Positions 1 to 64,000 of a DNA stretch of 64,000 bases are shown piece after piece. Made by a program: the position numbers and the translations under genes. The notes beneath the pieces were generated by a model that made no database searches, was not told the DNA's origin, and saw only the letters and a list, made by a program, of their open reading frames with translations. Origin of the DNA: Shewanella pealeana ATCC 700345 (GTDB lineage Bacteria; Pseudomonadota; Gammaproteobacteria; Enterobacterales; Shewanellaceae); contig NC_009901.1 of NCBI RefSeq assembly GCF_000018285.1, forward strand, positions 1,301,001 through 1,365,000, in the 5' to 3' direction. Numbering within the stretch: the stretch's first letter is position 1; each line of letters starts with the position of its first letter.

Positions 1-128
1 TTCAATGTAAGCAGGGCTAGCACTTATCACGGAGATCCTTTTATGCTTTAGCCAGCTGGCACTATTATCTGCTGCAAATGTAATATTTTCCACTTCAATT
101 GTTAAATTATACGGGTAAATTAGGTTGC
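1..128 (-). other. window edge, possible partial reading frame
   Basis: On the minus strand this stretch is open to the window edge and reads like protein. A GTG at 28-30 follows an AAGGA-type ribosome site, so the start of a gene running off the left edge is possible. On the plus strand a short frame ends at 49-51. I do not recognise either product. No more can be said from about 120 bases. Confidence 0.2.
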
Positions 129-157
129 AAAAAAAGGGCGCTTTAAAAAGCGCCCTT
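129..157 (-). terminator. Rho-independent terminator of the phosphoketolase gene
   Basis: Arms at 134-143 and 148-157 form a 10-bp GC-rich stem. Read on the minus strand, the stem is followed by a run of seven T. It lies 36 bases past the stop codon of the phosphoketolase gene. Confidence 0.85.
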
Positions 158-192
158 AAATTTGCAGTGAAATTAGCTCTCAGATGAGGCTG

Positions 193-2559
193 TTACCGAG
201 TCCAAACCCAGTTTTCAATGCTTTCTGGGTCAACCCCGTTAGCCTTGATATAATTCCTGTGGTCGACTAAGCGCTGCAGCATATCAGTGGTGATTGCTAC
301 ATGCTGGGTTTCATCAATAACGCTTTGCTGGAATAGTTTATACGCCATGTCTATAACCAAGTGGTAACGTGAAGTACCGTTACGCACGCCCATATCAAAT
401 GGTGTTGTAGTTGAACCTTCCTCTTCATAGCCTTTGATTCTGAAACGCTTACTGCCTTTATAGTCAAATACCAGTTTCTTAATGGTGTTTGGATAACCGT
501 GATAGTTAAATACCACGCCTTTATCGGTGGTAAATATTTCATCCATCAACCAAGGCTTACTTTGGAACTCTAAGCTACCTAGGCCACTACTTGTAAGCTC
601 GGTAACACTCACGAAACGAATACGTACACGTGGTAAGAGCTCGCGGATAAGTACCAGTGAGGCCATTGCTTCTTGGGTGACGTAGTCCCCACAACCAACA
701 AGAACTACATCAGGACTTTCATCTGAGGCAAAGTCCCAAACCATGACACCGTCTTTAGCTTGTTGGCGGGCTTCATTGAGCGTGAGCCATTGTGGCAGAT
801 CTTTCTTACCTGCAACTAAGATGTTTAACTTGTCTCGATCGGCATAGGCGCGTTCGGTGTAAACCAGTGTACTGTTACCATCTGCGGGTAGATAAGCCGA
901 AATGATCTTAGGATGTTTCTCGAGCATAGCACCTAGGAAAGATGGATTTTGATGTGAGTAACCATTGTGATCTTGACGCTCAAGTAGTGATGACAATACT
1001 ACGTTACAAGCAGGTACAGGCTTACGGAAGTGCACACCTTGGCTTGCGTATACGTATTTACAGTATTGATCTGCCATCGATGATACAACCTGCGAGAAAG
1101 CCTCATAAGTTGGGAACATCGCATGGCGACCCGTTACGGTATAACCATGTAGCATACCGAACAATAGGTTTTCTGAAAGTAGCTCAATGACTCGGCCATC
1201 ACGGGACATGTCTTCATCCCAGCTTTCTATAGGCCACTGCCATGCACGACTCGTTTCTTCAAACACTGCTTGTAGCTGGTTTGAATAGGTTTCATCCGGG
1301 CAGAAAATACGTAGATTGCGTTGGTCGCGATTGAGCTTAAAGGCATCACGCATCCATTCACCCATCTTATACATAGATAAGCCGCGATGACCGCGTGGAG
1401 TTTCCGGGCCGTAGGCAAGCTTTTCAAGATCGGGTTGTGCCAATGCTCGAACCACTTCACCGCCGTAGCTTAAATGTTGTCGACCACAAGACAGTTCTTT
1501 AGGCGGTAGCAGAGACTGAATGTCTTGGTCGAAGATAAGCTCGCCTTTGTCGCTGATGCTATATAACTCGCTGAACTTGTAGCTGGCTAGCCATGTATTG
1601 AGGGCATCTAGATGCCCCTTGTCGCTAGCACACTTATTAACGATAACTTGGTGGGATTCGCAGTTACCCTCTAACTTCTTACCATTAAACTCAGCTGTAC
1701 CCGTCCAGCCTTTTGCCGTACGCATCAAGATCACTGGCCAGCGCGGCTTTACAATGTCTTCGCCAGCGCGAGCTCGGGTCTGGATGTCATTGATCATTTC
1801 ATATGACTTATCCATTGCCGCAGCCATTTGAAGGTAAACGTCTTCTTCTAGCTGGTCATCAACAATGATTGGCTGATAGCCTAAGCCTCTAAACTCAAGG
1901 TCGAGCTCTTCATGGCTCATACGCCCCATACGAGTTGGGCCAGAGATCTTGTAGCCGTTAATATGAACGATAGGCAGCACAGCACCATTGTTCTTTGGTG
2001 AAACAAGGCGGTTAGCGTACCAAGATGCGGCTAGTGGCCCAGTTTCAGATTCCCCATCACCAATTAGACACGCTGCAATCAGATCTGGATTATCTAACAC
2101 GGCGCCCCAAGCAACAGACAGTGAATAGCCTAATTCGCCGCCTTCTAGGATTTGGCCTGGCGCTTCAGGGTTTGCATGGGAAGGGTAGCCATAGGCTGCT
2201 GAGAATTTCTGGCAAATATCGGTAATACCGTCTTCGTTATATGGAATGGTGTCTGGGTAGAAATGGCTTAAGGAGCCTTCCATAAATAAGTTTGCTTGAA
2301 CGGCTGGGAAGCCGTGACCAGGACCGACCAAGTAAACGAAGGAGCGTTTGTGTTTGCTGATAAGTCTGTTGACGTTAGCATAAACAAAGTTGATCCCCGG
2401 ACAGGTTCCCCAGTGGCCGAGTAGCCTTGGCTTGATATCGCTATGTTCGAGTGCGCGTTTATGCAGCACGTTTTTCTTTAAGTAAATTTGTGATGTCGCT
2501 AGAAAGTTAGTTGCTCGAACAAATTTCTTTAGTGCGACAATTTCTTGCTGATGTGCCAT
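193..2559 (-). CDS. xfp: phosphoketolase (xylulose-5-P / fructose-6-P)
   Basis: Thiamine-diphosphate enzyme that splits xylulose 5-phosphate (often also fructose 6-phosphate) with phosphate to give acetyl phosphate plus glyceraldehyde 3-phosphate or erythrose 4-phosphate. The whole chain matches the family, including GHGFPAVQAN, the GDGESETGP cofactor motif, the HINGYKISGPT segment and HQNPSFLGA. The longest frame begins at 2571, but that ATG has no ribosome site. The second ATG at 2559 is preceded by GGAGATATTT, so I start there (788 residues, normal length). The gene is transcribed alone into the terminator at 129-157. The acetate kinase gene that often accompanies xfp is not in the window. 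Confidence 0.95.
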   Translation of the reverse strand: MAHQQEIVALKKFVRATNFLATSQIYLKKNVLHKRALEHSDIKPRLLGHWGTCPGINFVYANVNRLISKHKRSFVYLVGPGHGFPAVQANLFMEGSLSHFYPDTIPYNEDGITDICQKFSAAYGYPSHANPEAPGQILEGGELGYSLSVAWGAVLDNPDLIAACLIGDGESETGPLAASWYANRLVSPKNNGAVLPIVHINGYKISGPTRMGRMSHEELDLEFRGLGYQPIIVDDQLEEDVYLQMAAAMDKSYEMINDIQTRARAGEDIVKPRWPVILMRTAKGWTGTAEFNGKKLEGNCESHQVIVNKCASDKGHLDALNTWLASYKFSELYSISDKGELIFDQDIQSLLPPKELSCGRQHLSYGGEVVRALAQPDLEKLAYGPETPRGHRGLSMYKMGEWMRDAFKLNRDQRNLRIFCPDETYSNQLQAVFEETSRAWQWPIESWDEDMSRDGRVIELLSENLLFGMLHGYTVTGRHAMFPTYEAFSQVVSSMADQYCKYVYASQGVHFRKPVPACNVVLSSLLERQDHNGYSHQNPSFLGAMLEKHPKIISAYLPADGNSTLVYTERAYADRDKLNILVAGKKDLPQWLTLNEARQQAKDGVMVWDFASDESPDVVLVGCGDYVTQEAMASLVLIRELLPRVRIRFVSVTELTSSGLGSLEFQSKPWLMDEIFTTDKGVVFNYHGYPNTIKKLVFDYKGSKRFRIKGYEEEGSTTTPFDMGVRNGTSRYHLVIDMAYKLFQQSVIDETQHVAITTDMLQRLVDHRNYIKANGVDPESIENWVWTR

Positions 2560-2979
2560 AAATATCTCCATTTACGTAATCATAAAGTTAAACAAATTTC
2601 ATATTGGTCACTATATTTGTAATTTTATTACGAGAATGTGGCCTAGCTCCGATTTTTTGAATGCAATTTGTACAAAAAGTATCGCCAGCAGGATGTGAGA
2701 ATTGTGTTAATTTGGTTATTTTGAGTGGTGTGGTTTGTGGGAAGGTGTGATGCTGATGTCAGGTAAGTGCTGAACTGTGATCTATATCGCTCAGGGTTGA
2801 AGCAATGCTATGCTATTTTGCTGCGCGGAATACAGCAGGCGTGATGTAGTTTTTTCACGTTTAAGACAATTTGAAAATAAAATCTGCTGTTATTTAAATA
2901 CTTAGGAAGGTTAATACAGGATAGACACCATCGATGGCTGGTTTAGCTCGATTGGGTTTGTCATGGGGATTGAAATAAT
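2560..2979. promoter_or_regulatory. divergent intergenic region, xfp / alanine symporter
   Basis: This 420-bp AT-rich gap must carry the promoters of two divergent genes. I looked for a glycine riboswitch ahead of the symporter and did not find its characteristic paired aptamers. No convincing -35/-10 pair stands out, and no small gene is visible. Confidence 0.4.
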
Positions 2980-4461
2980 ATGATAGAAACAACGGTTAAT
3001 TTTCTCAATGCGCTGCTTTGGGGAAAACTATTAGTATATGGTCTGGTTGGTGCTGGACTGTACTTTACAATTCGACTGGCATTTATTCAGCTTACTCATT
3101 TTAAGCATTCTGGCGAAATCATGCTTAAGAGTCGTCAAGGCGGCGGACGAAGCGGCCTTTCTTCTTTCCAGGTTTTCTGTACCAGTATGGCGGCTCGTGT
3201 TGGCGCTGGTAATATGGCCGGTGTGGCGGTTGCGATTACAGCGGCAGGCCCAGGTGCAGTATTCTGGATGTGGCTTATTGCCATCCTAGGTATGGCAACG
3301 GCAATGGTTGAGTCAACATTGGCGCAGGTTTATAAAGTACGCGATCAAGACGGGCAATACCGCGGTGGCCCTTCCTATTACATGGAAAAGGGCCTTGGTC
3401 AGCGTTGGATGGGAATTTTATTCTCAATCTTCTTGATCATTGCTTTCGGCCTAGTGTTTAACGCTGTTCAAGCCAATACCATTACTGGTGCAATGACTCA
3501 GGTCTTTAATTTAGATGCGACTTACGTCGGCATCGCAATTGTGATCCTCAGTGCCTTTGTGATTATGGGCGGCTTAAATAAAGTGGCTAAGGTATCGGAA
3601 ATCGTCGTTCCGATTATGGCTATTGCCTATATCTTGATCGCTTTTGTTGTTGTGGCAATGAACATCGAGAAGCTTCCTGATGTATTTATGCTGGTGATAA
3701 AGAGTGCGTTCGGTCTGCAAGAAGCCGTTGCAGGTGGTGTGGCATATACTATCGCTCAAGCGATGCAAGCTGGTATCGCTCGAGGTTTATTCTCTAACGA
3801 AGCGGGTATGGGTAGCGCGGCAAACGTCGCAGCGAGTGCATCGCCAAATCCAAATCATCCAGCGTCGCAAGGCTTTGTACAGATGATGGGTGTTTTTGTC
3901 GATACCATAGTTATCTGTACAGCAACAGCGGCAATTATTTTATTGGCGGGTGACTTAGGTTCAGACGGTGATGGCATTAAGCTAACCATCGAGGCATTGA
4001 CACAACACGTTGGACCTTGGGGTGGTGGATTTGTTGCATTAGCAATTTTGCTATTCTGCTTTACCTCTATCATTGCTAACTACTCTTATGCTGAAACCAA
4101 CGTAATGTACTTGTCGGGTAACAGCAAGAAAGCACTGCCTATCTTTAGAGTGTGCGTTTTAGGTATGGTGATGTTCGGTGCTGTAGCTAAGATTGGTCTA
4201 GTGTGGAACTTAGCCGATGTGTCTATGGGCCTAATGGCGACTGTGAACATTATTGCCTTATTACTGCTGTCTGGTTTAGCGATTAGAGTGATTAACGATT
4301 ATCGTCAACAATTAAAAAGTGGCGAAACTCCAACCTTCGATGCAAGCAAGTTCCCTGAGCTATCTAATTTAGAAGGTGGGATCTGGACCAGCAAAACCGT
4401 TGAAGAAGAAGCCAAGGCTCAGGCTAAGGCCGAAGCGAAAGCAGAAGCTGCTGGCGCTTAA
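2980..4461 (+). CDS. sodium:alanine/glycine symporter, AgcS family
   Basis: Inner-membrane symporter that imports alanine or glycine with sodium. The 493-residue chain has about ten hydrophobic segments and family signatures: the FQVFCTSMAARVGAGNMAGV region near residues 65-85, GGPSYYMEKGLG near 130, and GLFSNEAGMGSAAN near 270. The ATG at 2980 has only a distant GGGGA upstream, so initiation may be weak. The last 25 residues are a hydrophilic tail rich in Lys, Glu and Ala, longer than usual and probably cytoplasmic. A strong terminator follows at once, so the gene is monocistronic. The exact substrate cannot be told from sequence. Confidence 0.9.
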   Translation: MIETTVNFLNALLWGKLLVYGLVGAGLYFTIRLAFIQLTHFKHSGEIMLKSRQGGGRSGLSSFQVFCTSMAARVGAGNMAGVAVAITAAGPGAVFWMWLIAILGMATAMVESTLAQVYKVRDQDGQYRGGPSYYMEKGLGQRWMGILFSIFLIIAFGLVFNAVQANTITGAMTQVFNLDATYVGIAIVILSAFVIMGGLNKVAKVSEIVVPIMAIAYILIAFVVVAMNIEKLPDVFMLVIKSAFGLQEAVAGGVAYTIAQAMQAGIARGLFSNEAGMGSAANVAASASPNPNHPASQGFVQMMGVFVDTIVICTATAAIILLAGDLGSDGDGIKLTIEALTQHVGPWGGGFVALAILLFCFTSIIANYSYAETNVMYLSGNSKKALPIFRVCVLGMVMFGAVAKIGLVWNLADVSMGLMATVNIIALLLLSGLAIRVINDYRQQLKSGETPTFDASKFPELSNLEGGIWTSKTVEEEAKAQAKAEAKAEAAGA

Positions 4462-4490
4462 TCTATAAGCGGTATCAGTACAATCTAAAA

Positions 4491-4517
4491 AACCACGCCG
4501 TTTAAGCGTGGTTTTTT
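4491..4517 (+). terminator. Rho-independent terminator after the alanine symporter
   Basis: An 8-bp stem (4491-4498 with 4506-4513, AACCACGC/GCGTGGTT) is followed by a T run. Confidence 0.88.
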
Positions 4518-4566
4518 TGTTTTTGTTCAGTATCATTGTCTTAGAATATCTTTAAAGGACCTATGC

Positions 4567-5340
4567 ATGCTGATCTTAGTCTCTCCAGCAAAAACACTCG
4601 ATTTTGACAATCCTCCCGGCAGCGAAAACTATTCAATGCCAACGTTACTCGATCAAAGTGAACAGCTGATTGAAGTTTGCCGTAAGTTAACACCGACTGA
4701 TGTGGCAACACTGATGAAGGTTAGTGATAAAATTGCAGGCTTAAACGTAGCAAGATTTAGCTCTTGGCAAAAAGAGTTCACTCCGACGAATGCTAAGCAA
4801 GCTGTATTCGCTTTTCGAGGTGATGTATACACAGGGCTTGACGCCGATACTCTTTCGCCACAGAGCTTGGATAGGGCCCAGCAGCAGTTGCGGATCCTGT
4901 CGGGTCTATATGGTTTGCTTAAACCTCTGGATTTAATGCAGCCCTATCGTTTGGAGATGGGCACTCGTTTGGCGAATGAGCGAGGCACAAACCTCTATCA
5001 ATTCTGGGGCGATATCATCACTGATGAGTTAAACCAAACGACGGCAGAGCAGGGGAGTGAGTTTATTATTAACCTCGCGTCAAATGAATACTTTAAAGCG
5101 GTTAAGCCTAAAAAACTAAACGCAGGCTTGATTACTCCAGTGTTTAAAGACTGCAAGAACGGTCAGTACAAAGTGATTAGCTTCTTTGCCAAAAAAGCTC
5201 GTGGCATGATGGTACGTTATATTTTAGATAATAATGTCGACTCGTTAGAGGCGTTGACCAAGTTCGATACAGCTGGTTATTACTACAGTGAGAAGGACTC
5301 GACAGTGAACGAGCCCGTCTTTTTGCGTGAAGAGCAATAG
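4567..5340 (+). CDS. yaaA: peroxide stress protein YaaA (DUF328)
   Basis: The 257-residue protein matches the YaaA/UPF0246 family from end to end: N-terminal [13 protein letters not shown], the [11 protein letters not shown] block, [25 protein letters not shown] and the C-terminal [14 protein letters not shown]. In E. coli YaaA lowers intracellular free iron and DNA damage during peroxide stress and is controlled by OxyR. No OxyR site was identified here. The start ATG has AAAGGA at a good distance. Flanking terminators indicate a single-gene unit. Confidence 0.93.
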
Positions 5341-5370
5341 TGGTCAGTAACGCTAGTCGAAAAAGTTAAA

Positions 5371-5400
5371 AAGCAGCCTGATGGCTGCTTTTCTATTTTT
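5371..5400 (+). terminator. Rho-independent terminator of yaaA
   Basis: The 8-bp stem AAGCAGCC/GGCTGCTT (5371-5378 with 5383-5390) is followed by a T-rich tail. Confidence 0.85.
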
Positions 5401-5949
5401 AAGCTTACAAAATTTTATAATTAGGCCCCTCTTATCAGGGCTCCAGAGGCTTTATTAGAGACGGTAACTATCTCATCTGCATCGAATATGATTAATCTCT
5501 TAAATCCTTATTCACAGACTCAGAAGTCTATCTGATAGGTTTGACAGTACCGAAATTAAGTTTATATAAAGCTGTTCGAAATCTAGAGGCATTAAAAAAG
5601 CTGGGCAGCGATAAGAACATTGCAGTCCCTTTGAGTTTAGGATCAACTTCAACAGTTAAGGATACAACAAGTTCGTTAGTATAAATAAAACGAAGGGCTC
5701 TTTGTTGTAATTTCACCGCTACAAGATTGTCTCTATAGTCCGTATGGTTTTTTTATTGGCCATTAAGCAGAGACAAACTGTCTCTAAGACCATGTAGAGA
5801 TAGATGTTTATTATGAGTTTTCTCTGTTTTTATTACTTATATCTCACTTTTAAAAACAATCTAGCAAAAAGTGTGCTTTACCTCCCGACTATATCTGTAA
5901 GGCAACGCTATATTAGGGCGTCGGTTTGTTTTAGGAGAAATGGCTCGTA
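5401..5949. other. 549-bp gap before hlyU, no supported gene
   Basis: AT-rich stretch. A 62-codon minus-strand frame at 5528-5716 has no recognisable product and a poor ribosome site, so I do not call it. A short inverted repeat AGAGACA/TGTCTCT lies around 5770-5785. The proximal part should hold the promoter of the ArsR-type regulator. Confidence 0.35.
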
Positions 5950-6264
5950 ATGAATATAGAACTAATGCAGCAACGAGCAGACCATGCCGTTGTATTGTTG
6001 AAAGCGTTAGCCAATGAACGTCGTTTATTTATCTTGTGCTACCTTCTTAATGAAGGCGAGATGTGCGTTGGTGAAATGAACAAGAAATTGGGTTTAAGCC
6101 AATCAGCTCTGTCCCAACATTTAGCTTGGTTACGTAAAGATAATTTAGTGGAAACACGCAAGGAAGCTCAAACGGTTTATTATTCGTTAAAGAGTAACGA
6201 AGTTGCAGAGATCATTAAATTATTGAACAACATCTATTGTGAAAGCTTAAAGACAGTAGCTTAG
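5950..6264 (+). CDS. ArsR-family regulator, HlyU-like
   Basis: This 104-residue winged-helix repressor/antirepressor matches Vibrio HlyU closely, with the NERR start of the core, LSQSALSQHLAWLR as recognition helix (about residues 48-61) and RKEAQTVYYSL in the wing. HlyU relieves H-NS silencing of toxin genes in Vibrio, and the related BigR/SqrR proteins sense sulfide or oxidants through two cysteines. Here Cys30 and Cys97 sit where the HlyU redox pair lies, and an extra Cys39 is present. ArsR metal-site cysteines are not evident. AGGAG lies 12 bases before the ATG, slightly far, and an in-frame TAG at 5932 excludes an upstream start. Target genes are not visible nearby. Confidence 0.82.
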   Translation: MNIELMQQRADHAVVLLKALANERRLFILCYLLNEGEMCVGEMNKKLGLSQSALSQHLAWLRKDNLVETRKEAQTVYYSLKSNEVAEIIKLLNNIYCESLKTVA

Positions 6265-6348
6265 TTAAAGCTAAGGCCAGTTGTTAGCTGAGATGGTTTA
6301 TTTTGCTAACGAGGCTCTTGTCTGGAAAGTCAGCACCGTGGATGTAAA

Positions 6349-6376
6349 ATAGAGAGGCTTGCCTCTCTATTTTTTT
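6349..6376. terminator. terminator after the HlyU-like gene
   Basis: A near-perfect palindrome at 6349-6370 (AGAGAGG/CCTCTCT) is followed by seven T on the plus strand. Confidence 0.85.
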
Positions 6377-6528
6377 ATCTACTGATTCTGAAGTCTTGGT
6401 ATCAGAGCTGTTGGGTTGGGATGTTTGAAAGGTTTTATTGCACCCAGTTAGCAGATTAATTTCATGCTTGACGCATATTAGAGTCTTTATCATTTATTGC
6501 AATGTACAGTAATGGCAAATTTCAGATA

Positions 6529-6557
6529 TAAAAAAACCGGCCAAGGCCGGTTTTTTT
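6529..6557 (-). terminator. terminator of rpsT
   Basis: The 9-bp stem AAACCGGCC/GGCCGGTTT has T runs on both strands, so it can act in either direction. It lies 19 bases past the rpsT stop. Confidence 0.88.
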
Positions 6558-6576
6558 CATTTGCTTTAAACTAAAA

Positions 6577-6843
6577 TTAAGCTACTAGAGCTTTGATTTT
6601 AGCATTCAAGCGTGACTTATAACGAGCAGCCTTATTCTTGTGAATAAGACCTTTAGTCGCCATACGGTCAACAATTGGTTGTGCTACAGCGAAAGCAGCA
6701 GTAGCTGTCGCGTGGTCACCTGCATTGATTGCAGCAATTACTTTTTTAACGTAAGTACGTAACATTGAGCTACGGCTAGCGTTGTGTTGGCGACGCTTTT
6801 CAGATTGAAGCGCGCGCTTCTTTGCAGACTTGCTATTAGCCAA
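6577..6843 (-). CDS. rpsT: 30S ribosomal protein S20
   Basis: S20 binds 16S rRNA during small-subunit assembly. The 88-residue, Lys/Arg/Ala-rich sequence is typical: ANSKSAKKR at the N-terminus, [10 protein letters not shown] in the middle and [16 protein letters not shown] near the end. The start codon is TTG (6843-6841), preceded by AGGAG about 8 bases away. E. coli rpsT also uses UUG, and the inefficient start is part of its translational autoregulation, so the same control is likely here. The gene stands alone with its own terminator. Confidence 0.97.
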
Positions 6844-7098
6844 GGTGCAACTCCTAAAACTGGGTTTGGTATTTTTAAGGTCGAGGAATATGCCGTATTT
6901 TTGTCACTTTGTCAATGACAATGTTCGAATCAATCTGATTAACTCAAAATAATCCAACCAGCTTGGCTATCTTCAACCTAACTCGTGTAATATGTGGCCC
7001 AATTCTAGCAGGTATTACCATGAGACAATAGAGGCAATACCAATTTTTACGTGATATTGCCTAAAGTAATTTAGCTCTATTTCGGAGCAGGGGGCGTT

Positions 7099-8658
7099 TT
7101 GAGCAAGAAGTTAGTGAAGTCAGGCATTATCGTGAGTGCTATGACGTTGATTTCCCGTGTTTTAGGTTTAGTTCGAGATGTTGTTATAGCGAACCTTTTG
7201 GGAGCAGGAAGTAGTGCGGATGTATTTTTCTTTGCGAATAAAATTCCCAACTTTTTAAGACGCCTGTTTGCCGAGGGCGCTTTTGCACAAGCATTTGTCC
7301 CCGTTTTAACTGAGTACCAAGAAAAAAACACCAGTGAAGAGGTCAGAGAGCTGATTTCCAAAGTCGCAGGTACCTTGGGGATACTGGTCACTGTCGTGAC
7401 TTTAGTCGGGGTAATTGCTTCTCCTGTCCTAGCTGCGCTGTTCGGCGGAGGCTGGTTTTTAGCCTGGGTGAATGACGAGCCTAATGGAGCAAAGTTTGAA
7501 CTAGCCTCCTTGATGTTGAAGATTACCTTCCCTTATTTGTGGTTTATCACCTTTACCGCTTTAGCGGGATCGATTTTAAATACCCGTGGTCGTTTTGCAG
7601 TCTCAGCCTTTACCCCGGTGTTTTTAAACATCGCTATTATCGCTGCAGCCATCTATCTTGCGCCAAATCTGAGTCAGCCCGAAATCGGCTTGGCTTGTGG
7701 TGTGTTTTTAGGTGGTTTAATTCAGTTTTTGTTCCAAATACCTTTCTTAATGAAAGAAAAGGCGGTGGTTAAGCCAAGCTGGGGCTGGAATCATCCTGGT
7801 GTGACCAAAATTCGTACCTTAATGATCCCGGCACTGTTTGGTGTATCTGTCTCACAAATAAACCTGCTACTCGACACGTTTATTGCAAGCTTCTTAATGA
7901 CGGGGTCAATCAGTTGGCTATATTACTCAGACCGATTACTCGAGTTTCCGCTCGGTTTATTTGGTATTGCTATCGCAACCGTTATATTACCAGCGTTATC
8001 TAAGCGTCATGTGAATGCTGAAAGTGTTGAGTTTGCAAAAACTATGGACTGGGGCGTAAAAGCGATAATCTTATTAGGCCTACCAGCAATGTGCGGCCTT
8101 ATCATGTTGGCTAAGCCTATGCTGATGGTGCTATTTATGCGCGGTGCATTCAGTTATAACGATGTTGAAATGGCATCTTATAGTTTGATGGCGTATGGCA
8201 GTGGCCTTCTCAGCTTTATGTTGATAAAAATCTTGGCCCCTGGCTATTACTCCAGACAAGATACCAGAACGCCAGTTCGCTACGGGATTATTGCTATGGT
8301 GAGTAATATGGTGTTTAACCTTATTTTTGCGATCCCATTCGGTTATGTCGGCTTAGCTATTGCGACTTCGATGTCGGCGCTGCTTAACGCAGGTCTATTG
8401 TATCGCGGGCTGCATAAGGCAAATGTCTATCGAGTCAACAAGGCTACCGTGATGTTTTTAGTTAAATCAGCAATAGCGGCTGGGGTAATGTTACTGGTAT
8501 TGTTTCAGTTCGACCCGACAACACCGCAGTGGCTTGATTTATCCTTTGTTGAACGCAGTTATACCTTGGCTAAATTGATTGTATTTGCAGCAGTCGCATA
8601 CTTTATTTGCCTAGTTTGCCTCGGAATTCGTCCTTGGAAGATGAAAGCTGCAGTTTGA
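7099..8658 (+). CDS. murJ: lipid II flippase MurJ (MviN)
   Basis: MOP-superfamily flippase that moves lipid II across the inner membrane for peptidoglycan synthesis. The 519-residue chain has about 14 hydrophobic segments and the family's N-terminal block (SRVLGLVRDVVIANLLGAG, then FANKIPNFLRRLFAEGAFAQ) with its essential arginines. The start is TTG at 7099, with GGAG and AGGGGG upstream; no nearer ATG would preserve the conserved N-terminus. It heads a block of essential genes running through ribF and ileS. Confidence 0.95.
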   Translation: MSKKLVKSGIIVSAMTLISRVLGLVRDVVIANLLGAGSSADVFFFANKIPNFLRRLFAEGAFAQAFVPVLTEYQEKNTSEEVRELISKVAGTLGILVTVVTLVGVIASPVLAALFGGGWFLAWVNDEPNGAKFELASLMLKITFPYLWFITFTALAGSILNTRGRFAVSAFTPVFLNIAIIAAAIYLAPNLSQPEIGLACGVFLGGLIQFLFQIPFLMKEKAVVKPSWGWNHPGVTKIRTLMIPALFGVSVSQINLLLDTFIASFLMTGSISWLYYSDRLLEFPLGLFGIAIATVILPALSKRHVNAESVEFAKTMDWGVKAIILLGLPAMCGLIMLAKPMLMVLFMRGAFSYNDVEMASYSLMAYGSGLLSFMLIKILAPGYYSRQDTRTPVRYGIIAMVSNMVFNLIFAIPFGYVGLAIATSMSALLNAGLLYRGLHKANVYRVNKATVMFLVKSAIAAGVMLLVLFQFDPTTPQWLDLSFVERSYTLAKLIVFAAVAYFICLVCLGIRPWKMKAAV

Positions 8659-8723
8659 GTGCTGATTATAAAGGCTAGCTGGTATATAATCCGCCCATTT
8701 ACTCTCATGTGTCGTGTAAGATA

Positions 8724-9659
8724 ATGGAATTAATCCGCGGTATTCATAACATTTTGCCGAAACATCGAGGTTGCGTATTAAGCATAGGCAACTTTGATGG
8801 TGTTCACCGTGGTCATGCGGAAGTGATTAATCGGTTAGTCAAGAAAGCAGAGCACCTAGGTTTGCCTGCCGCAGTGATGACCTTTGAGCCACAACCGCGA
8901 GAGTTATTTCAGGGTGAAAGTGCACCAGCTCGTTTAAGTTTGTTGCGAGACAAGATAGTCTTGCTCGATGAGCTAAAGATCGACCGCTTATTGTGTGTAA
9001 ACTTTAATAATAAGTTTTCCAGTTATAGCGCTGAAGATTTTATTGAGCAGTTACTCGTTAAGGCTTTAGGTGTTAAGTACTTAGTTGTTGGTGACGATTT
9101 TTGCTTTGGTAAACAGCGCCAAGGTAATTTTGATATGTTACGCAAAGCCGGTGAGAAATTCGGTTTTGCAGTGGTTAGCACTCAAAGTTTTATTTTGGGC
9201 GATAAGCGTGTCAGTTCAACGGAAATCCGCAAGTTACTTGCAAAAGGCAACCTAGAGCAAGCAAGACGATTATTAGGGCACCCTTTCACCTTAAGTGGCA
9301 AGGTGGCTCATGGTGAGAAAATTGGTCGAACGATTGGTTTTCCTACTGCTAATATTGCTTTAAAGCGTAAAGTTACACCTGTTCGAGGTGTATTTGCGGT
9401 CAAGCTATATTGGGATAACAGCGATATATATGAAGGCGTGGCTAACGTTGGCTTTAGACCTACGGTAAACGGCCAAGTCTGTCAGTTAGAAGTCCACCTA
9501 TTTGATTTTGACGGCGACCTTTATGGTAAAACCGTCGAAGTGGAGTTAGTGGCAAAGATTAGAGACGAGCAGCCATTTGGATCGTTAGATGCGCTGAAAA
9601 AACAAATTAAAGATGATGCCAATAGAGCGAAAGCCCTACTTGGTAGCGATGCAGGCTGA
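8724..9659 (+). CDS. ribF: bifunctional riboflavin kinase / FAD synthetase
   Basis: Converts riboflavin to FMN and then FAD. The N-terminal nucleotidyltransferase domain carries [12 protein letters not shown] (about residues 20-31) and the VSSTEIR motif near 160-170. The C-terminal flavokinase domain begins with [12 protein letters not shown] longer frame opens with GTG at 8709, but the family start ELIRGIHNI matches the ATG at 8724, giving 311 residues. The ribosome site is poor (TAAG only three bases away). The gene sits between murJ and ileS, the usual gammaproteobacterial order. Confidence 0.94.
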
Positions 9660-9690
9660 ACAGCTTAGCGAACAAAACGGTAAAGGATCA

Positions 9691-12513
9691 ATGAGCGACT
9701 ATAAATCTACTTTGAATTTGCCGGAAACAGAGTTTCCGATGCGTGGTAATTTGGCTAATCGTGAGCCAGAGATGTTAAAATCTTGGACCGAAAATGGACT
9801 GTACCAACAGATCCGTGAAAGCCGTAAAGATGCCAAACCGTTTATTTTGCATGATGGTCCTCCATATGCGAACGGTGACATTCATATTGGCCACTCAGTA
9901 AACAAAATTCTTAAAGATATTATTATTAAGTCAAAAACCATGTCTGGTTTTGACGCGCCATACATTCCTGGTTGGGACTGTCATGGTCTACCTATCGAGC
10001 TTAAAGTTGAGCAAAAAGTGGGTAAGCCAGGCCATAAGGTTACAGCGGCTGAATTCCGTCAGAAATGTCGTGAATATGCGGCTAAACAGGTAGACGGTCA
10101 ACGTGATGATTTTATCCGTTTAGGCGTATTTGCTGATTGGCAAAATCCATATTTAACGATGGATTACAGCACTGAAGCTAACATCGTCCGTTCACTTTCA
10201 AAAGTAATTGATAATGGCCATCTGCACAAAGGTGTTAAGCCCGTGCATTGGTGTACTGATTGTGGTTCTGCTTTGGCTGAAGCTGAAGTTGAATATGAAG
10301 ACAAGATGTCACCAGCTATCGATGTGGCTTTCACTGTTGTCGATAAGCCAGCCTTACTTGCTAAGTTCGGTGTAAATGAATACCCACATAACATCTCTAT
10401 GGTTATCTGGACGACGACACCTTGGACTCTGCCTGCTAACCGTGCGTTAGCTGTAGGGGCTAATGTTGAGTACACCTTAGTTGAGATGGTTAAAGAAGGT
10501 CAGGCACAAGCATTAGTGCTAGCGACTGATTTGTATGAATCATGTGTTGAGCGTTTTGGCGCTGAATCTCACACTGTGCTTGGTACCGTTGCGGGTAGTG
10601 ATTTAGAACTTCTGCGTTTTAACCACCCATTCTATGATTTCGATGTTCCCGTTATTTTAGGCGATCACGTTACTGTTGATTCAGGTACGGGTGTGGTTCA
10701 TACCGCTCCAGGTCATGGTCAAGACGACTTCGTGGTTGGTCAAAAGTACGGCCTAGAAGTGGCTAACCCAGTTGGTGATAACGGCGTTTACAAGCCAGAT
10801 ACAGAAATCTTCGCTGGTTTACATGTATTTAAGGCTAACAAGAACGTTGTTGAACTGCTAGAAGAGAAGGGTGCACTACTTAATCATGTACAGATTAAGC
10901 ACAGCTACCCACATTGCTGGCGCCACAAAACACCTATTATTTTCCGTGCAACACCGCAGTGGTTCATCTCGATGGATCAAAAAGGTCTACGTCAGCAAGC
11001 ATTAGGTGAAATTGAGCAGACTCAGTGGATCCCTGACTGGGGCCAAAGCCGTATCGAGAAGATGGTGGAGAACCGTCCTGATTGGTGTATTTCACGTCAA
11101 CGTACATGGGGCGTGCCTATTACCTTATTTGTACACCGTGAAACAGAAGAGCTTCATCCTGATAGCGTGTCGCTAATGGAGCGCGTTGCGGCTCGTATCG
11201 AGCAAGAAGGCATTCAAGCTTGGTGGGATCTAGATGCATCAGAGCTATTAGGTGATGAAGCTGACCAATACCGTAAAGTTACCGACACATTAGATGTTTG
11301 GTACGACTCGGGTTCTACTTTCTCGTCGGTTGTTGCTGCGCGCCCAGAGTTTAATGGCCACCCAATTGATCTGTACCTTGAAGGTAGCGATCAACACCGT
11401 GGTTGGTTTATGTCATCGCTAATGATTTCGACTGCGATGAACGGTAAGGCACCTTATAAGCAAGTGCTTACTCACGGTTTTACCGTTGATGGACAAGGCC
11501 GTAAGATGTCTAAGTCTGTTGGTAACGTGATTGCACCACAGCATGTGACTAACAAGCTAGGTGCTGACATTCTACGCTTATGGGTTGCAGCAACAGATTA
11601 CAGCGGTGAAATGACTGTATCTGATCAGATCCTAAACCGTAGTGCAGACGCGTACCGTCGTATCCGTAACACGGCTCGATTCCTATTGGCTAACATCAAT
11701 GGCTTTAATCCTGAAACTGATATGGTTGCAGTTGAAGACATGGTTGCCTTGGATCGTTGGGTTGTTCGCCGCGCAGCAGCACTACAACAAGAGTTACTAG
11801 AAGCGTATGACCAGTACAACTTCCACTTAGTCACACAAAAGTTGATGCAGTTCTGCTCTGTTGAGCTAGGCAGCTTCTACTTAGATATCATCAAAGACAG
11901 ACAATACACAGCGAAAGAAGACAGCAATGCTCGTCGTAGCTGTCAGTCTGCACTGTATCTTATCTCTGAAGCTATGGTTCGCTGGATAGCGCCAATTCTA
12001 AGCTTTACCGCTGACGAAATCTGGAAGCTACTTCCAGGTGAGCGCGGTGAGTACGTGTTTACTGAAACTTGGTACCAAGGTTTACAGTCAGTCGCACTTG
12101 AATCTGATCTAAGCGATGAGTACTGGGATCAATTACTTGCTGTTCGCGCAGAAGTAAACAAGGTGATTGAGAACGCACGACGTGAAAAACAAGTCGGTGG
12201 TTCATTAGAAGCTGAAGTGACCTTGTATGCTGATGAGGCACTTCAAGCGGTACTTGAGAACTTAGGTGATGAGCTACGTTTCGTATTGCTAACCTCTAAG
12301 ACTGAAGTTGTTGCTCTAGCTCAAGCACCAAGTGATGCAATTGAGACAGAACTTGCTTCATTGAAGTTAAGCTTGAAGAAGTCAGAAGCTGAGAAGTGTG
12401 AACGCTGCTGGCACCATAGAGAAGATGTTGGCGCAGTAGCCGAGCATCCAACTCTATGTACTCGCTGCGTAACTAATATCGAAGGCGAAGGCGAAACTCG
12501 TCAGTTTGCTTAA
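9691..12513 (+). CDS. ileS: isoleucyl-tRNA synthetase
   Basis: Class I synthetase charging tRNA-Ile. The 940-residue length equals the E. coli enzyme. Visible are the HIGH signature at 65-68, the KMSKS loop at 605-609, the CP1 editing domain between them ([13 protein letters not shown]) and a C-terminal zinc finger with Cys903, Cys906, Cys923 and Cys926. The frame is open upstream into ribF, but the ATG at 9691 has AAAGGA just before it and matches the family N-terminus, so the upstream 26 codons are rejected. The gap after ribF is only 31 bases, so the two are probably cotranscribed. Confidence 0.97.
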
Positions 12514-12524
12514 GTAAGTGATAG

Positions 12525-12557
12525 CAACGGCTCTTTTATAGGGCCGTTGTTTTTTTG
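12525..12557 (+). terminator. hairpin with T run between ileS and lspA
   Basis: The 9-bp stem CAACGGCTC/GGGCCGTTG (12525-12533 with 12541-12549) is followed by seven T. It may partly terminate ileS transcripts, with lspA expressed by read-through or its own promoter. Confidence 0.75.
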
Positions 12558-12633
12558 TAAGTTAATTTTGTATTGTTTATCATTTTATTCTAAAGAATAC
12601 GAGTTGATGCTATCTATGGAAAAGGAACAGTTG

Positions 12634-13146
12634 ATGCCAACTAACTGGAAAGACAGTGGCCTGCGTTGGTATTGGGTCGTTGTGTTGGTTTTTTTAGCCG
12701 ACCAACTATCTAAGCAATGGGTATTGTCGAATTTTGACCTATATGAGTCGATTCAGTTACTGCCAGTGTTTAATTTTACCTATGTACGTAACTATGGCGC
12801 TGCGTTTAGCTTCTTGAGTGATGCTGGCGGATGGCAACGTTGGTTGTTTACCTTCGTAGCAGTTGGCTTTAGCGTATTGTTATCGGTTTGGCTGCGTCAG
12901 CAACCAAGCAAGATGTGGCGCTTAAATCTTGCATACACCTTAGTGATCGGCGGTGCATTAGGTAACTTAATTGACCGCCTACAACATGGCTACGTAGTCG
13001 ACTTTTTAGATTTCTATTGGAATACTAGTCATTTCCCTGCATTTAATATTGCTGACTCGGCAATTTGTGTTGGGGCAGGACTTATTATTTTGGATTCTTT
13101 TGTTGCCGGTAAAGACGACAAGAAATCAGATGGTATAAAGGAGTAA
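12634..13146 (+). CDS. lspA: lipoprotein signal peptidase (signal peptidase II)
   Basis: Inner-membrane aspartyl protease that removes prolipoprotein signal peptides. It has four hydrophobic segments and the catalytic aspartates Asp123 (VVDF) and Asp141 (FNIADSA), with the NLIDRL and NYGAAFSF boxes. The open frame begins at 12547, but the ATG at 12634 has AAAGGA upstream and yields the normal 170 residues. Its likely substrate in this window is the lipoprotein hexosaminidase at 30282. The fkpB ribosome site overlaps the lspA stop, so the two are translationally coupled. Confidence 0.94.
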   Translation: MPTNWKDSGLRWYWVVVLVFLADQLSKQWVLSNFDLYESIQLLPVFNFTYVRNYGAAFSFLSDAGGWQRWLFTFVAVGFSVLLSVWLRQQPSKMWRLNLAYTLVIGGALGNLIDRLQHGYVVDFLDFYWNTSHFPAFNIADSAICVGAGLIILDSFVAGKDDKKSDGIKE

Positions 13147-13151
13147 CTTAA

Positions 13152-13574
13152 GTGTCAGAGATGCATTCAGTTTTATGTCATATGAATATTGTACTTGAAG
13201 ACGGTTCTACTGCAGAAAGCACTCGCTCAAGTGGTAAGCCTGCAAGATTCAACGTGGGGGATGAGAGTTTGAGCCCAGCGTTTGAAGCTGAGATAGTTAA
13301 CCTTAAAGAGGGTGACAAGCACAGCTTTACACTGCAGCCTGCCGATACTTTTGGTGAGTCGAATCCCGATGCTGTTCATCATATGGACAGAAGTCGTTTT
13401 CCTGCTGACATGAAACTGGAATCTGGCGTGATAGTGAGCTTTGCTGGCCCTGGTGGCAGTGAGATCCCAGGTATGGTGAGAGACGTGGTCGCTGACTCAG
13501 TGACCATAGATCTGAACCATCCACTCGCAGGTCAAGTGTTAACCTTTGAGCTTGAAGTGGTACAGGTACTGTAA
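13152..13574 (+). CDS. fkpB: FKBP-type peptidyl-prolyl isomerase (SlpA/FkpB)
   Basis: Cytoplasmic FKBP-fold prolyl isomerase and chaperone of the SlyD/SlpA group. The 140-residue chain has the [11 protein letters not shown] strand, the inserted-flap region ([19 protein letters not shown]) and DLNHPLAGQ, all typical of SlpA. It lacks the His-rich metal tail of SlyD. The GTG start at 13152 has AAGGAG eight bases upstream; an ATG at 13161 would also be in frame but is less well placed. It lies between lspA and ispH as in E. coli. Confidence 0.9.
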
Positions 13575-13576
13575 TT

Positions 13577-14506
13577 ATGAATATTCTTCTGGCAAATCCT
13601 CGTGGTTTTTGTGCAGGTGTTGATCGCGCCATTAGTATTGTTGAGCGCGCATTAGAGTTATTTTCTCCACCTATTTATGTCAGGCACGAAGTGGTTCATA
13701 ACCGCTACGTGGTGCAGAACTTGAAAGAACGTGGTGCCGTGTTTGTCGAAGAGCTAGATCAAGTACCAGACGATAGCATCGTTATCTTTAGTGCTCATGG
13801 TGTATCTCAAGCCGTTCGAGCCGAAGCTAAGAGACGCGGCTTAAAGGTGTTCGATGCGACTTGTCCTCTTGTCACTAAGGTTCATCTACAGGTCGCTCGT
13901 GCAAGCCGTAAAGGTATTGAGTGCATCTTAATTGGTCATGCAGGACACCCTGAAGTGGAAGGCACCATGGGTCAGTACGACAACTCTGCTGGTGGCGTAC
14001 ATTTAGTTGAGTCACCTGAAGATGTAGCAAAGCTTGTGGTCAAAGATCCTGACAACCTTTGCTTTGTGACTCAAACAACCTTATCAATGGACGATACCGC
14101 GGATGTGATCTCGTCTTTACAGAAAAAGTACCCTTCAATCGAAGGGCCGCGTAAGGATGATATCTGCTACGCGACGCAGAACCGCCAAGACGCAGTTCGC
14201 AATGTTGCTGAAGAAGTGGAACTATTTATCGTCGTTGGCTCCAAGAACAGTTCTAACTCAAATCGTCTGCGTGAGTTAGCACAGAAGAAAGGCACACAAG
14301 CTTTCTTAGTGGATAATGCCGATGACGTGGATGCCACATGGTTTAATGGCGTAGAACGCGTTGCCGTAACCGCTGGGGCATCTGCGCCAGAGGTCTTGGT
14401 TAAGCAGGTTGTCGATGCGATTGCTAAAATGGCACCGAGCGTAGTAACAGAGGTCGAAGGTCAACTCGAAGATACTGTTTTCGCGGTACCTGCTGAGCTT
14501 CGTTGA
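13577..14506 (+). CDS. ispH: 4-hydroxy-3-methylbut-2-enyl diphosphate reductase
   Basis: Last step of the MEP isoprenoid pathway, making IPP and DMAPP with a [4Fe-4S] cluster. The three cluster cysteines are visible at residues 12 (GFCAG), 96 (DATCPLV) and 197 (DICYATQ). The conserved [11 protein letters not shown] and TQTTLS motifs are present. The length of 309 residues is standard. The gene starts two bases after fkpB and ends with a strong terminator, closing the murJ-to-ispH block. Confidence 0.96.
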
Positions 14507-14542
14507 GGCTTCGTGAAGTTGAGATACAAATTGAATTAAATA

Positions 14543-14568
14543 AAAAGAGGCTTAGGCCTCTTTTTTTT
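14543..14568 (+). terminator. terminator of the lspA-fkpB-ispH unit
   Basis: The stem AAGAGGC/GCCTCTT (14545-14551 with 14556-14562), loop TTAG, is followed by a long T run. Confidence 0.9.
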
Positions 14569-14748
14569 CGCTTAAAATTCAGCCATATCTTGTATGTTAA
14601 TCAGGAGTGCGCATTAATCACCACAACTCAACATTCGACTAATCTACTATTAACCTGTATGCTTTCATATTACTATAAGTCACCGATTTTAAACATTAAA
14701 AATAAATTTTAACGTCAAGAATATGACGAATACTGAGGAATTGACGGA

Positions 14749-15309
14749 ATGAACACCAAAGAGAAAGGACTTTCATTGATTGAAGTGTTAGTTGCTTTGG
14801 TTATTTTGACCGTCGGCTTGATCGGCGTTTTCAATCTTCATGTGATCTCTAAGCGCGGTAGTTTCGAGTCTTTCCAGCAGACTCAGGCCGCCTATCTCGC
14901 CAACGATATTATTAGTCGTATCAAATTAAACCGTTCTCAGCTTACATCGTATGCAGGTACTTACAGTGGCACGTTATCTATTCCGGGCAAACGTTGCGAT
15001 GTTTCTGTGGGGCAACCTATTGATACCTGTAATACATTTGAGACTCGATTATGGGATCTCTATCAATTGGATCAGCAAGTTTTAGGCTACTCAGAAGTGC
15101 TTGATGGTAAAAAAGTTGGCGGGTTAGATAACGCTACAGCTTGTATAGAAGCAAAGGATAGTGGTGAGGTAACTGTTGTACTTAGTTGGCGTGGAATGAA
15201 TAAAGTAAATAAAGCTGGGCCTCTTCAACCCGTTTTTGTGCGTGGTTGTGGTGAAAGTAAAAACAAGAACCAGCGTCGATTTTACTTCATTAATACGGTA
15301 ATTCTTTAA
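14749..15309 (+). CDS. pilV: type IV pilus minor pilin PilV
   Basis: This 186-residue prepilin has the class III signal KEKG/LSLIEVLVALVILTVGLIG, with cleavage after Gly7 and Glu at +5, followed by the hydrophobic helix. The C-terminal domain has several cysteines. It is the first gene of pilV-pilW-pilX-pilY1-pilE-tapY2, which prime the type IVa pilus and sit at its tip. TGAGGAATTGACGG precedes the ATG. The 240-bp gap upstream should contain the operon promoter, but no clear box was seen. Confidence 0.85.
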   Translation: MNTKEKGLSLIEVLVALVILTVGLIGVFNLHVISKRGSFESFQQTQAAYLANDIISRIKLNRSQLTSYAGTYSGTLSIPGKRCDVSVGQPIDTCNTFETRLWDLYQLDQQVLGYSEVLDGKKVGGLDNATACIEAKDSGEVTVVLSWRGMNKVNKAGPLQPVFVRGCGESKNKNQRRFYFINTVIL

Positions 15310-15313
15310 TCTT

Positions 15314-16303
15314 ATGAATACGGATAATAAATTAAGTCATGCGCAGTGGGGATTTTCGCTTGTTGAGCTGATGGTCGCAATGGTCGTGAGTTTATTTTTG
15401 ACTCTTGGTGTTTTCTCAATGTTCGCAATGTCTTCTACGAACGTGACAACTACTAGTCAGTTTAATCAGCTGCAAGAAAATGGCCGAATTGCACTTGCTC
15501 TAATTGAAAGAGATGTTAGTCAACTAGGCTTTATGGGGGATATGACAGGTACCGACTTTGTGCTTGGGATGAATACAACGATTGACGCCCCTGCTATTGC
15601 TGCTGCCAATGATTGTATAGGGGCTGGGGCTAACAATGCGAGCTTTCCAAATAATCAGGCTGCTCATTTTAGACGCATTTGGGGTTATGAACATAGCGCT
15701 GGAGGTGGGGGAATGGCATGTATTCCTGATGTATCAGTCGATACCGATGTATTGCAAGTTAAGCGGTTAATCGGACCGTCTATAGCGCCTGCTGCACTGA
15801 ATTCAAATCGCTATTATATGGCGACAACGTCTAGCCAGGCCGTTATTTTTGCCGGAGATCAAGCTGTACCGCCGCTAACTAACTCCCGAATTTGGGAGCT
15901 TCAACATCATGTGTATTTCATACAAACTGATAATAATGTGCCCGTACTTATGCGTAGAGTGTTAGGTAAAGGCGGAATGAAATCAGGAAGTAGCTATGAA
16001 CAACTCGTTGAGGGGGTAGAAAATATTAGAGTTATGTATGGCTTTGATAGTAACGGCGATAAGAGTGCTGATAGCTTTAGGCCAGCACAAAGCACTACAA
16101 GCTTTATGTGGGATAACACCGCTTTACAGCGTTTAGTCGCGGTTCGTATTTATGTATTAGTGCGCTCTCTTGAAGAAGATAATAGTTATACAAACAACAC
16201 CGTTTATACGCTTGGTGACAAAGAAATAGCGGCAAATGGTGATGGTTTTCGTCGCAAGGTCGTTATGACCACCGTCGTGCTTGAAAATCCCATTTTGCTT
16301 TAG
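15314..16303 (+). CDS. pilW: type IV pilus assembly protein PilW
   Basis: Minor pilin of 329 residues with prepilin signal QWG/FSLVELMVAMVVSLFLTLGV (cleavage after about residue 13, Glu at +5) and a large C-terminal domain. The segments LALIERDVSQLGFMG and GVENIRVMYGFDSNGD are typical of PilW. It starts four bases after the pilV stop without a clear ribosome site, suggesting translational coupling. PilW works with PilV, PilX, FimU and PilE in the priming complex and links to PilY1. Confidence 0.88.
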   Translation: MNTDNKLSHAQWGFSLVELMVAMVVSLFLTLGVFSMFAMSSTNVTTTSQFNQLQENGRIALALIERDVSQLGFMGDMTGTDFVLGMNTTIDAPAIAAANDCIGAGANNASFPNNQAAHFRRIWGYEHSAGGGGMACIPDVSVDTDVLQVKRLIGPSIAPAALNSNRYYMATTSSQAVIFAGDQAVPPLTNSRIWELQHHVYFIQTDNNVPVLMRRVLGKGGMKSGSSYEQLVEGVENIRVMYGFDSNGDKSADSFRPAQSTTSFMWDNTALQRLVAVRIYVLVRSLEEDNSYTNNTVYTLGDKEIAANGDGFRRKVVMTTVVLENPILL

Positions 16304-16313
16304 GACATTATGT

Positions 16314-16751
16314 ATGAAAATCAAAAAACAGAAGGGAGTTGTACTTTTTTTCTCTCTTATTATTTTGCTGATTATGACGGTAATTGGTGTAGCGCTAGCT
16401 ATAAACTCTAATCAATCTATAAAAATGGCCGGGGCGGGGTCTGAGAGGATCGAAGCGATGGTTGAAGCTCATGGCGCGTTGGATAAAGTTTTAGCGGCAA
16501 AAGCTGGAACTACTTTAGCAAATATCAATGCTTCGCAAACAGTCGTTGACGATACATTTAATGCATCTAGTACTTTAGCACCTATGGTTGATGGTGATGT
16601 GGCTTGTCAAAGAAGTTCGGCCGCGAGTGGCGCAAATTTGATTAGCTGTAGGCGCGTGGAGGTTTCTACTGATGCAAGTTTCGGACGAAATAATATGGGT
16701 CGAGTCAGTATAGTCACTGGCGTAGAGCAAGAAGTATTAACTGGGAGTTAA
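16314..16751 (+). CDS. pilX: type IV pilus assembly protein PilX
   Basis: Minor pilin of 145 residues. The prepilin signal KKQKG/VVLFFSLIILLIMTVIGVAL lacks Glu at +5, which is normal for PilX. The frame is open from 16281, but the ATG at 16314 gives the expected short leader and has AGGA eight bases before it, overlapping the pilW stop. Two cysteines near the C-terminus probably form a disulfide. It lies directly ahead of pilY1, its functional partner at the pilus tip. Confidence 0.85.
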   Translation: MKIKKQKGVVLFFSLIILLIMTVIGVALAINSNQSIKMAGAGSERIEAMVEAHGALDKVLAAKAGTTLANINASQTVVDDTFNASSTLAPMVDGDVACQRSSAASGANLISCRRVEVSTDASFGRNNMGRVSIVTGVEQEVLTGS

Positions 16752-16753
16752 CT

Positions 16754-19700
16754 ATGTTGGGTAAGCGAATTTTAACAGCGGTAGCATTTGCTGTAGTCGT
16801 TCTCTCTGGCGCAAGTCATAGTGATGATACTGAGCTCTATGTTTATGAATCGACCGCTCGGTCTGGGGCAAGACCTCAAGTGCTCATTATCTTTGATAAC
16901 TCAGGCAGTATGGGGAATATGGTCGATGATGCTGAGGCATTTTATGATCCGGATGTCACTTATCCTGCGGTAGGAAGTGATAATTCTCTACAGGAGAGAA
17001 TGGTTTATTTTACTAAAGGTGGTATTGATAATACAGCAATGCCTGTGCCTGATAGCCCATCAGAAAGCCGTCGTTTTTTATCAGAGATAAACGGTTGTGA
17101 GACCTCTTGGGAATATTTAAAGAATTACGGTGTGTTTACCGGTTTTTTCAGGGAGTATGGCTTTTCAGGGCAAAATGGGACTTGGCAGGAAGTGCCCGAT
17201 AACAATGGCGCTAATATAACTCATATTGATTGTTTCGATGATATTGAAGGTAAAAAATGGCGTAATGCTCCTAATCAACCTTCAGGGTTTCCAATTGATA
17301 GTGCTGGTAATAAGAAAAATCCAATTCGCTATGCCGAGGTTAATGCTAGTTCAACCACTGCTGAAATTGATGCAGCACATACAAAAGCACAGCAGACTGG
17401 CTTTGGTACAGGTCAATCAATAACCCTCTATACCGATAACTATTTACGCTGGTATCACGGCGACCAAGAAAGTGTACCTCAGACCCGTTTAGCAATCGCA
17501 AAAGAAGTGATTAAAAATACCATTGTCACAACGCCAAGTGTGGATTTCGGCTTAGCTATTTTTAACATTAACTACCCTCGAGAGGGGGATGGTGATGGTG
17601 GACGGATTATCTCTGGTATAAAGGTGATGAACGAAGCGAATAAAATCTCTTTACTGGAAACCATTGATAACTTACCAGCATCGACCAATACGCCGTTATG
17701 TGAAACCCTTTATGAAGCCTATCGCTATTTTTCTGGTAAAAGCGTTTATTTCGGTGACGACGATTATAATGTCGGTAACTTAGGTTATAAAAAGAATATC
17801 CCCCCTCGCGACACGCACAAGGATGTTGAATCTGACGGGAAGTATGTTTCGCCTTTTAAAGAATGCCAGAACAGAGCCTATGTCGTGTATATAACCGATG
17901 GTGTTCCGACATTAGACAATAATGCTGATCAAAAAGTATTGGAATTACCCGGCGTAAGCTCTAGCGACAAATTTATAAACACTAGCCCCTCTTTTACCAG
18001 TTACCTGCCAGCGTTAGCTGGCTGGATGAATACTAATGATGTCAATACATCTGAAGCCTATCCTGATGACCAAAATGTAACGACATTTACGATAGGCTTT
18101 AGTGAAGGCGCTGATGCGGCTGCCGCGCTCCTTAAGAAAACGGCAGAGAAAGGGGGGGGAGAGTACTTTCATGCAGCGGATGCGTCCGCTTTACAGGCAG
18201 CATTACAACAGGTCTTTTCTCAGATCTTGGAAGTTAACGCAAGCTTTACCTCTCCCTCTATAGCTAGCAATAATTTTGACAGAACACGAACCTTTGATTC
18301 CGTCTACTATGCGATGTTTTTACCGAATAAAGGGCCGAGGTGGTCTGGTAACTTGAAAAAGTTCAGAGTAACAGGTGATGGTGATATCGTCGATAAGAGT
18401 GGGGCTAATGCTTTAGGCAACGATGGTAATTTAGTGTCATCGGCGTGTTCTTATTGGACATCAGATTCTACCTGTGCCTCAGCTAGTGATGGTGGTGACG
18501 GTAATGACGTTAGAGTTGGTGGGGCAGCAGACTCTATAGGATATATACAGAAGAGAAAACTATTGAGTAATATCGGCACTAATGGTGCTATGGCGACATT
18601 TAATAAGTCTAACGCATCTAGTTATGCGGGGGGCGATGCTAAACTTTCATTGCATATGGGAGTGGATGAAACCCAACTGGAAGATATGTTTAATTGGGCA
18701 AAAGGCTACGATGTCGATGATGATAATGGTAATTCACAGACAGATGATGCCCGTGACGAACTAATGGGTGACCCACTTCATTCTCGGCCATTAGCGATCA
18801 ACTTTGGTACAGCTAACATACCTGATATTCGTATCATTATGGGAACCAATCATGGTTTTTTGCATATGTTTAAGGATGAAAATGAAACCGTTAGCGAGTC
18901 ATGGGCCTTCATGCCTTATGAGTTATTACCTAATATTAGAGAGCTAAAGGCAAATGTACCTACGGGCGTCCACTCTGTTTATGGCCTAGATAGTTCACCC
19001 GTTAGTTACGTTAAGACTGGTGCATCAGGCTTAGATAAAGCATGGGTCTTTGTTGGTATGCGACGTGGTGGTAAATCTTACTATGCATTTGATGTAACGA
19101 CTCCAGACTCTCCTAGGTTTATGTGGAAGATTGATCCAGATAGCGCCGGAATGTCTGAGCTAGCACAAACTTGGTCTGAACCCGTAGTGACCCACATCCC
19201 AGGTTGGCCTGCAGGCAATACCGATCCGAGTAAAGCTAAACCCGTATTAATTTTTGGTGCGGGTTACTCGCCGTCAACCAAAGATGGCGCTAACGTAGGA
19301 ATTCAAGACACTGAAGGTCGTGGAGTTTATATTGTTGATGCAGAAACTGGCACTTTAGTGCATACATTTGGGCCTGATTCATCATCAAGTGCGACTCAGA
19401 TCCCAGGGATAACAGATAGTATTCCGAACTCAGTGGCAGTTTTAGACAGTAACAGCGATAAGTTAACCGATAGGATTTATGCATCAGATACTGGCGGCAA
19501 TGTTTGGCGACTAGATTTACCAAGTGCTAACCCTAAAGATTCAACCAATCCTTGGACAGCATTTAAATTTGCTGATTTAGGAGGGAGTTCTTTAACAAGC
19601 GATAGACGCTTCTTTGCTGAGCCTGTTGTTGCTCAAACGGTTTTTACTAACTTAGCTGAAGTTGATGTGACTTATGATGGCACCACTACGACAGTAAAAA

Positions 19701-20338
19701 CTTATCAGGACATACCTTATGATGCCGTAGCTATTGGGACAGGGCATAGGCCGCACCCTTCAGACAAGACTCGTCAGGATAAGCTATTTACTCTACAAGA
19801 TCGTAATGTAGTAACACGATCTTTTAATGGAACCAATGGAAATACGGTTCCAGAGCCCATTACTTTGGTGGATCTTTATGATATCACGAGTAAAGCAGCC
19901 TCTACTGAATCGGAGGATATTACCTTTGGTAAGAAGTTTGGCTGGTATTATAGCCTAGGAGCGATTGGAGAGAAGAGTCTAGCCGGCGCATCGATTATTC
20001 AGGGACGGGTTTACTTTACTTCTTATGTACCCGGTGATACCTCTTCAACCAACCAATGTCTGATTGCTGGAATGGGCCGCCTATATTCTTTTGCTTTACA
20101 TAAGGGGACTCGTACATATACGCAAGAGTATATTGAATTAGGGGAAAGAGTACCAGATACGCCTCCTCCTCTAATCCCAGAGGGAGATATCTATTTTCCC
20201 ATTCCAGATGCTCCAAGATTACCTTGCGTTGAGGGAGACGTAAATTGTCCTAAACCACCAGATTGTCAAAATGGTGATGATAAGTGTGTTGGATCGGCTC
20301 TTGGGATTAACCGAATTTACTACCATGCAAATGACTAA
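16754..20338 (+). CDS. pilY1: type IV pilus tip adhesin / assembly factor PilY1
   Basis: Exported pilus-tip protein of 1194 residues. A Sec signal covers about residues 1-22. A von Willebrand A domain follows with the metal site DNSGSMGNM near residues 48-56 and AYVVYITDGVPT near 375. The C-terminal half is the PilY1 propeller domain (MGTNHGFLHMFKD, SPVSYV, AWVFVGMRRGGKSYYAFDV), including a calcium-loop pattern DSNSDKLTD near 900. A Pro/Cys-rich tail ends the protein. GGAG precedes the ATG and the gap after pilX is two bases. In Pseudomonas, PilY1 controls extension/retraction, adhesion and surface sensing. Confidence 0.92.
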   Translation: MLGKRILTAVAFAVVVLSGASHSDDTELYVYESTARSGARPQVLIIFDNSGSMGNMVDDAEAFYDPDVTYPAVGSDNSLQERMVYFTKGGIDNTAMPVPDSPSESRRFLSEINGCETSWEYLKNYGVFTGFFREYGFSGQNGTWQEVPDNNGANITHIDCFDDIEGKKWRNAPNQPSGFPIDSAGNKKNPIRYAEVNASSTTAEIDAAHTKAQQTGFGTGQSITLYTDNYLRWYHGDQESVPQTRLAIAKEVIKNTIVTTPSVDFGLAIFNINYPREGDGDGGRIISGIKVMNEANKISLLETIDNLPASTNTPLCETLYEAYRYFSGKSVYFGDDDYNVGNLGYKKNIPPRDTHKDVESDGKYVSPFKECQNRAYVVYITDGVPTLDNNADQKVLELPGVSSSDKFINTSPSFTSYLPALAGWMNTNDVNTSEAYPDDQNVTTFTIGFSEGADAAAALLKKTAEKGGGEYFHAADASALQAALQQVFSQILEVNASFTSPSIASNNFDRTRTFDSVYYAMFLPNKGPRWSGNLKKFRVTGDGDIVDKSGANALGNDGNLVSSACSYWTSDSTCASASDGGDGNDVRVGGAADSIGYIQKRKLLSNIGTNGAMATFNKSNASSYAGGDAKLSLHMGVDETQLEDMFNWAKGYDVDDDNGNSQTDDARDELMGDPLHSRPLAINFGTANIPDIRIIMGTNHGFLHMFKDENETVSESWAFMPYELLPNIRELKANVPTGVHSVYGLDSSPVSYVKTGASGLDKAWVFVGMRRGGKSYYAFDVTTPDSPRFMWKIDPDSAGMSELAQTWSEPVVTHIPGWPAGNTDPSKAKPVLIFGAGYSPSTKDGANVGIQDTEGRGVYIVDAETGTLVHTFGPDSSSSATQIPGITDSIPNSVAVLDSNSDKLTDRIYASDTGGNVWRLDLPSANPKDSTNPWTAFKFADLGGSSLTSDRRFFAEPVVAQTVFTNLAEVDVTYDGTTTTVKTYQDIPYDAVAIGTGHRPHPSDKTRQDKLFTLQDRNVVTRSFNGTNGNTVPEPITLVDLYDITSKAASTESEDITFGKKFGWYYSLGAIGEKSLAGASIIQGRVYFTSYVPGDTSSTNQCLIAGMGRLYSFALHKGTRTYTQEYIELGERVPDTPPPLIPEGDIYFPIPDAPRLPCVEGDVNCPKPPDCQNGDDKCVGSALGINRIYYHAND

Positions 20339-20346
20339 GGTATTTT

Positions 20347-20739
20347 ATGTTTAATGCTAAAGGTTTTACACTTATTGAGTTAATGATTACTGTTGCAATA
20401 ATAGGGATCTTGGCATCAATCGCATACCCCTCTTATATCGACTATATTCTTCAAGCCGGACGTTCTGATGCGAAAGTGATACTACTAGAGGCAGCTAATA
20501 AACAAGAGCAGCTATATCTAGATAGTCGAACCTATACCGTGAATATGGCCACTTTGGGTTACTCTGCAAGCCCAGCTTTGAGTGAAAATGGTTACTATAA
20601 AATCAGTAGTGAAGTCCCTGAAAAAGGACAGTTTAAATTAACTGCTACGGCGACTGGCGATCATGCTTATAGAGACCAAGTCTGTAATACAATGACGATT
20701 AATGAGTCAGGAGTTAAGACACCATTGGAGTGTTGGTAA
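20347..20739 (+). CDS. pilE: type IV pilin PilE-like minor pilin
   Basis: This 130-residue prepilin has the short leader MFNAKG/FTLIELMITVAIIGILASIAYPSY, with Glu at +5 and the classic pilin helix. The globular part contains the KQEQLYLDSRTYT segment common to PilE-type minor pilins. A C-terminal Cys pair (VCNTM and LECW) should form the D-region disulfide. It follows pilY1 by eight bases. Its place at the end of a minor-pilin operon argues for a minor rather than the major pilin. Confidence 0.87.
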   Translation: MFNAKGFTLIELMITVAIIGILASIAYPSYIDYILQAGRSDAKVILLEAANKQEQLYLDSRTYTVNMATLGYSASPALSENGYYKISSEVPEKGQFKLTATATGDHAYRDQVCNTMTINESGVKTPLECW

Positions 20740-21041
20740 TGAATAAAATCATATGTTGCTTGTCTTTAATATTGTTATCGAGTCCAACTGTGATGGCAAA
20801 GACAAAAGAGATGAAAGACTATAAATGCTTTCTTAAAACGACCACTGTAGATCAAATAGCCTTCTATTCATGGCCAGTTAATAAGTTACAGTTAAAGATA
20901 GCAAAGTTGCCCGCGAGAAAAGTACCAGACAGAAATGATGGTAAGCGAGCTTACATTAAGGAGGTTGTTGAGTGTGTAGGCTTACATGAAACATTTAATA
21001 CGGCTGCGGGTAAAAAACTAGATAGTCTTACGGTGCGATAA
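20739..21041 (+). CDS. TapY2-like small exported type IV pilus protein
   Basis: This 100-residue protein has a signal peptide ending near TVMA. The mature part has KDYKCF, FYSWPVNKLQLKIAKLPA and EVVECVGLHETF, with two cysteines probably paired. This resembles TapY2 of Aeromonas/Shewanella pilus clusters, from memory of that family. The ATG overlaps the pilE stop by one base (TAATG) with GGAG upstream, so it is translationally coupled to pilE. Its role in the pilus is poorly known. Confidence 0.65.
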   Translation: MNKIICCLSLILLSSPTVMAKTKEMKDYKCFLKTTTVDQIAFYSWPVNKLQLKIAKLPARKVPDRNDGKRAYIKEVVECVGLHETFNTAAGKKLDSLTVR

Positions 21042-21052
21042 TCGCTTTATTT

Positions 21053-21083
21053 AAAGCAGTAATTTAATCTATTACTGCTTTTC
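21053..21083. terminator. bidirectional terminator, pilus operon / fimT
   Basis: An 11-bp stem (AAAGCAGTAAT with ATTACTGCTTT, 21053-21063 and 21071-21081) has T-rich 3' sides for both strands. It separates two convergent units. Confidence 0.82.
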
Positions 21084-21085
21084 GT

Positions 21086-21622
21086 TTAGCTACAGCTTGT
21101 AGCTGCTGATGAGAATCGACTTTTCCCCGCTCGACCTAATTCAATTGCTTTCGAATTAACATTGGTTTTATTCGTTGGGCAGTACGAAATAACACCAGAA
21201 GTAAAACTTCCAGTTATAAGACCGTCAGATGAAAAACTAACGGATTTTTCATCATAAGAAACAAAGTCCTTTGAATTAAAACCGTCTATAACTCTGATCA
21301 CCTTATCGTCTATACCATTTGTGCTATCAAGTGTTCCAAGTACTCCATTATCGATAAAAACGCTAAAACCATTTTGCCAATCTGTTCCGCATGTTCCATC
21401 TCTCAATGGGCAAACTGTAACGGTAGAACCGTAACTTACAGCTTGGCTTCTAGCTAACTGTAATGATTGCTGTATATTTCTAATCGCTGAGTCACTACGG
21501 GAGTTTTCATAAAAAGAATTAAAAGAGGGCGCAGCGACGGTAATTAATATTGTCGCGACAGCTAAAGTCACCATTAGCTCGACAAGAGTGAAAGCGCTTA
21601 TTCTTTTTTTATAGTCTTTCAT
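21086..21622 (-). CDS. GspH/FimT-family pseudopilin, copy 1
   Basis: Prepilin-like protein of 178 residues with FTLVELMVTLAVATILITVAAPSF as N-terminal helix and the FimT/GspH C-terminal domain (SLQLARSQAVSYGSTVTVCP, then YCPT and a final Cys). The residue before the cleavage site is Ala (KRISA/FTLVE) rather than the usual Gly, which may slow prepilin peptidase. It is a clear paralogue of the gene at 21785-22297 on the same strand. It faces the minor pilin operon, so it is regulated separately. FimT in other species can bind DNA during natural transformation, but that role is not shown here. Confidence 0.8.
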   Translation of the reverse strand: MKDYKKRISAFTLVELMVTLAVATILITVAAPSFNSFYENSRSDSAIRNIQQSLQLARSQAVSYGSTVTVCPLRDGTCGTDWQNGFSVFIDNGVLGTLDSTNGIDDKVIRVIDGFNSKDFVSYDEKSVSFSSDGLITGSFTSGVISYCPTNKTNVNSKAIELGRAGKSRFSSAATSCS

Positions 21623-21784
21623 GGCGATATCCTTTGCCTAATAACATATGCAAGTATATTACAAAGTGTACTAATTTTCAGCAGATAAATCGGGCTAAAA
21701 ACGCGCCAATATATTGGCTTGTAGGCATTTTTGACTTTTTAATCTGTAAGAGTTTTAGAGTATCGTAAACGCCTCTATGAAATA

Positions 21785-22297
21785 CTAATCGCAGCTGATG
21801 TCGTTTTTCTGTGAGAACCTCACTCTTCCCGATTGGCTAACAATGACGGCACGAGATTCTGAGTTATTGATTGTATCCGGGCAGTAACTCAAGGTTCCAT
21901 TAGTACCAGAGGCGAGCCCATCGGGTAGGAACCTGATTGCCGGACGGTTGTATCCAACATAATCCTTAGTGTTAAAAGGGCCGACTTGATAAATAACTCG
22001 ATCATTACCGTCAATTAAGTTGGGCTGACCTGAGTCGCTGAAAACGGTAATATTATTGCGCCAGTTTTCGCTGCAGCCTTGTGCGGTGATAGGGCAAACC
22101 GTCACTCTTGAGCCATAGGAAACGGCATGATTTCTTGCTAATTGTATCGATTGTTGAATTTTTCTTATGTTTGAGTCGGCACGTGCTTGGGCATAAAAAA
22201 TCGTGAACGAGGGGACGGCTATGACTATTAGAATGGTCGCTACGACGAGAGTAACCATGAGTTCGATTAAGGTAAAACCTGTAGTTTTGTGGGGCAT
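21785..22297 (-). CDS. GspH/FimT-family pseudopilin, copy 2
   Basis: This 170-residue paralogue of the preceding entry has a normal prepilin leader HKTTG/FTLIELMVTLVVATILIVIAVPSF and the same C-terminal pattern (SIQLARNHAVSYGSRVTVCPI, LSYCPD, terminal CD). The two genes are 162 bases apart, with a weak hairpin and T run between them (about 21700-21722 on the minus strand), so they may be separate transcripts. They presumably supply the FimU/FimT component missing from the pilV-to-tapY2 operon. Divergent from glnB. Confidence 0.82.
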   Translation of the reverse strand: MPHKTTGFTLIELMVTLVVATILIVIAVPSFTIFYAQARADSNIRKIQQSIQLARNHAVSYGSRVTVCPITAQGCSENWRNNITVFSDSGQPNLIDGNDRVIYQVGPFNTKDYVGYNRPAIRFLPDGLASGTNGTLSYCPDTINNSESRAVIVSQSGRVRFSQKNDISCD

Positions 22298-22454
22298 ATT
22301 AACTCATCCTTGAGTTGTTTTAATATTTACATCCTGTAAATATTAGGAGGTGGGGGTAAAAGCAAAGTGTAGCTTACAGATATCTATTGTAAGTGTTCAT
22401 TGATATATTGTTCTGTTATATGAAGACTGCGTTTACTTTTGTGCTATGCCATAA

Positions 22455-22883
<429 letters not shown>

Positions 22884-22892
22884 CGATTAACG

Positions 22893-22934
22893 ACTTTTTC
22901 GCATTATCAGTTATGACAAATAATGCGAAAAAGT
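22893..22934. terminator. long inverted repeat between convergent glnB and nagR
   Basis: Perfect 15-base arms at 22893-22907 and 22920-22934 (ACTTTTTCGCATTAT and its complement) with a 12-base loop. The T tract lies inside the stem rather than after it, so it is an atypical terminator or transcript-stabilising hairpin. Confidence 0.6.
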
Positions 22935-22978
22935 TAGAGTTGTACTAGAAGCAGTACAAGAAGTTGAGTTAAATCTAA

Positions 22979-23995
22979 TTAAGCTCTTGGCTTGGCAGAA
23001 GAGTCTCTAATCACTGGCTCCGGCTGGAATATTTTAGCCAAGTCTGATTTTTCCTCTCTACGTTTCGCTATCAATAATTCAGTCGCAATATGCGCGATCT
23101 CCTCATTGGGCTGATGCACGGTCGTAAGTTTAGGCCATGTTTGGCGTGAAAATGGACTATCCTCGAAGCCTACAATTGAGATCTCAGCAGGAATATCCAC
23201 TCCCTCTAATCGTGCTGCAAACAAAGCACCTGCAGCGATTTCATCGTTACAAGCGACAATGGCAGTTGGTCTAACGCTTTGATTCAATAATTGCTTTGCA
23301 CCTTGAACCCCTGACTCGAAAGAGTATTTACCATCGATGATATGGTCTTGGTTAACAGAGATCTTGTTATCTTCTAGTGCTTGTTTAAATCCAGCTAAAC
23401 GCTCTTTAGTTGATTCATGTTCATGATCGCCACTTAAGAAAGCGATATCTCGATGCCCCAAGTCGATAAGATGCTGAGTTATGGATATCGCACCGGATCT
23501 GTCATTGACCAAAACTGCTAATCCAGAGCCTTTGTCGGCTTTCTCGCCCGCGATAATGCGCACATAATTCGCGTCGATATTATCAAGGGCGGCCAAGATC
23601 ACCGGATCTTCTGATAATGGTGGTGTAAGCACCAAGCCTGATAAACGGTTATGCTTAACTAACTTGGTTAGCTCTTCACAGATGTTCTCGGCTCTTGAGT
23701 TACAAGGGTGAATTAATAATTCGTAGCCCAGATCTTTGCATGCAGACAGGATACCGTTCTGCATATCGATGATGTAATAAGCATTTGGATTATCGTAAAT
23801 AAAACCAATTACATAGGACTTAGTGCCAGCTAAGTTTCTTGCAGCTAAATTAGGCTGATAGTTCAGCTCGTTAATAGCTGCATTGACTTTATCTATCGTG
23901 GCCTGCTTTACCGATGGCTCATTATTGGTAACCCGTGACACTGTTTTAATCGATACGCCAGCATGTTTGGCAACATCATTTATGGTGACTTTCAT
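22979..23995 (-). CDS. nagR: LacI-family repressor of GlcNAc/chitin utilisation
   Basis: This 338-residue repressor has an N-terminal LacI helix-turn-helix (TINDVAKHAGVSIKTVSRVTNNE, residues 4-26), the hinge helix NLAARNLAGTKS and a periplasmic-binding-like effector domain. It lies divergent to the TonB receptor gene at the head of the nag locus, where NagR is known in Shewanella (Yang and co-workers' reconstruction of the GlcNAc pathway). A TGACA-N4-TGTCA operator recurs at 24341, 29615, 29950, 33119 and 36696. It should release DNA when GlcNAc or GlcNAc-6-P is present; which one cannot be read from sequence. Confidence 0.85.
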   Translation of the reverse strand: MKVTINDVAKHAGVSIKTVSRVTNNEPSVKQATIDKVNAAINELNYQPNLAARNLAGTKSYVIGFIYDNPNAYYIIDMQNGILSACKDLGYELLIHPCNSRAENICEELTKLVKHNRLSGLVLTPPLSEDPVILAALDNIDANYVRIIAGEKADKGSGLAVLVNDRSGAISITQHLIDLGHRDIAFLSGDHEHESTKERLAGFKQALEDNKISVNQDHIIDGKYSFESGVQGAKQLLNQSVRPTAIVACNDEIAAGALFAARLEGVDIPAEISIVGFEDSPFSRQTWPKLTTVHQPNEEIAHIATELLIAKRREEKSDLAKIFQPEPVIRDSSAKPRA

Positions 23996-24340
23996 TAAGC
24001 AATATTCTCGTTAGTTACACACTTTGTGCTGCCAAAAGATGGTAACACAAGATTAACAAACAGCGTGGCAAAGGTGCAATTTGTCCGGAAATTTAGCGAT
24101 ATAGTGCGAAGTTTTAGTCGATTTAGCAATGATAAGCGGTCAACTTTTTATGTTTTTTCACCCTAAAGCAAAAAAGTTCACTTATTGAGCAGCTTGTTTG
24201 TGCGTAGTTAACTTTCTGTATTTAAAAGGTAAATACGCGAGTGTTTTTGCGGAAATGTTATTGTATACGATTATTGTGAGTGTGTTGGTTATTTTGTTGT
24301 GGCGCGACTGTTAATAATTGTGTAATGTTTGCCCTAGACA

Positions 24341-24354
24341 TGACAGCGTTGTCA
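24341..24354. promoter_or_regulatory. NagR operator upstream of the TonB receptor
   Basis: TGACAGCGTTGTCA lies 61 bases before the receptor ATG, in the 420-bp nagR/receptor intergenic region. It fits the TGACARCGYTGTCA consensus built from the five copies in this window. No second copy lies closer to nagR, so strong autoregulation is not indicated. Confidence 0.8.
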
Positions 24355-24415
24355 TTCCGCTTCTGGAATGGTTATGGATATAAAAAAAGATAATAAGTTA
24401 TGGAAGGGAAACGAG

Positions 24416-27025
24416 ATGCGACCATTAACCTTTAAGAAAAGTGTACTAGCTACAAATATCGCACTGCTGATGAGCGGGGCTTTGTCTGTTTCTGCTATGG
24501 CGGCAGAGGCTGATGCGAAAGCTGCAGCAGCAGACGAAAACATTGAGAAGATTGAAGTGCGCGGCATGCGAGCCTCAATGAAAGCCTCAATCAATGCCAA
24601 AAGATTCTCTGATTCAGTGGTTGATGCCGTAACTGCTGAAGATATTGGTAAGTTTCCCGATGGTGATGTAGGTGAATCACTAGGCCGTATTCCGGGTGTT
24701 GCCGTTAACCGTCAGTTTGGCCAAGGCCAGCAGGTTTCTATTCGAGGAGCATCGAGCCAGCTGACTCGAACTTTGCTTAATGGCCATTCAGTAGCATCGA
24801 CGGGTTGGTACGACCAACAGGCCATCGACCGTAGCTTTAACTACTCTCTACTTCCGCCTGAAATGGTAGGCGCAATCGAAGTTTATAAGTCATCACAAGC
24901 GGATATTCCTGAAGGTGGTATCGGTGGTACGGTAATCGTTAAGACCCGTAAGCCACTAGACTTGGATGCAAACTCAGTATTTATCAGCGCTAAAGGCGAC
25001 TATGGCACAATCTCTGAAGAGGTCGATCCTGAGCTTTCTGGTTTATACAGCTGGAAAAATGAAGATGAAAACTTCGGTTTCCTACTTTCAGCTGCAGCTT
25101 CAGAAACTAACTACCAGCGTAACGGAATTGAATCGCTAGTCGGTTGGGGGGATATCGTTCCTACAACGTTTGAGCAAGAGCGTGAGCGCACAGCAATTAA
25201 CGGTGCATTACAATACCGCCCGACAGATAACCTAGAGTTTGGCTTGAATATCATGACGCTTGATATGAAAGCTAATAACGCCAATACCTCACTGTTTACC
25301 ATGTTCCCTGATGATAAAGAAGCGGCTTGTGAGCAAACTAACGCATCGGGCACTTGTACCTTCTATCGTCGCGATGGCAAGGGCGAGAACCCAGGTTGGG
25401 CGCAAACTTGGGCTCGTAAAGCGAGCATGGATTCAAATACTTATGATTTGGATTTCAAATATGAAGCGGACAGCTACACCTTAGAAGGCCGAGTGGGTAA
25501 CACTAAGTCTGAAGGTGGTACTGATATGACGGCTAACTACGGTTTCTGGTTAGGTCAGCCTGGTGATTATGCCGGAACTTATGATGCGACCGGTGAGCAG
25601 ATAAAAATCGATATCGCCAATAAGTCATTTGACGCAGGAGATTTTGGTGGCCCACTTTCTCCGGCAGGTTGGTCTCTTAAGAAGCAGCCAAATTCAGATG
25701 AAGAGACTTACGCACAGTTCGACGTGACAGTCCCTGTTGATCTAGGCGCTATCACCTCATTTAAGACTGGTGTTCGTTGGGCAGACCATGACGTAAAGCA
25801 GGAAACTTTCCCCGCTATTGTTAACGCCGATGTGACGGCTAAAGATGCATCAGCTTACTATTCAGGAACAGTTTCTTCTGGTGCAGGCTTTACTCTACCT
25901 AAGCCAAACCTCGATGCAATGCTTGCAGATGCAAACGCGGCAATTAGTGGCTTTAGCAAAGAAGGTACTGTTTATAAGTCTGGTTACGGCACCATTACCG
26001 AAGAGAACTTAGCGCTATATTTAATGGCTAACTTCGAGTCAGATGGTGTTCGCGGTAACTTTGGTCTACGTTATATCTCAACCGATGCCTCTTCTGATTA
26101 CTATAAGCTACAATCTGACGGTACTTATGCAGATAACTTGAGTACAAGAGATGCTAGCTACAATGATGTGTTACCAAGCGTAAACGTTGCCTTTGATGTT
26201 GCACCAGATGTGATTATCCGTACTTCGGCATCACAAGTTATCTCTCGTCCTAACTATGGCGATATGTTCGCCTCTTCTGCGCTAGCCGGTTATAACGACG
26301 GCACAGCGGGCAATGAAGTGGTTAATACGGGTAATATTGCACTAGAACCATTTAAAGCAACACAAGCAGATTTGGGTGTTGAATGGTACTTCAGCCCAGA
26401 TGGTCTAGTTGCTGCAACATATTTCATTAAAGATATCAGCTCATTCGTTACTTCAAATCAAATCTTAGATCAAAGCATCGGTATTATTGACCCTGATTCT
26501 GGTGAAGATAGCTGGACTAAGTCGACTAAGAAGAATGGTACTGGTGGTCAAATTCAAGGTGTCGAGCTTCAATTGCAAGATTCATTTGAAAACGGCCTAG
26601 GCTACTCAGCTAACTATACTTTTGCAGATTCAGATGCACCTGCTGATAACTATCCGGATGAAGTGAGTGTATTCTCTGATTCATCTAAGCATACAGTTAA
26701 CCTAGTGGGTTACTACGAGATGGAAGACTTTTCTGCTCGTGTAGCTTATAACTGGCGCAGTGAATACATGATCCGTGAGCTTCCAGGTTTCTACGGCAAC
26801 CGTGAGCACCAAGACTATGGAACTGTTGATTTAAGTGCTAACTACAACATTACTGATTACCTATCTGTGACTTTCGAAGTAGTTAATCTACTTGAAGAAG
26901 ATAGCGTACAGCTTGGTGTCGCTCCAGATTCTGCTGAAGTAAAGCCAGAGCTTAAGGATGGTTACCCAGCATGGAGCTTCGAAGGTGAAGCGCGTTATAA
27001 GCTAGGTGTTGCATTACGCTTCTAA
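24416..27025 (+). CDS. TonB-dependent receptor for GlcNAc oligomers
   Basis: Outer-membrane active transporter of 869 residues. A signal peptide ends near AMAAEA. The TonB-box region is followed by a plug domain (VTAEDIGKFPDGDVGESLGRIPGVAV, QVSIRG, TLLNGHSVAS) and a 22-strand barrel ending in the required aromatic residue (KLGVALRF). GKFPDGDVGESL is typical of the carbohydrate receptor group. The frame is open from 24368, but the ATG at 24416 starts the signal peptide and has GGAAGGGAAACG upstream. The NagR operator just upstream and the flanking GlcNAc genes point to chitooligosaccharide uptake. Confidence 0.87.
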   Translation: MRPLTFKKSVLATNIALLMSGALSVSAMAAEADAKAAAADENIEKIEVRGMRASMKASINAKRFSDSVVDAVTAEDIGKFPDGDVGESLGRIPGVAVNRQFGQGQQVSIRGASSQLTRTLLNGHSVASTGWYDQQAIDRSFNYSLLPPEMVGAIEVYKSSQADIPEGGIGGTVIVKTRKPLDLDANSVFISAKGDYGTISEEVDPELSGLYSWKNEDENFGFLLSAAASETNYQRNGIESLVGWGDIVPTTFEQERERTAINGALQYRPTDNLEFGLNIMTLDMKANNANTSLFTMFPDDKEAACEQTNASGTCTFYRRDGKGENPGWAQTWARKASMDSNTYDLDFKYEADSYTLEGRVGNTKSEGGTDMTANYGFWLGQPGDYAGTYDATGEQIKIDIANKSFDAGDFGGPLSPAGWSLKKQPNSDEETYAQFDVTVPVDLGAITSFKTGVRWADHDVKQETFPAIVNADVTAKDASAYYSGTVSSGAGFTLPKPNLDAMLADANAAISGFSKEGTVYKSGYGTITEENLALYLMANFESDGVRGNFGLRYISTDASSDYYKLQSDGTYADNLSTRDASYNDVLPSVNVAFDVAPDVIIRTSASQVISRPNYGDMFASSALAGYNDGTAGNEVVNTGNIALEPFKATQADLGVEWYFSPDGLVAATYFIKDISSFVTSNQILDQSIGIIDPDSGEDSWTKSTKKNGTGGQIQGVELQLQDSFENGLGYSANYTFADSDAPADNYPDEVSVFSDSSKHTVNLVGYYEMEDFSARVAYNWRSEYMIRELPGFYGNREHQDYGTVDLSANYNITDYLSVTFEVVNLLEEDSVQLGVAPDSAEVKPELKDGYPAWSFEGEARYKLGVALRF

Positions 27026-27050
27026 GCAAATAGAAAAATGAGTACAAGAT

Positions 27051-27078
27051 AAAGCCCAGCATTTGCTGGGCTTTTTAT
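27051..27078 (+). terminator. terminator between receptor and halogenase-like gene
   Basis: The 10-bp stem AAAGCCCAGC/GCTGGGCTTT (27051-27060 with 27065-27074) is followed by TTTT. It should lower expression of the downstream gene relative to the receptor. Confidence 0.85.
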
Positions 27079-27164
27079 TGAAAAGATAAAATCAGTTAAA
27101 GCTAATTAAACGCTGTGATTCCGGTCAAAAAATGCAGGTGCATAACTGCTAAAGCTTACTGTTG

Positions 27165-27180
27165 ATACTGATTGGTATTA
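27165..27180 (+). repeat. ATACTGATTGGTATTA dispersed short repeat
   Basis: The same 16 bases occur exactly at 50283-50298 and, reversed, at 39241-39256. A 12-base core is at 28778-28789. Here it ends 11 bases before the halogenase ATG and covers its leader. Confidence 0.6.
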
Positions 27181-27191
27181 TTGGAGGTGAG

Positions 27192-28718
27192 ATGGATATT
27201 AAAAGAATAGCGATTGTTGGTGGTGGTACAGCGGGCTGGCTGGCGGCAAACCATCTTGGTAAAGCGCTGCAAGAAAATGATCAGTTATCAATTACGTTAA
27301 TCGAATCTCCGGATATCCCAACCATTGGGGTCGGGGAGGGCACGGTACCCGCAATACGTCAGTCGCTGCAAAGCTTTGGCATTAGCGAGACCGAGTTTAT
27401 TCGCCGCTGTGATGTCACCTTCAAACAATCGATAAAGTTCGTTAACTGGCTCGACAAGAGCCAGCATGGGCAAGATAACTTTTATCACCATCTGTTCGAT
27501 ATGCCTGGCTCAGTGCTGCAAGATTTAACTGCTCGCTGGTTAGCGAACAAAAATAGTTGTTACGCTGGTTCGGTATCGCCGCAGCATGAAGTCTGTGAAG
27601 CTTTTAGGGCACCAAAGAATATAAGCGATCCTGAATATGTGGGAAAGCTCGGTTATGCCTATCACCTCAACGCGGCTAAGTTTGCTAAATTGCTCGGTGA
27701 AAATGCTAAACAGCGATTTCGAGTTGAGCACCTTTGGGCTAATGTGCAGGAAGTTATTCTTGGGAAAGACGGTGAGATAGTATCTCTAGTCACAGATAGT
27801 GCAGGCAAGCTGGATTTCGATTTCTATATTGATTGTAGCGGCTTTGCTTCAATACTTATAGATAAGGCGCTTAAGGTTCCTTTTTTAAATAAGGCTGAGC
27901 AGTTGTTTGTCGACAAGGCAGTAGTCGTTCAAGTTCCCACTGCCAATGACGATGTTATCCCTCCCTTTACCATTTCTACCGCCCATCAGGCTGGTTGGAT
28001 TTGGGATATAGCCTTAAGTAATCGCCGCGGTATTGGCTTGGTCTACTCTTCTAAATATATGGATGATGAGACCGCAATCAGCAAGCTAGATACCTATCTA
28101 GGCGGTACGCTTGCTGAGCATCAGCATAGAATCATTCCAATGACAGTCGGTTACCGTGAGCGGTCATGGGAGAAGAACTGTGTGGCATTGGGCTTGGCGC
28201 AAGGCTTTTTGGAGCCATTAGAGGCGACATCGATTCTTTTGACCGACTTTGCTGCCGGATTTTTAGCTCAACGCTTTCCAGATACTACTTCTCAGTTAGC
28301 CGCAATACAGCAGCGTTTTAATCACGTTATGGGTTATGCCTGGGAGCGAGTAGTAGACTTTATTAAGCTACATTATTGCCTGTCGGATCGTGAAGATTCA
28401 CAATTTTGGATAGATAATCGTGATCCGGAAACTATGTCTGTAGAGCTCAAAAATCGGTTAGCACAGTGGCAAGATTTTGTGCCCTGTAGAGAAGACTTCT
28501 TTAGCAGGTTCGAGGTATTTGATTTAGAAAATTACCTCTATGTTCTGTACGGTATGCAGCATACCCCTGAGCGGAGGCAAAGGAACCTTGAGCTAGGGGC
28601 TGAATCCTGTGCTTTACAGCATAGACTGCATACTGTGGCTAAACAGCTTACAGCCGAGTTACCGCAGCATAGAGACTTGTTAGAGAAAATAAAGCGTTAC
28701 GGTTTGCAGAAGGTATAG
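27192..28718 (+). CDS. flavin-dependent tryptophan-halogenase family protein
   Basis: This 508-residue flavoprotein resembles PrnA-type halogenases over its whole length. The FAD motif GGGTAGW is at 10-16. The catalytic lysine is Lys78 in TFKQSIKFVNW (PrnA Lys79). The family WxWxIP motif reads WIWDIA at 269-274, with Pro replaced by Ala. The partner glutamate is Glu344 in FLEPLEATS (PrnA Glu346), where PrnA's STG becomes ATS. The ATG at 27192 has a perfect GGAGGTGAG ribosome site. It follows the TonB receptor and its terminator. Substrate and halide are unknown; a role in modifying an indole or a receptor-associated compound is speculation. Confidence 0.82.
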   Translation: MDIKRIAIVGGGTAGWLAANHLGKALQENDQLSITLIESPDIPTIGVGEGTVPAIRQSLQSFGISETEFIRRCDVTFKQSIKFVNWLDKSQHGQDNFYHHLFDMPGSVLQDLTARWLANKNSCYAGSVSPQHEVCEAFRAPKNISDPEYVGKLGYAYHLNAAKFAKLLGENAKQRFRVEHLWANVQEVILGKDGEIVSLVTDSAGKLDFDFYIDCSGFASILIDKALKVPFLNKAEQLFVDKAVVVQVPTANDDVIPPFTISTAHQAGWIWDIALSNRRGIGLVYSSKYMDDETAISKLDTYLGGTLAEHQHRIIPMTVGYRERSWEKNCVALGLAQGFLEPLEATSILLTDFAAGFLAQRFPDTTSQLAAIQQRFNHVMGYAWERVVDFIKLHYCLSDREDSQFWIDNRDPETMSVELKNRLAQWQDFVPCREDFFSRFEVFDLENYLYVLYGMQHTPERRQRNLELGAESCALQHRLHTVAKQLTAELPQHRDLLEKIKRYGLQKV

Positions 28719-28729
28719 TTAATCTTTTT

Positions 28730-28760
28730 AGCCAAGTTCGGCAATGCTGAACTTGGCTAA
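28730..28760. terminator. inverted repeat between convergent trpH-like and sapC-like genes
   Basis: Perfect 11-base arms TAGCCAAGTTC/GAACTTGGCTA have a 9-base loop and no T run after either side. It probably acts as a weak bidirectional stop or a 3'-end stabiliser. Confidence 0.5.
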
Positions 28761-28784
28761 TACTATGATTTATGTTGATTGGTA

Positions 28785-29513
28785 TTAATGAGTCAGATCA
28801 TAGTTGTTTTGCTTTTCAATCAGGCGTGAGATCTGCTGTAGTGATACTAGGTGAGCGTAGATTAATGGCAGTAAGCCGTTTTCTTTTAAAGATAAGAACT
28901 CTTCATTGCTTAGCTGGTTTAAGGCCTGCTCATCAACCACATATATGCCGTCGATGTTAATTGGCTGCTGACTTTCGGCTAGCTTAATTGTTAGCTGTTT
29001 TGCGGTGAATAAACTTTTCGATGCTAACAACTGACAAATGTTGCCTGTTTGCTCATTAAATGCGGCGATTTCTAGCAGTGCTTGAGTACGTTTCTTAAGG
29101 TAGTCACTCTGCTCTTTGTCATCGTTAAATAAGCGCTGTGCATTCTCGCTGACTTCTGTCACTAACGGACTGGCTGTATCGACACAGATAAGTACGTTGT
29201 CACTTTCCTGACTGGTTTTAACTAAAGATAACGGTGCGTTATTAAAGCCTTTAGGCTTTATCATTGCAGGCCATTCACTCGTTTGGCAGTAGAGGTTTAA
29301 GTCGTTTTTAACTCCCATCATGGCAACAGGAATAAACTGCCCTGTTTCGCTATTCTTAACAAATACCAGTGGAAACTCGGTCGCTAATTGATGGAATTCG
29401 TGGAAAACAACAGGAATGAGTTGTTGATCGGCAAAGCGACGATAGTCTTTAGACTCAGTAACGCACATTCTAAGGTGATCATTAGAGTTAAGTGGGACGA
29501 TATTATTTTTCAT
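28785..29513 (-). CDS. SapC-like protein
   Basis: The 242-residue soluble protein matches the SapC family named for Campylobacter S-layer genes, with VVFHEFHQLATEFPLVFVKNS near residues 35-55 and VAMMGV after it. SapC-like genes often accompany TonB receptors and halogenase-like genes in Caulobacter, Xanthomonas and Shewanella sugar loci; their function is unknown. It is transcribed opposite to the halogenase. Its own NagR operator at 29615 lies about 100 bases before the ATG, so it belongs to the GlcNAc regulon. Confidence 0.78.
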   Translation of the reverse strand: MKNNIVPLNSNDHLRMCVTESKDYRRFADQQLIPVVFHEFHQLATEFPLVFVKNSETGQFIPVAMMGVKNDLNLYCQTSEWPAMIKPKGFNNAPLSLVKTSQESDNVLICVDTASPLVTEVSENAQRLFNDDKEQSDYLKKRTQALLEIAAFNEQTGNICQLLASKSLFTAKQLTIKLAESQQPINIDGIYVVDEQALNQLSNEEFLSLKENGLLPLIYAHLVSLQQISRLIEKQNNYDLTH

Positions 29514-29614
29514 TGTTATAGGGTCCTTGAACGTAATCTTGTTTAAGCAGTCGTAGGTGAACGCTTTTGTGTTGCTAATGAGTGGCGTTTGTTGTGTTTA
29601 GGTATACTTTTAAG

Positions 29615-29628
29615 TGACAACGTTGTCA
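29615..29628. promoter_or_regulatory. NagR operator upstream of the sapC-like gene
   Basis: TGACAACGTTGTCA is the only perfect palindrome among the five operators. It lies 102 bases before the minus-strand ATG at 29513. Confidence 0.82.
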
Positions 29629-29949
29629 ATTAAACCCTGAGCGCAATATTTCCCAATAGCTGGTTACTGCTAATAGTGGCCAAAGTTAATTAATGCCCTA
29701 CCGTAACCACTTGTTTTTAAATTAGTTTTAGTTTGGTGTTTAATGCGTTTTAATTTGAGATGGAAAAAGAGTGACAAATAAAGGCAAGCCAATGGGTAAG
29801 CGATATTTATGCCGTCGGTACATGGTTTTTGTACGTATCGCAATGTTTTAATTTGCTTTTATTTGTTTGTGCCTATGCGGGTGAAATATAAATAGAGCCA
29901 AATGTCAGATAAATGTAGCTGTTTTGTATGTGTTTGTGTATATTCTAAA

Positions 29950-29963
29950 TGACAGCGTTGTCA
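29950..29963. promoter_or_regulatory. NagR operator upstream of the hex leader
   Basis: TGACAGCGTTGTCA sits directly after a TATATT -10-like sequence, so it would cover the start of transcription. It is 319 bases before the hex ATG, with a terminator between. Confidence 0.82.
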
Positions 29964-30120
29964 TCTGCTTGTGTGACAGCTTGTTGTAAGGTCTTCATGG
30001 ATGGGAAGAGGTCTCCCGCCCCATGTTTTTGACGAACAATTATGTTTGTTACTCCTATATAGTCTCTCCCCAGAAACTAGCGTGGGCCGAGTACTGATTG
30101 AGTACTCGGCCATTTTTTTA
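29964..30120 (+). ncRNA. putative NagR-controlled leader or small RNA
   Basis: The stretch lies between a NagR operator with a -10-like box and a strong Rho-independent terminator ending at 30119. It would give a transcript of about 155-165 bases that stops before hex. It contains an 11-codon frame at 29997-30032 (MDGKRSPAPCF) with AAGG six bases upstream, then a second tiny frame. It could be an attenuated leader for hex, a leader peptide, or a free small RNA. No family match is known to me. Confidence 0.35.
30085..30120 (+). terminator. strong terminator upstream of hex
   Basis: The perfect 11-bp stem GGCCGAGTACT/AGTACTCGGCC (30085-30095 with 30101-30111) has a 5-base loop and is followed by A and seven T. 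It lies 162 bases before the hex ATG, inside the presumed hex leader. Confidence 0.9.
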
Positions 30121-30281
30121 TCTGGCACATTTAGGAGAGCCCTAAACGACACAATGTAATCAGAGACAAGCGTATTAAATTCTGAGTAAGATTGAGTTCT
30201 CGTTGATTTCCATAAGGGGGAGAAATAACGAGGTCGAGTAAGAGCATTTCACCTTTTAATAATAGAATCATAGGGAATGTA

Positions 30282-33002
30282 ATGAAGATTAGAGTGATAG
30301 TTTCAGCAGTAACGCTAGCATTGACAGTTAGCGCATGTTCAAAGCAGAGCGAAACTGAAGAGCTTACTAGTGCCATCTTCCCCATAGAGCAAGGCTCACA
30401 AGTCGTTGAACAATCCGCTAGTAATAAAGCGTTGACTCAAGGTTCACTAACTCAAGCTAGATTGAAGAAAATTGGTGAAACCCTAGATATTCGTTACCGC
30501 GTGGTGACTAACATCCCAGACGAGCACTGCGACAAAGATGCGGCCGATGGTCGCTGTTTCCTAGCTGAAATCGACCTGACATCCGAAATCGCTATCGACA
30601 GTAAAGACTGGTCTATCTACTACTCTCAAATGCGACCGATTCAAAGCATTGTAGGCGATGAGTTCACTATCTCTCGCATTCAGGGCGACTTACATAAGAT
30701 CTCCCCTGCAGCTGGCTTTAGCGGCATTAAAAAGGGCCAAACTAAAACGATTCAATTTCGCGGCGAGTTGTGGCAGTTATCAGAAACTGACGCCATGCCA
30801 AATTACTACATTGTTGCAGACGGTTTGGAGCCGGTTATTATTCGCAGTACTCAGCTATCGCTCGACCCTGAAACAGGCATGGAACTACGCCCCTATGTAA
30901 GCGCGTTTACCGACAGTGAAACTCAATATAAGCGTCGTGAAACCGATAAGCTTGAATGGGCGACAACCCAAGTCTTGTACCGCAGTAACCTAGATACACC
31001 TAACAGTCCAAAGTTAGCCGAAAATGCTATTTTGCCGACACCAACCAAGGTTGCTCTAAAGAGTGATGCAAAGTCGGTCTCACTAAAAAGCGGCCTAAAG
31101 CTAACACTCAACGGAGTGAGCCCTGGGGCTGTAGATGCTGCGCTACAGCGTCTAGCACAGCTTGGGGTTGAGCAAACTGACAAGGGGATTAAAACGGTAC
31201 TATTACCTTTGCCTGTCCCCGGAGTTTTGGGAGAGTATCGTCTCGATATCTCTAGCAGCGAGATTAAAATTCTCGCCGCAGACGATGCAGGCTTCTCCTA
31301 TGGCTTAGCCTCACTGGCAGCACTGGTTGATGTGGAAACCTTAACAGTCAACCCTATGCTGGTGGAGGATGCGCCGCGCTATGATTTTCGGGGCATGCAT
31401 ATCGATGTATCGCGTAACTTCCATAGCAAACAGTTAATTCTAGATCTGTTAGATCAAATGGCGGCTTATAAGTTAAATAAGTTACACCTGCATATGGCCG
31501 ATGATGAAGGTTGGCGCTTAGAAATAGCGGGATTGCCTGAACTAACAGACGTCGGCAGTAAGCGTTGCCATGATCTCAATGAAGATACTTGTCTGCTACC
31601 TCAGTTAGGAAGTGGCCCATTTAGCGAGGCTAAAGTTAATGGCTACTATAGCAAAGCAGATTATATTGAAATTCTGCAATACGCTAACGCAAGGCAAATC
31701 CAAGTGATCCCATCGATGGATATGCCGGGTCATTCTCGCGCCGCAATTAAATCAATGGAAGCGAGATATCGCACCTTGATGGATGCAGATAAAGCCGAAC
31801 AAGCTAAACAATATCTATTGTCAGACAGTGAAGATAAAACGGTTTATTCATCAATCCAGTACTATAGCGACAACACCTTGAACGTTTGTATGGAATCAAC
31901 CTTTACCTTTATCGATAAGGTGATCGATGAAATTGCTGCGCTGCATAAGCAAGCAGGTGTACCACTGGATCTATATCATATCGGCGCCGATGAAACAGCA
32001 GGTGCTTGGATAGAGTCACCAGCATGCAAAGCCTTTATTGCCAATAATGATAAAGGCGTAACCAAGATGGAAGAGCTTGGCGCCTACTTTATTGAAAGAA
32101 CCGCTAAGCTACTTGCTGATAAAGGTATTGAAGCCGCAGGCTGGAGCGATGGTATGAGCCATACTCGTCCTGAGAACATGCCAAAGCAAGTCCAATCCAA
32201 TATTTGGGATGTAGTGGCTCATGGTGGACACCAGCGTGCGCATCAGCAAGCAAATCTTGGCTGGCAGGCGGTACTCGGACAACCTGAAGTGCTGTATTTC
32301 GATTTCCCCTATGAGGCTGATCCTAAAGAGCATGGTTATTACTGGGCGAGTCGTAATACTAACTCTAAAAAAATCCATAGCTTTATGGCTGGGAACTTAC
32401 CCGCCAATGCGGAGCAATGGACCGACATCGAAGCCCTTCCATTTGAAGCCGATGACACCCTAAAAACAGATGAAGCAGGCAAGGTGATTAACGGGCCCTT
32501 AAAAGCATCATTCAGCTTTGCGGGGATTCAAGGTCAGCTATGGAGCGAAACGGTACGCAGTGATGAGGTCGCCGAGTATATGATGTTTCCTCGGCTGATG
32601 ATGCTTGCAGAGCGTGCATGGCATCAGCCAAGCTGGGAAGTGCCCTATCAGCATCAAGGCGCTGTTTATAATCAAACTAGCGGCTATTTCACTAAAGAGA
32701 TGCGCCAAGCCCAAGCCAATGATTGGCACCGAGTAGCTAACACTTTAGGGGCTAAAGAGTTGCTAAAACTCGATAAAGCCAATATTGCCTATAGAGTGCC
32801 AACGCCTGGGGCTGTCATTAAAGAGGGGAAGCTGTTTGCCAATGTTATTTTCCCAGGGCTTAAAATTGAGTACCGCGACGCTGGTGGACAGTGGCAGGCA
32901 TACGCAGAGGGCGTAGAGGGCGTAGAGGTGACCACTCCGGTTGAAGTTCGAGTTATTGCCGCAGATGGCAAACGTAAAGGACGTACCTTAGTTGTTAATT
33001 AA
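30282..33002 (+). CDS. hex: GH20 beta-N-acetylhexosaminidase (chitobiase), lipoprotein
   Basis: Releases GlcNAc from chitobiose and longer oligomers. The 906-residue protein has a lipoprotein signal with lipobox TVSAC (Cys20). A chitobiase N-terminal domain covers about 40-200, then the GH20 N-terminal alpha/beta domain and the GH20 barrel starting at DAPRYDFRGMHIDVSRNF. The catalytic pair is Asp570-Glu571 in HIGADETAGAW. A small C-terminal Ig-like domain ends the chain. It is probably anchored at the outer or inner membrane and feeds GlcNAc to NagP. The ATG follows AGGG. NagR control is likely via the operator at 29950. Confidence 0.93.
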   Translation: MKIRVIVSAVTLALTVSACSKQSETEELTSAIFPIEQGSQVVEQSASNKALTQGSLTQARLKKIGETLDIRYRVVTNIPDEHCDKDAADGRCFLAEIDLTSEIAIDSKDWSIYYSQMRPIQSIVGDEFTISRIQGDLHKISPAAGFSGIKKGQTKTIQFRGELWQLSETDAMPNYYIVADGLEPVIIRSTQLSLDPETGMELRPYVSAFTDSETQYKRRETDKLEWATTQVLYRSNLDTPNSPKLAENAILPTPTKVALKSDAKSVSLKSGLKLTLNGVSPGAVDAALQRLAQLGVEQTDKGIKTVLLPLPVPGVLGEYRLDISSSEIKILAADDAGFSYGLASLAALVDVETLTVNPMLVEDAPRYDFRGMHIDVSRNFHSKQLILDLLDQMAAYKLNKLHLHMADDEGWRLEIAGLPELTDVGSKRCHDLNEDTCLLPQLGSGPFSEAKVNGYYSKADYIEILQYANARQIQVIPSMDMPGHSRAAIKSMEARYRTLMDADKAEQAKQYLLSDSEDKTVYSSIQYYSDNTLNVCMESTFTFIDKVIDEIAALHKQAGVPLDLYHIGADETAGAWIESPACKAFIANNDKGVTKMEELGAYFIERTAKLLADKGIEAAGWSDGMSHTRPENMPKQVQSNIWDVVAHGGHQRAHQQANLGWQAVLGQPEVLYFDFPYEADPKEHGYYWASRNTNSKKIHSFMAGNLPANAEQWTDIEALPFEADDTLKTDEAGKVINGPLKASFSFAGIQGQLWSETVRSDEVAEYMMFPRLMMLAERAWHQPSWEVPYQHQGAVYNQTSGYFTKEMRQAQANDWHRVANTLGAKELLKLDKANIAYRVPTPGAVIKEGKLFANVIFPGLKIEYRDAGGQWQAYAEGVEGVEVTTPVEVRVIAADGKRKGRTLVVN

Positions 33003-33052
33003 CAGATGGTTAACAGCTGTTGGTGTTACCTATGTAAGCAATAACTAAGCCT

Positions 33053-33097
33053 AAACGTAGCACTGCTCATGGTATTGCTACGTTTTCCTTTTTTTGT
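33053..33097 (+). terminator. terminator of hex
   Basis: The 10-bp stem AAACGTAGCA/TGCTACGTTT (33053-33062 with 33076-33085) is followed by TCC and eight T. Confidence 0.82.
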
Positions 33098-33118
33098 TTG
33101 GTGAGTTTAAAAAATAAA

Positions 33119-33132
33119 TGACAACGCTGTCA
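33119..33132. promoter_or_regulatory. NagR operator upstream of nagK
   Basis: TGACAACGCTGTCA, the exact reverse complement of the copies at 24341 and 29950, lies 107 bases before the nagK ATG. Confidence 0.82.
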
Positions 33133-33239
33133 TTGGTGTTGTAACATGAGATTAACTTAGTGGGCTTTAGTCGCGAATTCACGCATAAAGTCCAGAGCCA
33201 TTCTGTATTAATAGAATGAGAACGATAAAGAGGTCTGTC

Positions 33240-34136
33240 ATGGGCATGAGCCAGACGAAAGAAGAGTCCCTATATATTGGAATCGATGGTGGCGGCAGTA
33301 AGTGCCGTGCAACAATCTACACTCACGATTATTGCATTCTAGGCACTGGAGTTGCTGGTCGTGCCAATCCACTTCATGGTTTAGCTCAAACATTTCAGTC
33401 AATTGAAGAGTCTACTCAATTAGCTCTTAGCGACGCTGGCCTTAAGCCTTCTGATAGTAGACGTTTAATCGCTGGCCTTGGCCTCGCTGGGGTCAACGTA
33501 CCTCGTCTCTACCAAGATATTGCGAAGTGGCAACATCCATTTGCCAGCATGTATTTAACCACAGATCTTCATACGGCTTGTATCGGTGCCCATCAGGGCG
33601 AAGAAGGTGCTGTGACCATTACTGGCACTGGCTCTTGCGGTTATGCTCGTGTGGGTGATAAAGAGTTGTTTCTCGGTGGTCATGGGTTTGCTTTAGGTGA
33701 TAAGGGTAGTGGCGCTTGGCTTGGTTTAAAGGCGAGTGAGTCGGCATTATTGGACTTAGATGGCTTCGGCGAAAAAACTTTATTGACCCAGAGGTTACTG
33801 CAACACTTTGAAGTTAGTAATGCCCTTGGTATTGTCGAAAACTTAGCGGGCCAGTCTTCTAGCACCTATGCCAAGCTTGCACATATTGTATTTGAGTGTG
33901 CTCGACTAGATGATGGCGTAGCATTAGATATCGTTCGGGAAGGCGCTAACTATATCAGCCAGCTGGTGAGAAAGTTATTTGAAATTAGCCCGCCTCGATT
34001 CTCTATGATAGGTGGCTTAGCAGAACCATTAGCTCCCTGGTTAGCCGAAGATGTACTTGCGAAACTATCTCCAAGCTTGCAGCCACCAGAGTGGGGCGCT
34101 GCATTTTTTGCTCAGCAGCAGTATACAAAAGCATAG
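33240..34136 (+). CDS. nagK: N-acetylglucosamine kinase (BadF/BadG ATPase fold)
   Basis: Phosphorylates cytoplasmic GlcNAc to GlcNAc-6-P. The 298-residue ASKHA-fold protein shows the phosphate-1 motif GIDGGGSKCRATIY near residue 15, the phosphate-2 motif TITGTGSCGYA near 125 and GGHGFALGDKGSGAWLG near 145. This is the Shewanella-type NagK, unrelated in detail to the E. coli ROK kinase. The frame is open from 33216, but the ATG at 33240 has GAGG upstream. It begins the nagK-nagA-nagX unit, 31 bases before nagA. In S. oneidensis nagB-II lies between nagK and nagA; here nothing does. Confidence 0.88.
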   Translation: MGMSQTKEESLYIGIDGGGSKCRATIYTHDYCILGTGVAGRANPLHGLAQTFQSIEESTQLALSDAGLKPSDSRRLIAGLGLAGVNVPRLYQDIAKWQHPFASMYLTTDLHTACIGAHQGEEGAVTITGTGSCGYARVGDKELFLGGHGFALGDKGSGAWLGLKASESALLDLDGFGEKTLLTQRLLQHFEVSNALGIVENLAGQSSSTYAKLAHIVFECARLDDGVALDIVREGANYISQLVRKLFEISPPRFSMIGGLAEPLAPWLAEDVLAKLSPSLQPPEWGAAFFAQQQYTKA

Positions 34137-34167
34137 CAGGGTCACTATTTTACTAAGTGGGAATAAG

Positions 34168-35301
34168 ATGAAGCAGACGATAATTGCCGACCGCGTATTC
34201 GATGGGCAGACATTTCATACAGATTTAGCCATCACTTTTGAAGATGGTCATATTGTTTCATTCGACACAGTTCAAGGCGCCCATGAATCTCGCGTCAGTG
34301 GATTAATTGCACCGGGCTTTATCGATGTGCAAGTCAACGGTGGTGGAGGGGTGTTGTTTAACTCCTCGCCAAATGTTGAGGGCATCGAAGCCATAGGTAA
34401 AGCCCATGCAAAGTTTGGCACGACGGCTTACTTACCAACACTCATTACCGATGATGTCGGTGTAATGCATAGGGCGGCTGACGCCGTAGCATTAGCGCTT
34501 GAGTCGAACAGTGCTGGCGTGGTTGGAGTACATTTTGAGGGGCCTCATCTAAGCGTACCTAAAAAAGGTGTGCATCCACAATCATATATCAGGCGGATCT
34601 CCGATGCCGAGTTGGCTATTTTCAGTCGCCAAGACATAGGCATTAAAGTGGTAACGCTTGCACCTGAAAACGTCTCACCGGATGTCATTCAAGCTTTAGT
34701 CAAAGCCGGTGTAAAGGTATGTCTTGGCCATTCCAATGCTGATTATGACACGGTCAAAGCGGCTCTTGCTGCTGGGGCGATAGGCTTTACCCATCTTTAT
34801 AATGCGATGTCTGCACTGGACTCTAGAAACCCAGGAATGGTTGGGGCTGCACTCGAAAGCGCAGAAGCTTGGTGTGGCTTGATTGTAGATGGTCATCATG
34901 TTCATCCCGCATCTGCACGAGTTGCTATCAATGCTAAACCTAAGGGTAAAGTCATGCTAGTGACCGATGCAATGCCTCCTGTTGGTGTAGATGAAGAGGT
35001 GAGCTTTGAGTTATTTGGCACTCAGGTATTAAGAGTGGGCGATAGGCTGAATGCGGTGACGGGGGAGCTTGCAGGTTGTGTGCTGGATATGGCTGGAGCC
35101 GTGGCTAATACCGTCAATATGCTCGGGCTAGCACCAGACGAGGCGTTAAGAATGGCTTCCTTGTATCCTGCCGAGTTTCTTGGCTTAAGTGATAAAATGG
35201 GTACGCTACAAGTTGGCGGGCGTGCAGATATGGTGTTACTGGATGACAAATACCGCGTAGATCAAACTTATATTGGTGGTGAGTTGGTTTTTAAGGGCTA
35301 A
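34168..35301 (+). CDS. nagA: N-acetylglucosamine-6-phosphate deacetylase
   Basis: Amidohydrolase that converts GlcNAc-6-P to glucosamine-6-P and acetate. The 377-residue chain shows GLIAPGFIDVQVNGGGG near 45-60, the metal-site VHFEGPHLS near 125, LGHSNADY near 190, FTHLYNAM near 210 and the catalytic Asp motif VTDAMPPVG near 265. A long upstream frame from 34051 overlaps nagK, but GGGA before the ATG at 34168 and the family start MKQTIIADRVFDG fix the start. Its product needs NagB, which is not encoded here. Confidence 0.93.
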   Translation: MKQTIIADRVFDGQTFHTDLAITFEDGHIVSFDTVQGAHESRVSGLIAPGFIDVQVNGGGGVLFNSSPNVEGIEAIGKAHAKFGTTAYLPTLITDDVGVMHRAADAVALALESNSAGVVGVHFEGPHLSVPKKGVHPQSYIRRISDAELAIFSRQDIGIKVVTLAPENVSPDVIQALVKAGVKVCLGHSNADYDTVKAALAAGAIGFTHLYNAMSALDSRNPGMVGAALESAEAWCGLIVDGHHVHPASARVAINAKPKGKVMLVTDAMPPVGVDEEVSFELFGTQVLRVGDRLNAVTGELAGCVLDMAGAVANTVNMLGLAPDEALRMASLYPAEFLGLSDKMGTLQVGGRADMVLLDDKYRVDQTYIGGELVFKG

Positions 35302-35330
35302 TCATCAATGCTTGTTTTAACTTAAACTGA

Positions 35331-35377
35331 GCCTCTGTAGTAAGTAATAACTTCAAATACTGCAGAGGCTTTGCTTT
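35331..35377 (+). terminator. hairpin between nagA and nagX
   Basis: Arms 35331-35342 and 35358-35369 pair over 11 of 12 positions (GCCTCTG...CAGAGGC), followed by TTTGCTTT. The tail is imperfect, so it may attenuate rather than stop transcription into nagX. Confidence 0.5.
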
Positions 35378-35416
35378 ATGTAGACGGCGATAAAAGCGAT
35401 AACAAGGGCTGTTTAG

Positions 35417-36601
35417 ATGACAACAATAATAGATAAACCCCGAGTAAGTATAGCTAGTGTGGCAGCTGAATCGGTTTCTAAGCCGGCAGCAAAACCTAGA
35501 CTTAAGTCATTAGATGCACTGCGTGGCTTTGATATGTTTTGGATCTTAGGTGGTGAAGCCATATTTGCAGCTTTGCTGCTATTAACAGGCTGGGCTGGTT
35601 TTAACTGGTTTGATAGCCAGATGCATCATAGTACTTGGCATGGCTTTACTTTCTACGATCTAATTTTCCCGCTGTTTATTTTCCTCTCCGGCGTTGCACT
35701 AGGCCTGTCACCCAAGCGTTTAGACAAGCTACCATTGCCTCAGCGGATGCCGCTATACCAGCATGCAATTAAACGACTGTTACTATTACTGCTATTTGGG
35801 GTTATCTATAACCATGGCTGGGGGACGGGAGCACCATTCGCGCTGGGAGATATTCGTTATGCCAGCGTGCTAGGTAGAATTGCCTTTGCATGGTTTTTCT
35901 GCGCCTTGTTAGTGTGGCATACCAGTCTAAGAACCCAGATAGTTACTGCCATCCTTGTATTAGTCGGTTACGCCGTCCTGCAAACTTTCCCTTTTATGAC
36001 GTTAGGTAATAGCGGCGCTTTTAGCCAGACAGGCTCAATTAACGCCGCTGTAGATAGCTTGTTGTTACCGGGCATAACTTATCAGAATGCAGCGGTCGAC
36101 CCAGAGGGAATACTCTCGACTGTTCCTGCCGTTGTAAATGGCTTATTTGGTGTGTTTGTGGGGCACTTTATTGTAAAGCCACAGGTTAAAGGGGAGTGGT
36201 TTAAAGTCGCGATATTGGCACTGTCAGGCTTAGGTTTATTGGTATTAGGTTGGGCGGTTTCGCCATGGAATCCCGTGAATAAAACCCTGTGGACCAGTAG
36301 CTTTACCTTAGTGACTTCAGGTTGGAGCATACTTTTCTTAGCCTTGTTCTACACCATTATAGATGTTTTAAAAGTGCAGAAGTGGGCATTTTTCTTCACG
36401 GTTATTGGCTGTAACTCTATCGTTATCTACATAGCGACTAGCATAGTCAATTGGAAGTACGCCGCAACGAGTCTATTTGGTGGTGTCATTTCAAGTCTAC
36501 CAAATCATGTTCAGGCACTTGGCAGCGTAACTTCTCTGTTGTTGGTGCAATGGTTAGTTTTGTACTGGATGTATAAGCGCAATATCTTCATTAAGGTTTA
36601 A
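35417..36601 (+). CDS. nagX: NagX, membrane protein of GlcNAc utilisation
   Basis: Integral membrane protein of 394 residues with about ten hydrophobic segments, related to the DUF1624/HGSNAT (heparan-alpha-glucosaminide N-acetyltransferase) group. It starts after a 35-residue soluble tail with RLKSLDALRGFDMFWI, followed by the STWHGFTFYDLIFPLFIFLSG signature with the conserved His. The subsystem reconstruction in Shewanella named it nagX and suggested GlcNAc transport or acetylation; its activity is not established. AAGGG lies eight bases before the ATG. Downstream of nagA and without its own NagR operator. Confidence 0.82.
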   Translation: MTTIIDKPRVSIASVAAESVSKPAAKPRLKSLDALRGFDMFWILGGEAIFAALLLLTGWAGFNWFDSQMHHSTWHGFTFYDLIFPLFIFLSGVALGLSPKRLDKLPLPQRMPLYQHAIKRLLLLLLFGVIYNHGWGTGAPFALGDIRYASVLGRIAFAWFFCALLVWHTSLRTQIVTAILVLVGYAVLQTFPFMTLGNSGAFSQTGSINAAVDSLLLPGITYQNAAVDPEGILSTVPAVVNGLFGVFVGHFIVKPQVKGEWFKVAILALSGLGLLVLGWAVSPWNPVNKTLWTSSFTLVTSGWSILFLALFYTIIDVLKVQKWAFFFTVIGCNSIVIYIATSIVNWKYAATSLFGGVISSLPNHVQALGSVTSLLLVQWLVLYWMYKRNIFIKV

Positions 36602-36695
36602 GTTGGTCTGTTTACAATAGGATTTGATTAAGCTCTTCGAGTCAAAGTCGTATAGTGGGAACAATTGCGCTCAATTGAGCCGTAGAAGCAATAAA

Positions 36696-36709
36696 TGACA
36701 GCGTTGTCT
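36696..36709. promoter_or_regulatory. NagR operator (one mismatch) upstream of nagP
   Basis: TGACAGCGTTGTCT differs from the consensus only in the last base. It lies 183 bases before the nagP ATG, showing nagP can be transcribed on its own. Confidence 0.7.
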
Positions 36710-36891
36710 TTTTGGTCGTAATGTTTTAACATCGATGAAACATTAGGCTTGAGATGGCCTGAGATTGTAAGTGAAAGTCGAGAATATAAGCAGGCAGTCG
36801 TCTGCATAAGTTAACTGGTAACAATGAAGGATGGGGTAGCAGTTTAATCTGGTATCATAAAATTAATTACTATAAGAAGCAGGTTTAATAC

Positions 36892-38205
36892 ATGACAGCA
36901 ACGACTCAGGCTCAAGCTAGCCCCAAGAGCAGTTTACTGCCTATGACCATAATTGGTGTGTTATTTTTCATCTTCGGATTTGTGACTTGGCTTAACGGCT
37001 CGCTGATCCCTTTCCTTAAAATTATTTGTGAGCTAAACGAATTCCAAGCCTTATTTGTGACGTTTGCTTTCTATATTGCCTATACGGTGATGGCGCTGCC
37101 GATGTCATCGATATTAAAGAAAACCGGCTATAAGAATGGCATGGCAATTGGCCTAGCTATTATGGTGGTTGGTTCTTTGCTATTTATTCCTGCGGCACAA
37201 AGCGCAAATTATACTCTGTTCTTAGGAGCCTTGTTTGTTCTCGGTACCGGTCTAACCATTCTACAAACCGCATCTAATCCTTATGTTGTGCATATTGGCC
37301 CTAAAGAAAGCGCCGCGATGCGCATTAGTATCATGGGGCTTATTAATAAAGGTGCAGGCGTCATCGTACCTATCTTATTTACTGCATTGGTACTTTCAGG
37401 TTTTGAAAACTTTACAGCAGATCATCTAGCTGCATTAAGTGAAGCTGAGCGATTAGCACAAATTAGTGAATTGTCTTCAAGACTGGTTATGCCATATATC
37501 TATATGGCTGTCGCGCTGACTTTCCTCATTGGTTTAGTTAAGTTTTCATCGCTTCCAGAATTAGAGTTTGAAGCAGCTGAAGATCATCAGGAAAAGGGCA
37601 GCATTACCCATTTCCCGCAGGTAGTTCTTGGCGCCGTAGCCCTGTTTGCCTATGTTGGCGTCGAGGTTATTGCTGGCGACACTATTGGTTTGTATGGCGA
37701 AAGCTTAGGTGTTCATAACTTTGCGTCGCTGACCTCTTATACCATGGTGTTTATGGTATTTGGCTACATTATCGGCGTGACCTGTATTCCTAAGTTTATC
37801 AGCCAAGAGAAGGCGCTACTTGGCTCGGCGATAGCAGGTATTGCATGTATCATTGGCGCAGCCTTAGGTTCGCGTGAAAGCACTATGATTGCCGATGTGC
37901 TTTGGGGTTGGAGTGGTATTCCTGTGATCCCAGACACAGTGACTTTTGTGGCTATGATGGGCCTCGCTCATGCACTTGTATGGCCATCAATCTGGCCATT
38001 AGCATTAGAAGGGTTAGGTAAGTATACGGCTCAAGGTTCTGCATTGCTTATTATGGGGATCTCGGGGGGCGCAATCTTACCTCTGGTATTTGGTAAGGTG
38101 GCATACTTTGCAGACAATACTCAGGTAGCTTATTGGGTTGGCCTACCTTGTTATCTATTCATCTTATTCTACGCCCTAAAAGGCCATAAGATGCGTAGCT
38201 GGTAA
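36892..38205 (+). CDS. nagP: N-acetylglucosamine permease, MFS (FucP-like)
   Basis: Inner-membrane sugar:proton symporter of 437 residues with about 12 hydrophobic segments. It matches the FucP/NagP branch: FFIFGFVTWLNGSLIPFLKI near residues 25-45, GTGLTILQTASNPYV near 115 and the second-half GLAHALVWPSIWPLALEGLG near 365. In Shewanella NagP replaces the PTS for GlcNAc uptake, which is why a kinase (nagK) is encoded nearby. It is transcribed alone from the operator at 36696 to the terminator at 38246. Confidence 0.92.
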   Translation: MTATTQAQASPKSSLLPMTIIGVLFFIFGFVTWLNGSLIPFLKIICELNEFQALFVTFAFYIAYTVMALPMSSILKKTGYKNGMAIGLAIMVVGSLLFIPAAQSANYTLFLGALFVLGTGLTILQTASNPYVVHIGPKESAAMRISIMGLINKGAGVIVPILFTALVLSGFENFTADHLAALSEAERLAQISELSSRLVMPYIYMAVALTFLIGLVKFSSLPELEFEAAEDHQEKGSITHFPQVVLGAVALFAYVGVEVIAGDTIGLYGESLGVHNFASLTSYTMVFMVFGYIIGVTCIPKFISQEKALLGSAIAGIACIIGAALGSRESTMIADVLWGWSGIPVIPDTVTFVAMMGLAHALVWPSIWPLALEGLGKYTAQGSALLIMGISGGAILPLVFGKVAYFADNTQVAYWVGLPCYLFILFYALKGHKMRSW

Positions 38206-38245
38206 CAATCGGTTATGAAGCTCCTGCCAAGCAAGAGCCGTTATA

Positions 38246-38270
38246 AAGGAGCCTAAGGGCTCCTTTTTTG
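38246..38270 (+). terminator. terminator of nagP
   Basis: The stem AAGGAGCC/GGCTCCTT (38246-38253 with 38258-38265), loop TAAG, is followed by a T run. Confidence 0.9.
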
Positions 38271-38303
38271 TTTTAGAATTTAAAGCGGAAAAATCTAAGA
38301 CGG

Positions 38304-38606
38304 TAAAACCGAAAGAGCAAAGTCGAAAAGATTAAGAGCTGTAGCTCGGCAGTTATGCGGTCATTGGTCTTAAAAAGGTAATGGATAGCTAGTAAGTGCT
38401 AAGACTGTAAAGGCTGGATGAGAGCCGGATAGAAGCCGAAAAAGCTCAGATAGAAAAGCCGGAAAAGCAAAGGCGAAAAGATAACAGGTCTGTAGCTCGG
38501 CATTTATGCCGTCATTGGTTTTAAAAAAGGAGATGGATAGTTAGTAAGTGTTAAGACGGTAAAGGCCGGATGAGCGCTGGGTAAAAGCTGAAAAAGCCAT
38601 TTGAAT
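38304..38606. repeat. imperfect tandem repeat, period about 151 bp, two copies
   Basis: Copy A (about 38304-38454) and copy B (about 38455-38606) share long matching blocks, such as CTGTAGCTCGGC, TCATTGGT and GATGGATAG/GTAAGTG, with scattered substitutions and 1-2 base indels. No convincing gene lies in it. It fills the gap between nagP and the tRNA cassettes. Confidence 0.7.
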
Positions 38607-38669
38607 ATGGTGAAGCCTTTCTTGTTGAACAGTTAGTTTAACAGAATGAGGCGATTGAACTGCAGATAC

Positions 38670-38698
38670 AAAAAAGCCACTCATTGAGTGGCTTTTTT
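38670..38698 (-). terminator. terminator of tRNA operon 1
   Basis: The stem GCCACTCA/TGAGTGGC is followed on the minus strand by six T. It lies eight bases after the tRNA-Thr CCA end. Confidence 0.9.
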
Positions 38699-38705
38699 GT
38701 TTTTA

Positions 38706-38781
<76 letters not shown>

Positions 38782-38833
38782 TTATCTGCTTAACAAGTTA
38801 TCTAATCAAGTTAGTGAACTCATTAATAAATGT

Positions 38834-38909
38834 TGGTGCCCGAACCCGGAATCGAACCAGGGACACGAGGATTTTCAATCCTCTGCTCTACCGACTGAGC
38901 TATTCGGGC
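38834..38909 (-). tRNA. tRNA-Phe(GAA), copy 1
   Basis: 76 bases with encoded CCA. The minus strand starts GCCCGAATAGCTCAG. The anticodon loop is TTGAAAA (anticodon GAA) on a GAGGA/TCCTC stem, and the T arm has GTTCGATTC. It lies 52 bases upstream of tRNA-Thr in the same transcript. Confidence 0.95.
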
Positions 38910-38991
38910 AACTAAGTATTACCAAAGTAAATCTTAGATTTGCTACTGCAAACTTAACAGCTTTAAAGCCCGTCTCGTTTGGAGTGCGCGT

Positions 38992-39020
38992 ATAATATAG
39001 TGATGTTTTAGAAGGTGCAA
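38992..39020 (-). promoter_or_regulatory. promoter of tRNA operon 1
   Basis: On the minus strand, -35 TTGCAC (39020-39015), a 17-base spacer and -10 TATTAT (38997-38992) are followed by the GC-rich discriminator ACGCGC. That discriminator is typical of stringently controlled stable-RNA promoters. Confidence 0.75.
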
Positions 39021-39411
39021 GTGCTTTTCGCCTTGCATGGATAAATAACAACCTAAAGTTTGCAAGTAATTACTCGGTTGTTGATATTGTAGGCGATGCG
39101 GGCAGTGTTTGTGTGGTCTAGAGGTTCATAAAGACTAGTGATTACAGCGTCATTTCTATTTTGGTAAGCCTAGAAACGTTACTGCTCTCACCGAGATAAG
39201 CTTCAATTGTCTTATCGATACGCGACAGCACTGTTTTGAGTAATACCAATCAGTATAAAGGCGTAGCTAATGGAATGGATAGTTGAGTCTTTCATATCAA
39301 CAAATACCTTCTATCTATAATTGGGGTAAAGCTTGTTAAAGGAAAGGTTTCAGGGTGAGATAGTAGCGGAACCACGAAGAGCTTAGTTTAGAAGGTGTGA
39401 TTCTCAGATAC
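39021..39411. other. spacer between tRNA operons 1 and 2
   Basis: The stretch holds no gene I can support. It carries one reversed copy of the short dispersed repeat at 39241-39256 and otherwise AT-rich unique sequence. Confidence 0.4.
39241..39256 (-). repeat. dispersed short repeat, reversed copy
   Basis: TAATACCAATCAGTAT is the exact reverse complement of the 16 bases at 27165 and 50283. Confidence 0.6.
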
Positions 39412-39440
39412 AAAAAAGCCACTCGATGGAGTGGCTTTTT
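39412..39440 (-). terminator. terminator of tRNA operon 2
   Basis: The stem GCCACTC/GAGTGGC is followed on the minus strand by six T, a near copy of the terminator at 38670. Confidence 0.9.
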
Positions 39441-39448
39441 TGTTTTTA

Positions 39449-39524
<76 letters not shown>

Positions 39525-39576
39525 TTATCTGCTTAACAAGTTAACTAATCAAGTTAGTGAACTCATTAATAAATGT

Positions 39577-39652
39577 TGGTGCCCGAACCCGGAATCGAAC
39601 CAGGGACACGAGGATTTTCAATCCTCTGCTCTACCGACTGAGCTATTCGGGC
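39577..39652 (-). tRNA. tRNA-Phe(GAA), copy 2
   Basis: Identical to the tRNA-Phe at 38834-38909, with anticodon GAA and encoded CCA. First tRNA of operon 2. Confidence 0.95.
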
Positions 39653-39732
39653 AACTAAGTATTACCAGAGTAAATCTTAGATTTGCTACTTCAAACTGAG
39701 CCTTTAAAGCCTGTCTCGTTTGGAGTGCGCGT

Positions 39733-39761
39733 ATAATATAGCGATGTTTTAGAAGGTGCAA
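39733..39761 (-). promoter_or_regulatory. promoter of tRNA operon 2
   Basis: TTGCAC (39761-39756), a 17-base spacer and TATTAT (39738-39733) on the minus strand, with the same GC-rich discriminator as operon 1. Confidence 0.75.
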
Positions 39762-40118
39762 GTGCTTTGTTGTGCGACTGAACAACAAATAGCCGTTAGG
39801 CGGGGTAAATGCTTTGTTTTATTGCTGTTTGTATTTTATTTCTACAAGATCTGGCGGGGCGAGGGCGGAGGGAGCCGGGCGGGGCTGTATGAATGAACCT
39901 AGATCAGGGTGAACGTTTGAGCGAGTAGGCAACCGTTCAGCAATGAAAGCTTGATAGTGCTTATTTAATTATTCAGGTATTAAAGAGGAAAACTGTGCGG
40001 AAATTGAAAGCACTCAAATATGTATAGGCTCTACAATCGTGCATATGAATAGCCGATGTAAAAAAGCACTCGGATCTGAATTAGTTTTATCGCGGCTAAG
40101 TCGCTGGAAAACAGATAC
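39762..40118. other. spacer between tRNA operons 2 and 3
   Basis: No gene or strong structure is visible. The sequence includes a G-rich patch (about 39850-39885). It should hold the upstream region of the operon 2 promoter. Confidence 0.4.
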
Positions 40119-40148
40119 AAAAAAGCCACTCGATGGAGTGGCTTTTTT
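40119..40148 (-). terminator. terminator of tRNA operon 3, displaced by the IS element
   Basis: Same stem GCCACTC/GAGTGGC and T run as the other two copies. The IS3 element now separates it from its tRNA-Thr by 1.3 kb. Confidence 0.88.
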
Positions 40149-40197
40149 GTTTTTATTGTCTTGTCCTGAAATGTGTTTACACATTTAGGACTTTATA

Positions 40198-40596
40198 ATG
40201 ACTACACCAATACCAGCCCGCGTTAAGCGAACACAGCGAGATTATTCGTTAGGCTTTAAATTACAAGTTGTAGCTGCCGTAGAAAAAGGCGATATGACTT
40301 ATAAACAAGCTCAAACAACCTATGGCATCCAAGGTCGCTCCACGGTACTTACTTGGCTTAGAAAGCACGGTAAGATGGACTGGACTCAACCAGTGAGAAT
40401 GACTATGCCAAAAACAACTAAAGCTAAAGAAACCCCAGCTCAAAAGATTAAGCGCCTTGAAAAAGAGCTGGAAGATGAGCACTTACGTAATCTATTACTC
40501 AATGAAGCCGTTGATATTATTGATGCAGAATATGGAGCTGGCCTTAGAAAAAAGTACTTAGCCAGGGAGCGAGAAGTCTTCAAAAACAGAAAGTAA
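40198..40596 (+). CDS. IS3-family transposase OrfA
   Basis: This 132-residue helix-turn-helix protein binds the IS ends. The N-terminal HTH covers about residues 15-60 (YSLGFKLQVVAAVEKGDMTYKQA, then GRSTVLTWLRKHG). A leucine-zipper-like coiled coil follows near 80-105 (AQKIKRLEKELEDEHLRNLLL). A heptamer A AAA AAG in the correct phase lies at 40548-40554, the usual -1 frameshift signal that makes the OrfAB fusion transposase. Confidence 0.9.
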   Translation: MTTPIPARVKRTQRDYSLGFKLQVVAAVEKGDMTYKQAQTTYGIQGRSTVLTWLRKHGKMDWTQPVRMTMPKTTKAKETPAQKIKRLEKELEDEHLRNLLLNEAVDIIDAEYGAGLRKKYLAREREVFKNRK

Positions 40597-40679
40597 CGAG
40601 CTTAAATCGCGCTTGTAAGCTTCTGGGTATAACAAGACAAGCTATCTATCAAAGAGAACGAAGAGCGAATTGTAGAGCA

Positions 40680-41432
40680 ATGGAGTTAGCCCCTGTAAGA
40701 GCGATGATACTAGATATCCGTCGGTTTATGCCTCGGATTGGTGGCAAGAAACTCTACTTTTTACTTAAACCTAAGTTCATCGAGAAAGGGATTAAACTTG
40801 GGCGCGATAACTTCTTTAGTTACTTGAAAAGTGAAGGCTTGTTAGTCAAACCTAAGCGTAATTATACCAAGACGACTAACAGTAAACATTGGATGAAGAA
40901 ACATCCAAATTTACTGAAAGAGTTAGTGCCAACAGCACCTGAAGAGGTGTTTGTTAGTGATATAACATATGTGCAATCAGAGCAAGGCATACATTATCTA
41001 TCATTGGTAACTGACGCGTTCAGTCGTAAAATAATGGGATATGAATTAAGTAATGAAATGAAAGCTACAGACGTAGTCAAAGCGTTAGAAATGACGATAA
41101 GTAATCGGCAGTATCAACATCGAGCAGTGCATCACTCAGACAGAGGGTTACAGTATTGCTCTGCCGTTTATCAGTTAGCGTTGCAAAGAAGTGACATCCG
41201 CGCATCAATGACCGATGGATATGACTGCTACCAAAACGCACTAGCAGAACGTATAAATGGGATATTAAAGCAAGAGTTTCTATTATCTCCTTGCTGCAAC
41301 CTTAATGAGTTAAAGCAACTCGTTGAGGAGTCAATTTTTATATACAATGAGCTGAGACCGCACTTAAGCTTGGGTATGAAAACACCTAATCAAGTGCATA
41401 AAAAAGACCAGCAGCAGAAGCTACTGGTCTAG
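40680..41432 (+). CDS. IS3-family transposase OrfB (DDE integrase core)
   Basis: Catalytic part of the transposase. The -1 frame is open from 40548, and KVTSLNRACKLLGITRQAIY reads through before the ATG at 40680, so the real product is likely the OrfAB fusion covering 40198-41432. The rve domain shows the DDE residues in VFVSDITYV, HHSDRGLQYCS and NALAERINGILKQEF. No stop or frameshift interrupts it, so the element is probably active. It is transcribed opposite to the tRNA operons around it. Confidence 0.9.
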   Translation: MELAPVRAMILDIRRFMPRIGGKKLYFLLKPKFIEKGIKLGRDNFFSYLKSEGLLVKPKRNYTKTTNSKHWMKKHPNLLKELVPTAPEEVFVSDITYVQSEQGIHYLSLVTDAFSRKIMGYELSNEMKATDVVKALEMTISNRQYQHRAVHHSDRGLQYCSAVYQLALQRSDIRASMTDGYDCYQNALAERINGILKQEFLLSPCCNLNELKQLVEESIFIYNELRPHLSLGMKTPNQVHKKDQQQKLLV

Positions 41433-41466
41433 TAAAAACCGTCAACCTATTTCAGGACGGGACATA

Positions 41467-41542
<76 letters not shown>

Positions 41543-41594
41543 TTATCTGCATAACAAGTTATCTAATCAAGTTAGTAAACTCATTAATAAATGT

Positions 41595-41670
41595 TGGTGC
41601 CCGAACCCGGAATCGAACCAGGGACACGAGGATTTTCAATCCTCTGCTCTACCGACTGAGCTATTCGGGC
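41595..41670 (-). tRNA. tRNA-Phe(GAA), copy 3
   Basis: Identical to copies 1 and 2, with anticodon GAA and encoded CCA. First tRNA of operon 3. Confidence 0.95.
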
Positions 41671-41752
41671 AACTAAGTATTACCAGAGTAAATCTTAGAT
41701 TTGCTACTACAAACTCACTGGCTTAAATGCCTGCCTCGTTTGGAGTGCGCAC

Positions 41753-41781
41753 ATCTTATAGCGGTGAAAAATTTCCTGCAA
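41753..41781 (-). promoter_or_regulatory. promoter of tRNA operon 3
   Basis: On the minus strand, TTGCAG (41781-41776), a 17-base spacer and TAAGAT (41758-41753) are followed by a GTGCGC discriminator. It is diverged from the other two copies and may have different strength. The upstream sequence to 42047 holds no supported gene. Confidence 0.6.
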
Positions 41782-42047
41782 GGGCTTTTTTGTTTAACGG
41801 CCACTGTTCGCTTAGTTTGTGTGCAGGGCGCTAAAAAACGAACAATCATTGACATGTTTGTGACTAAAATACGCACTACAACCTCTGATGTAGGACGGTT
41901 ATCGCTTTTGGACTGGCAGGTTAATCATAGTGTTTTACATATATAAAGAGGGAGGGAGGCTTAGTGACTCACTTATTTTATCAAGGTTATGACTCTAGAA
42001 TCGTCTATGAGTGCTTGTTTTTTAAACTGGCGCGGGGCGTTAAACAT

Positions 42048-42084
42048 AAAGGCGTCGCTTAAATTAAGTTTAAGCGACGCCTTT
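42048..42084. terminator. terminator downstream of mutY-yggX
   Basis: A 16-bp stem (42048-42063 with 42069-42084) around GGCGTCGCTT/AAGCGACGCC has a 5-base loop and T-rich sides. It is 27 bases past the yggX stop. Confidence 0.85.
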
Positions 42085-42111
42085 ATTGGTTCATTTTATA
42101 AGCTTGCAGTG

Positions 42112-42390
42112 TTACTCGTCATCTTTTTGAGGAACATAACCCTCAATCTCAACGTCTTTGCCTTCAAACAGAAAGTTTACCATCTGCTCTTCTAAAAATT
42201 TACGATCCTCAACATTCATCATGTTAAGTTTCTTTTCGTTGATCAACATGGTTTGCTTTGACTGCCAAAGAGCCCAGGCTTCTTTACTCACATTGTCGAA
42301 AATACGCTTTCCCAAATCGCCAGGGTAGAGCTGAAAACCTAGGCCTTCTGCTTCTTTGTTTAAATACACGCAGTTTACTGTGCGAGCCAT
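42112..42390 (-). CDS. yggX: YggX, Fe(II)-trafficking / oxidative damage protection protein
   Basis: This 92-residue cytoplasmic protein matches YggX over its whole length, with [17 protein letters not shown] (conserved Cys7), [37 protein letters not shown] and [15 protein letters not shown]. YggX protects iron-sulfur proteins and DNA from oxidants in Salmonella and E. coli. It starts two bases after the mutY stop, the common enterobacterial and Shewanella arrangement that pairs it with an Fe-S DNA-repair enzyme. Confidence 0.95.
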
Positions 42391-42392
42391 GA

Positions 42393-43457
42393 TTACTCCT
42401 TATTTAATACAGAACCTAAGTCGGCCAAAATTCGCTCGGTGGCCGAGGCTAAACCAACTTTTGGTGGATGAGTTAAGTTATACCAGACCGTGGAAGTTTG
42501 TTCCATGATCTGGTTATCGCTATGCCCTGTTGCTCGGATGAGTACCGGCTGGACATCGAGGTGAAAGTGGCTAAAGGTGTGTCTAAATCCTGTTAGTTCA
42601 AGCTCTGAGATCACCTTTAGCTGTTTGTCTTTTATATAAGTATCTAATTCTTGGCGCTGACTAAACTGCGGGAAGCACCAGAGCCCGCCCCAAATACCCG
42701 CCGGAGGACGCTTTTCTAACTGCACTTGCTGATTTTCTTCAATGACTAGCAGCCAAGCAGATTTTTCTGGAATGGTTTTCTTAGGTTTTTTACCAGGGAA
42801 TTCGCTCTGACGACCACTTAACTGAGCCTTACAGTCAATGGCGACCGGGCATTGAGCGCAGTTGGGTTTTGAGCGGGTGCATACTGTCGCACCTATATCC
42901 ATCATGGCCTGGTTATATTTTTGGATATCTTTTGCTGGCGTTAGGTTTTCAGTTAATAGCCAAAGTTGTTGCTCTACAGGTTTTTTACCAGGCCAACCTT
43001 CGATAGCGCCGTGGCGAGCCAAAACACGCTTAACGTTACCGTCGAGAATGGGGAAATTAAGCCCCAGTGATAAAGACAGTACCGCTCCAGCGGTGGAGCG
43101 GCCAATGCCGGGCAGCGCTAAAACGTCATCGAAATCGGTTGGAAACTCACCACTAAACTGTGATTGCATTGTTTGGGCTGCTTTATGCAGGTTACGTGCG
43201 CGTGCGTAATACCCAAGCCCAGTCCAATAGTGCAGCACTTCATCTTGCTCGGCACTAGCCAAGGTATCGATATCTGGAAATCGAGCAATGAATTTTTCGA
43301 AATAGGGGATAACGGTGGCAACTTGAGTCTGCTGCAGCATGATCTCTGAAATCCACACTTTGTATGGGGTTTTAGCGATTTGCCAAGGGAGCTGTTTACG
43401 ACCAAAGTTGTCGTACCAAGTAATAATTCGGGTTGAAAAAGAGGCGGTAGTTTTCAT
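42393..43457 (-). CDS. mutY: A/G-specific adenine DNA glycosylase
   Basis: Removes adenine mispaired with 8-oxoguanine. The 354-residue protein has catalytic Glu38 in [12 protein letters not shown], the helix-hairpin-helix [14 protein letters not shown] near 115-130 with the catalytic Asp in [12 protein letters not shown], and the 4Fe-4S loop C-X6-C-X2-C-X5-C near residues 195-215. A C-terminal NUDIX-like domain reads the 8-oxoG. It is the first gene of the mutY-yggX pair and is divergent from trmB across a 272-bp gap. Confidence 0.95.
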
Positions 43458-43729
43458 CGGCGCAGTGTAACTTTAGCCTTGGCGATTAACAAGCCGACAC
43501 TTGTGCTTATTAAGCAGGAAATGATGCAAATTGTTATTGGATACGTGCAGTGTTTGAGCGCTAAAGCAAGTTATTTGCGGGCAAACTATAGCTGTTGCTC
43601 GCACAAACTGAGATTCTTGGTATAATTTCGCCACAATAAGGCTTGCACTGAAGGTTTAACTTTGGATAATGCCTTTCTTTTTTAAATAATAGCTGTCTAA
43701 TGCTAGCGCAGCCTTAAGCGAGGGCGATA

Positions 43730-44443
43730 ATGAGCGACGTAACAACCGCTGAATTCAATGAAGAGGGTAAATACCTTCGTAAAGTCAGAAGCTTTGTGTT
43801 GAGAGAGGGCCGTCTAACTAAAGGTCAAGCTCAAGCAATGGAGCAGCAATGGCCTAAAATTGGTCTAGATTACACTCCTGAGCCAATCGACTTAGTTGAA
43901 GTCTTTGGCCGTGAAGCTGATACCGTTTTAGAAATTGGTTTTGGTATGGGCGCATCATTAGTTGCAATGGCGAAGGCTGCACCAGAATTAAACTTTATTG
44001 GTATTGAAGTGCATAAACCTGGTGTTGGTGCCTGTCTGGCAGAAGCTGCAGAAGCTGGCGTGACCAACCTACGTGTTTATCACCATGATGCGATTGAAGT
44101 GCTCGAGAACAGCATTGCCGAAGGCAGCCTGGCTTGTGTGCAATTATTCTTCCCAGATCCTTGGCATAAGACTCGTCACCATAAGCGTCGTATCGTTCAA
44201 GCGCCATTTGCTGAATTGATCCGTAGCAAACTTAAGGTTGGCGGTGTATTCCATCTAGCAACAGATTGGGAAAACTACAGCGAGCATATGCTGGAAGTGA
44301 TGACTGCAGCGCCTGGTTATAAAAACCAATCTGCAACAGGTGATGTCGTAGAGCGTCCAGCTCACCGTCCGCTAACTAAATTCGAAGCGCGTGGCCACCG
44401 TTTAGGTCATGGTGTTTGGGATCTTATGTTTGAGCGCGTTTAA
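43730..44443 (+). CDS. trmB: tRNA (guanine-N7-)-methyltransferase
   Basis: Makes m7G46 in tRNA variable loops with S-adenosylmethionine. The 237-residue chain shows the SAM-binding [14 protein letters not shown] near 70-83, [16 protein letters not shown] near 93-108 and the family signature [19 protein letters not shown] near 140-158. The end is [18 protein letters not shown] precedes the ATG. It begins the trmB-yggL-glsA unit. Confidence 0.95.
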
Positions 44444-44493
44444 GCGTTTAATAAGAAAGTAAACTTTAAAATAAGCTATTTAGGAGAGTAACC

Positions 44494-44820
44494 ATGGCAG
44501 CAAACCGTAGCCGTCGCTTACGTAAGAAATTACGCGTTGATGAGTTCCAAGAGTTTGGATTTGACGTTAACTGGACTTTTAATGAGTCAGTAACTGAAGA
44601 GCAAATTGATGCGATCGTTGATCAGTTTATTGATGAAGTCATTGAACCAGCAGGTCTTGGTTATCATGGCGGCGGCCATAAAGAGTGGGAAGGTATTATT
44701 GCCACTCAAGATATTGGCAAGTGTACTGAAGAAAACAGAGCCGCTGTTAAGGCGTTCTTTGATGCACAACCAGTATCAGATCTTGAAATTGGTGAGCTTT
44801 TCGATATCTGGTGGGGCTAA
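44494..44820 (+). CDS. yggL: YggL family protein (DUF469)
   Basis: Small acidic cytoplasmic protein of 108 residues matching YggL ([19 protein letters not shown] and [18 protein letters not shown]). E. coli YggL has been linked to the 50S subunit; its role is not settled. AGGAG precedes the ATG. The stop codon overlaps the glsA start (TAATG), so the two are translationally coupled. Confidence 0.93.
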
Positions 44821-45734
44821 TGCCTGAATTGGCATTACTTGAAGAGGTCATCGAAAAAGTTCGGCCTCTTCTAGGACAGGGGAAAGTAGCTGATTATATT
44901 CCAGCGCTTGCCCAAGTCGATGCTAATAAGCTAGGTATTGCGGTGACAACCTCTGACGGTGTCACAATAGGGGCTGGAGATTATCTCGAGCCCTTTTCAA
45001 TTCAGAGTATCTCTAAGGTATTTAGTCTTACCTTAGCGCTGATGTTGTATGAAGAAGATGAAATTTGGTCGAGAGTAGGTAAAGAACCCTCAGGCCATTC
45101 TTTTAACTCTTTAGTACAGGTTGAATTGGAAAAAGGCTTACCTCGAAATCCATTTATCAACGCTGGCGCGCTGGTCATTGCCGACCTTTTGCAAAGTCGC
45201 CTAGGTGCTCCTAAGCACCGTATGCTTGAGATTGTTCGTCAGCTCAGTGAAAACCATCGCATAGGTTACGATAAAGTCGTTGCCGCGTCTGAGTATCAAC
45301 ACAGTGCAAGAAATGCTGCGATTGCTTACTTGATGAAGTCCTTTGGTAATTTCAACAATGATGTCGATACTGTGCTGCATAGCTATTTTCATTATTGTTC
45401 GCTGCGCATGAGCTGCGCAGATCTATCCCGTGCTATGTTTTACTTAGCAAACTCAGGTAAGAGCCTTGCTGGTAAGCAACTTATTACGCCTGTGCAAAAT
45501 CGGCAGCTAAATGCCTTATTAGCCACATCTGGTCTTTATGATGGTGCTGGTGAGTTCGCTTATCGTGTCGGTATGCCGGGTAAGAGCGGTGTCGGTGGTG
45601 GAATTATCGCGGTGATCCCTGGCGATATGTCTGTGTGCGTTTGGTCCCCAGAGCTTGATGCCAACGGCAACTCTTTAGCGGGCACTGCTGTGTTAGAGGC
45701 TTTGAGTCAGACTTTAGGTCGCTCAATTTTCTAG
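44820..45734 (+). CDS. glsA: glutaminase
   Basis: Hydrolyses glutamine to glutamate and ammonia. The 304-residue protein has the beta-lactamase-like SxxK catalytic pair Ser63 and Lys66 in QSISKVFSL, the [10 protein letters not shown] and [17 protein letters not shown] motifs, and [15 protein letters not shown] near residue 260. An in-frame GTG three codons upstream (44811) is less likely than the ATG coupled to the yggL stop. Confidence 0.94.
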
Positions 45735-45967
45735 TATTACTGTTCGACTTTGTTATATCTGCATCGATATCAGTACCTACACCAGTTGTTTGTGATATTT
45801 GGCTAATAGTTAGTTTAATTGGCCAAATATCTTACTGCTATACATCTTCAAAACCTAACGAACCACTCTTAATTCTTTTAAAACAGTAGCTTGTGTGTTT
45901 TGGCATAGTCTGTGCTTTATCTCAGTCAATATAAAGATTTAGATAATAGCGATAAAGGATTGAAGCG

Positions 45968-46783
45968 ATGAAAAAATTACTTACCTCAGTTGGGATCTCT
46001 GCAGTGTTGCTTTCGGCAACTAGCCTACAAATAGTTTCTGCTCATAGCGACCATGATATGACCAATGAGTGTGAAGTCTCATTGAATTACGATGTTACCG
46101 TAGAGCCTAAGAAGCTTATCGTGAGCGAGGTTGGTGACGAGAAGTACCGCATTGAAATGGATAAGCTGTTTGTTAATGGCAAGCAAGTTTCACTCAATAG
46201 TGAACAGCAAGCATTAATTAGCCAGTATTCGCAAGAGGTTTCAACGCAGGTTCCAGAAGTCATAGCACTGGTTAATGATGCCGTAGAGATGGCATCAACG
46301 GCAGTGAGCTTAGCCTTGACGCCACTATTAGGTGATAGCGCCGGCGCTAAAATTGACGAGATGATGGCAGGTCTTGAGGAGCGTATCGAGACTGTGGCTT
46401 ACCAGAATGGCGATAAGTTTTACTTAGGTTCGACCGAGTCTTCTTTAGAAGATGCTTTTGGCGAAGAGTTTGAGCAAGAGATGGAAGAGTTAGTACAAAA
46501 CTCTCTAGGCAGCATGATGATGACTCTGGGTGCACAGATGATGTCTGGTGACGGTGATAGCTTCGAACAGAAGATGGACTCATTCTCACATAAAATGGAT
46601 TCAATCGGCGAAGAAATAGAGCTGCAGATGGATCAACAAGCCGAAGATTTAGAAGCGCGTGGCGAGAAACTATGTGAAAGATTTAAAACCTTAGTGGTGC
46701 TAGAGCAGCAATTGCGCAGTGAAATTCCTGAGCTTGCTAATTATCCCCTAGTTGAAACAGCAAACACGACTTTGCAGGAGTAA
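45968..46783 (+). CDS. yggN: YggN family protein (DUF2884), periplasmic
   Basis: Exported protein of 271 residues. A signal peptide ends near IVSA, then CEVSLNYDVTVEPKKLIV opens the DUF2884 domain, and acidic Met-rich helices follow near 170-230. Two cysteines (about residues 36 and 237) may pair. The function is unknown in all species I know of. AAAGGATTGAAGCG precedes the ATG. It stands alone between glsA and a terminator. Confidence 0.8.
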   Translation: MKKLLTSVGISAVLLSATSLQIVSAHSDHDMTNECEVSLNYDVTVEPKKLIVSEVGDEKYRIEMDKLFVNGKQVSLNSEQQALISQYSQEVSTQVPEVIALVNDAVEMASTAVSLALTPLLGDSAGAKIDEMMAGLEERIETVAYQNGDKFYLGSTESSLEDAFGEEFEQEMEELVQNSLGSMMMTLGAQMMSGDGDSFEQKMDSFSHKMDSIGEEIELQMDQQAEDLEARGEKLCERFKTLVVLEQQLRSEIPELANYPLVETANTTLQE

Positions 46784-47136
46784 ATACAGTTTCACTGGAC
46801 TCTTTGGCTGATCAAACATAATCAGTACTTCTGTTGCTTCTGACTGTCTTGCAACCCCCCTGCATCCCACCTTTATGCAGGGGTTTTTCCGTTTTAAGCC
46901 CTGCTAAACTTTTGTACTAGCTAAGAGCTTTCAAGTTAGGCCAAACTACATATTTGATGAGTTATGGGGATTTTTTGGTATACTTCTAAAAATAAAAGCA
47001 AAAACCAAATATTGGTAAATAATAAAAACTCTACTCTAGCGTACGCATATTCACTTAAGATATTGTTTTTATACTAAATAACATGTCTTAGCGATGGAAG
47101 TACTATTACTGTCGTAAACACCTTAAGGCGATTTAC
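46784..47136. other. gap between yggN and a LysR gene
   Basis: Besides the terminator at 46857 this AT-rich gap should contain the promoter of the LysR-type gene. No small gene was found. Confidence 0.4.
46857..46888 (+). terminator. terminator of yggN
   Basis: The stem CCCCTGCAT/ATGCAGGGG (46857-46865 with 46875-46883) is followed by five T. Confidence 0.88.
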
Positions 47137-48078
47137 ATGTTAGAACTTTTAGAACCAATCGCAATTTTTACCCATGTGGCTCGAGCGGGGAGTTTTAGCT
47201 CTGCAGCGAGAAAGTTAGGCATATCAAAGTCTAAAGTCAGTACCCAAGTGGCCGATCTGGAGCACAAGCTTGGCGTTCAATTGATTCAACGTACAACTAG
47301 AAGCTTGAGTTTAACCGAGGCGGGTCAGCTACTGTATACCCAAGGTGAAGAGTTATTAAGAGATGCCGACCAAGCTGTTGCTAGCGTTCATAATCTTAAT
47401 GATGCTACCCGAGGCGTATTGAAAGTTGGTATTTCTCAGTCTTTCGGCACCATGCATATCATTCCTGCTTTGCCAGAGTTTATGGCAAGGCATCCAGAAC
47501 TAGAGTTACAAGTTAGCCTGCTCGACCATAAAGTCGATGTGGTTAGCGAAGGTTTAGATCTGCTTCTTACTATGTCAGAGCAATTGCCCCTTGGCATGGT
47601 TGCCAGACCCTTGATGAAATGTCAGTTCTTGTTAGCCGCCTCTCCCTCATACGTTGCAAAACATGGCGTTCCTAGCCGCCCAGAGCAGCTGGTGGACCAT
47701 AATTGCTTGGTTTACCAAGGTGAGTGGCATGAGCATAGCGTATGGCAATTTAAACAGGGTGAAGACAACTGTGAAATTGGCGTAACAGGTAATTTCAGAG
47801 TCGATAATGCGCCAGCACTTAAGTCTGCTGCAGTTAGTGGTTTGGGTGTGGTTTATCTTGCCAGTTACCTGCTCGAAGATGAGCTTGAGAAGGGCACTTT
47901 AGTCCCTCTTCTTGAAGACTGGCAGTTGACTCATAATTTACCATTGCAGGCTGTTTACCCAAGACGTAAGCATTTAGCACCTAAGGTGAGCGCCTTTATC
48001 GATTTTATAAAGGATCATATCGGTACCCCGCCATATTGGGACGCCCCCTTAAAAGACTTGTATGCAAAGCGTAAGTAA
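47137..48078 (+). CDS. LysR-family regulator (CrgA-like)
   Basis: This 313-residue regulator has an N-terminal winged helix (VARAGSFSSAARKLGISKSKVSTQVADLE, about residues 15-43) and the co-inducer domain (VLKVGISQSFG, GLDLLLTMS, GLGVVYLASYL). The GSFSSAAR pattern and the length put it in the CrgA/AaeR-like branch. No divergent target gene is adjacent. It is followed by a 340-bp gap, so effector and targets cannot be inferred. Confidence 0.85.
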   Translation: MLELLEPIAIFTHVARAGSFSSAARKLGISKSKVSTQVADLEHKLGVQLIQRTTRSLSLTEAGQLLYTQGEELLRDADQAVASVHNLNDATRGVLKVGISQSFGTMHIIPALPEFMARHPELELQVSLLDHKVDVVSEGLDLLLTMSEQLPLGMVARPLMKCQFLLAASPSYVAKHGVPSRPEQLVDHNCLVYQGEWHEHSVWQFKQGEDNCEIGVTGNFRVDNAPALKSAAVSGLGVVYLASYLLEDELEKGTLVPLLEDWQLTHNLPLQAVYPRRKHLAPKVSAFIDFIKDHIGTPPYWDAPLKDLYAKRK

Positions 48079-48422
48079 ATGGGGAAACATTGTTCTGCAT
48101 TTGGGACGCTGTAAAGCTGAACGAGTGTTGGTACTTGTTACTCTTTGAAATTCAGTTACTTAAGCTCTGTAGCTAAATTGTTTAGCCAAGCTAGAGTTAG
48201 TTTTGGCTAAACAACTTTAAATCATTTCAGTTGCAGTTTGTTTTCATTTTAATACAATTGTAACCAGTTGATTCAAAAAGTTCTGAGTCCTATAGTGCAA
48301 TCGAGAATGACCCCTCTCAATTGTGCTATACAGAGCCGCTATATGCAGTTTTGTATCAATGCTGGTAGGCTTTAATAACTAAAACAATACCAGCCTTAAA
48401 ACCATCATCCTAGTTTGGTTTG
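48079..48422. other. intergenic, no supported gene
   Basis: AT-rich sequence between the LysR gene and a terminator hairpin. A short complementarity CAATCGAGA/TCTCAATTG occurs around 48298-48325. The hairpin downstream (48423) might end the LysR transcript or an unseen small RNA. Confidence 0.35.
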
Positions 48423-48448
48423 CCCCGGTTTCCAACCGGGGTATTTTT
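48423..48448 (+). terminator. terminator hairpin
   Basis: The stem CCCCGGTT/AACCGGGG (48423-48430 with 48434-48441), loop TCC, is followed by TATTTTT. It lies 345 bases after the LysR stop. Confidence 0.82.
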
Positions 48449-48787
48449 CTATCTACTCTCGATATACTCCCCAAATTTTAGTGGCATTCTCAATCGATAA
48501 TTCCTAGCTAATAGCTGAAAGAATAGTATTCCCTTGTGAAGCTGTTCAACGCAGAAGTAGGCAGCAAATACCGCTCCAGAATGACGAGTTTTAGCGGCTC
48601 TGATACTGCGACTCTTAAAGAACAAGAGGGAGCTTAACCTTAGTTCAATAATGCTCTTCACTCGTTGCAAGCAGTATGTCCCCGGCATGCTTGCAGACAT
48701 TTCCTCCATACTTGGAGGTTAGATGCAGCGAATGTTATTAATTCACGACTATATGGATATAGGAGGTACGAGACCAAGGATAATGGA
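48449..48787. other. unexplained flank of the IS110 element
   Basis: An 86-codon minus-strand frame (48449-48709) is open here but matches nothing I know, and its composition gives no strong support. The stretch includes a stem CCTCCA/TGGAGG near 48704-48719. It may be remnant or target sequence for the adjoining IS element. Confidence 0.3.
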
Positions 48788-48869
48788 ATGGACCCATCCA
48801 CTTTTAATCGGCCTCGCAATGGGCCACGATGTAGTTGCTTAAACTCATCAGAAAGAGGACGGGTCCACT

Positions 48870-49886
48870 ATGAACATTACTACAATTGGTCTTGATATCG
48901 CAAAGTCCGTTTTTCATTTTGTTGGCGTTAATAAAGCCGGAAAGCTTGTCAAAAAGAAGATAATTAAGCGCAAAGAGTTAGTGCTTTTTCTTGCTCAAAT
49001 AGAACCTTGCCTTGTTGTGATGGAAGCCTGTGGCGGTGCAAACTATTGGGCTAGGGAGTTCGAGAAAGTTGGCCATCAAGTTAAGTTAATAGCACCCCAG
49101 TATGTCGTTCCCTACAGACAAGGAAATAAGAATGACTATAACGATGCACTTGCGATAGCTGAAGCAGCACAACGCCCCAACATGCGCTTTGTAGAGCCTA
49201 AGCCAGTAGAGCAGCAAGATATTCAGATGCTGCATCGAATGAGAGAAAGACTAAACAAACAATCTACTGCACTGATAAATCAAGTGAGAGGTATGCTCGC
49301 TGAGTACGGCATTGTCATCACAAAAGGAAAAGCGTCTTTTAGGACAAAGCTACCAGATATTCTAGAAAATGCCGATAACGAATTAACAGTCAAAGGCCGA
49401 AGTGTTTTTTATCAACTATATGAAGAGTTTAATGACATTGAGAAGCGACTTAAAAACTGTGATGCCCAAGTTCAACAAGAGGTGAAAAGTAACCAAGTAT
49501 GCCAGCGCTTAGAAAGCGTACCAGGCATTGGCCCTGTGACTGCCACAGCATTTTATGCAGCTGTTGGGCAAGGTAAAGATTTTACCAATGGGAGACATTT
49601 TTCAGCATGGTGCGGTCTAGTACCCAAACAGCATAGTAGTGGCGGGAAAAATAATTTGCTTGGTATTAGTAAGCGAGGAAACGCTTATTTGAGAACGCTA
49701 TTTATCCACGGGGCAAGAACTGTCTTACAGCATAGTTCTAATAAAACTGACAGATTTAGTTGCTGGGCTAGCGCACTTGCAGAAAGGCGTGGCTTTAACA
49801 GAGCTTGTGTTGCCGTAGCTAATAAGCTTGCACGAATAGCGTGGGTTATAGCAGCAAGAGAAGATGAATACCGTATCACAGTATAA
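48870..49886 (+). CDS. IS110-family (IS1111) transposase/recombinase
   Basis: This 338-residue DEDD recombinase has the RuvC-like N-terminal domain: GLDIAKSVFHF (first Asp), VMEACGGANYW (Glu) and GNKNDYNDALAIAEA (Asp pair). The C-terminal transposase-20 domain has RLESVPGIGPVTATAFYAAV and FSAWCGLVPKQHSSGGKNNLLGISKRGNAYLR, containing the conserved Ser. It is full length without stops, so probably functional. GAGGAC upstream of the ATG may serve as ribosome site. Confidence 0.93.
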   Translation: MNITTIGLDIAKSVFHFVGVNKAGKLVKKKIIKRKELVLFLAQIEPCLVVMEACGGANYWAREFEKVGHQVKLIAPQYVVPYRQGNKNDYNDALAIAEAAQRPNMRFVEPKPVEQQDIQMLHRMRERLNKQSTALINQVRGMLAEYGIVITKGKASFRTKLPDILENADNELTVKGRSVFYQLYEEFNDIEKRLKNCDAQVQQEVKSNQVCQRLESVPGIGPVTATAFYAAVGQGKDFTNGRHFSAWCGLVPKQHSSGGKNNLLGISKRGNAYLRTLFIHGARTVLQHSSNKTDRFSCWASALAERRGFNRACVAVANKLARIAWVIAAREDEYRITV

Positions 49887-50148
49887 ATTAATCATTAACG
49901 CGTCAACTTAACGAGATAATCATAAGTTTTGCTAACCACCAAGTTGCCAAGATAATTGATTTGATGATGAGACAGTCAGACTGTTCTGCTTAAAACCTTG
50001 CTTCGCCACAGGCTCTAAAGAAGCCGTAAGGATGATAAGGAAAGTAGAAGCAAATATCCATCAGGGCCAGAGGAGTACCTCAATAACAGGCCGAATATAT
50101 GGGTGCAATGAACTCTTCTCAAAGTCGATATTAAATATCTTGCAAACC
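49887..50148 (+). ncRNA. candidate bridge RNA region of the IS110/IS1111 element
   Basis: IS110-family recombinases are guided by a bridge RNA encoded in the longer non-coding end of the element, which in the IS1111 subgroup is the right end. This 262-base right end has no reading frame and several short self-complementary stretches (for example GACAGTCAGACTGTC around 49972-49986). The exact RNA boundaries and guide loops cannot be set by eye. Confidence 0.4.
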
Positions 50149-50160
50149 GGATGGGTCCAT

Positions 50161-50539
50161 ATATGGTCGAAGGTAGAATAATGCAGGAGCGATTATCGAG
50201 AGTAATGCAGGAGTTGTTACTGAGGAGAAATTAATGACCTTGCCACATAAGCGCTAAACTCTCGCTGAGCGACCAAATCTTTATACTGATTGGTATTACT
50301 CATGACTTCCTGTTACAAATGCCATCAAACTAAGCGCAATAAAACGGATTACCAGCCTTTCTACTTAACTGTAGCGACTGACAGTGGCTCCCGTGATGAG
50401 TGAGCTTCGAACAATGCAGTTCGTTACCTTTGGGTATGCTCTAAATCAGCATTAAGTTGAGAGCTGAAAGGCCGTTGAATACCAGCCTTCTAAGAGTAAT
50501 ACCAGACTCTGAAATCATCGGATATAGAAGGATGGAACA
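50161..50539. other. intergenic between IS110 element and a small exported protein
   Basis: No supported gene. It contains AATGCAGGAG twice (about 50178-50187 and 50204-50213) and the dispersed 16-base repeat at 50283-50298. Confidence 0.4.
50283..50298 (+). repeat. dispersed short repeat ATACTGATTGGTATTA
   Basis: Exact copy of the 16 bases at 27165-27180 and reversed at 39241-39256. Confidence 0.6.
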
Positions 50540-50833
50540 ATGAATATTCTCAACAGAAAACAGTATGTACTATTGCTAGCCGTGTTAATTGTATCGACCA
50601 GTGGCCACTTATTTGCTAGAGGTGGAGGGCAAGGTTTTGGTGGTTACAATGCCATTAGCAAGGCCGAGCTTGAGGCTAGTTGGAATGGTCAGCGCGGCTC
50701 TCAACATACTGCTATCAGAGGTGTTAAGGTTCAGTGGTATGCTGATGTATGCGGTACAGCAAATGGTCATGTCACAGATGTAAAACTCTGTATAAATGAT
50801 AAGAAAAAAATGACTAAGGATGACAGCCATTGA
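50540..50833 (+). CDS. small exported protein of unknown function
   Basis: This 97-residue frame has a clear ribosome site (AGAAGGATGG before the ATG) and a signal peptide (KQYVLLLAVLIVSTSGHLFA). A Gly-rich start to the mature chain (RGGGQGFGGYN) and two cysteines near the C-terminus (ADVC and KLC, about residues 71 and 83) that could pair complete it. I recognise no family. A terminator follows, so it is a single-gene unit, next to the IS110 element in an accessory stretch. Confidence 0.7.
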   Translation: MNILNRKQYVLLLAVLIVSTSGHLFARGGGQGFGGYNAISKAELEASWNGQRGSQHTAIRGVKVQWYADVCGTANGHVTDVKLCINDKKKMTKDDSH

Positions 50834-50872
50834 TTCAATTTTTACTGTCAAAGCTATTTGTTATTTCTTAGT

Positions 50873-50902
50873 GCCAAGGTTTAAAGTCAATCTTGGCTTT
50901 TT
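50873..50902 (+). terminator. terminator of the small exported protein gene
   Basis: The stem GCCAAG/CTTGGC (50873-50878 with 50892-50897) is followed by five T. The stem is short. Confidence 0.65.
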
Positions 50903-51096
50903 AATCGCTATCGGTTATTCATACTCAACTTTCTAACACTCTTTGAGTATTCAAATCGGCAAGCTGAGCTACTGCTTGTTTTCAGGATAATGCCCTTGAA
51001 ATTAGAGTGTTAACCACCTTACACTCTGCATGAAACTGAACAGCCTATTCCATTCTCGCTTCGTAGCGCCATTTATTTTATGAGACGTGTATTACA

Positions 51097-53082
51097 TTGA
51101 ATAAATTTATTAAGTCACTTTTCTCCTCATCAGCTGATTCAGAAGCTGTTAGCTCAAGACAAGCTAGCCAAAATGAATACTCTTTTCAGCATCATCGTTT
51201 ATATTACGATGGATTGCTCCAGCTACAAGTAGTTAAACAAAATGGACTCCATGTTGAGCTGCACAGTCAGTTTGAACTGCTTGGCAGCCATAACTGCGAG
51301 CTCTTGCTGGCTGAGTGGCTTGATGATAAGCGCTTTATTGCTGTGGACTCTACAGGCCGAATTTTTAGTGCTGTATTTAATGCTGCCGACTCGCGCAAGG
51401 TTAGTCTGTCAGCTATCGCATCGTTAGAACTCTACCCGACAGAGAATGCTTGTATCAGCAATGATAAACTTTGGGTCGTTGGCGCTAAGTTAGGCGGGCG
51501 ACGCAGCGTGAAGTCATTATTCTGTGTCGATATTGCGTTAGCACATGAGCGAGCCATAAAGAGTCTGCAAAAGGTTAACTATTTTGAGCTCAATGCCGCA
51601 GACATCGCAGATTACCAAATGCCATTTAAGTTTGTTGATGGCAGCATGGTGTGTGTCGCAGACAATGAGTTTGTATTTTATCAGCGTGAAAAGCGCCGAA
51701 TGCATCAGCTAGTGAGCTTTAATCCTATGACTGCTGAGGTTAACGTGTACCCGCTTGAGGGCAAGCCTGCACCGACGGAGATCTCTTTTCGAAATACCTT
51801 CTTTATGGATAAAAAGCGCGGTATTGCATTACTTGCCAATACCGAGACGCTTAGTTTGTCTGGCAATAAAGCTGTTGCATTGACTAATGGGGAACCGAGC
51901 TTTAATTTTGAATTACAGTTTATCGATTTTAAACAGAAAAAAGCGCTATGGAGCCACATGGTGAGGGCGCTCAAGCCATCACAAATCTGCGCTAAATATC
52001 AGGCTGAGGAACTTGTTGAATCATTAAGTGCGATTGCTGCTGGCGATACCAGCTCAAGCCATCATGATGAGCTGCAAACTTTTATCGAGTGTCTAACATC
52101 GGCAAGTGTCTCGGCCGATGGCAATAGTATCTGGCTTGGTTGGCAAGATGGAGTGGTGCAGCAGCTGTCGTTAACCGGGGAGCGTATGTCGCCCGAGTTT
52201 AACCTGATGCAAGAAAACAGCAATGGTAAGCAGCGGTCTGTACAAATCTTTGGTCATGAGCCCGTTGTGATTAAAGCTCAAATTGATAAGCAATTGATAG
52301 TGGCCGCTGGTGAAAGCGAAGATGCACGTACTTGGAAGATGGAAATTGTAGATAAACAGGAGTATTTATCGACCACACAGTCTGACAATCATGACAAGGC
52401 CGGTAGCGAATGGCAGAGTCAGAGTCAGAGTCAGAACCAAAGCCACAAAGAAAACTCAGCTAACGGTGATGTTTCAGTCGTCTGTCAGCCGCTGGAGTGC
52501 AGCTTAGTTATTCCGGCTAGTTTAGCTGAAGTGCCGACATTGAGTGGGCAAGTCGATATTTGTCTTCAAGATGTCAATGATACTGAAGCAAAGGTTCGCT
52601 CGCTTGAAAAGCTCAATAGTCTTATGCCAACACTTAAGATTCATTACCATCAAAGTAACCAGGCATCGCTATTCTTTGGCTTTGTAAATCAGCAAGTCGA
52701 CGGCTGCGCCGTGCAGAGCGAATATGATGTGTTTGCCGCTGCAGCTTACGATGAAAAGGGCGCGGAGTTATTAGCGAGTATTATCGAGCAGTTTGCTAGT
52801 TGGAATAGCGCCGCGGATTTGACGGGCCTTAAAGGCGCGCCAATAATGGCCGATGCGGTGTTAGGTCTGGCTGATAAGCGCCAGTATTTGCATATTCTTG
52901 CTAAGTACTTTATTGCCATTGGTGGTCAAGAGCCGATCCATCCATTTCATGTCAACAGAACCATGATGGTGATCCGTGAGCAACATGCCGATACGCCTGA
53001 GCTAGCAGATTTTATGGCGAAAGTGCCATGGCCTTGGAATGATGTAAGTTTTACCGTACCTAATGTCGGTGATTATGACTAA
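51097..53082 (+). CDS. 661-residue protein of unknown function
   Basis: Long uninterrupted frame with normal codon use, so surely a gene. The start is apparently TTG at 51097 with only a weak ribosome site; there is no ATG in the first 170 codons. There is no signal peptide or membrane segment, so it is probably cytoplasmic. The first 400 residues contain repeated strand-rich blocks with D/N-G turns (for example VDSTGRIFSAVF, SADGNSIWLGWQDGVVQQLS), suggesting a beta-propeller-like fold. A Gln/Ser-rich linker (WQSQSQSQNQSHKEN) near residue 445 separates a C-terminal mixed domain. No function is proposed. Confidence 0.75.
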   Translation: MNKFIKSLFSSSADSEAVSSRQASQNEYSFQHHRLYYDGLLQLQVVKQNGLHVELHSQFELLGSHNCELLLAEWLDDKRFIAVDSTGRIFSAVFNAADSRKVSLSAIASLELYPTENACISNDKLWVVGAKLGGRRSVKSLFCVDIALAHERAIKSLQKVNYFELNAADIADYQMPFKFVDGSMVCVADNEFVFYQREKRRMHQLVSFNPMTAEVNVYPLEGKPAPTEISFRNTFFMDKKRGIALLANTETLSLSGNKAVALTNGEPSFNFELQFIDFKQKKALWSHMVRALKPSQICAKYQAEELVESLSAIAAGDTSSSHHDELQTFIECLTSASVSADGNSIWLGWQDGVVQQLSLTGERMSPEFNLMQENSNGKQRSVQIFGHEPVVIKAQIDKQLIVAAGESEDARTWKMEIVDKQEYLSTTQSDNHDKAGSEWQSQSQSQNQSHKENSANGDVSVVCQPLECSLVIPASLAEVPTLSGQVDICLQDVNDTEAKVRSLEKLNSLMPTLKIHYHQSNQASLFFGFVNQQVDGCAVQSEYDVFAAAAYDEKGAELLASIIEQFASWNSAADLTGLKGAPIMADAVLGLADKRQYLHILAKYFIAIGGQEPIHPFHVNRTMMVIREQHADTPELADFMAKVPWPWNDVSFTVPNVGDYD

Positions 53083-53168
53083 ATGCTAGCAGGGCTCTGG
53101 TATTGGGGGGTAGGAGCAAGGTCGTATGACCTCGCTCCTGTCTGTGGCGCTAGCGTAGCAAGGCGTGT

Positions 53169-54326
53169 CTAAAGCTGACCTTTCTTAGAAACAATATGGG
53201 ATGATGTGGTTGGATTTTTCATTATATGGCCGCCTTTCAAGCCTTTTATAGTACCAATTGCAGCAATAATCCAAGCGCAAATTAAGCCGGTAAATAACAT
53301 AATCGCTGCCCACTCAAAGGCGGGCAGCCCAGTATGTATTGCCAGCTGGCTTGTGCCGGTAACACAAGTGCCAACGGGGAAAGTAAACGCCCACCAAGTC
53401 AGTGCAAAGGGCATTTTCCTGCGCAGAGCACTTAATGTCAGTAAGCTTGCTAATATCGACCAGAAAAAAGCAAAACCCCAAATAGGCACGCCATAGAGAA
53501 TAGCCATGGTATTCATGCTTGTGGCGATCGGTTCGTCGACCACAAGCACTGCTACAGCCCCTAGGGTCCCCGCCGCGGTAATCGACTGACCTAAAGGCCC
53601 CAAGATTATCCATAGCGTGGGGACTCGTGCTCCTCCTGACGTCCCTGAGTGAACTAAGCGGCTCCATATCATGGTGATAATAATGAGGGCGCTCATTAAG
53701 CTAACGCCAAACATGGCATAGCAGGCGTAAAGCATTGTCTGCTGCATAGCGATAGTTGGCGCATGGGGAATTAACATGGCGCCAATGGCCGCAGAGACCA
53801 TAGGTGGGACGACGGGCATAAGCCAACCGCCGAAAGCTGCGTCACTGCGGATTTTATAATGGGTGAAAAGACGAAATGTGATAATCACGGCTGTTGCTAT
53901 CCCGCCAAGAGTACCAATAAACCACAGTGTCCAAGCTATGGTTATCGACGTCTCTGAGGCCATGATTTCTGGCCCGAACAAGATAGTTCCTCCTGCCACC
54001 GTAAGCATCGCCATTGGCGGCGCCCCGAAAAACTGTGCCATAACCGGATCATTAAATTGTCGCTTGATGATATGGGGCTTAAGAATCGTCTGAATAATCT
54101 TTATCAGTAACATGGCCAGAAGCATCAAGGCTGCGAGTAACCAAATAACAAACCCTATGCTGCTAAGGTCTTTACCGACTAGAGGTAAACCGACTGCTGC
54201 GTTAGCTATGATGCCTGTCCCCATCACTGAGGCAAACCAGTTTGGCCCTATCTCTGTACTTAGCTCTGGATTTGGCTCTGGATGATTTAGTTCTGTACTG
54301 GGCTCGACTTGAGTATTGTCAGACAT
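53169..54326 (-). CDS. TDT-family transporter (TehA/SLAC1-like)
   Basis: Membrane protein of 385 residues with about ten hydrophobic segments and the family start PNWFASVMGTGIIANAA near residues 29-45. The family covers tellurite-resistance TehA, malate permease Mae1, SLAC1 anion channels and sulfite exporters, so the substrate is an anion of uncertain kind. An unusual 25-residue Glu/Pro/Ser N-terminal tail (STELNHPEPNPELSTE) precedes the first helix. AAGGGG lies ahead of the ATG. The divergent LysR gene at 54486 is its likely regulator. Confidence 0.85.
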   Translation of the reverse strand: MSDNTQVEPSTELNHPEPNPELSTEIGPNWFASVMGTGIIANAAVGLPLVGKDLSSIGFVIWLLAALMLLAMLLIKIIQTILKPHIIKRQFNDPVMAQFFGAPPMAMLTVAGGTILFGPEIMASETSITIAWTLWFIGTLGGIATAVIITFRLFTHYKIRSDAAFGGWLMPVVPPMVSAAIGAMLIPHAPTIAMQQTMLYACYAMFGVSLMSALIIITMIWSRLVHSGTSGGARVPTLWIILGPLGQSITAAGTLGAVAVLVVDEPIATSMNTMAILYGVPIWGFAFFWSILASLLTLSALRRKMPFALTWWAFTFPVGTCVTGTSQLAIHTGLPAFEWAAIMLFTGLICAWIIAAIGTIKGLKGGHIMKNPTTSSHIVSKKGQL

Positions 54327-54485
54327 ATGTCCCCTTAACGGCTAAATTTTCAACTAACGTTACAACCTCAACTATTAAAACTATGTTGCTTGTGATGATA
54401 AGTACAATTTTGAATTGCTTGCTGCTAAACAAATTGAACTAACAAGATTTGCTAAGTGTCTATTTATACTTTTTGACTTGTTTAA

Positions 54486-55382
54486 ATGGGGGGGGCTTTG
54501 AATAGAAATATTTCTGATTTGAATCAAATCAGGTTGTTACTGGATTTAGTTCATACTAAAAACATGAGCCGCACCGCACAGCGCTTAGGTAAAACAACCA
54601 GTGCTATATCTAAAAACTTGCAGCGACTGCGTGAAGAGCTTTGCGACCCCCTCTTTATTAGGCAGCCATCAGGACTAGAGCCGACGACATACGCCTTAAC
54701 TCTTACCGCTAAACTGACTAATATTCAAAAGGATATCGATGCAGCCTTCGATTCTGAGTCATTCGATCCTAAGTTATTTAAAGGTAAAATCACCTTAGCT
54801 GCGAATACGGCGTTAATGCACCAATATCAGGGGGAACTATTACTCGCGTTAACAGAGCAGGCGCCGCTGGCCAATATTGAAATTGTCCAATGGCAAGAGG
54901 ATAGTTATCAGAGAATACTCGATGGCAGTATTAATGCAGGCCTACAATTTTTGAATGAGAATTGCACTCAATCTATTATGCAGCATGTTCTTCAAAGGCA
55001 TGAGATTGTGCTAGTCACTGGTGGCAAGCATAGTGCATCAAGCGCAAGAGAGGCCTTATCATCTCCCTTAGCAGTGCTTAAGATCCATGGTTGGAATGCT
55101 GACTCGGTTCGCTTTTCTCGCTACCTCTATCAGAAGGGGGTAGAGCATAATGTGCGTTTGCAGTGTGAAGATCTTCCTAGCCTATTATCATGCCTTGAGC
55201 GCAGTAATTTTGTCTCTCCGTTACCACGCTTCCTATGTCCAGGTAACTTAAAAGCGCTTACCTTAGATGAGCCGGGTAATGAGATAAGCTCAGTGGTGTG
55301 TATCCCCTCTACTCATAGAAACGAGCCACTGTATCAATGGCTCGTAGGACTCATTAAATCACTAATGCCAGTAAAGTTGTGA
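54486..55382 (+). CDS. LysR-family regulator, divergent to the TDT transporter
   Basis: This 298-residue LysR-type regulator has its helix-turn-helix at about residues 24-50 (NMSRTAQRLGKTTSAISKNLQRL) and the co-inducer domain after residue 90. The ATG at 54486 lacks a ribosome site and is followed by a run of eight G. A TTG at 54498, just after that run, is an alternative start. The 159-bp divergent gap to the TDT gene is the classic LysR arrangement. The gene ends convergently against the small CydA-associated frame. Confidence 0.83.
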   Translation: MGGALNRNISDLNQIRLLLDLVHTKNMSRTAQRLGKTTSAISKNLQRLREELCDPLFIRQPSGLEPTTYALTLTAKLTNIQKDIDAAFDSESFDPKLFKGKITLAANTALMHQYQGELLLALTEQAPLANIEIVQWQEDSYQRILDGSINAGLQFLNENCTQSIMQHVLQRHEIVLVTGGKHSASSAREALSSPLAVLKIHGWNADSVRFSRYLYQKGVEHNVRLQCEDLPSLLSCLERSNFVSPLPRFLCPGNLKALTLDEPGNEISSVVCIPSTHRNEPLYQWLVGLIKSLMPVKL

Positions 55383-55398
55383 ATATAGACAAGATAGC

Positions 55399-55470
55399 CT
55401 ATTGCTTAACGAGTTTATTGGCGATAAACGCCGCTGCGATAGCGACAAAAATGACAGAGAAATAGATCAT
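55399..55470 (-). CDS. 23-residue membrane peptide overlapping the cydA-like gene
   Basis: The frame MIYFSVIFVAIAAAFIANKLVKQ (23 residues) begins at 55470 within the last codons of the cydA-like gene. Its ATG and the upstream TGA share ATGA, with GGAG five bases before the start. It would be a single membrane helix with a positive C-terminus. Small single-helix proteins (CydX, CydY, CbdX types) accompany cytochrome bd subunits, and the position and coupling here fit such a role. The sequence does not resemble E. coli CydX, and with no CydB present its partner would be the CydA-like protein itself. Confidence 0.6.
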   Translation of the reverse strand: MIYFSVIFVAIAAAFIANKLVKQ

Positions 55471-57125
55471 AGTGACTCCGGTTTTATGTTTGTTAATGTA
55501 GCTGTTGTTGATGCTGTTTTAGCAGGCTCTGCTTCTAAAGCGTCGGTCTGGATAGCACCAGCCTGTAAACAGACTTTCTCGACTGAAATAGCAGGCTTAG
55601 GGCCTTGTTTTATCCAGCGAGCCAATATGACTCCCAAGATCAGAAATAGGGCGGCGTAGCTCATGAGTAAGGTCGGTAGCTGAAACCCATTGGTTTGCCC
55701 TGTTGCAAACGAACCCGCACCCTGTAATGTTGGCATCACGCCATAAATCACCCAAGGTTGACGGCCATACTCAGAAAGAAGCCAGCCGGATAAATAAGCG
55801 ATAAAAGGAATGGGCAGGGCATAGGTGCTGAGCTTGAGTAGTCTAGTGCTAACGCTGTTAACTCTGCCTTTGATGGCTAGGTAAATCCAGTAACTACTGA
55901 GTAGCAAAATGAATATGCCTGCGCCGACCATCACACGGAAACTAAAAAATAGCAGGCAAACATTGTTGACCGTGTCGTTAGCCGCTAGGCGGATCTGCTC
56001 TTCGGTTACCTCGATTAGATCCGGATTGTATTTTCGAACTAGCTCGGCATAGCCAAGATCTTGCTGGTGGGCTTGTATAAGCTCTCTTTTAGCCTGTTTG
56101 TTTGATGAAGATGAGTAAGCTGCGATGGCCTGATGGGCTAATAAGCCGTTGCGAATACGCTGCATATTTTCAGCTCTTAACTGCTTGATGCCCTTCACCG
56201 GCTGAGTGTCATCGGTTCCAGATAGCATCCAGCCAAGCACTTTAGGGATCTTAACTTCGAATCTATTCTCCTCTGCTTGCTGATCCGGTAGTGCAAATAA
56301 CACCAGATCGGCACCATCTTGCTGCGTCTTCCATAAGGCTTCGAGTTGCGCCAATTTCATCGGTTGCGCCTGATGAACGTCACGGCCGTGAATGTCTCCG
56401 CTAAATATGGCAAACAGTGAGAAACATAAGCCGATACTGGCTCCTATCACTACCCCCGTTTGGGCAAAGGCTTGTTGTCTATTTTTTTGTAGGTAATAGC
56501 AGGACAAAGAGATAAGAGTCACGCCACCGATTAAGAATGCACCAGTAAACATATGGGCAAAGCGTGTACTTGCCATAGGTGTGCTGACAATTTCAAGTAG
56601 CGAACTTGCTTGGTATGTCATGGTGTTGATATCAAATTGCATTGCTGAGCTTGGATCATGCATCCAGCCATTGAGTACGATGACTGGTAGCTCGGTATAG
56701 GCACAGATAAAGGGTAATAACCAAGTGATGAAAAGGTGAACCTTGGCGGGAAGATATCGCCAACCGACATAGAACAGGCTCACCGCGGTAAGCCAGAGCA
56801 TCATACCAGTAGACACTATGGTGCCAAGCAGTCCGACATATTCACTGAATACGCTGTTGATAAATATGTCGAGTTGTTGCCAGTCTTCCGGCATGGGAGG
56901 AGTTAATATACCAGTGATAATTAATACAAACACAATAGGCAAACACAGCTTGCCAATAAATTGCGCTGCCGATTTATATTCAGCATTTGATTTGGTGACG
57001 TATAAGGTTTCAAAAATTGCAGTGACTAGCATAAGGCCAATAAACAGAGGCACAAAAATTTGGTGCACCATCATACTGAGTGCAAATTCGAGTCTGGCGC
57101 TATCGGTTAAAGCGTGTTCAATCAT
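55467..57125 (-). CDS. orphan cytochrome bd subunit I (CydA)-like protein
   Basis: Membrane protein of 552 residues homologous to CydA along its length. Conserved relative to E. coli: His21 (His19), His191 (His186), Arg397 and Met399 (Arg391, Met393) for heme b558, the quinol-loop pair Lys257 and Glu262 (Lys252, Glu257), and GRQPW at 454-458. Not conserved by my alignment: Glu99 and Glu107 (here hydrophobic, in a helix about five residues shorter) and Glu445, the heme b595 ligand (no acidic residue in the last helix). No cydB follows. A heme b558 quinol site may remain without a normal oxygen-reducing di-heme site. GGTAAG precedes the ATG. Confidence 0.85.
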   Translation of the reverse strand: MIEHALTDSARLEFALSMMVHQIFVPLFIGLMLVTAIFETLYVTKSNAEYKSAAQFIGKLCLPIVFVLIITGILTPPMPEDWQQLDIFINSVFSEYVGLLGTIVSTGMMLWLTAVSLFYVGWRYLPAKVHLFITWLLPFICAYTELPVIVLNGWMHDPSSAMQFDINTMTYQASSLLEIVSTPMASTRFAHMFTGAFLIGGVTLISLSCYYLQKNRQQAFAQTGVVIGASIGLCFSLFAIFSGDIHGRDVHQAQPMKLAQLEALWKTQQDGADLVLFALPDQQAEENRFEVKIPKVLGWMLSGTDDTQPVKGIKQLRAENMQRIRNGLLAHQAIAAYSSSSNKQAKRELIQAHQQDLGYAELVRKYNPDLIEVTEEQIRLAANDTVNNVCLLFFSFRVMVGAGIFILLLSSYWIYLAIKGRVNSVSTRLLKLSTYALPIPFIAYLSGWLLSEYGRQPWVIYGVMPTLQGAGSFATGQTNGFQLPTLLMSYAALFLILGVILARWIKQGPKPAISVEKVCLQAGAIQTDALEAEPAKTASTTATLTNIKPESL

Positions 57126-57282
57126 TAGTACTTACCTATCCATATAGTTAGGCAGACCATAACAGGATTGATTTTCCTATAAGTTGAATCTGTTTTTCCT
57201 GAAACGATATTTAGTCAGGGAAATGGTTCTGAAGTTAGTTGACTTTGTTAGCGCAGCCGCTAGGTATAAAATTGTGGATGGA

Positions 57283-57316
57283 ACAATAAAAAATCGGTCA
57301 CATCTAGTGACCGATT
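57283..57316 (-). terminator. terminator of the DUF885 gene
   Basis: The 10-bp stem AATCGGTCAC/GTGACCGATT is followed on the minus strand by a T run. It is 36 bases past the stop. Confidence 0.85.
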
Positions 57317-57351
57317 CGTTGGTTTCATTGAGATCTTCTAATCAGATTCGT

Positions 57352-59235
57352 TTAGCTGTTTTGCTCAATCCACAGGTCGATTTCACTTTCTAGTACATCT
57401 AATGGTACGGGGCCATTTTTGAGTACGATAGTGTGAAAATCACGAATATCAAACTTATCGCCTAGCGCTTGCTGCGCCTTATCTCTAAGCGCCAATAGCT
57501 TAAGCATGCCCACCTTGTAGGCAGTGGCTTGTGATGGCATCACGATATGACGTTCAACCATCTTGATAGCGTCAGATTTAGCATTGGGCGTATTAGTGAC
57601 GTAGTACTCGATGGACTCTTCACGAGTCCATTTCTTAGCATGAATACCTGTATCGACTACTAAGCGGCATGCGCGCCAAAGCTCCATGGCTAAGCGGCCA
57701 AAGTCAGAGTAGGGATCTGAATACATGCCCATCTCCTTCGGGAAGTACTCGCTGTATAGACCCCAGCCCTCAATATATGCAGTGTAACCGCCGAACTTAC
57801 GAAACTTAGGTACAGCCTCCAGCTCTTGAGCGATTGCTATCTGCATATGATGCCCCGGCGTGCCTTCATGGTAAGCCAGAGCTTCCATCTGATACTTTGG
57901 CATCGCCTTCATATCATACAGGTTAGCGTAGTAAGTGCCTGGACGGCTGCCATCGGGTGATGGGTTGCTATAAAACGCCTTACCGGCAGACTTCTCTCTA
58001 AAGGCTTCGACCTGTTTTACGATCATTGGTGCCTTAGGTTTGACCTTGAACACTTCGTCTAAGCGACCGCTCATGGTGTCGATAAGTGCGGTGGCTTCAC
58101 TTAAGTAGGCTTGGCGACCCTTATCGTCATTGGCATAGTAAAACTGCTCGTCATCACGCATGAACTTAAAGAACTCAGCGAGTGAGCCTTCGAAGTTAAC
58201 CTTGTTCATGATGTCACGCATCTCGCTGTGAATACGCGCCACTTCCGATAAGCCAAGTTCATGGATTTCACTGGCGCTCATATCGGTTGTTGTCGTGCGT
58301 GCGAGTGCGTTGTTGTAATACGAGTCACCTTGAGGGAATTTCCAGGCGCCATCGCGGGTATCGGCTTTAGTTTCAAGCTTGGTCATATAGGCGATGAGCT
58401 TGTCGTAGGCAGGTTTTACATCTGTTACTAATGCGCTTTTAGCCTCACGTAATAAGCTTTCCTTGTCGCTATCGCTGATTTCAAGTTTTGCCATTTTACG
58501 CTTAAAGTCGGCCCAAAGAGCGCTGTCTTTTACTCTTTCATTAGTCGCCGAATTTGCTGTAAATGGTGCGCCTGCAACTATGTTCTTGCTGTCGTTGATC
58601 ACGTAAGGAAAGACAAACTTAGGTGCGATAATGCCTTTGCTTTCACGCACTTCTAATGCAGTTTGTAGCTGAGATAAACGTTTAGGCACGCCTTGCAAGC
58701 GGCTTATATAGGCCTTGGCATCTTCGACATTACCAATTTGGTGCTGGTTTATCAGAAACGAAGCTATTTGCGAGTGGCCGCCATACATCTGGTTAACGGG
58801 GTAGCTATGGTAACGCCATTTATCGTCTTTAATGGCTTGCTGAAGCTTTTGCGTTAGTAGTTGGTAGCTAAGTAGAGTTTGTCTATCGAGCTTGCTTGAG
58901 TTGATTTTTTGAAGCTGAGCTAAATGTTTTTTGTCGCGGGCAAGGGCGGCATCATCGGCAGTATCGCCCATCTCATCCCATTTATCGTAATCGGTTTTAA
59001 TGCCGAGATGGGTTTGGGAGATGGGGCTTGCCATGACATTTTCCATGAAAATGCTTTCGAATAAGGCGTTGGCTTTTTCTGACTCACTCTCTGCCTTATG
59101 GGCAACGGGCTCACTTGGGCTAGATAGTGAAGTGGAAGTTGGGGCGGCGACGGCGGAGGCGCCAAGCATAGTGCTGGCGCTGAGCCCAAATGAGAGCGAG
59201 AGGGCAATAAGGCTAACTTTTGTTTTTATAGGCAT
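57352..59235 (-). CDS. DUF885 family exported metallopeptidase
   Basis: Exported protein of 627 residues. A signal peptide runs to about SAVAA (residues 1-30). The DUF885 domain follows, with the zinc-binding motif YHEGTPGHH near residue 452 and TAYIEGWGLYSEYFPKEMG downstream holding the third ligand Glu. This pattern is shared with the M2/M32-like carboxypeptidases, so a peptidase acting in the periplasm is likely, though substrates are not known. Monocistronic; its promoter lies in the 155-bp gap after hemW's 3' end. Confidence 0.85.
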   Translation of the reverse strand: MPIKTKVSLIALSLSFGLSASTMLGASAVAAPTSTSLSSPSEPVAHKAESESEKANALFESIFMENVMASPISQTHLGIKTDYDKWDEMGDTADDAALARDKKHLAQLQKINSSKLDRQTLLSYQLLTQKLQQAIKDDKWRYHSYPVNQMYGGHSQIASFLINQHQIGNVEDAKAYISRLQGVPKRLSQLQTALEVRESKGIIAPKFVFPYVINDSKNIVAGAPFTANSATNERVKDSALWADFKRKMAKLEISDSDKESLLREAKSALVTDVKPAYDKLIAYMTKLETKADTRDGAWKFPQGDSYYNNALARTTTTDMSASEIHELGLSEVARIHSEMRDIMNKVNFEGSLAEFFKFMRDDEQFYYANDDKGRQAYLSEATALIDTMSGRLDEVFKVKPKAPMIVKQVEAFREKSAGKAFYSNPSPDGSRPGTYYANLYDMKAMPKYQMEALAYHEGTPGHHMQIAIAQELEAVPKFRKFGGYTAYIEGWGLYSEYFPKEMGMYSDPYSDFGRLAMELWRACRLVVDTGIHAKKWTREESIEYYVTNTPNAKSDAIKMVERHIVMPSQATAYKVGMLKLLALRDKAQQALGDKFDIRDFHTIVLKNGPVPLDVLESEIDLWIEQNS

Positions 59236-59390
59236 TTTTAGGCTTCCTTAGAATTATGATTGTTATCCTAAAGAAGCCAGCGGTTAATTTTTTGATCTAA
59301 GTGTTAGCAAATATTTCCAAATCTATAGGCTGTGGCTTATTAATTAAGCTATTCAGTTGCTTAGGGAGTATTAGTAAGCCGTTATACCAT

Positions 59391-60527
59391 CTATAGGAAT
59401 TGTGACAGTAGCTCATTGACGAACATGTGACCTTTGCTAGTCAGCTGCCAGTGTTCATCCGATTCAGTCATTAAGCCCTTAGCACAGCCTTGCTTAACTC
59501 CGTCACTGATGGTGTCTCGAGTTAAACCTGTGCGCTGTTCAAATTCCACCTTAGGAATTGGACTCATTAGGCGCAAGCGGTTCATCAGATATTCTAAGGC
59601 TCTGTCTTCCTCTACCACCTCTGTTGTTTCATCGGTGTAGTTATCAGCGGCTAAATAACCTTTAGGGTGCTTAATCTTGACGGTGCGGACAATTTTATTG
59701 TCATCAAGTAGGGTTATTTTACCATGAGCGCCACAACCAATCCCTAAGTAGTCGCCAAACTGCCAGTAGTTAAGGTTGTGTCTGCATTGGAAGCCTTCTT
59801 TGGCATAGGCCGAGATCTCGTACTGCTGGTAACCTAGCGCAGCTAGACGCTTTTGCCCCTGCTCGTAGATCTGCCATAGGTTTTCATCATCAGGAAGCTG
59901 TGGCGGCTTAGAGTGGAATAGGGTATTAGGCTCAATCGTTAGTTGATACCAAGACAGGTGGGGCGGAGCAAGCTCTGCTGCGGTCTCTATGTCGCTAAGG
60001 GCTTCATCAAAACTTTGGTTTGGCAGGCCGTGCATCAAGTCTAAGTTAAAGCTCTGGTAACCAGAGACTTTAGCCTTTTGGGCGGCAATATGAGCTTCGT
60101 CTTTATTGTGAATACGCCCGAGCAGGTTGAGCTTGTCGCTAGAGAAACTCTGTACCCCGATTGATAGTCGGGTCACGCCAGCTTTGCAATAAGCTTCGAA
60201 ATCATCGTGCTCAAGGGTGCCAGGATTAGCCTCCATGGTAATTTCGATATTGTCGCTAAACGGAACTAGCTTATCGACTTCAGCTAATAAGCGCCCAATC
60301 TGCGCGGCATCGAACAGAGAGGGCGTGCCGCCACCGATAAAAATCGTGTCTAAACGTCTACCTTGCACGTAATGCAGATCTTGCTTGAGATCTTTTATCA
60401 GTGCATCGATATATTCAGTTTGCGGCAGTTCACCATGCTGTCCATGGGAATTGAAGTCGCAGTAAGGGCACTTTTGTACGCACCAAGGAATATGGATATA
60501 TAGGCTTAACGGTGGCAGGGTTAACAT
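59391..60527 (-). CDS. hemW: radical SAM heme chaperone HemW
   Basis: Radical SAM protein of 378 residues. The cluster cysteines are Cys16, Cys20 and Cys23 in IHIPWCVQKCPYCDF, followed by GGGTPSLF and TMEANPGTLE. The C-terminal HemN-like winged helix ends the chain. HemW binds heme and is proposed to deliver it to respiratory proteins; it is often misannotated as coproporphyrinogen oxidase, whose extra N-terminal part is lacking here. The ATG overlaps the rdgB stop by one base, the usual rdgB-hemW coupling. Confidence 0.93.
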   Translation of the reverse strand: MLTLPPLSLYIHIPWCVQKCPYCDFNSHGQHGELPQTEYIDALIKDLKQDLHYVQGRRLDTIFIGGGTPSLFDAAQIGRLLAEVDKLVPFSDNIEITMEANPGTLEHDDFEAYCKAGVTRLSIGVQSFSSDKLNLLGRIHNKDEAHIAAQKAKVSGYQSFNLDLMHGLPNQSFDEALSDIETAAELAPPHLSWYQLTIEPNTLFHSKPPQLPDDENLWQIYEQGQKRLAALGYQQYEISAYAKEGFQCRHNLNYWQFGDYLGIGCGAHGKITLLDDNKIVRTVKIKHPKGYLAADNYTDETTEVVEEDRALEYLMNRLRLMSPIPKVEFEQRTGLTRDTISDGVKQGCAKGLMTESDEHWQLTSKGHMFVNELLSQFL

Positions 60528-61126
60528 TAGTTAAAGATACCTTGTTGCTTCATGGCTTCGATTAACAACACTAGGGCTTTACCACGATGGCTTAGCTTAT
60601 TCTTCTCATCACTGCTTAGCTCTGCAGCAGCGCATTCGTGCTCTGCAGGGATAAAGATAGGATCGTAACCGTGGCCGTTTACGCCTTGCGCAGCAAAACC
60701 AATAGTGCCTTCCCATGACGCTTGGCAGATGATTGGGGTTGGATCTTTAGCATGACGCATATAAACCAATACGCACTGAAAGCGTGCACTACGCTCAGCT
60801 TGGTCTTCAAGGGCATTTAATAATTTTGTGTAGTTTTGCTCATCTTTAGCGCCTTCTCCAGCGTAACGCGCCGAGTAAATACCGGGTGCGCCTTGTAAGA
60901 AGTCAACTTCTAGACCCGAGTCATCGGCAATGGCGGCATGGCCAGTGATCTCAGCGGCATGTCTGGCCTTGATGATGGCATTTTCAACAAATGTGGTACC
61001 CGTCTCAGCCACTTCTGACACATTGAATTGGCTCTGAGCTAAGATCTCGACGCCGTAATCGGCCATCAATTCAGAAAATTCTTTGAGTTTACCTTTGTTG
61101 CCGCTAGCAAGGACGATTTGATTCAT
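60527..61126 (-). CDS. rdgB: dITP/XTP pyrophosphatase (Ham1)
   Basis: Hydrolyses non-canonical purine nucleotides such as dITP and XTP to keep them out of DNA. The 199-residue protein shows IVLASGNKGKLKEF at the N-terminus, the ADDSGLEVDFLQGAPGIYSARYAG motif near 70-90 and NGHGYDPIF near 150. The ATG at 61126 has a modest ribosome site. It precedes hemW in one transcript. Confidence 0.95.
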   Translation of the reverse strand: MNQIVLASGNKGKLKEFSELMADYGVEILAQSQFNVSEVAETGTTFVENAIIKARHAAEITGHAAIADDSGLEVDFLQGAPGIYSARYAGEGAKDEQNYTKLLNALEDQAERSARFQCVLVYMRHAKDPTPIICQASWEGTIGFAAQGVNGHGYDPIFIPAEHECAAAELSSDEKNKLSHRGKALVLLIEAMKQQGIFN

Positions 61127-61203
61127 GGGATGCCTGTAGATGAGTCTAAAAATAATGGCGGCAATAATAGCCGAGATACGGGGTTTTCGATAGAGTAAAC
61201 GTC

Positions 61204-61232
61204 ACAAAAAAACAGGGGCGCTAGGCCCCTGT
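61204..61232 (-). terminator. terminator of the DUF4426 gene
   Basis: The stem ACAGGGGC/GCCCCTGT is followed on the minus strand by seven T, just past the stop at 61253. Confidence 0.88.
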
Positions 61233-61252
61233 GTGTTCGATTCAATCTAAGA

Positions 61253-61687
61253 TTATTCGACGTAAAACTTCTGCTTAAACTTGAGTATTGTGTTGAGTTT
61301 TTTACCGTACTTGACTGCGATTTTAAAGTTTATCTCTTGATCGTCACGGTAAGGGACTTCAGCGATGTAATAGATAGAGTCCCCTTCACGAATTTCTCTA
61401 AACTTTAAGTCGACTCTGGCATCGAGTAAGTTATTGGCGACACCAGAAATTTCCACGGGTACTGCAGGATTCCCCTTAACGCTTGTGTCGAGCACCGCAA
61501 TATTAATTATGCCAGTGTAGCTACTACGCTTGATGCCATAAGACTTGGCAATACTAGGGGTTAAAAAGGTGCTGCTAAGGGCAACATAGTGGATATCGTA
61601 GTTACCCACTTTTTCTTTTTGTTCGGCAAATGCGTTGCTGCTTAGGCAAAAACAGAGCATTAGCATAGTGGTTAAAGACCTGACCAT
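61253..61687 (-). CDS. DUF4426 family periplasmic protein
   Basis: Exported 144-residue protein with a signal peptide ending at NAFA. The mature part (VGNYDIHYVALSSTFLTPSIAKSYGI, then YTGIINIAVLD and EVPYRDDQEINFKIAVKYG) matches DUF4426, a gammaproteobacterial family of unknown function often found between the yggS-proC-yggT-yggU cluster and rdgB. It has its own terminator and a short leader. Confidence 0.83.
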   Translation of the reverse strand: MVRSLTTMLMLCFCLSSNAFAEQKEKVGNYDIHYVALSSTFLTPSIAKSYGIKRSSYTGIINIAVLDTSVKGNPAVPVEISGVANNLLDARVDLKFREIREGDSIYYIAEVPYRDDQEINFKIAVKYGKKLNTILKFKQKFYVE

Positions 61688-61770
61688 ATTCGTTTTCCTG
61701 AGGAAGATATCTTGTTAACAGTATAGAACTTAGTTTAGCTCAACGCCTTAAACTTCTTATAACTATAAGG

Positions 61771-62058
61771 TTACAAAAGGTTTTGTACTTCAGCTGGAAT
61801 AAGCTTAGGAGCGGTGATCCTGACTTGTTTATGGCGTCCCATCTGGCCTTTAATAATGTCTATATCCCCTTTAGGGACTTTAAAGGCTTTCGATAGGTAC
61901 TTAGTAAGATGGGCGTTGGCCTTGCCGTCTACGGGGGGCGCAGTAATGGCTATTTTAATCTCTTCACCATGTAGGCCGACTATTTGGTCGCGACTAGCTT
62001 TAGGCTGAATATAGAGTTGAAGCAGCAGGTCGCCCTGCTGCATTATGGCTGGTGTCAC
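61771..62058 (-). CDS. yggU: YggU family protein (DUF167)
   Basis: Small protein of 95 residues with the DUF167 motif [20 protein letters not shown] near residues 40-60. Its function is unknown. The start is GTG at 62058, overlapping the yggT stop (TAGTG), which shows translational coupling. Last gene of yggS-proC-yggT-yggU. Confidence 0.9.
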
Positions 62059-62606
62059 TATACGCTAGCCCAGAATGGTATGTATTGCGCTAGTAAGATA
62101 TTGACGAAGTTAAGGATAATCATCATCACTAGCAGTGATAAGTCTAGTCCGCCCATCGCTGGCAAAATGCGGCGGATTGGCGCAAGTAGCGGCTCAGTTA
62201 ACTGACCCATTACCATTTCGATTGGGTTACTGCCTTGGCTTACCCAGCTTAAAATCGCACGTAGGATCAGCATCCAAAATAGCAATACGCCGGCTTCTTT
62301 AATCACCGACACTAAAGAGACAAGCAGTAAGGTAGGTACATTAATTGCCGCACCAGCCATCAGGCTTAAGATGACAAACTTAAGTACCACAACCGTTATT
62401 GCGAGTACGAAAGAGGCGGTATCAAAACTGCCAAAAGAGGGCAGTACGCGTCTTAAAGGGCCAACAATTGGGTGAGTGGCCTTTACGATAAACTGACTGA
62501 AAGGGTTATAAAAATCGGCTCTAGCTAATTGTAGCCAGATACGTAACACCACGACCATCAGGTATAGATCGAATACCGTGCTTATCAGAAAACTAAATGC
62601 ATTCAT
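62058..62606 (-). CDS. yggT: YggT family membrane protein
   Basis: Integral membrane protein of 182 residues made of two YGGT repeats, each with a hydrophobic pair and the amphipathic motif ([16 protein letters not shown] near residue 45 and [16 protein letters not shown] near 140). The family has been linked to osmotic tolerance and membrane-protein assembly, but its role is unsettled. It follows proC by 35 bases. Confidence 0.93.
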
Positions 62607-62641
62607 CTGTTTACTCTACTTGTTCAAGTTAAATTTAAAAA

Positions 62642-63460
62642 CTAGTACTGCTTGGCCATCTCTTCGGCGCGGGCGATACAATTGTTCATTGCATTATCGA
62701 CCAAACCTCTTAAATCACCTTTTTCAAACGTCTCAACCGCCTGCGCCGTTGTGCCGCCTTTTGATGTTACGTTCGCTCTAAGCTGAGCAAGACTCACATC
62801 TGGGTTTTGTTTGACCATCAAGGCCGCGCCAAGTGCTGCTTGCTGCGCCATCTCTCTTGCGGCAAGTTCAGACATGCCACCTTTCACTGCACTTTCTACC
62901 ATAGATTCTAAAAATAGGAAGAAATATGCTGGAGAGCTACCCGCAAGTGCGATCACTTGGTTTAATTCATCTTCCTTACTGACCCAGACGACTTCGCCGC
63001 CAGTTGCCATTAAGGTTTCGCAAATGGCTTTTTGCTCAGCCGATATGTCATCGCCCGCATAGAGCCCTGTCAAGCCTACACCTATTTGGGTGGGAGTATT
63101 AGGCATAGTGCGAATTAGTTTGATCTCTTGCTTAAAATAATCACTATAACGCTTGGCTGTTACGCCTGCGGCTATGGTGATAATCAGTTTATTAGAAAGG
63201 TCCAGACCGCTTAGCTCTTCGCCGACGACTTGCATCAGGTGTGGCTTTACGCCAAGCACGATAACATCGGCCGCTTGCGCCGCATCTAGGTTGTTATTCG
63301 ATACCTTAATGCCAAAGTCTGCCACCATAGCATCGAGCTTAGGTTGGCTTGGATTCGTGGCTTGGATTAGCTCAGGGCTATAGCCACTTTTGACTAAGCC
63401 ACTGACGATACTGCGGGTCATATTGCCTGCGCCGATAAAGCATACTTTCTTTTGTGTCAT
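62642..63460 (-). CDS. proC: pyrroline-5-carboxylate reductase
   Basis: Last step of proline synthesis, NAD(P)H-dependent. The 272-residue protein has the Rossmann motif CFIGAGNMTRSIVSGL at residues 7-22, VILGVKPHLM near 70, RTMPNTPTQIGVG near 115 and the signature ALAGSSPAYFFLFLESM near 160-176. AGAGATCTCC precedes the ATG. It is 202 bases downstream of yggS. Confidence 0.96.
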   Translation of the reverse strand: MTQKKVCFIGAGNMTRSIVSGLVKSGYSPELIQATNPSQPKLDAMVADFGIKVSNNNLDAAQAADVIVLGVKPHLMQVVGEELSGLDLSNKLIITIAAGVTAKRYSDYFKQEIKLIRTMPNTPTQIGVGLTGLYAGDDISAEQKAICETLMATGGEVVWVSKEDELNQVIALAGSSPAYFFLFLESMVESAVKGGMSELAAREMAQQAALGAALMVKQNPDVSLAQLRANVTSKGGTTAQAVETFEKGDLRGLVDNAMNNCIARAEEMAKQY

Positions 63461-63662
63461 GGAGATCTCTTTTTGTTTTAGTTAGCTGCACCGAACATCT
63501 TTTGCACTTACAAGGAAAAAGATTATTTAATTAAGGGCTATTTTACTAAAGACTATTTCAGTAAGCGCTATTTTACTCATTAATATCTGGCCGAGTAAGA
63601 GCAATATAAGTTTTATGTTATTAAACAATTTTCATATTGATACTCAATCCGCCAGTTGTTGC

Positions 63663-64000
63663 TTATGCCTTGCTGTAATCACGCTCGCCAAAGATAGCGC
63701 TACCAATACGCACCATGGTTGATCCATGGGCAACGGCAAGCTCTAGGTCATTACTCATGCCAACAGACAGGGTATCGACATAATCAAAGCGTTGAGCCAA
63801 TTGGTTATACAGTGCCTGCAAGGCTGCCATTTCATCTGTGGCCGTTTGTTCATCGACATCGGCCGATGGAATAGCCATCAAGCCGCGAAGAGTCAGATTA
63901 GGCATCTGGGCAATCTTGTCTGCGAGAGCCAATATTTCATTGGCCGCGACGCCAGACTTACTCGCTTCTTGGCTGATGTTGACTTGAATACACACATTGA
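63663..64000 (-). CDS. yggS: YggS family PLP-binding protein, N-terminus beyond the window
   Basis: Only the C-terminal 112 or so residues are in the window; the frame stays open through base 64000 (minus-strand reading NVCIQVNISQEASKSG). Recognisable are NLTLRGLMAIPSAD, the LSVGMSNDLELAVAHGSTMVRIGSAIFGERDY end with Ser and Gly residues that bind the pyridoxal phosphate. YggS/PLPBP keeps PLP and amino-acid pools in balance. It is the first gene of the yggS-proC-yggT-yggU group. Confidence 0.93.
   Translation of the reverse strand, partial: NVCIQVNISQEASKSGVAANEILALADKIAQMPNLTLRGLMAIPSADVDEQTATDEMAALQALYNQLAQRFDYVDTLSVGMSNDLELAVAHGSTMVRIGSAIFGERDYSKA

Follow-up and report, generated by a model that had tools for sequence, protein, structure and literature searches.

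An orphan CydA-like protein of Shewanella pealeana with conserved haem-ligand positions, a changed distal pocket and no CydB of its own

The window analyzed here is a 64,000-nucleotide stretch of the Shewanella pealeana ATCC 700345 genome (contig NC_009901.1, positions 1,301,001 to 1,365,000). On its reverse strand, positions 55467..57125 encode a CydA-like protein of 552 amino acids, hereafter the orphan, in which the residues after about 515 form a low-confidence tail. Residues 10–509 match PF01654 with 298.7 bits against a curated cut-off of 26.2, which places the orphan in the superfamily, and the protein has the CydA fold. In a structure comparison, the chains found below those of CydA are the membrane chains of alternative complex III and polysulfide reductase, a similarity that we read as a shared helix arrangement and nothing more. 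Next on the same strand (55399..55470) comes a small ORF, 23 codons and a stop in length, with one predicted membrane helix; its ATG overlaps the orphan stop codon (ATGA). The resulting operon lies tail to tail with a forward-strand gene for a LysR-type regulator (54486..55382; PF00126, 54 bits, and PF03466, 42.6 bits, both over cut-off), from which a reverse-strand gene for a SLAC1/TDT family transporter diverges (53169..54326; PF03595, 252.8 bits). A conserved 41-bp element in the upstream region, 34 bp from the orphan start (57160..57200, reverse strand), is a candidate LysR operator. Positions 48000–60000 of the window contain no RNA element at Rfam gathering scores. The locus is a small conserved operon-like unit, not a lone gene.

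These genes belong to a block of 9,273 bp (48079..57351) that is absent from non-carriers. The block consists of an IS110 family transposase gene (48870–49886), a 97-aa ORF, a 661-aa ORF (51097–53082), the transporter and LysR genes, the small ORF, and the orphan. Four of the eight listed non-carrier Shewanella genomes were compared (L131–L134), and in each the genes flanking the block are neighbors, 592–855 bp apart. The transposase gene is missing from the loci of the other three Shewanella carriers; the 661-residue protein, which has no Pfam or NCBIfam match, is encoded near the orphan in all four. Both a gain in one lineage and losses in others could explain this history. The transporter gene lies near the orphan in 4/4 Shewanella loci and 0/4 Vibrionaceae loci; as a neighbor in Shewanella carriers only, it is a candidate, not an established, member of the system. 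The four Vibrionaceae loci (L100–L103) each contain one or two sulfatase-type genes, assigned by similarity clustering with PF00884 tested on three genes, and the Vibrio loci also encode a radical-SAM sulfatase maturase (tested on one) and a DUF4345 protein near the orphan. Because sulfatase genes were not found in the Shewanella loci, we claim no link between sulfatases and the orphan.

CydA normally works with CydB in cytochrome bd. The sequence-only reading had noticed no cydB on either side of the orphan and proposed a search for cydB or a canonical cydAB elsewhere in the genome, which is a single contig of 5,174,581 bases (5.17 Mb). The absence at the locus held up, and the whole-genome search located one normal cydABX operon elsewhere, whose cydB, adjoining the normal cydA, is the sole PF02322 gene of the host. 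All eight carrier genomes have as many CydB genes as normal CydA genes (one of each per genome, two of each in G237), leaving the orphan as the surplus CydA-type gene. A dedicated CydB encoded elsewhere was rejected for all eight on these counts. None of the orphan loci (L005 and L097–L103, with L005 denoting the same locus as L102) contains CydB. As a control, 27 CydA-type loci were picked from 80, one of which (L005) proved to be a family member; CydB was found in 24 of the remaining 26, the exceptions being L008 and L021. A cytochrome bd subunit I is expected to have CydB encoded with it, and the orphan does not.

Twelve clusters, the orphan's among them, form a discrete clade. A profile of these clusters, scored against the 7,997 candidates that had the most words in common, gave 717–931 bits for members and 436 bits for the next protein. 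In a quick tree of 119 of the 122 sequences (those shorter than 440 aa were dropped), the family forms one side of a branch with an SH-aLRT of 100 and a length of 1.63 changes per column; since the branches are long, we do not claim a place for the family among other CydA groups. One member, P0007, encoded on a contig of 2.2 kb, lacks its first residues and may be cut. Members occur in 4/129 Shewanella genomes (923–930 bits, with other CydA hits there at 421 bits or less) and 4/329 Vibrionaceae genomes. The sample of the order contained two carriers among 394 genomes (the host and one of the Vibrionaceae), and that of the class one among 369 (the host alone). Named carriers are S. halifaxensis, Vibrio satsumensis, Photobacterium sanguinicancri, an Oceanospirillaceae MAG, and V. 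splendidus MOR1. A close plasmid copy was sought and rejected: all 658 plasmid records with any match fall below 60% identity, and the ten listed are ordinary CydA at ~34%. The six clade members that bear a protein name are all labeled oxidase subunit I in databases, a label that is likely misleading. No CydB-less CydA of this kind is described in the literature titles and abstract openings that we consulted, from which we do not claim absence from print, and the available portion of PMC2824531 contains nothing on the orphan gene.

Residues were mapped by aligning E. coli CydA with the host's own CydA and 120 listed database hits in MAFFT. The haem-holding residues of E. coli bd-II are His186 and Met393 for b558, Glu445 for b595, and His19 for haem d; Trp441 has been discussed for electron transfer (PMC8585947). 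The orphan keeps all five positions, as His191, Met399, Glu452, His21, and Trp448, respectively. It also retains Asp244, Lys257 (E. coli 252), and Glu262 (257) of the Q-loop, together with Arg397 (391) and Arg455 (448). Across the family, the equivalents of both b558 ligands are kept in 12/12 members, and so are those of His19 and Glu445. The sequence-only reading had listed the counterparts of His19, His186, Lys252, Glu257, Arg391, Met393, and the GRQPW motif as present, and the alignment agrees. It had also reported Glu445 missing, and here it erred: this residue is the glutamate of EYGRQPW, present in the orphan as Glu452 within SEYGRQPW (codon at 55770..55772, reverse strand), and the position is Glu in 12/12 family rows and 110/110 other rows. 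The view that the b558 site is kept and the b595/d site lost is an oversimplification: the distal Glu99 and Glu107 are gone, yet His19 and Glu445 have an equivalent in every member.

Several lost residues belong to the distal side of the haem pocket. In E. coli CydA, Glu99 lies 4.8 Å from the haem d iron, with Ile144 and Phe104 roofing the cavity (PMC6853902), and Glu107 is the proposed primary or last proton donor (PMC13189123). As read from the sequence alone, both glutamates are lost in the orphan, which has Ile103 and Trp111 in their place; they are kept in 0/12 family members versus 107 and 108 of the 110 other rows, the rest being gaps. The helix that carries them had been judged about five residues shorter, which the spacing from Trp to Asn contradicts: Trp81 to Asn148 spans 67 steps in E. 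coli, Trp82 to Asn152 spans 70 in the orphan, and the range over the 12 members is 67 to 70. None of the 12 keeps the equivalent of Ser140 or of Ile144, and one (P0007) keeps that of Phe104. With the ligand equivalents in place and Glu99, Glu107, Ser140, and Ile144 gone, the family retains the residues that hold the haems and loses the distal side that handles oxygen and protons.

A new acidic residue appears next to the altered pocket. Glu145 (codon at 56691..56693, reverse strand), at E. coli position 141, is present in 12/12 family rows and 0/110 others, which have Ala, Ser, Gly, or Thr (107 rows), Leu (one), or a gap (two). Both in E. coli and throughout the family, the position lies seven residues ahead of the invariant Asn148 (E. 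coli numbering), so that its column is not a matter of alignment choice; it is three residues ahead of the cavity-roof residue Ile144. Glu145 may face the haem. The sequence-only reading held that an alternative ligand at the b595 position in a structure-based alignment would refute it; Glu145 is a candidate for such a ligand by sequence. Since the equivalents of His19 and Glu445 are kept and the following helix carries a new invariant glutamate close to the former oxygen pocket, further haems may bind besides b558. One enzyme that these features could suit is a scavenging reductase that, with quinol electrons and Glu145 at the rebuilt distal pocket, would reduce peroxide, nitric oxide, or another small molecule. 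Both extra haem ligands and the new acid three residues from the former roof Ile144 would serve it, and a patchy, regulated accessory gene is what one would expect of it; as far as annotated, however, no stress genes adjoin the orphan in any of the eight loci, and we regard this alternative as improbable.

The family has 23 newly near-invariant positions and has lost 21 that are near-invariant in other CydAs. Counted within segment borders set in this analysis, the conserved positions kept are 5/8 in helix 1, 2/11 in helix 2 and its loop, 0/10 in helix 3, 5/13 in helix 4, 2/2 in helix 5, 8/9 in helix 6 and the start of the Q-loop, 3/4 in the rest of the Q-loop, 6/6 in helix 7, 9/10 in helix 8, and 1/2 in helix 9. 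Ala97 and Leu101 of E. coli helix 3 face CydB and line a channel shared with it (PMC6853902). This pattern bears on whether the orphan is an alternative subunit I, one that would pair with the single normal CydB in a second, modified bd oxidase switched in under LysR control. A normal cydB is at hand in 8/8 carriers, and the equivalents of His19, His186, Met393, Glu445, and Trp441, all kept, would fit an oxidase. However, of the 21 conserved positions in helices 2 and 3, the site of the CydB-facing and proton-path residues named in PMC6853902, 19 are lost, and Glu107, the last proton donor proposed in PMC13189123, is gone in 12/12 members. We therefore consider a borrowed CydB unlikely.

The quinol site is conserved in part. 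PMC13189123 places Tyr243 and Arg298 among the quinone contacts at the long Q-loop of E. coli CydA; in the family, the first is Arg or Lys and the second Gly, Asp, or Ser, each in 12/12 members. The earlier statement that the quinol site is kept fails at these two contacts, whose change makes quinol use by the orphan uncertain. The changes at Tyr243 and Arg298, Glu145, the small ORF, the adjoining LysR gene, and the 41-bp element are all absent from the sequence-only reading; the last three are new here.

The 23-codon ORF is found in 4/4 Shewanella loci, and its predicted peptide starts MIYFSVIFVAIAAA. In Vibrio, an ORF of 29 codons (MIWYIAFY...) begins 9 bases behind the orphan in 3/3 loci; none was found in the Photobacterium locus, so that a small ORF is present at 7/8 loci. 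Copies differ chiefly in the third base of their codons (3, 1, and 10 differences at the first, second, and third positions between the window and L097; 5, 2, and 15 between L100 and L102). In its setting, the ORF resembles CydX: it would encode a short one-helix peptide right behind a CydA-type gene, with an aromatic residue near the start. It differs in length (23–29 aa versus 38 aa for the host CydX), in the lack of an intervening cydB, and in its failure to match the CydX profile (PF08173), which the small ORFs of the window and three relatives, as very short queries, do not hit at E up to 10, while the host's normal CydX scores 62.8 bits in the same test. An assignment as CydX was rejected on this basis; matches to FeoB_C and PsaM were weak, fell below cut-off, and were taken as chance, and NCBIfam gave no match. 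In E. coli, CydX lies against helices 1, 5, and 6 of CydA, and a bond links its Trp2 to Asp239 of the Q-loop (PMC13189123), a residue whose equivalent is kept in 12/12 family members. By analogy, the predicted peptide may play a CydX-like role.

Orthologous LysR genes, forming one cluster, directly adjoin the orphan in 8/8 loci; the two genes are in tandem in Vibrio and lie tail to tail in the Shewanella and Photobacterium loci. Other neighbors vary between the genera. The window's LysR is 40–90% identical to those of other carriers (six of the seven others aligned). LysR matches of at least 500 bits are confined to carriers, in 4/129 Shewanella genomes, counting G116, where LysR is in two pieces, and 4/329 Vibrionaceae genomes; five further Vibrionaceae genomes have weaker relatives at 176–191 bits. 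In G116, a draft genome, an apparent frameshift splits LysR into two overlapping ORFs (L098:10848-11733; 303 and 201 bits), which could be an error or a real loss.

No T-N11-A palindrome with at least 5/6 symmetric pairs occurs in the upstream region of the window, and the element was therefore sought by alignment. The 41 bp of the window are identical at 30 positions to a Vibrio stretch upstream of the DUF4345–orphan operon, compared with at most 24 in 30 dinucleotide shuffles. The upstream regions of Shewanella L097 and Photobacterium share 20/24 positions (at most 18 in shuffles). These two comparisons hold. A 20-bp match between the window and Photobacterium (16/20) is reached by 2/40 simple shuffles, the 24 bp of L097 do not exceed shuffles against Vibrio L100 and L101 (4/30 reach the score each time), and neither do the Vibrio regions against Photobacterium (24 and 21 of 30). 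Within three mismatches, the element pattern has exactly one site per genome in 7/8 carriers; as it was drawn from those seven sites, it matches there exactly by construction, and the finding is that no other genomic site exists. The pattern is absent from the Photobacterium carrier and, read backwards, was never found. The transporter/LysR promoter was considered as a second target and rejected, its best match covering 14/26 fixed positions. LysR presumably binds the 41-bp element. This arrangement would also fit a membrane sensor of haem or of the quinone redox state that signals to the adjoining LysR, and haem sensing had been raised as a possible role: the two genes adjoin and co-occur, and seven of the eight carriers have a single candidate operator. 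The orphan, however, has no cytoplasmic signaling domain, and no such signal is required for self-regulation. The usual way for a LysR protein to sense small ligands is through a domain of its own, and this one has PF03466. A sensor is, in our estimate, a distinctly poor candidate.

Among Shewanella copies, the dN/dS of the orphan is 0.08–0.12, and among Vibrio copies 0.03–0.05, with dS of 0.37–1.18 placing some pairs near saturation. In the same four Shewanella genomes, cydB has a dN/dS of 0.02–0.03, several times lower. This excess, the broken LysR frame in G116, and the patchy presence are what a decaying, functionless CydA duplicate would leave behind. Set against these, the ratios lie far below 1, no stop codon interrupts any of the eight copies, the ligands are invariant, the LysR gene and the upstream element are common to different genera, and G116 is one draft genome; decay is thus a very remote prospect. 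The orphan is under purifying selection and functional, yet less constrained than cydB.

Taken together, the retained haem-binding residues and the lost oxygen- and proton-handling residues suggest that the orphan likely oxidizes quinol for a purpose other than respiratory oxygen reduction. We give about an even chance (roughly 0.5) to a CydB-independent, quinol-oxidizing cytochrome b with a rebuilt oxygen pocket and without bd-type reduction of O2 to water. A quinol-oxidizing cytochrome b that is no normal oxygen reductase had been proposed from the sequence alone, which fits the loss of Glu99, Glu107, Ser140, and Ile144 and the lack of CydB. Several points tell against this reading: Tyr243 and Arg298 are changed, the kept His19 and Glu445 would suit a variant oxidase too, the orphan has a higher dN/dS than cydB, the small ORF has no CydX match, and neither it nor the element pattern was found in Photobacterium. 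In the quinol-oxidizing cytochrome, b558 would receive electrons from quinol and hand them on to a second haem. Glu145 would stand in on the distal side for the lost glutamates of helix 3, either binding haem or donating protons; the small peptide would dock in the manner of CydX; and the operon would be controlled by LysR acting at the 41-bp element. The electrons might then go to a small molecule or another acceptor in place of a four-electron reduction of oxygen, a step that is a guess. More tentatively, the clade could represent a new branch of the bd superfamily, in which a CydA-type chain with its own one-helix peptide and no CydB has traded the helix-3 glutamates for one on helix 4, yielding a LysR-controlled quinol dehydrogenase with another acceptor.

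The closest known systems are E. coli CydA (bd-I; 6rko, 6rx4) and AppC (bd-II; 7ose), PF01654 proteins of the long Q-loop type. Compared with them, the orphan has no CydB, carries changes at Glu99, Glu107, Ser140, Ile144, Tyr243, and Arg298 and a Glu at 141, has rewritten helices 2–3, and comes with its own LysR gene and upstream element. Archaeal CydAA', a bd-superfamily pair of CydA-type genes described by Murali et al. in 2021, reportedly works without CydB, a feature shared with the orphan; it is defined by two adjacent CydA-type genes, whereas each of the eight orphan loci has one. A conserved CydA clade with the haem residues but neither CydB nor the distal acids offers a natural experiment that could reveal what residues allow a bd oxidase to reduce oxygen and whether a CydA chain can work alone or as a homodimer, both questions being testable with one small operon.

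Two other CydA-type genes also lie in loci where CydB gave no match. In Methylibium rhizosphaerae C1-9, a second, distinct CydB-less CydA-like ORF (L008:5968-7512, in a 10.7 kb locus) has likewise lost Glu107, here replaced by Leu. Unlike the orphan, it keeps Glu99 and has no Glu at 141, and it has Arg for His126, Gln for Ser140, and other neighbors; Glu445 is kept. The CydA of an alphaproteobacterial MAG (L021, a 9.8 kb locus) has Glu99, Glu107, and Glu445 all present.
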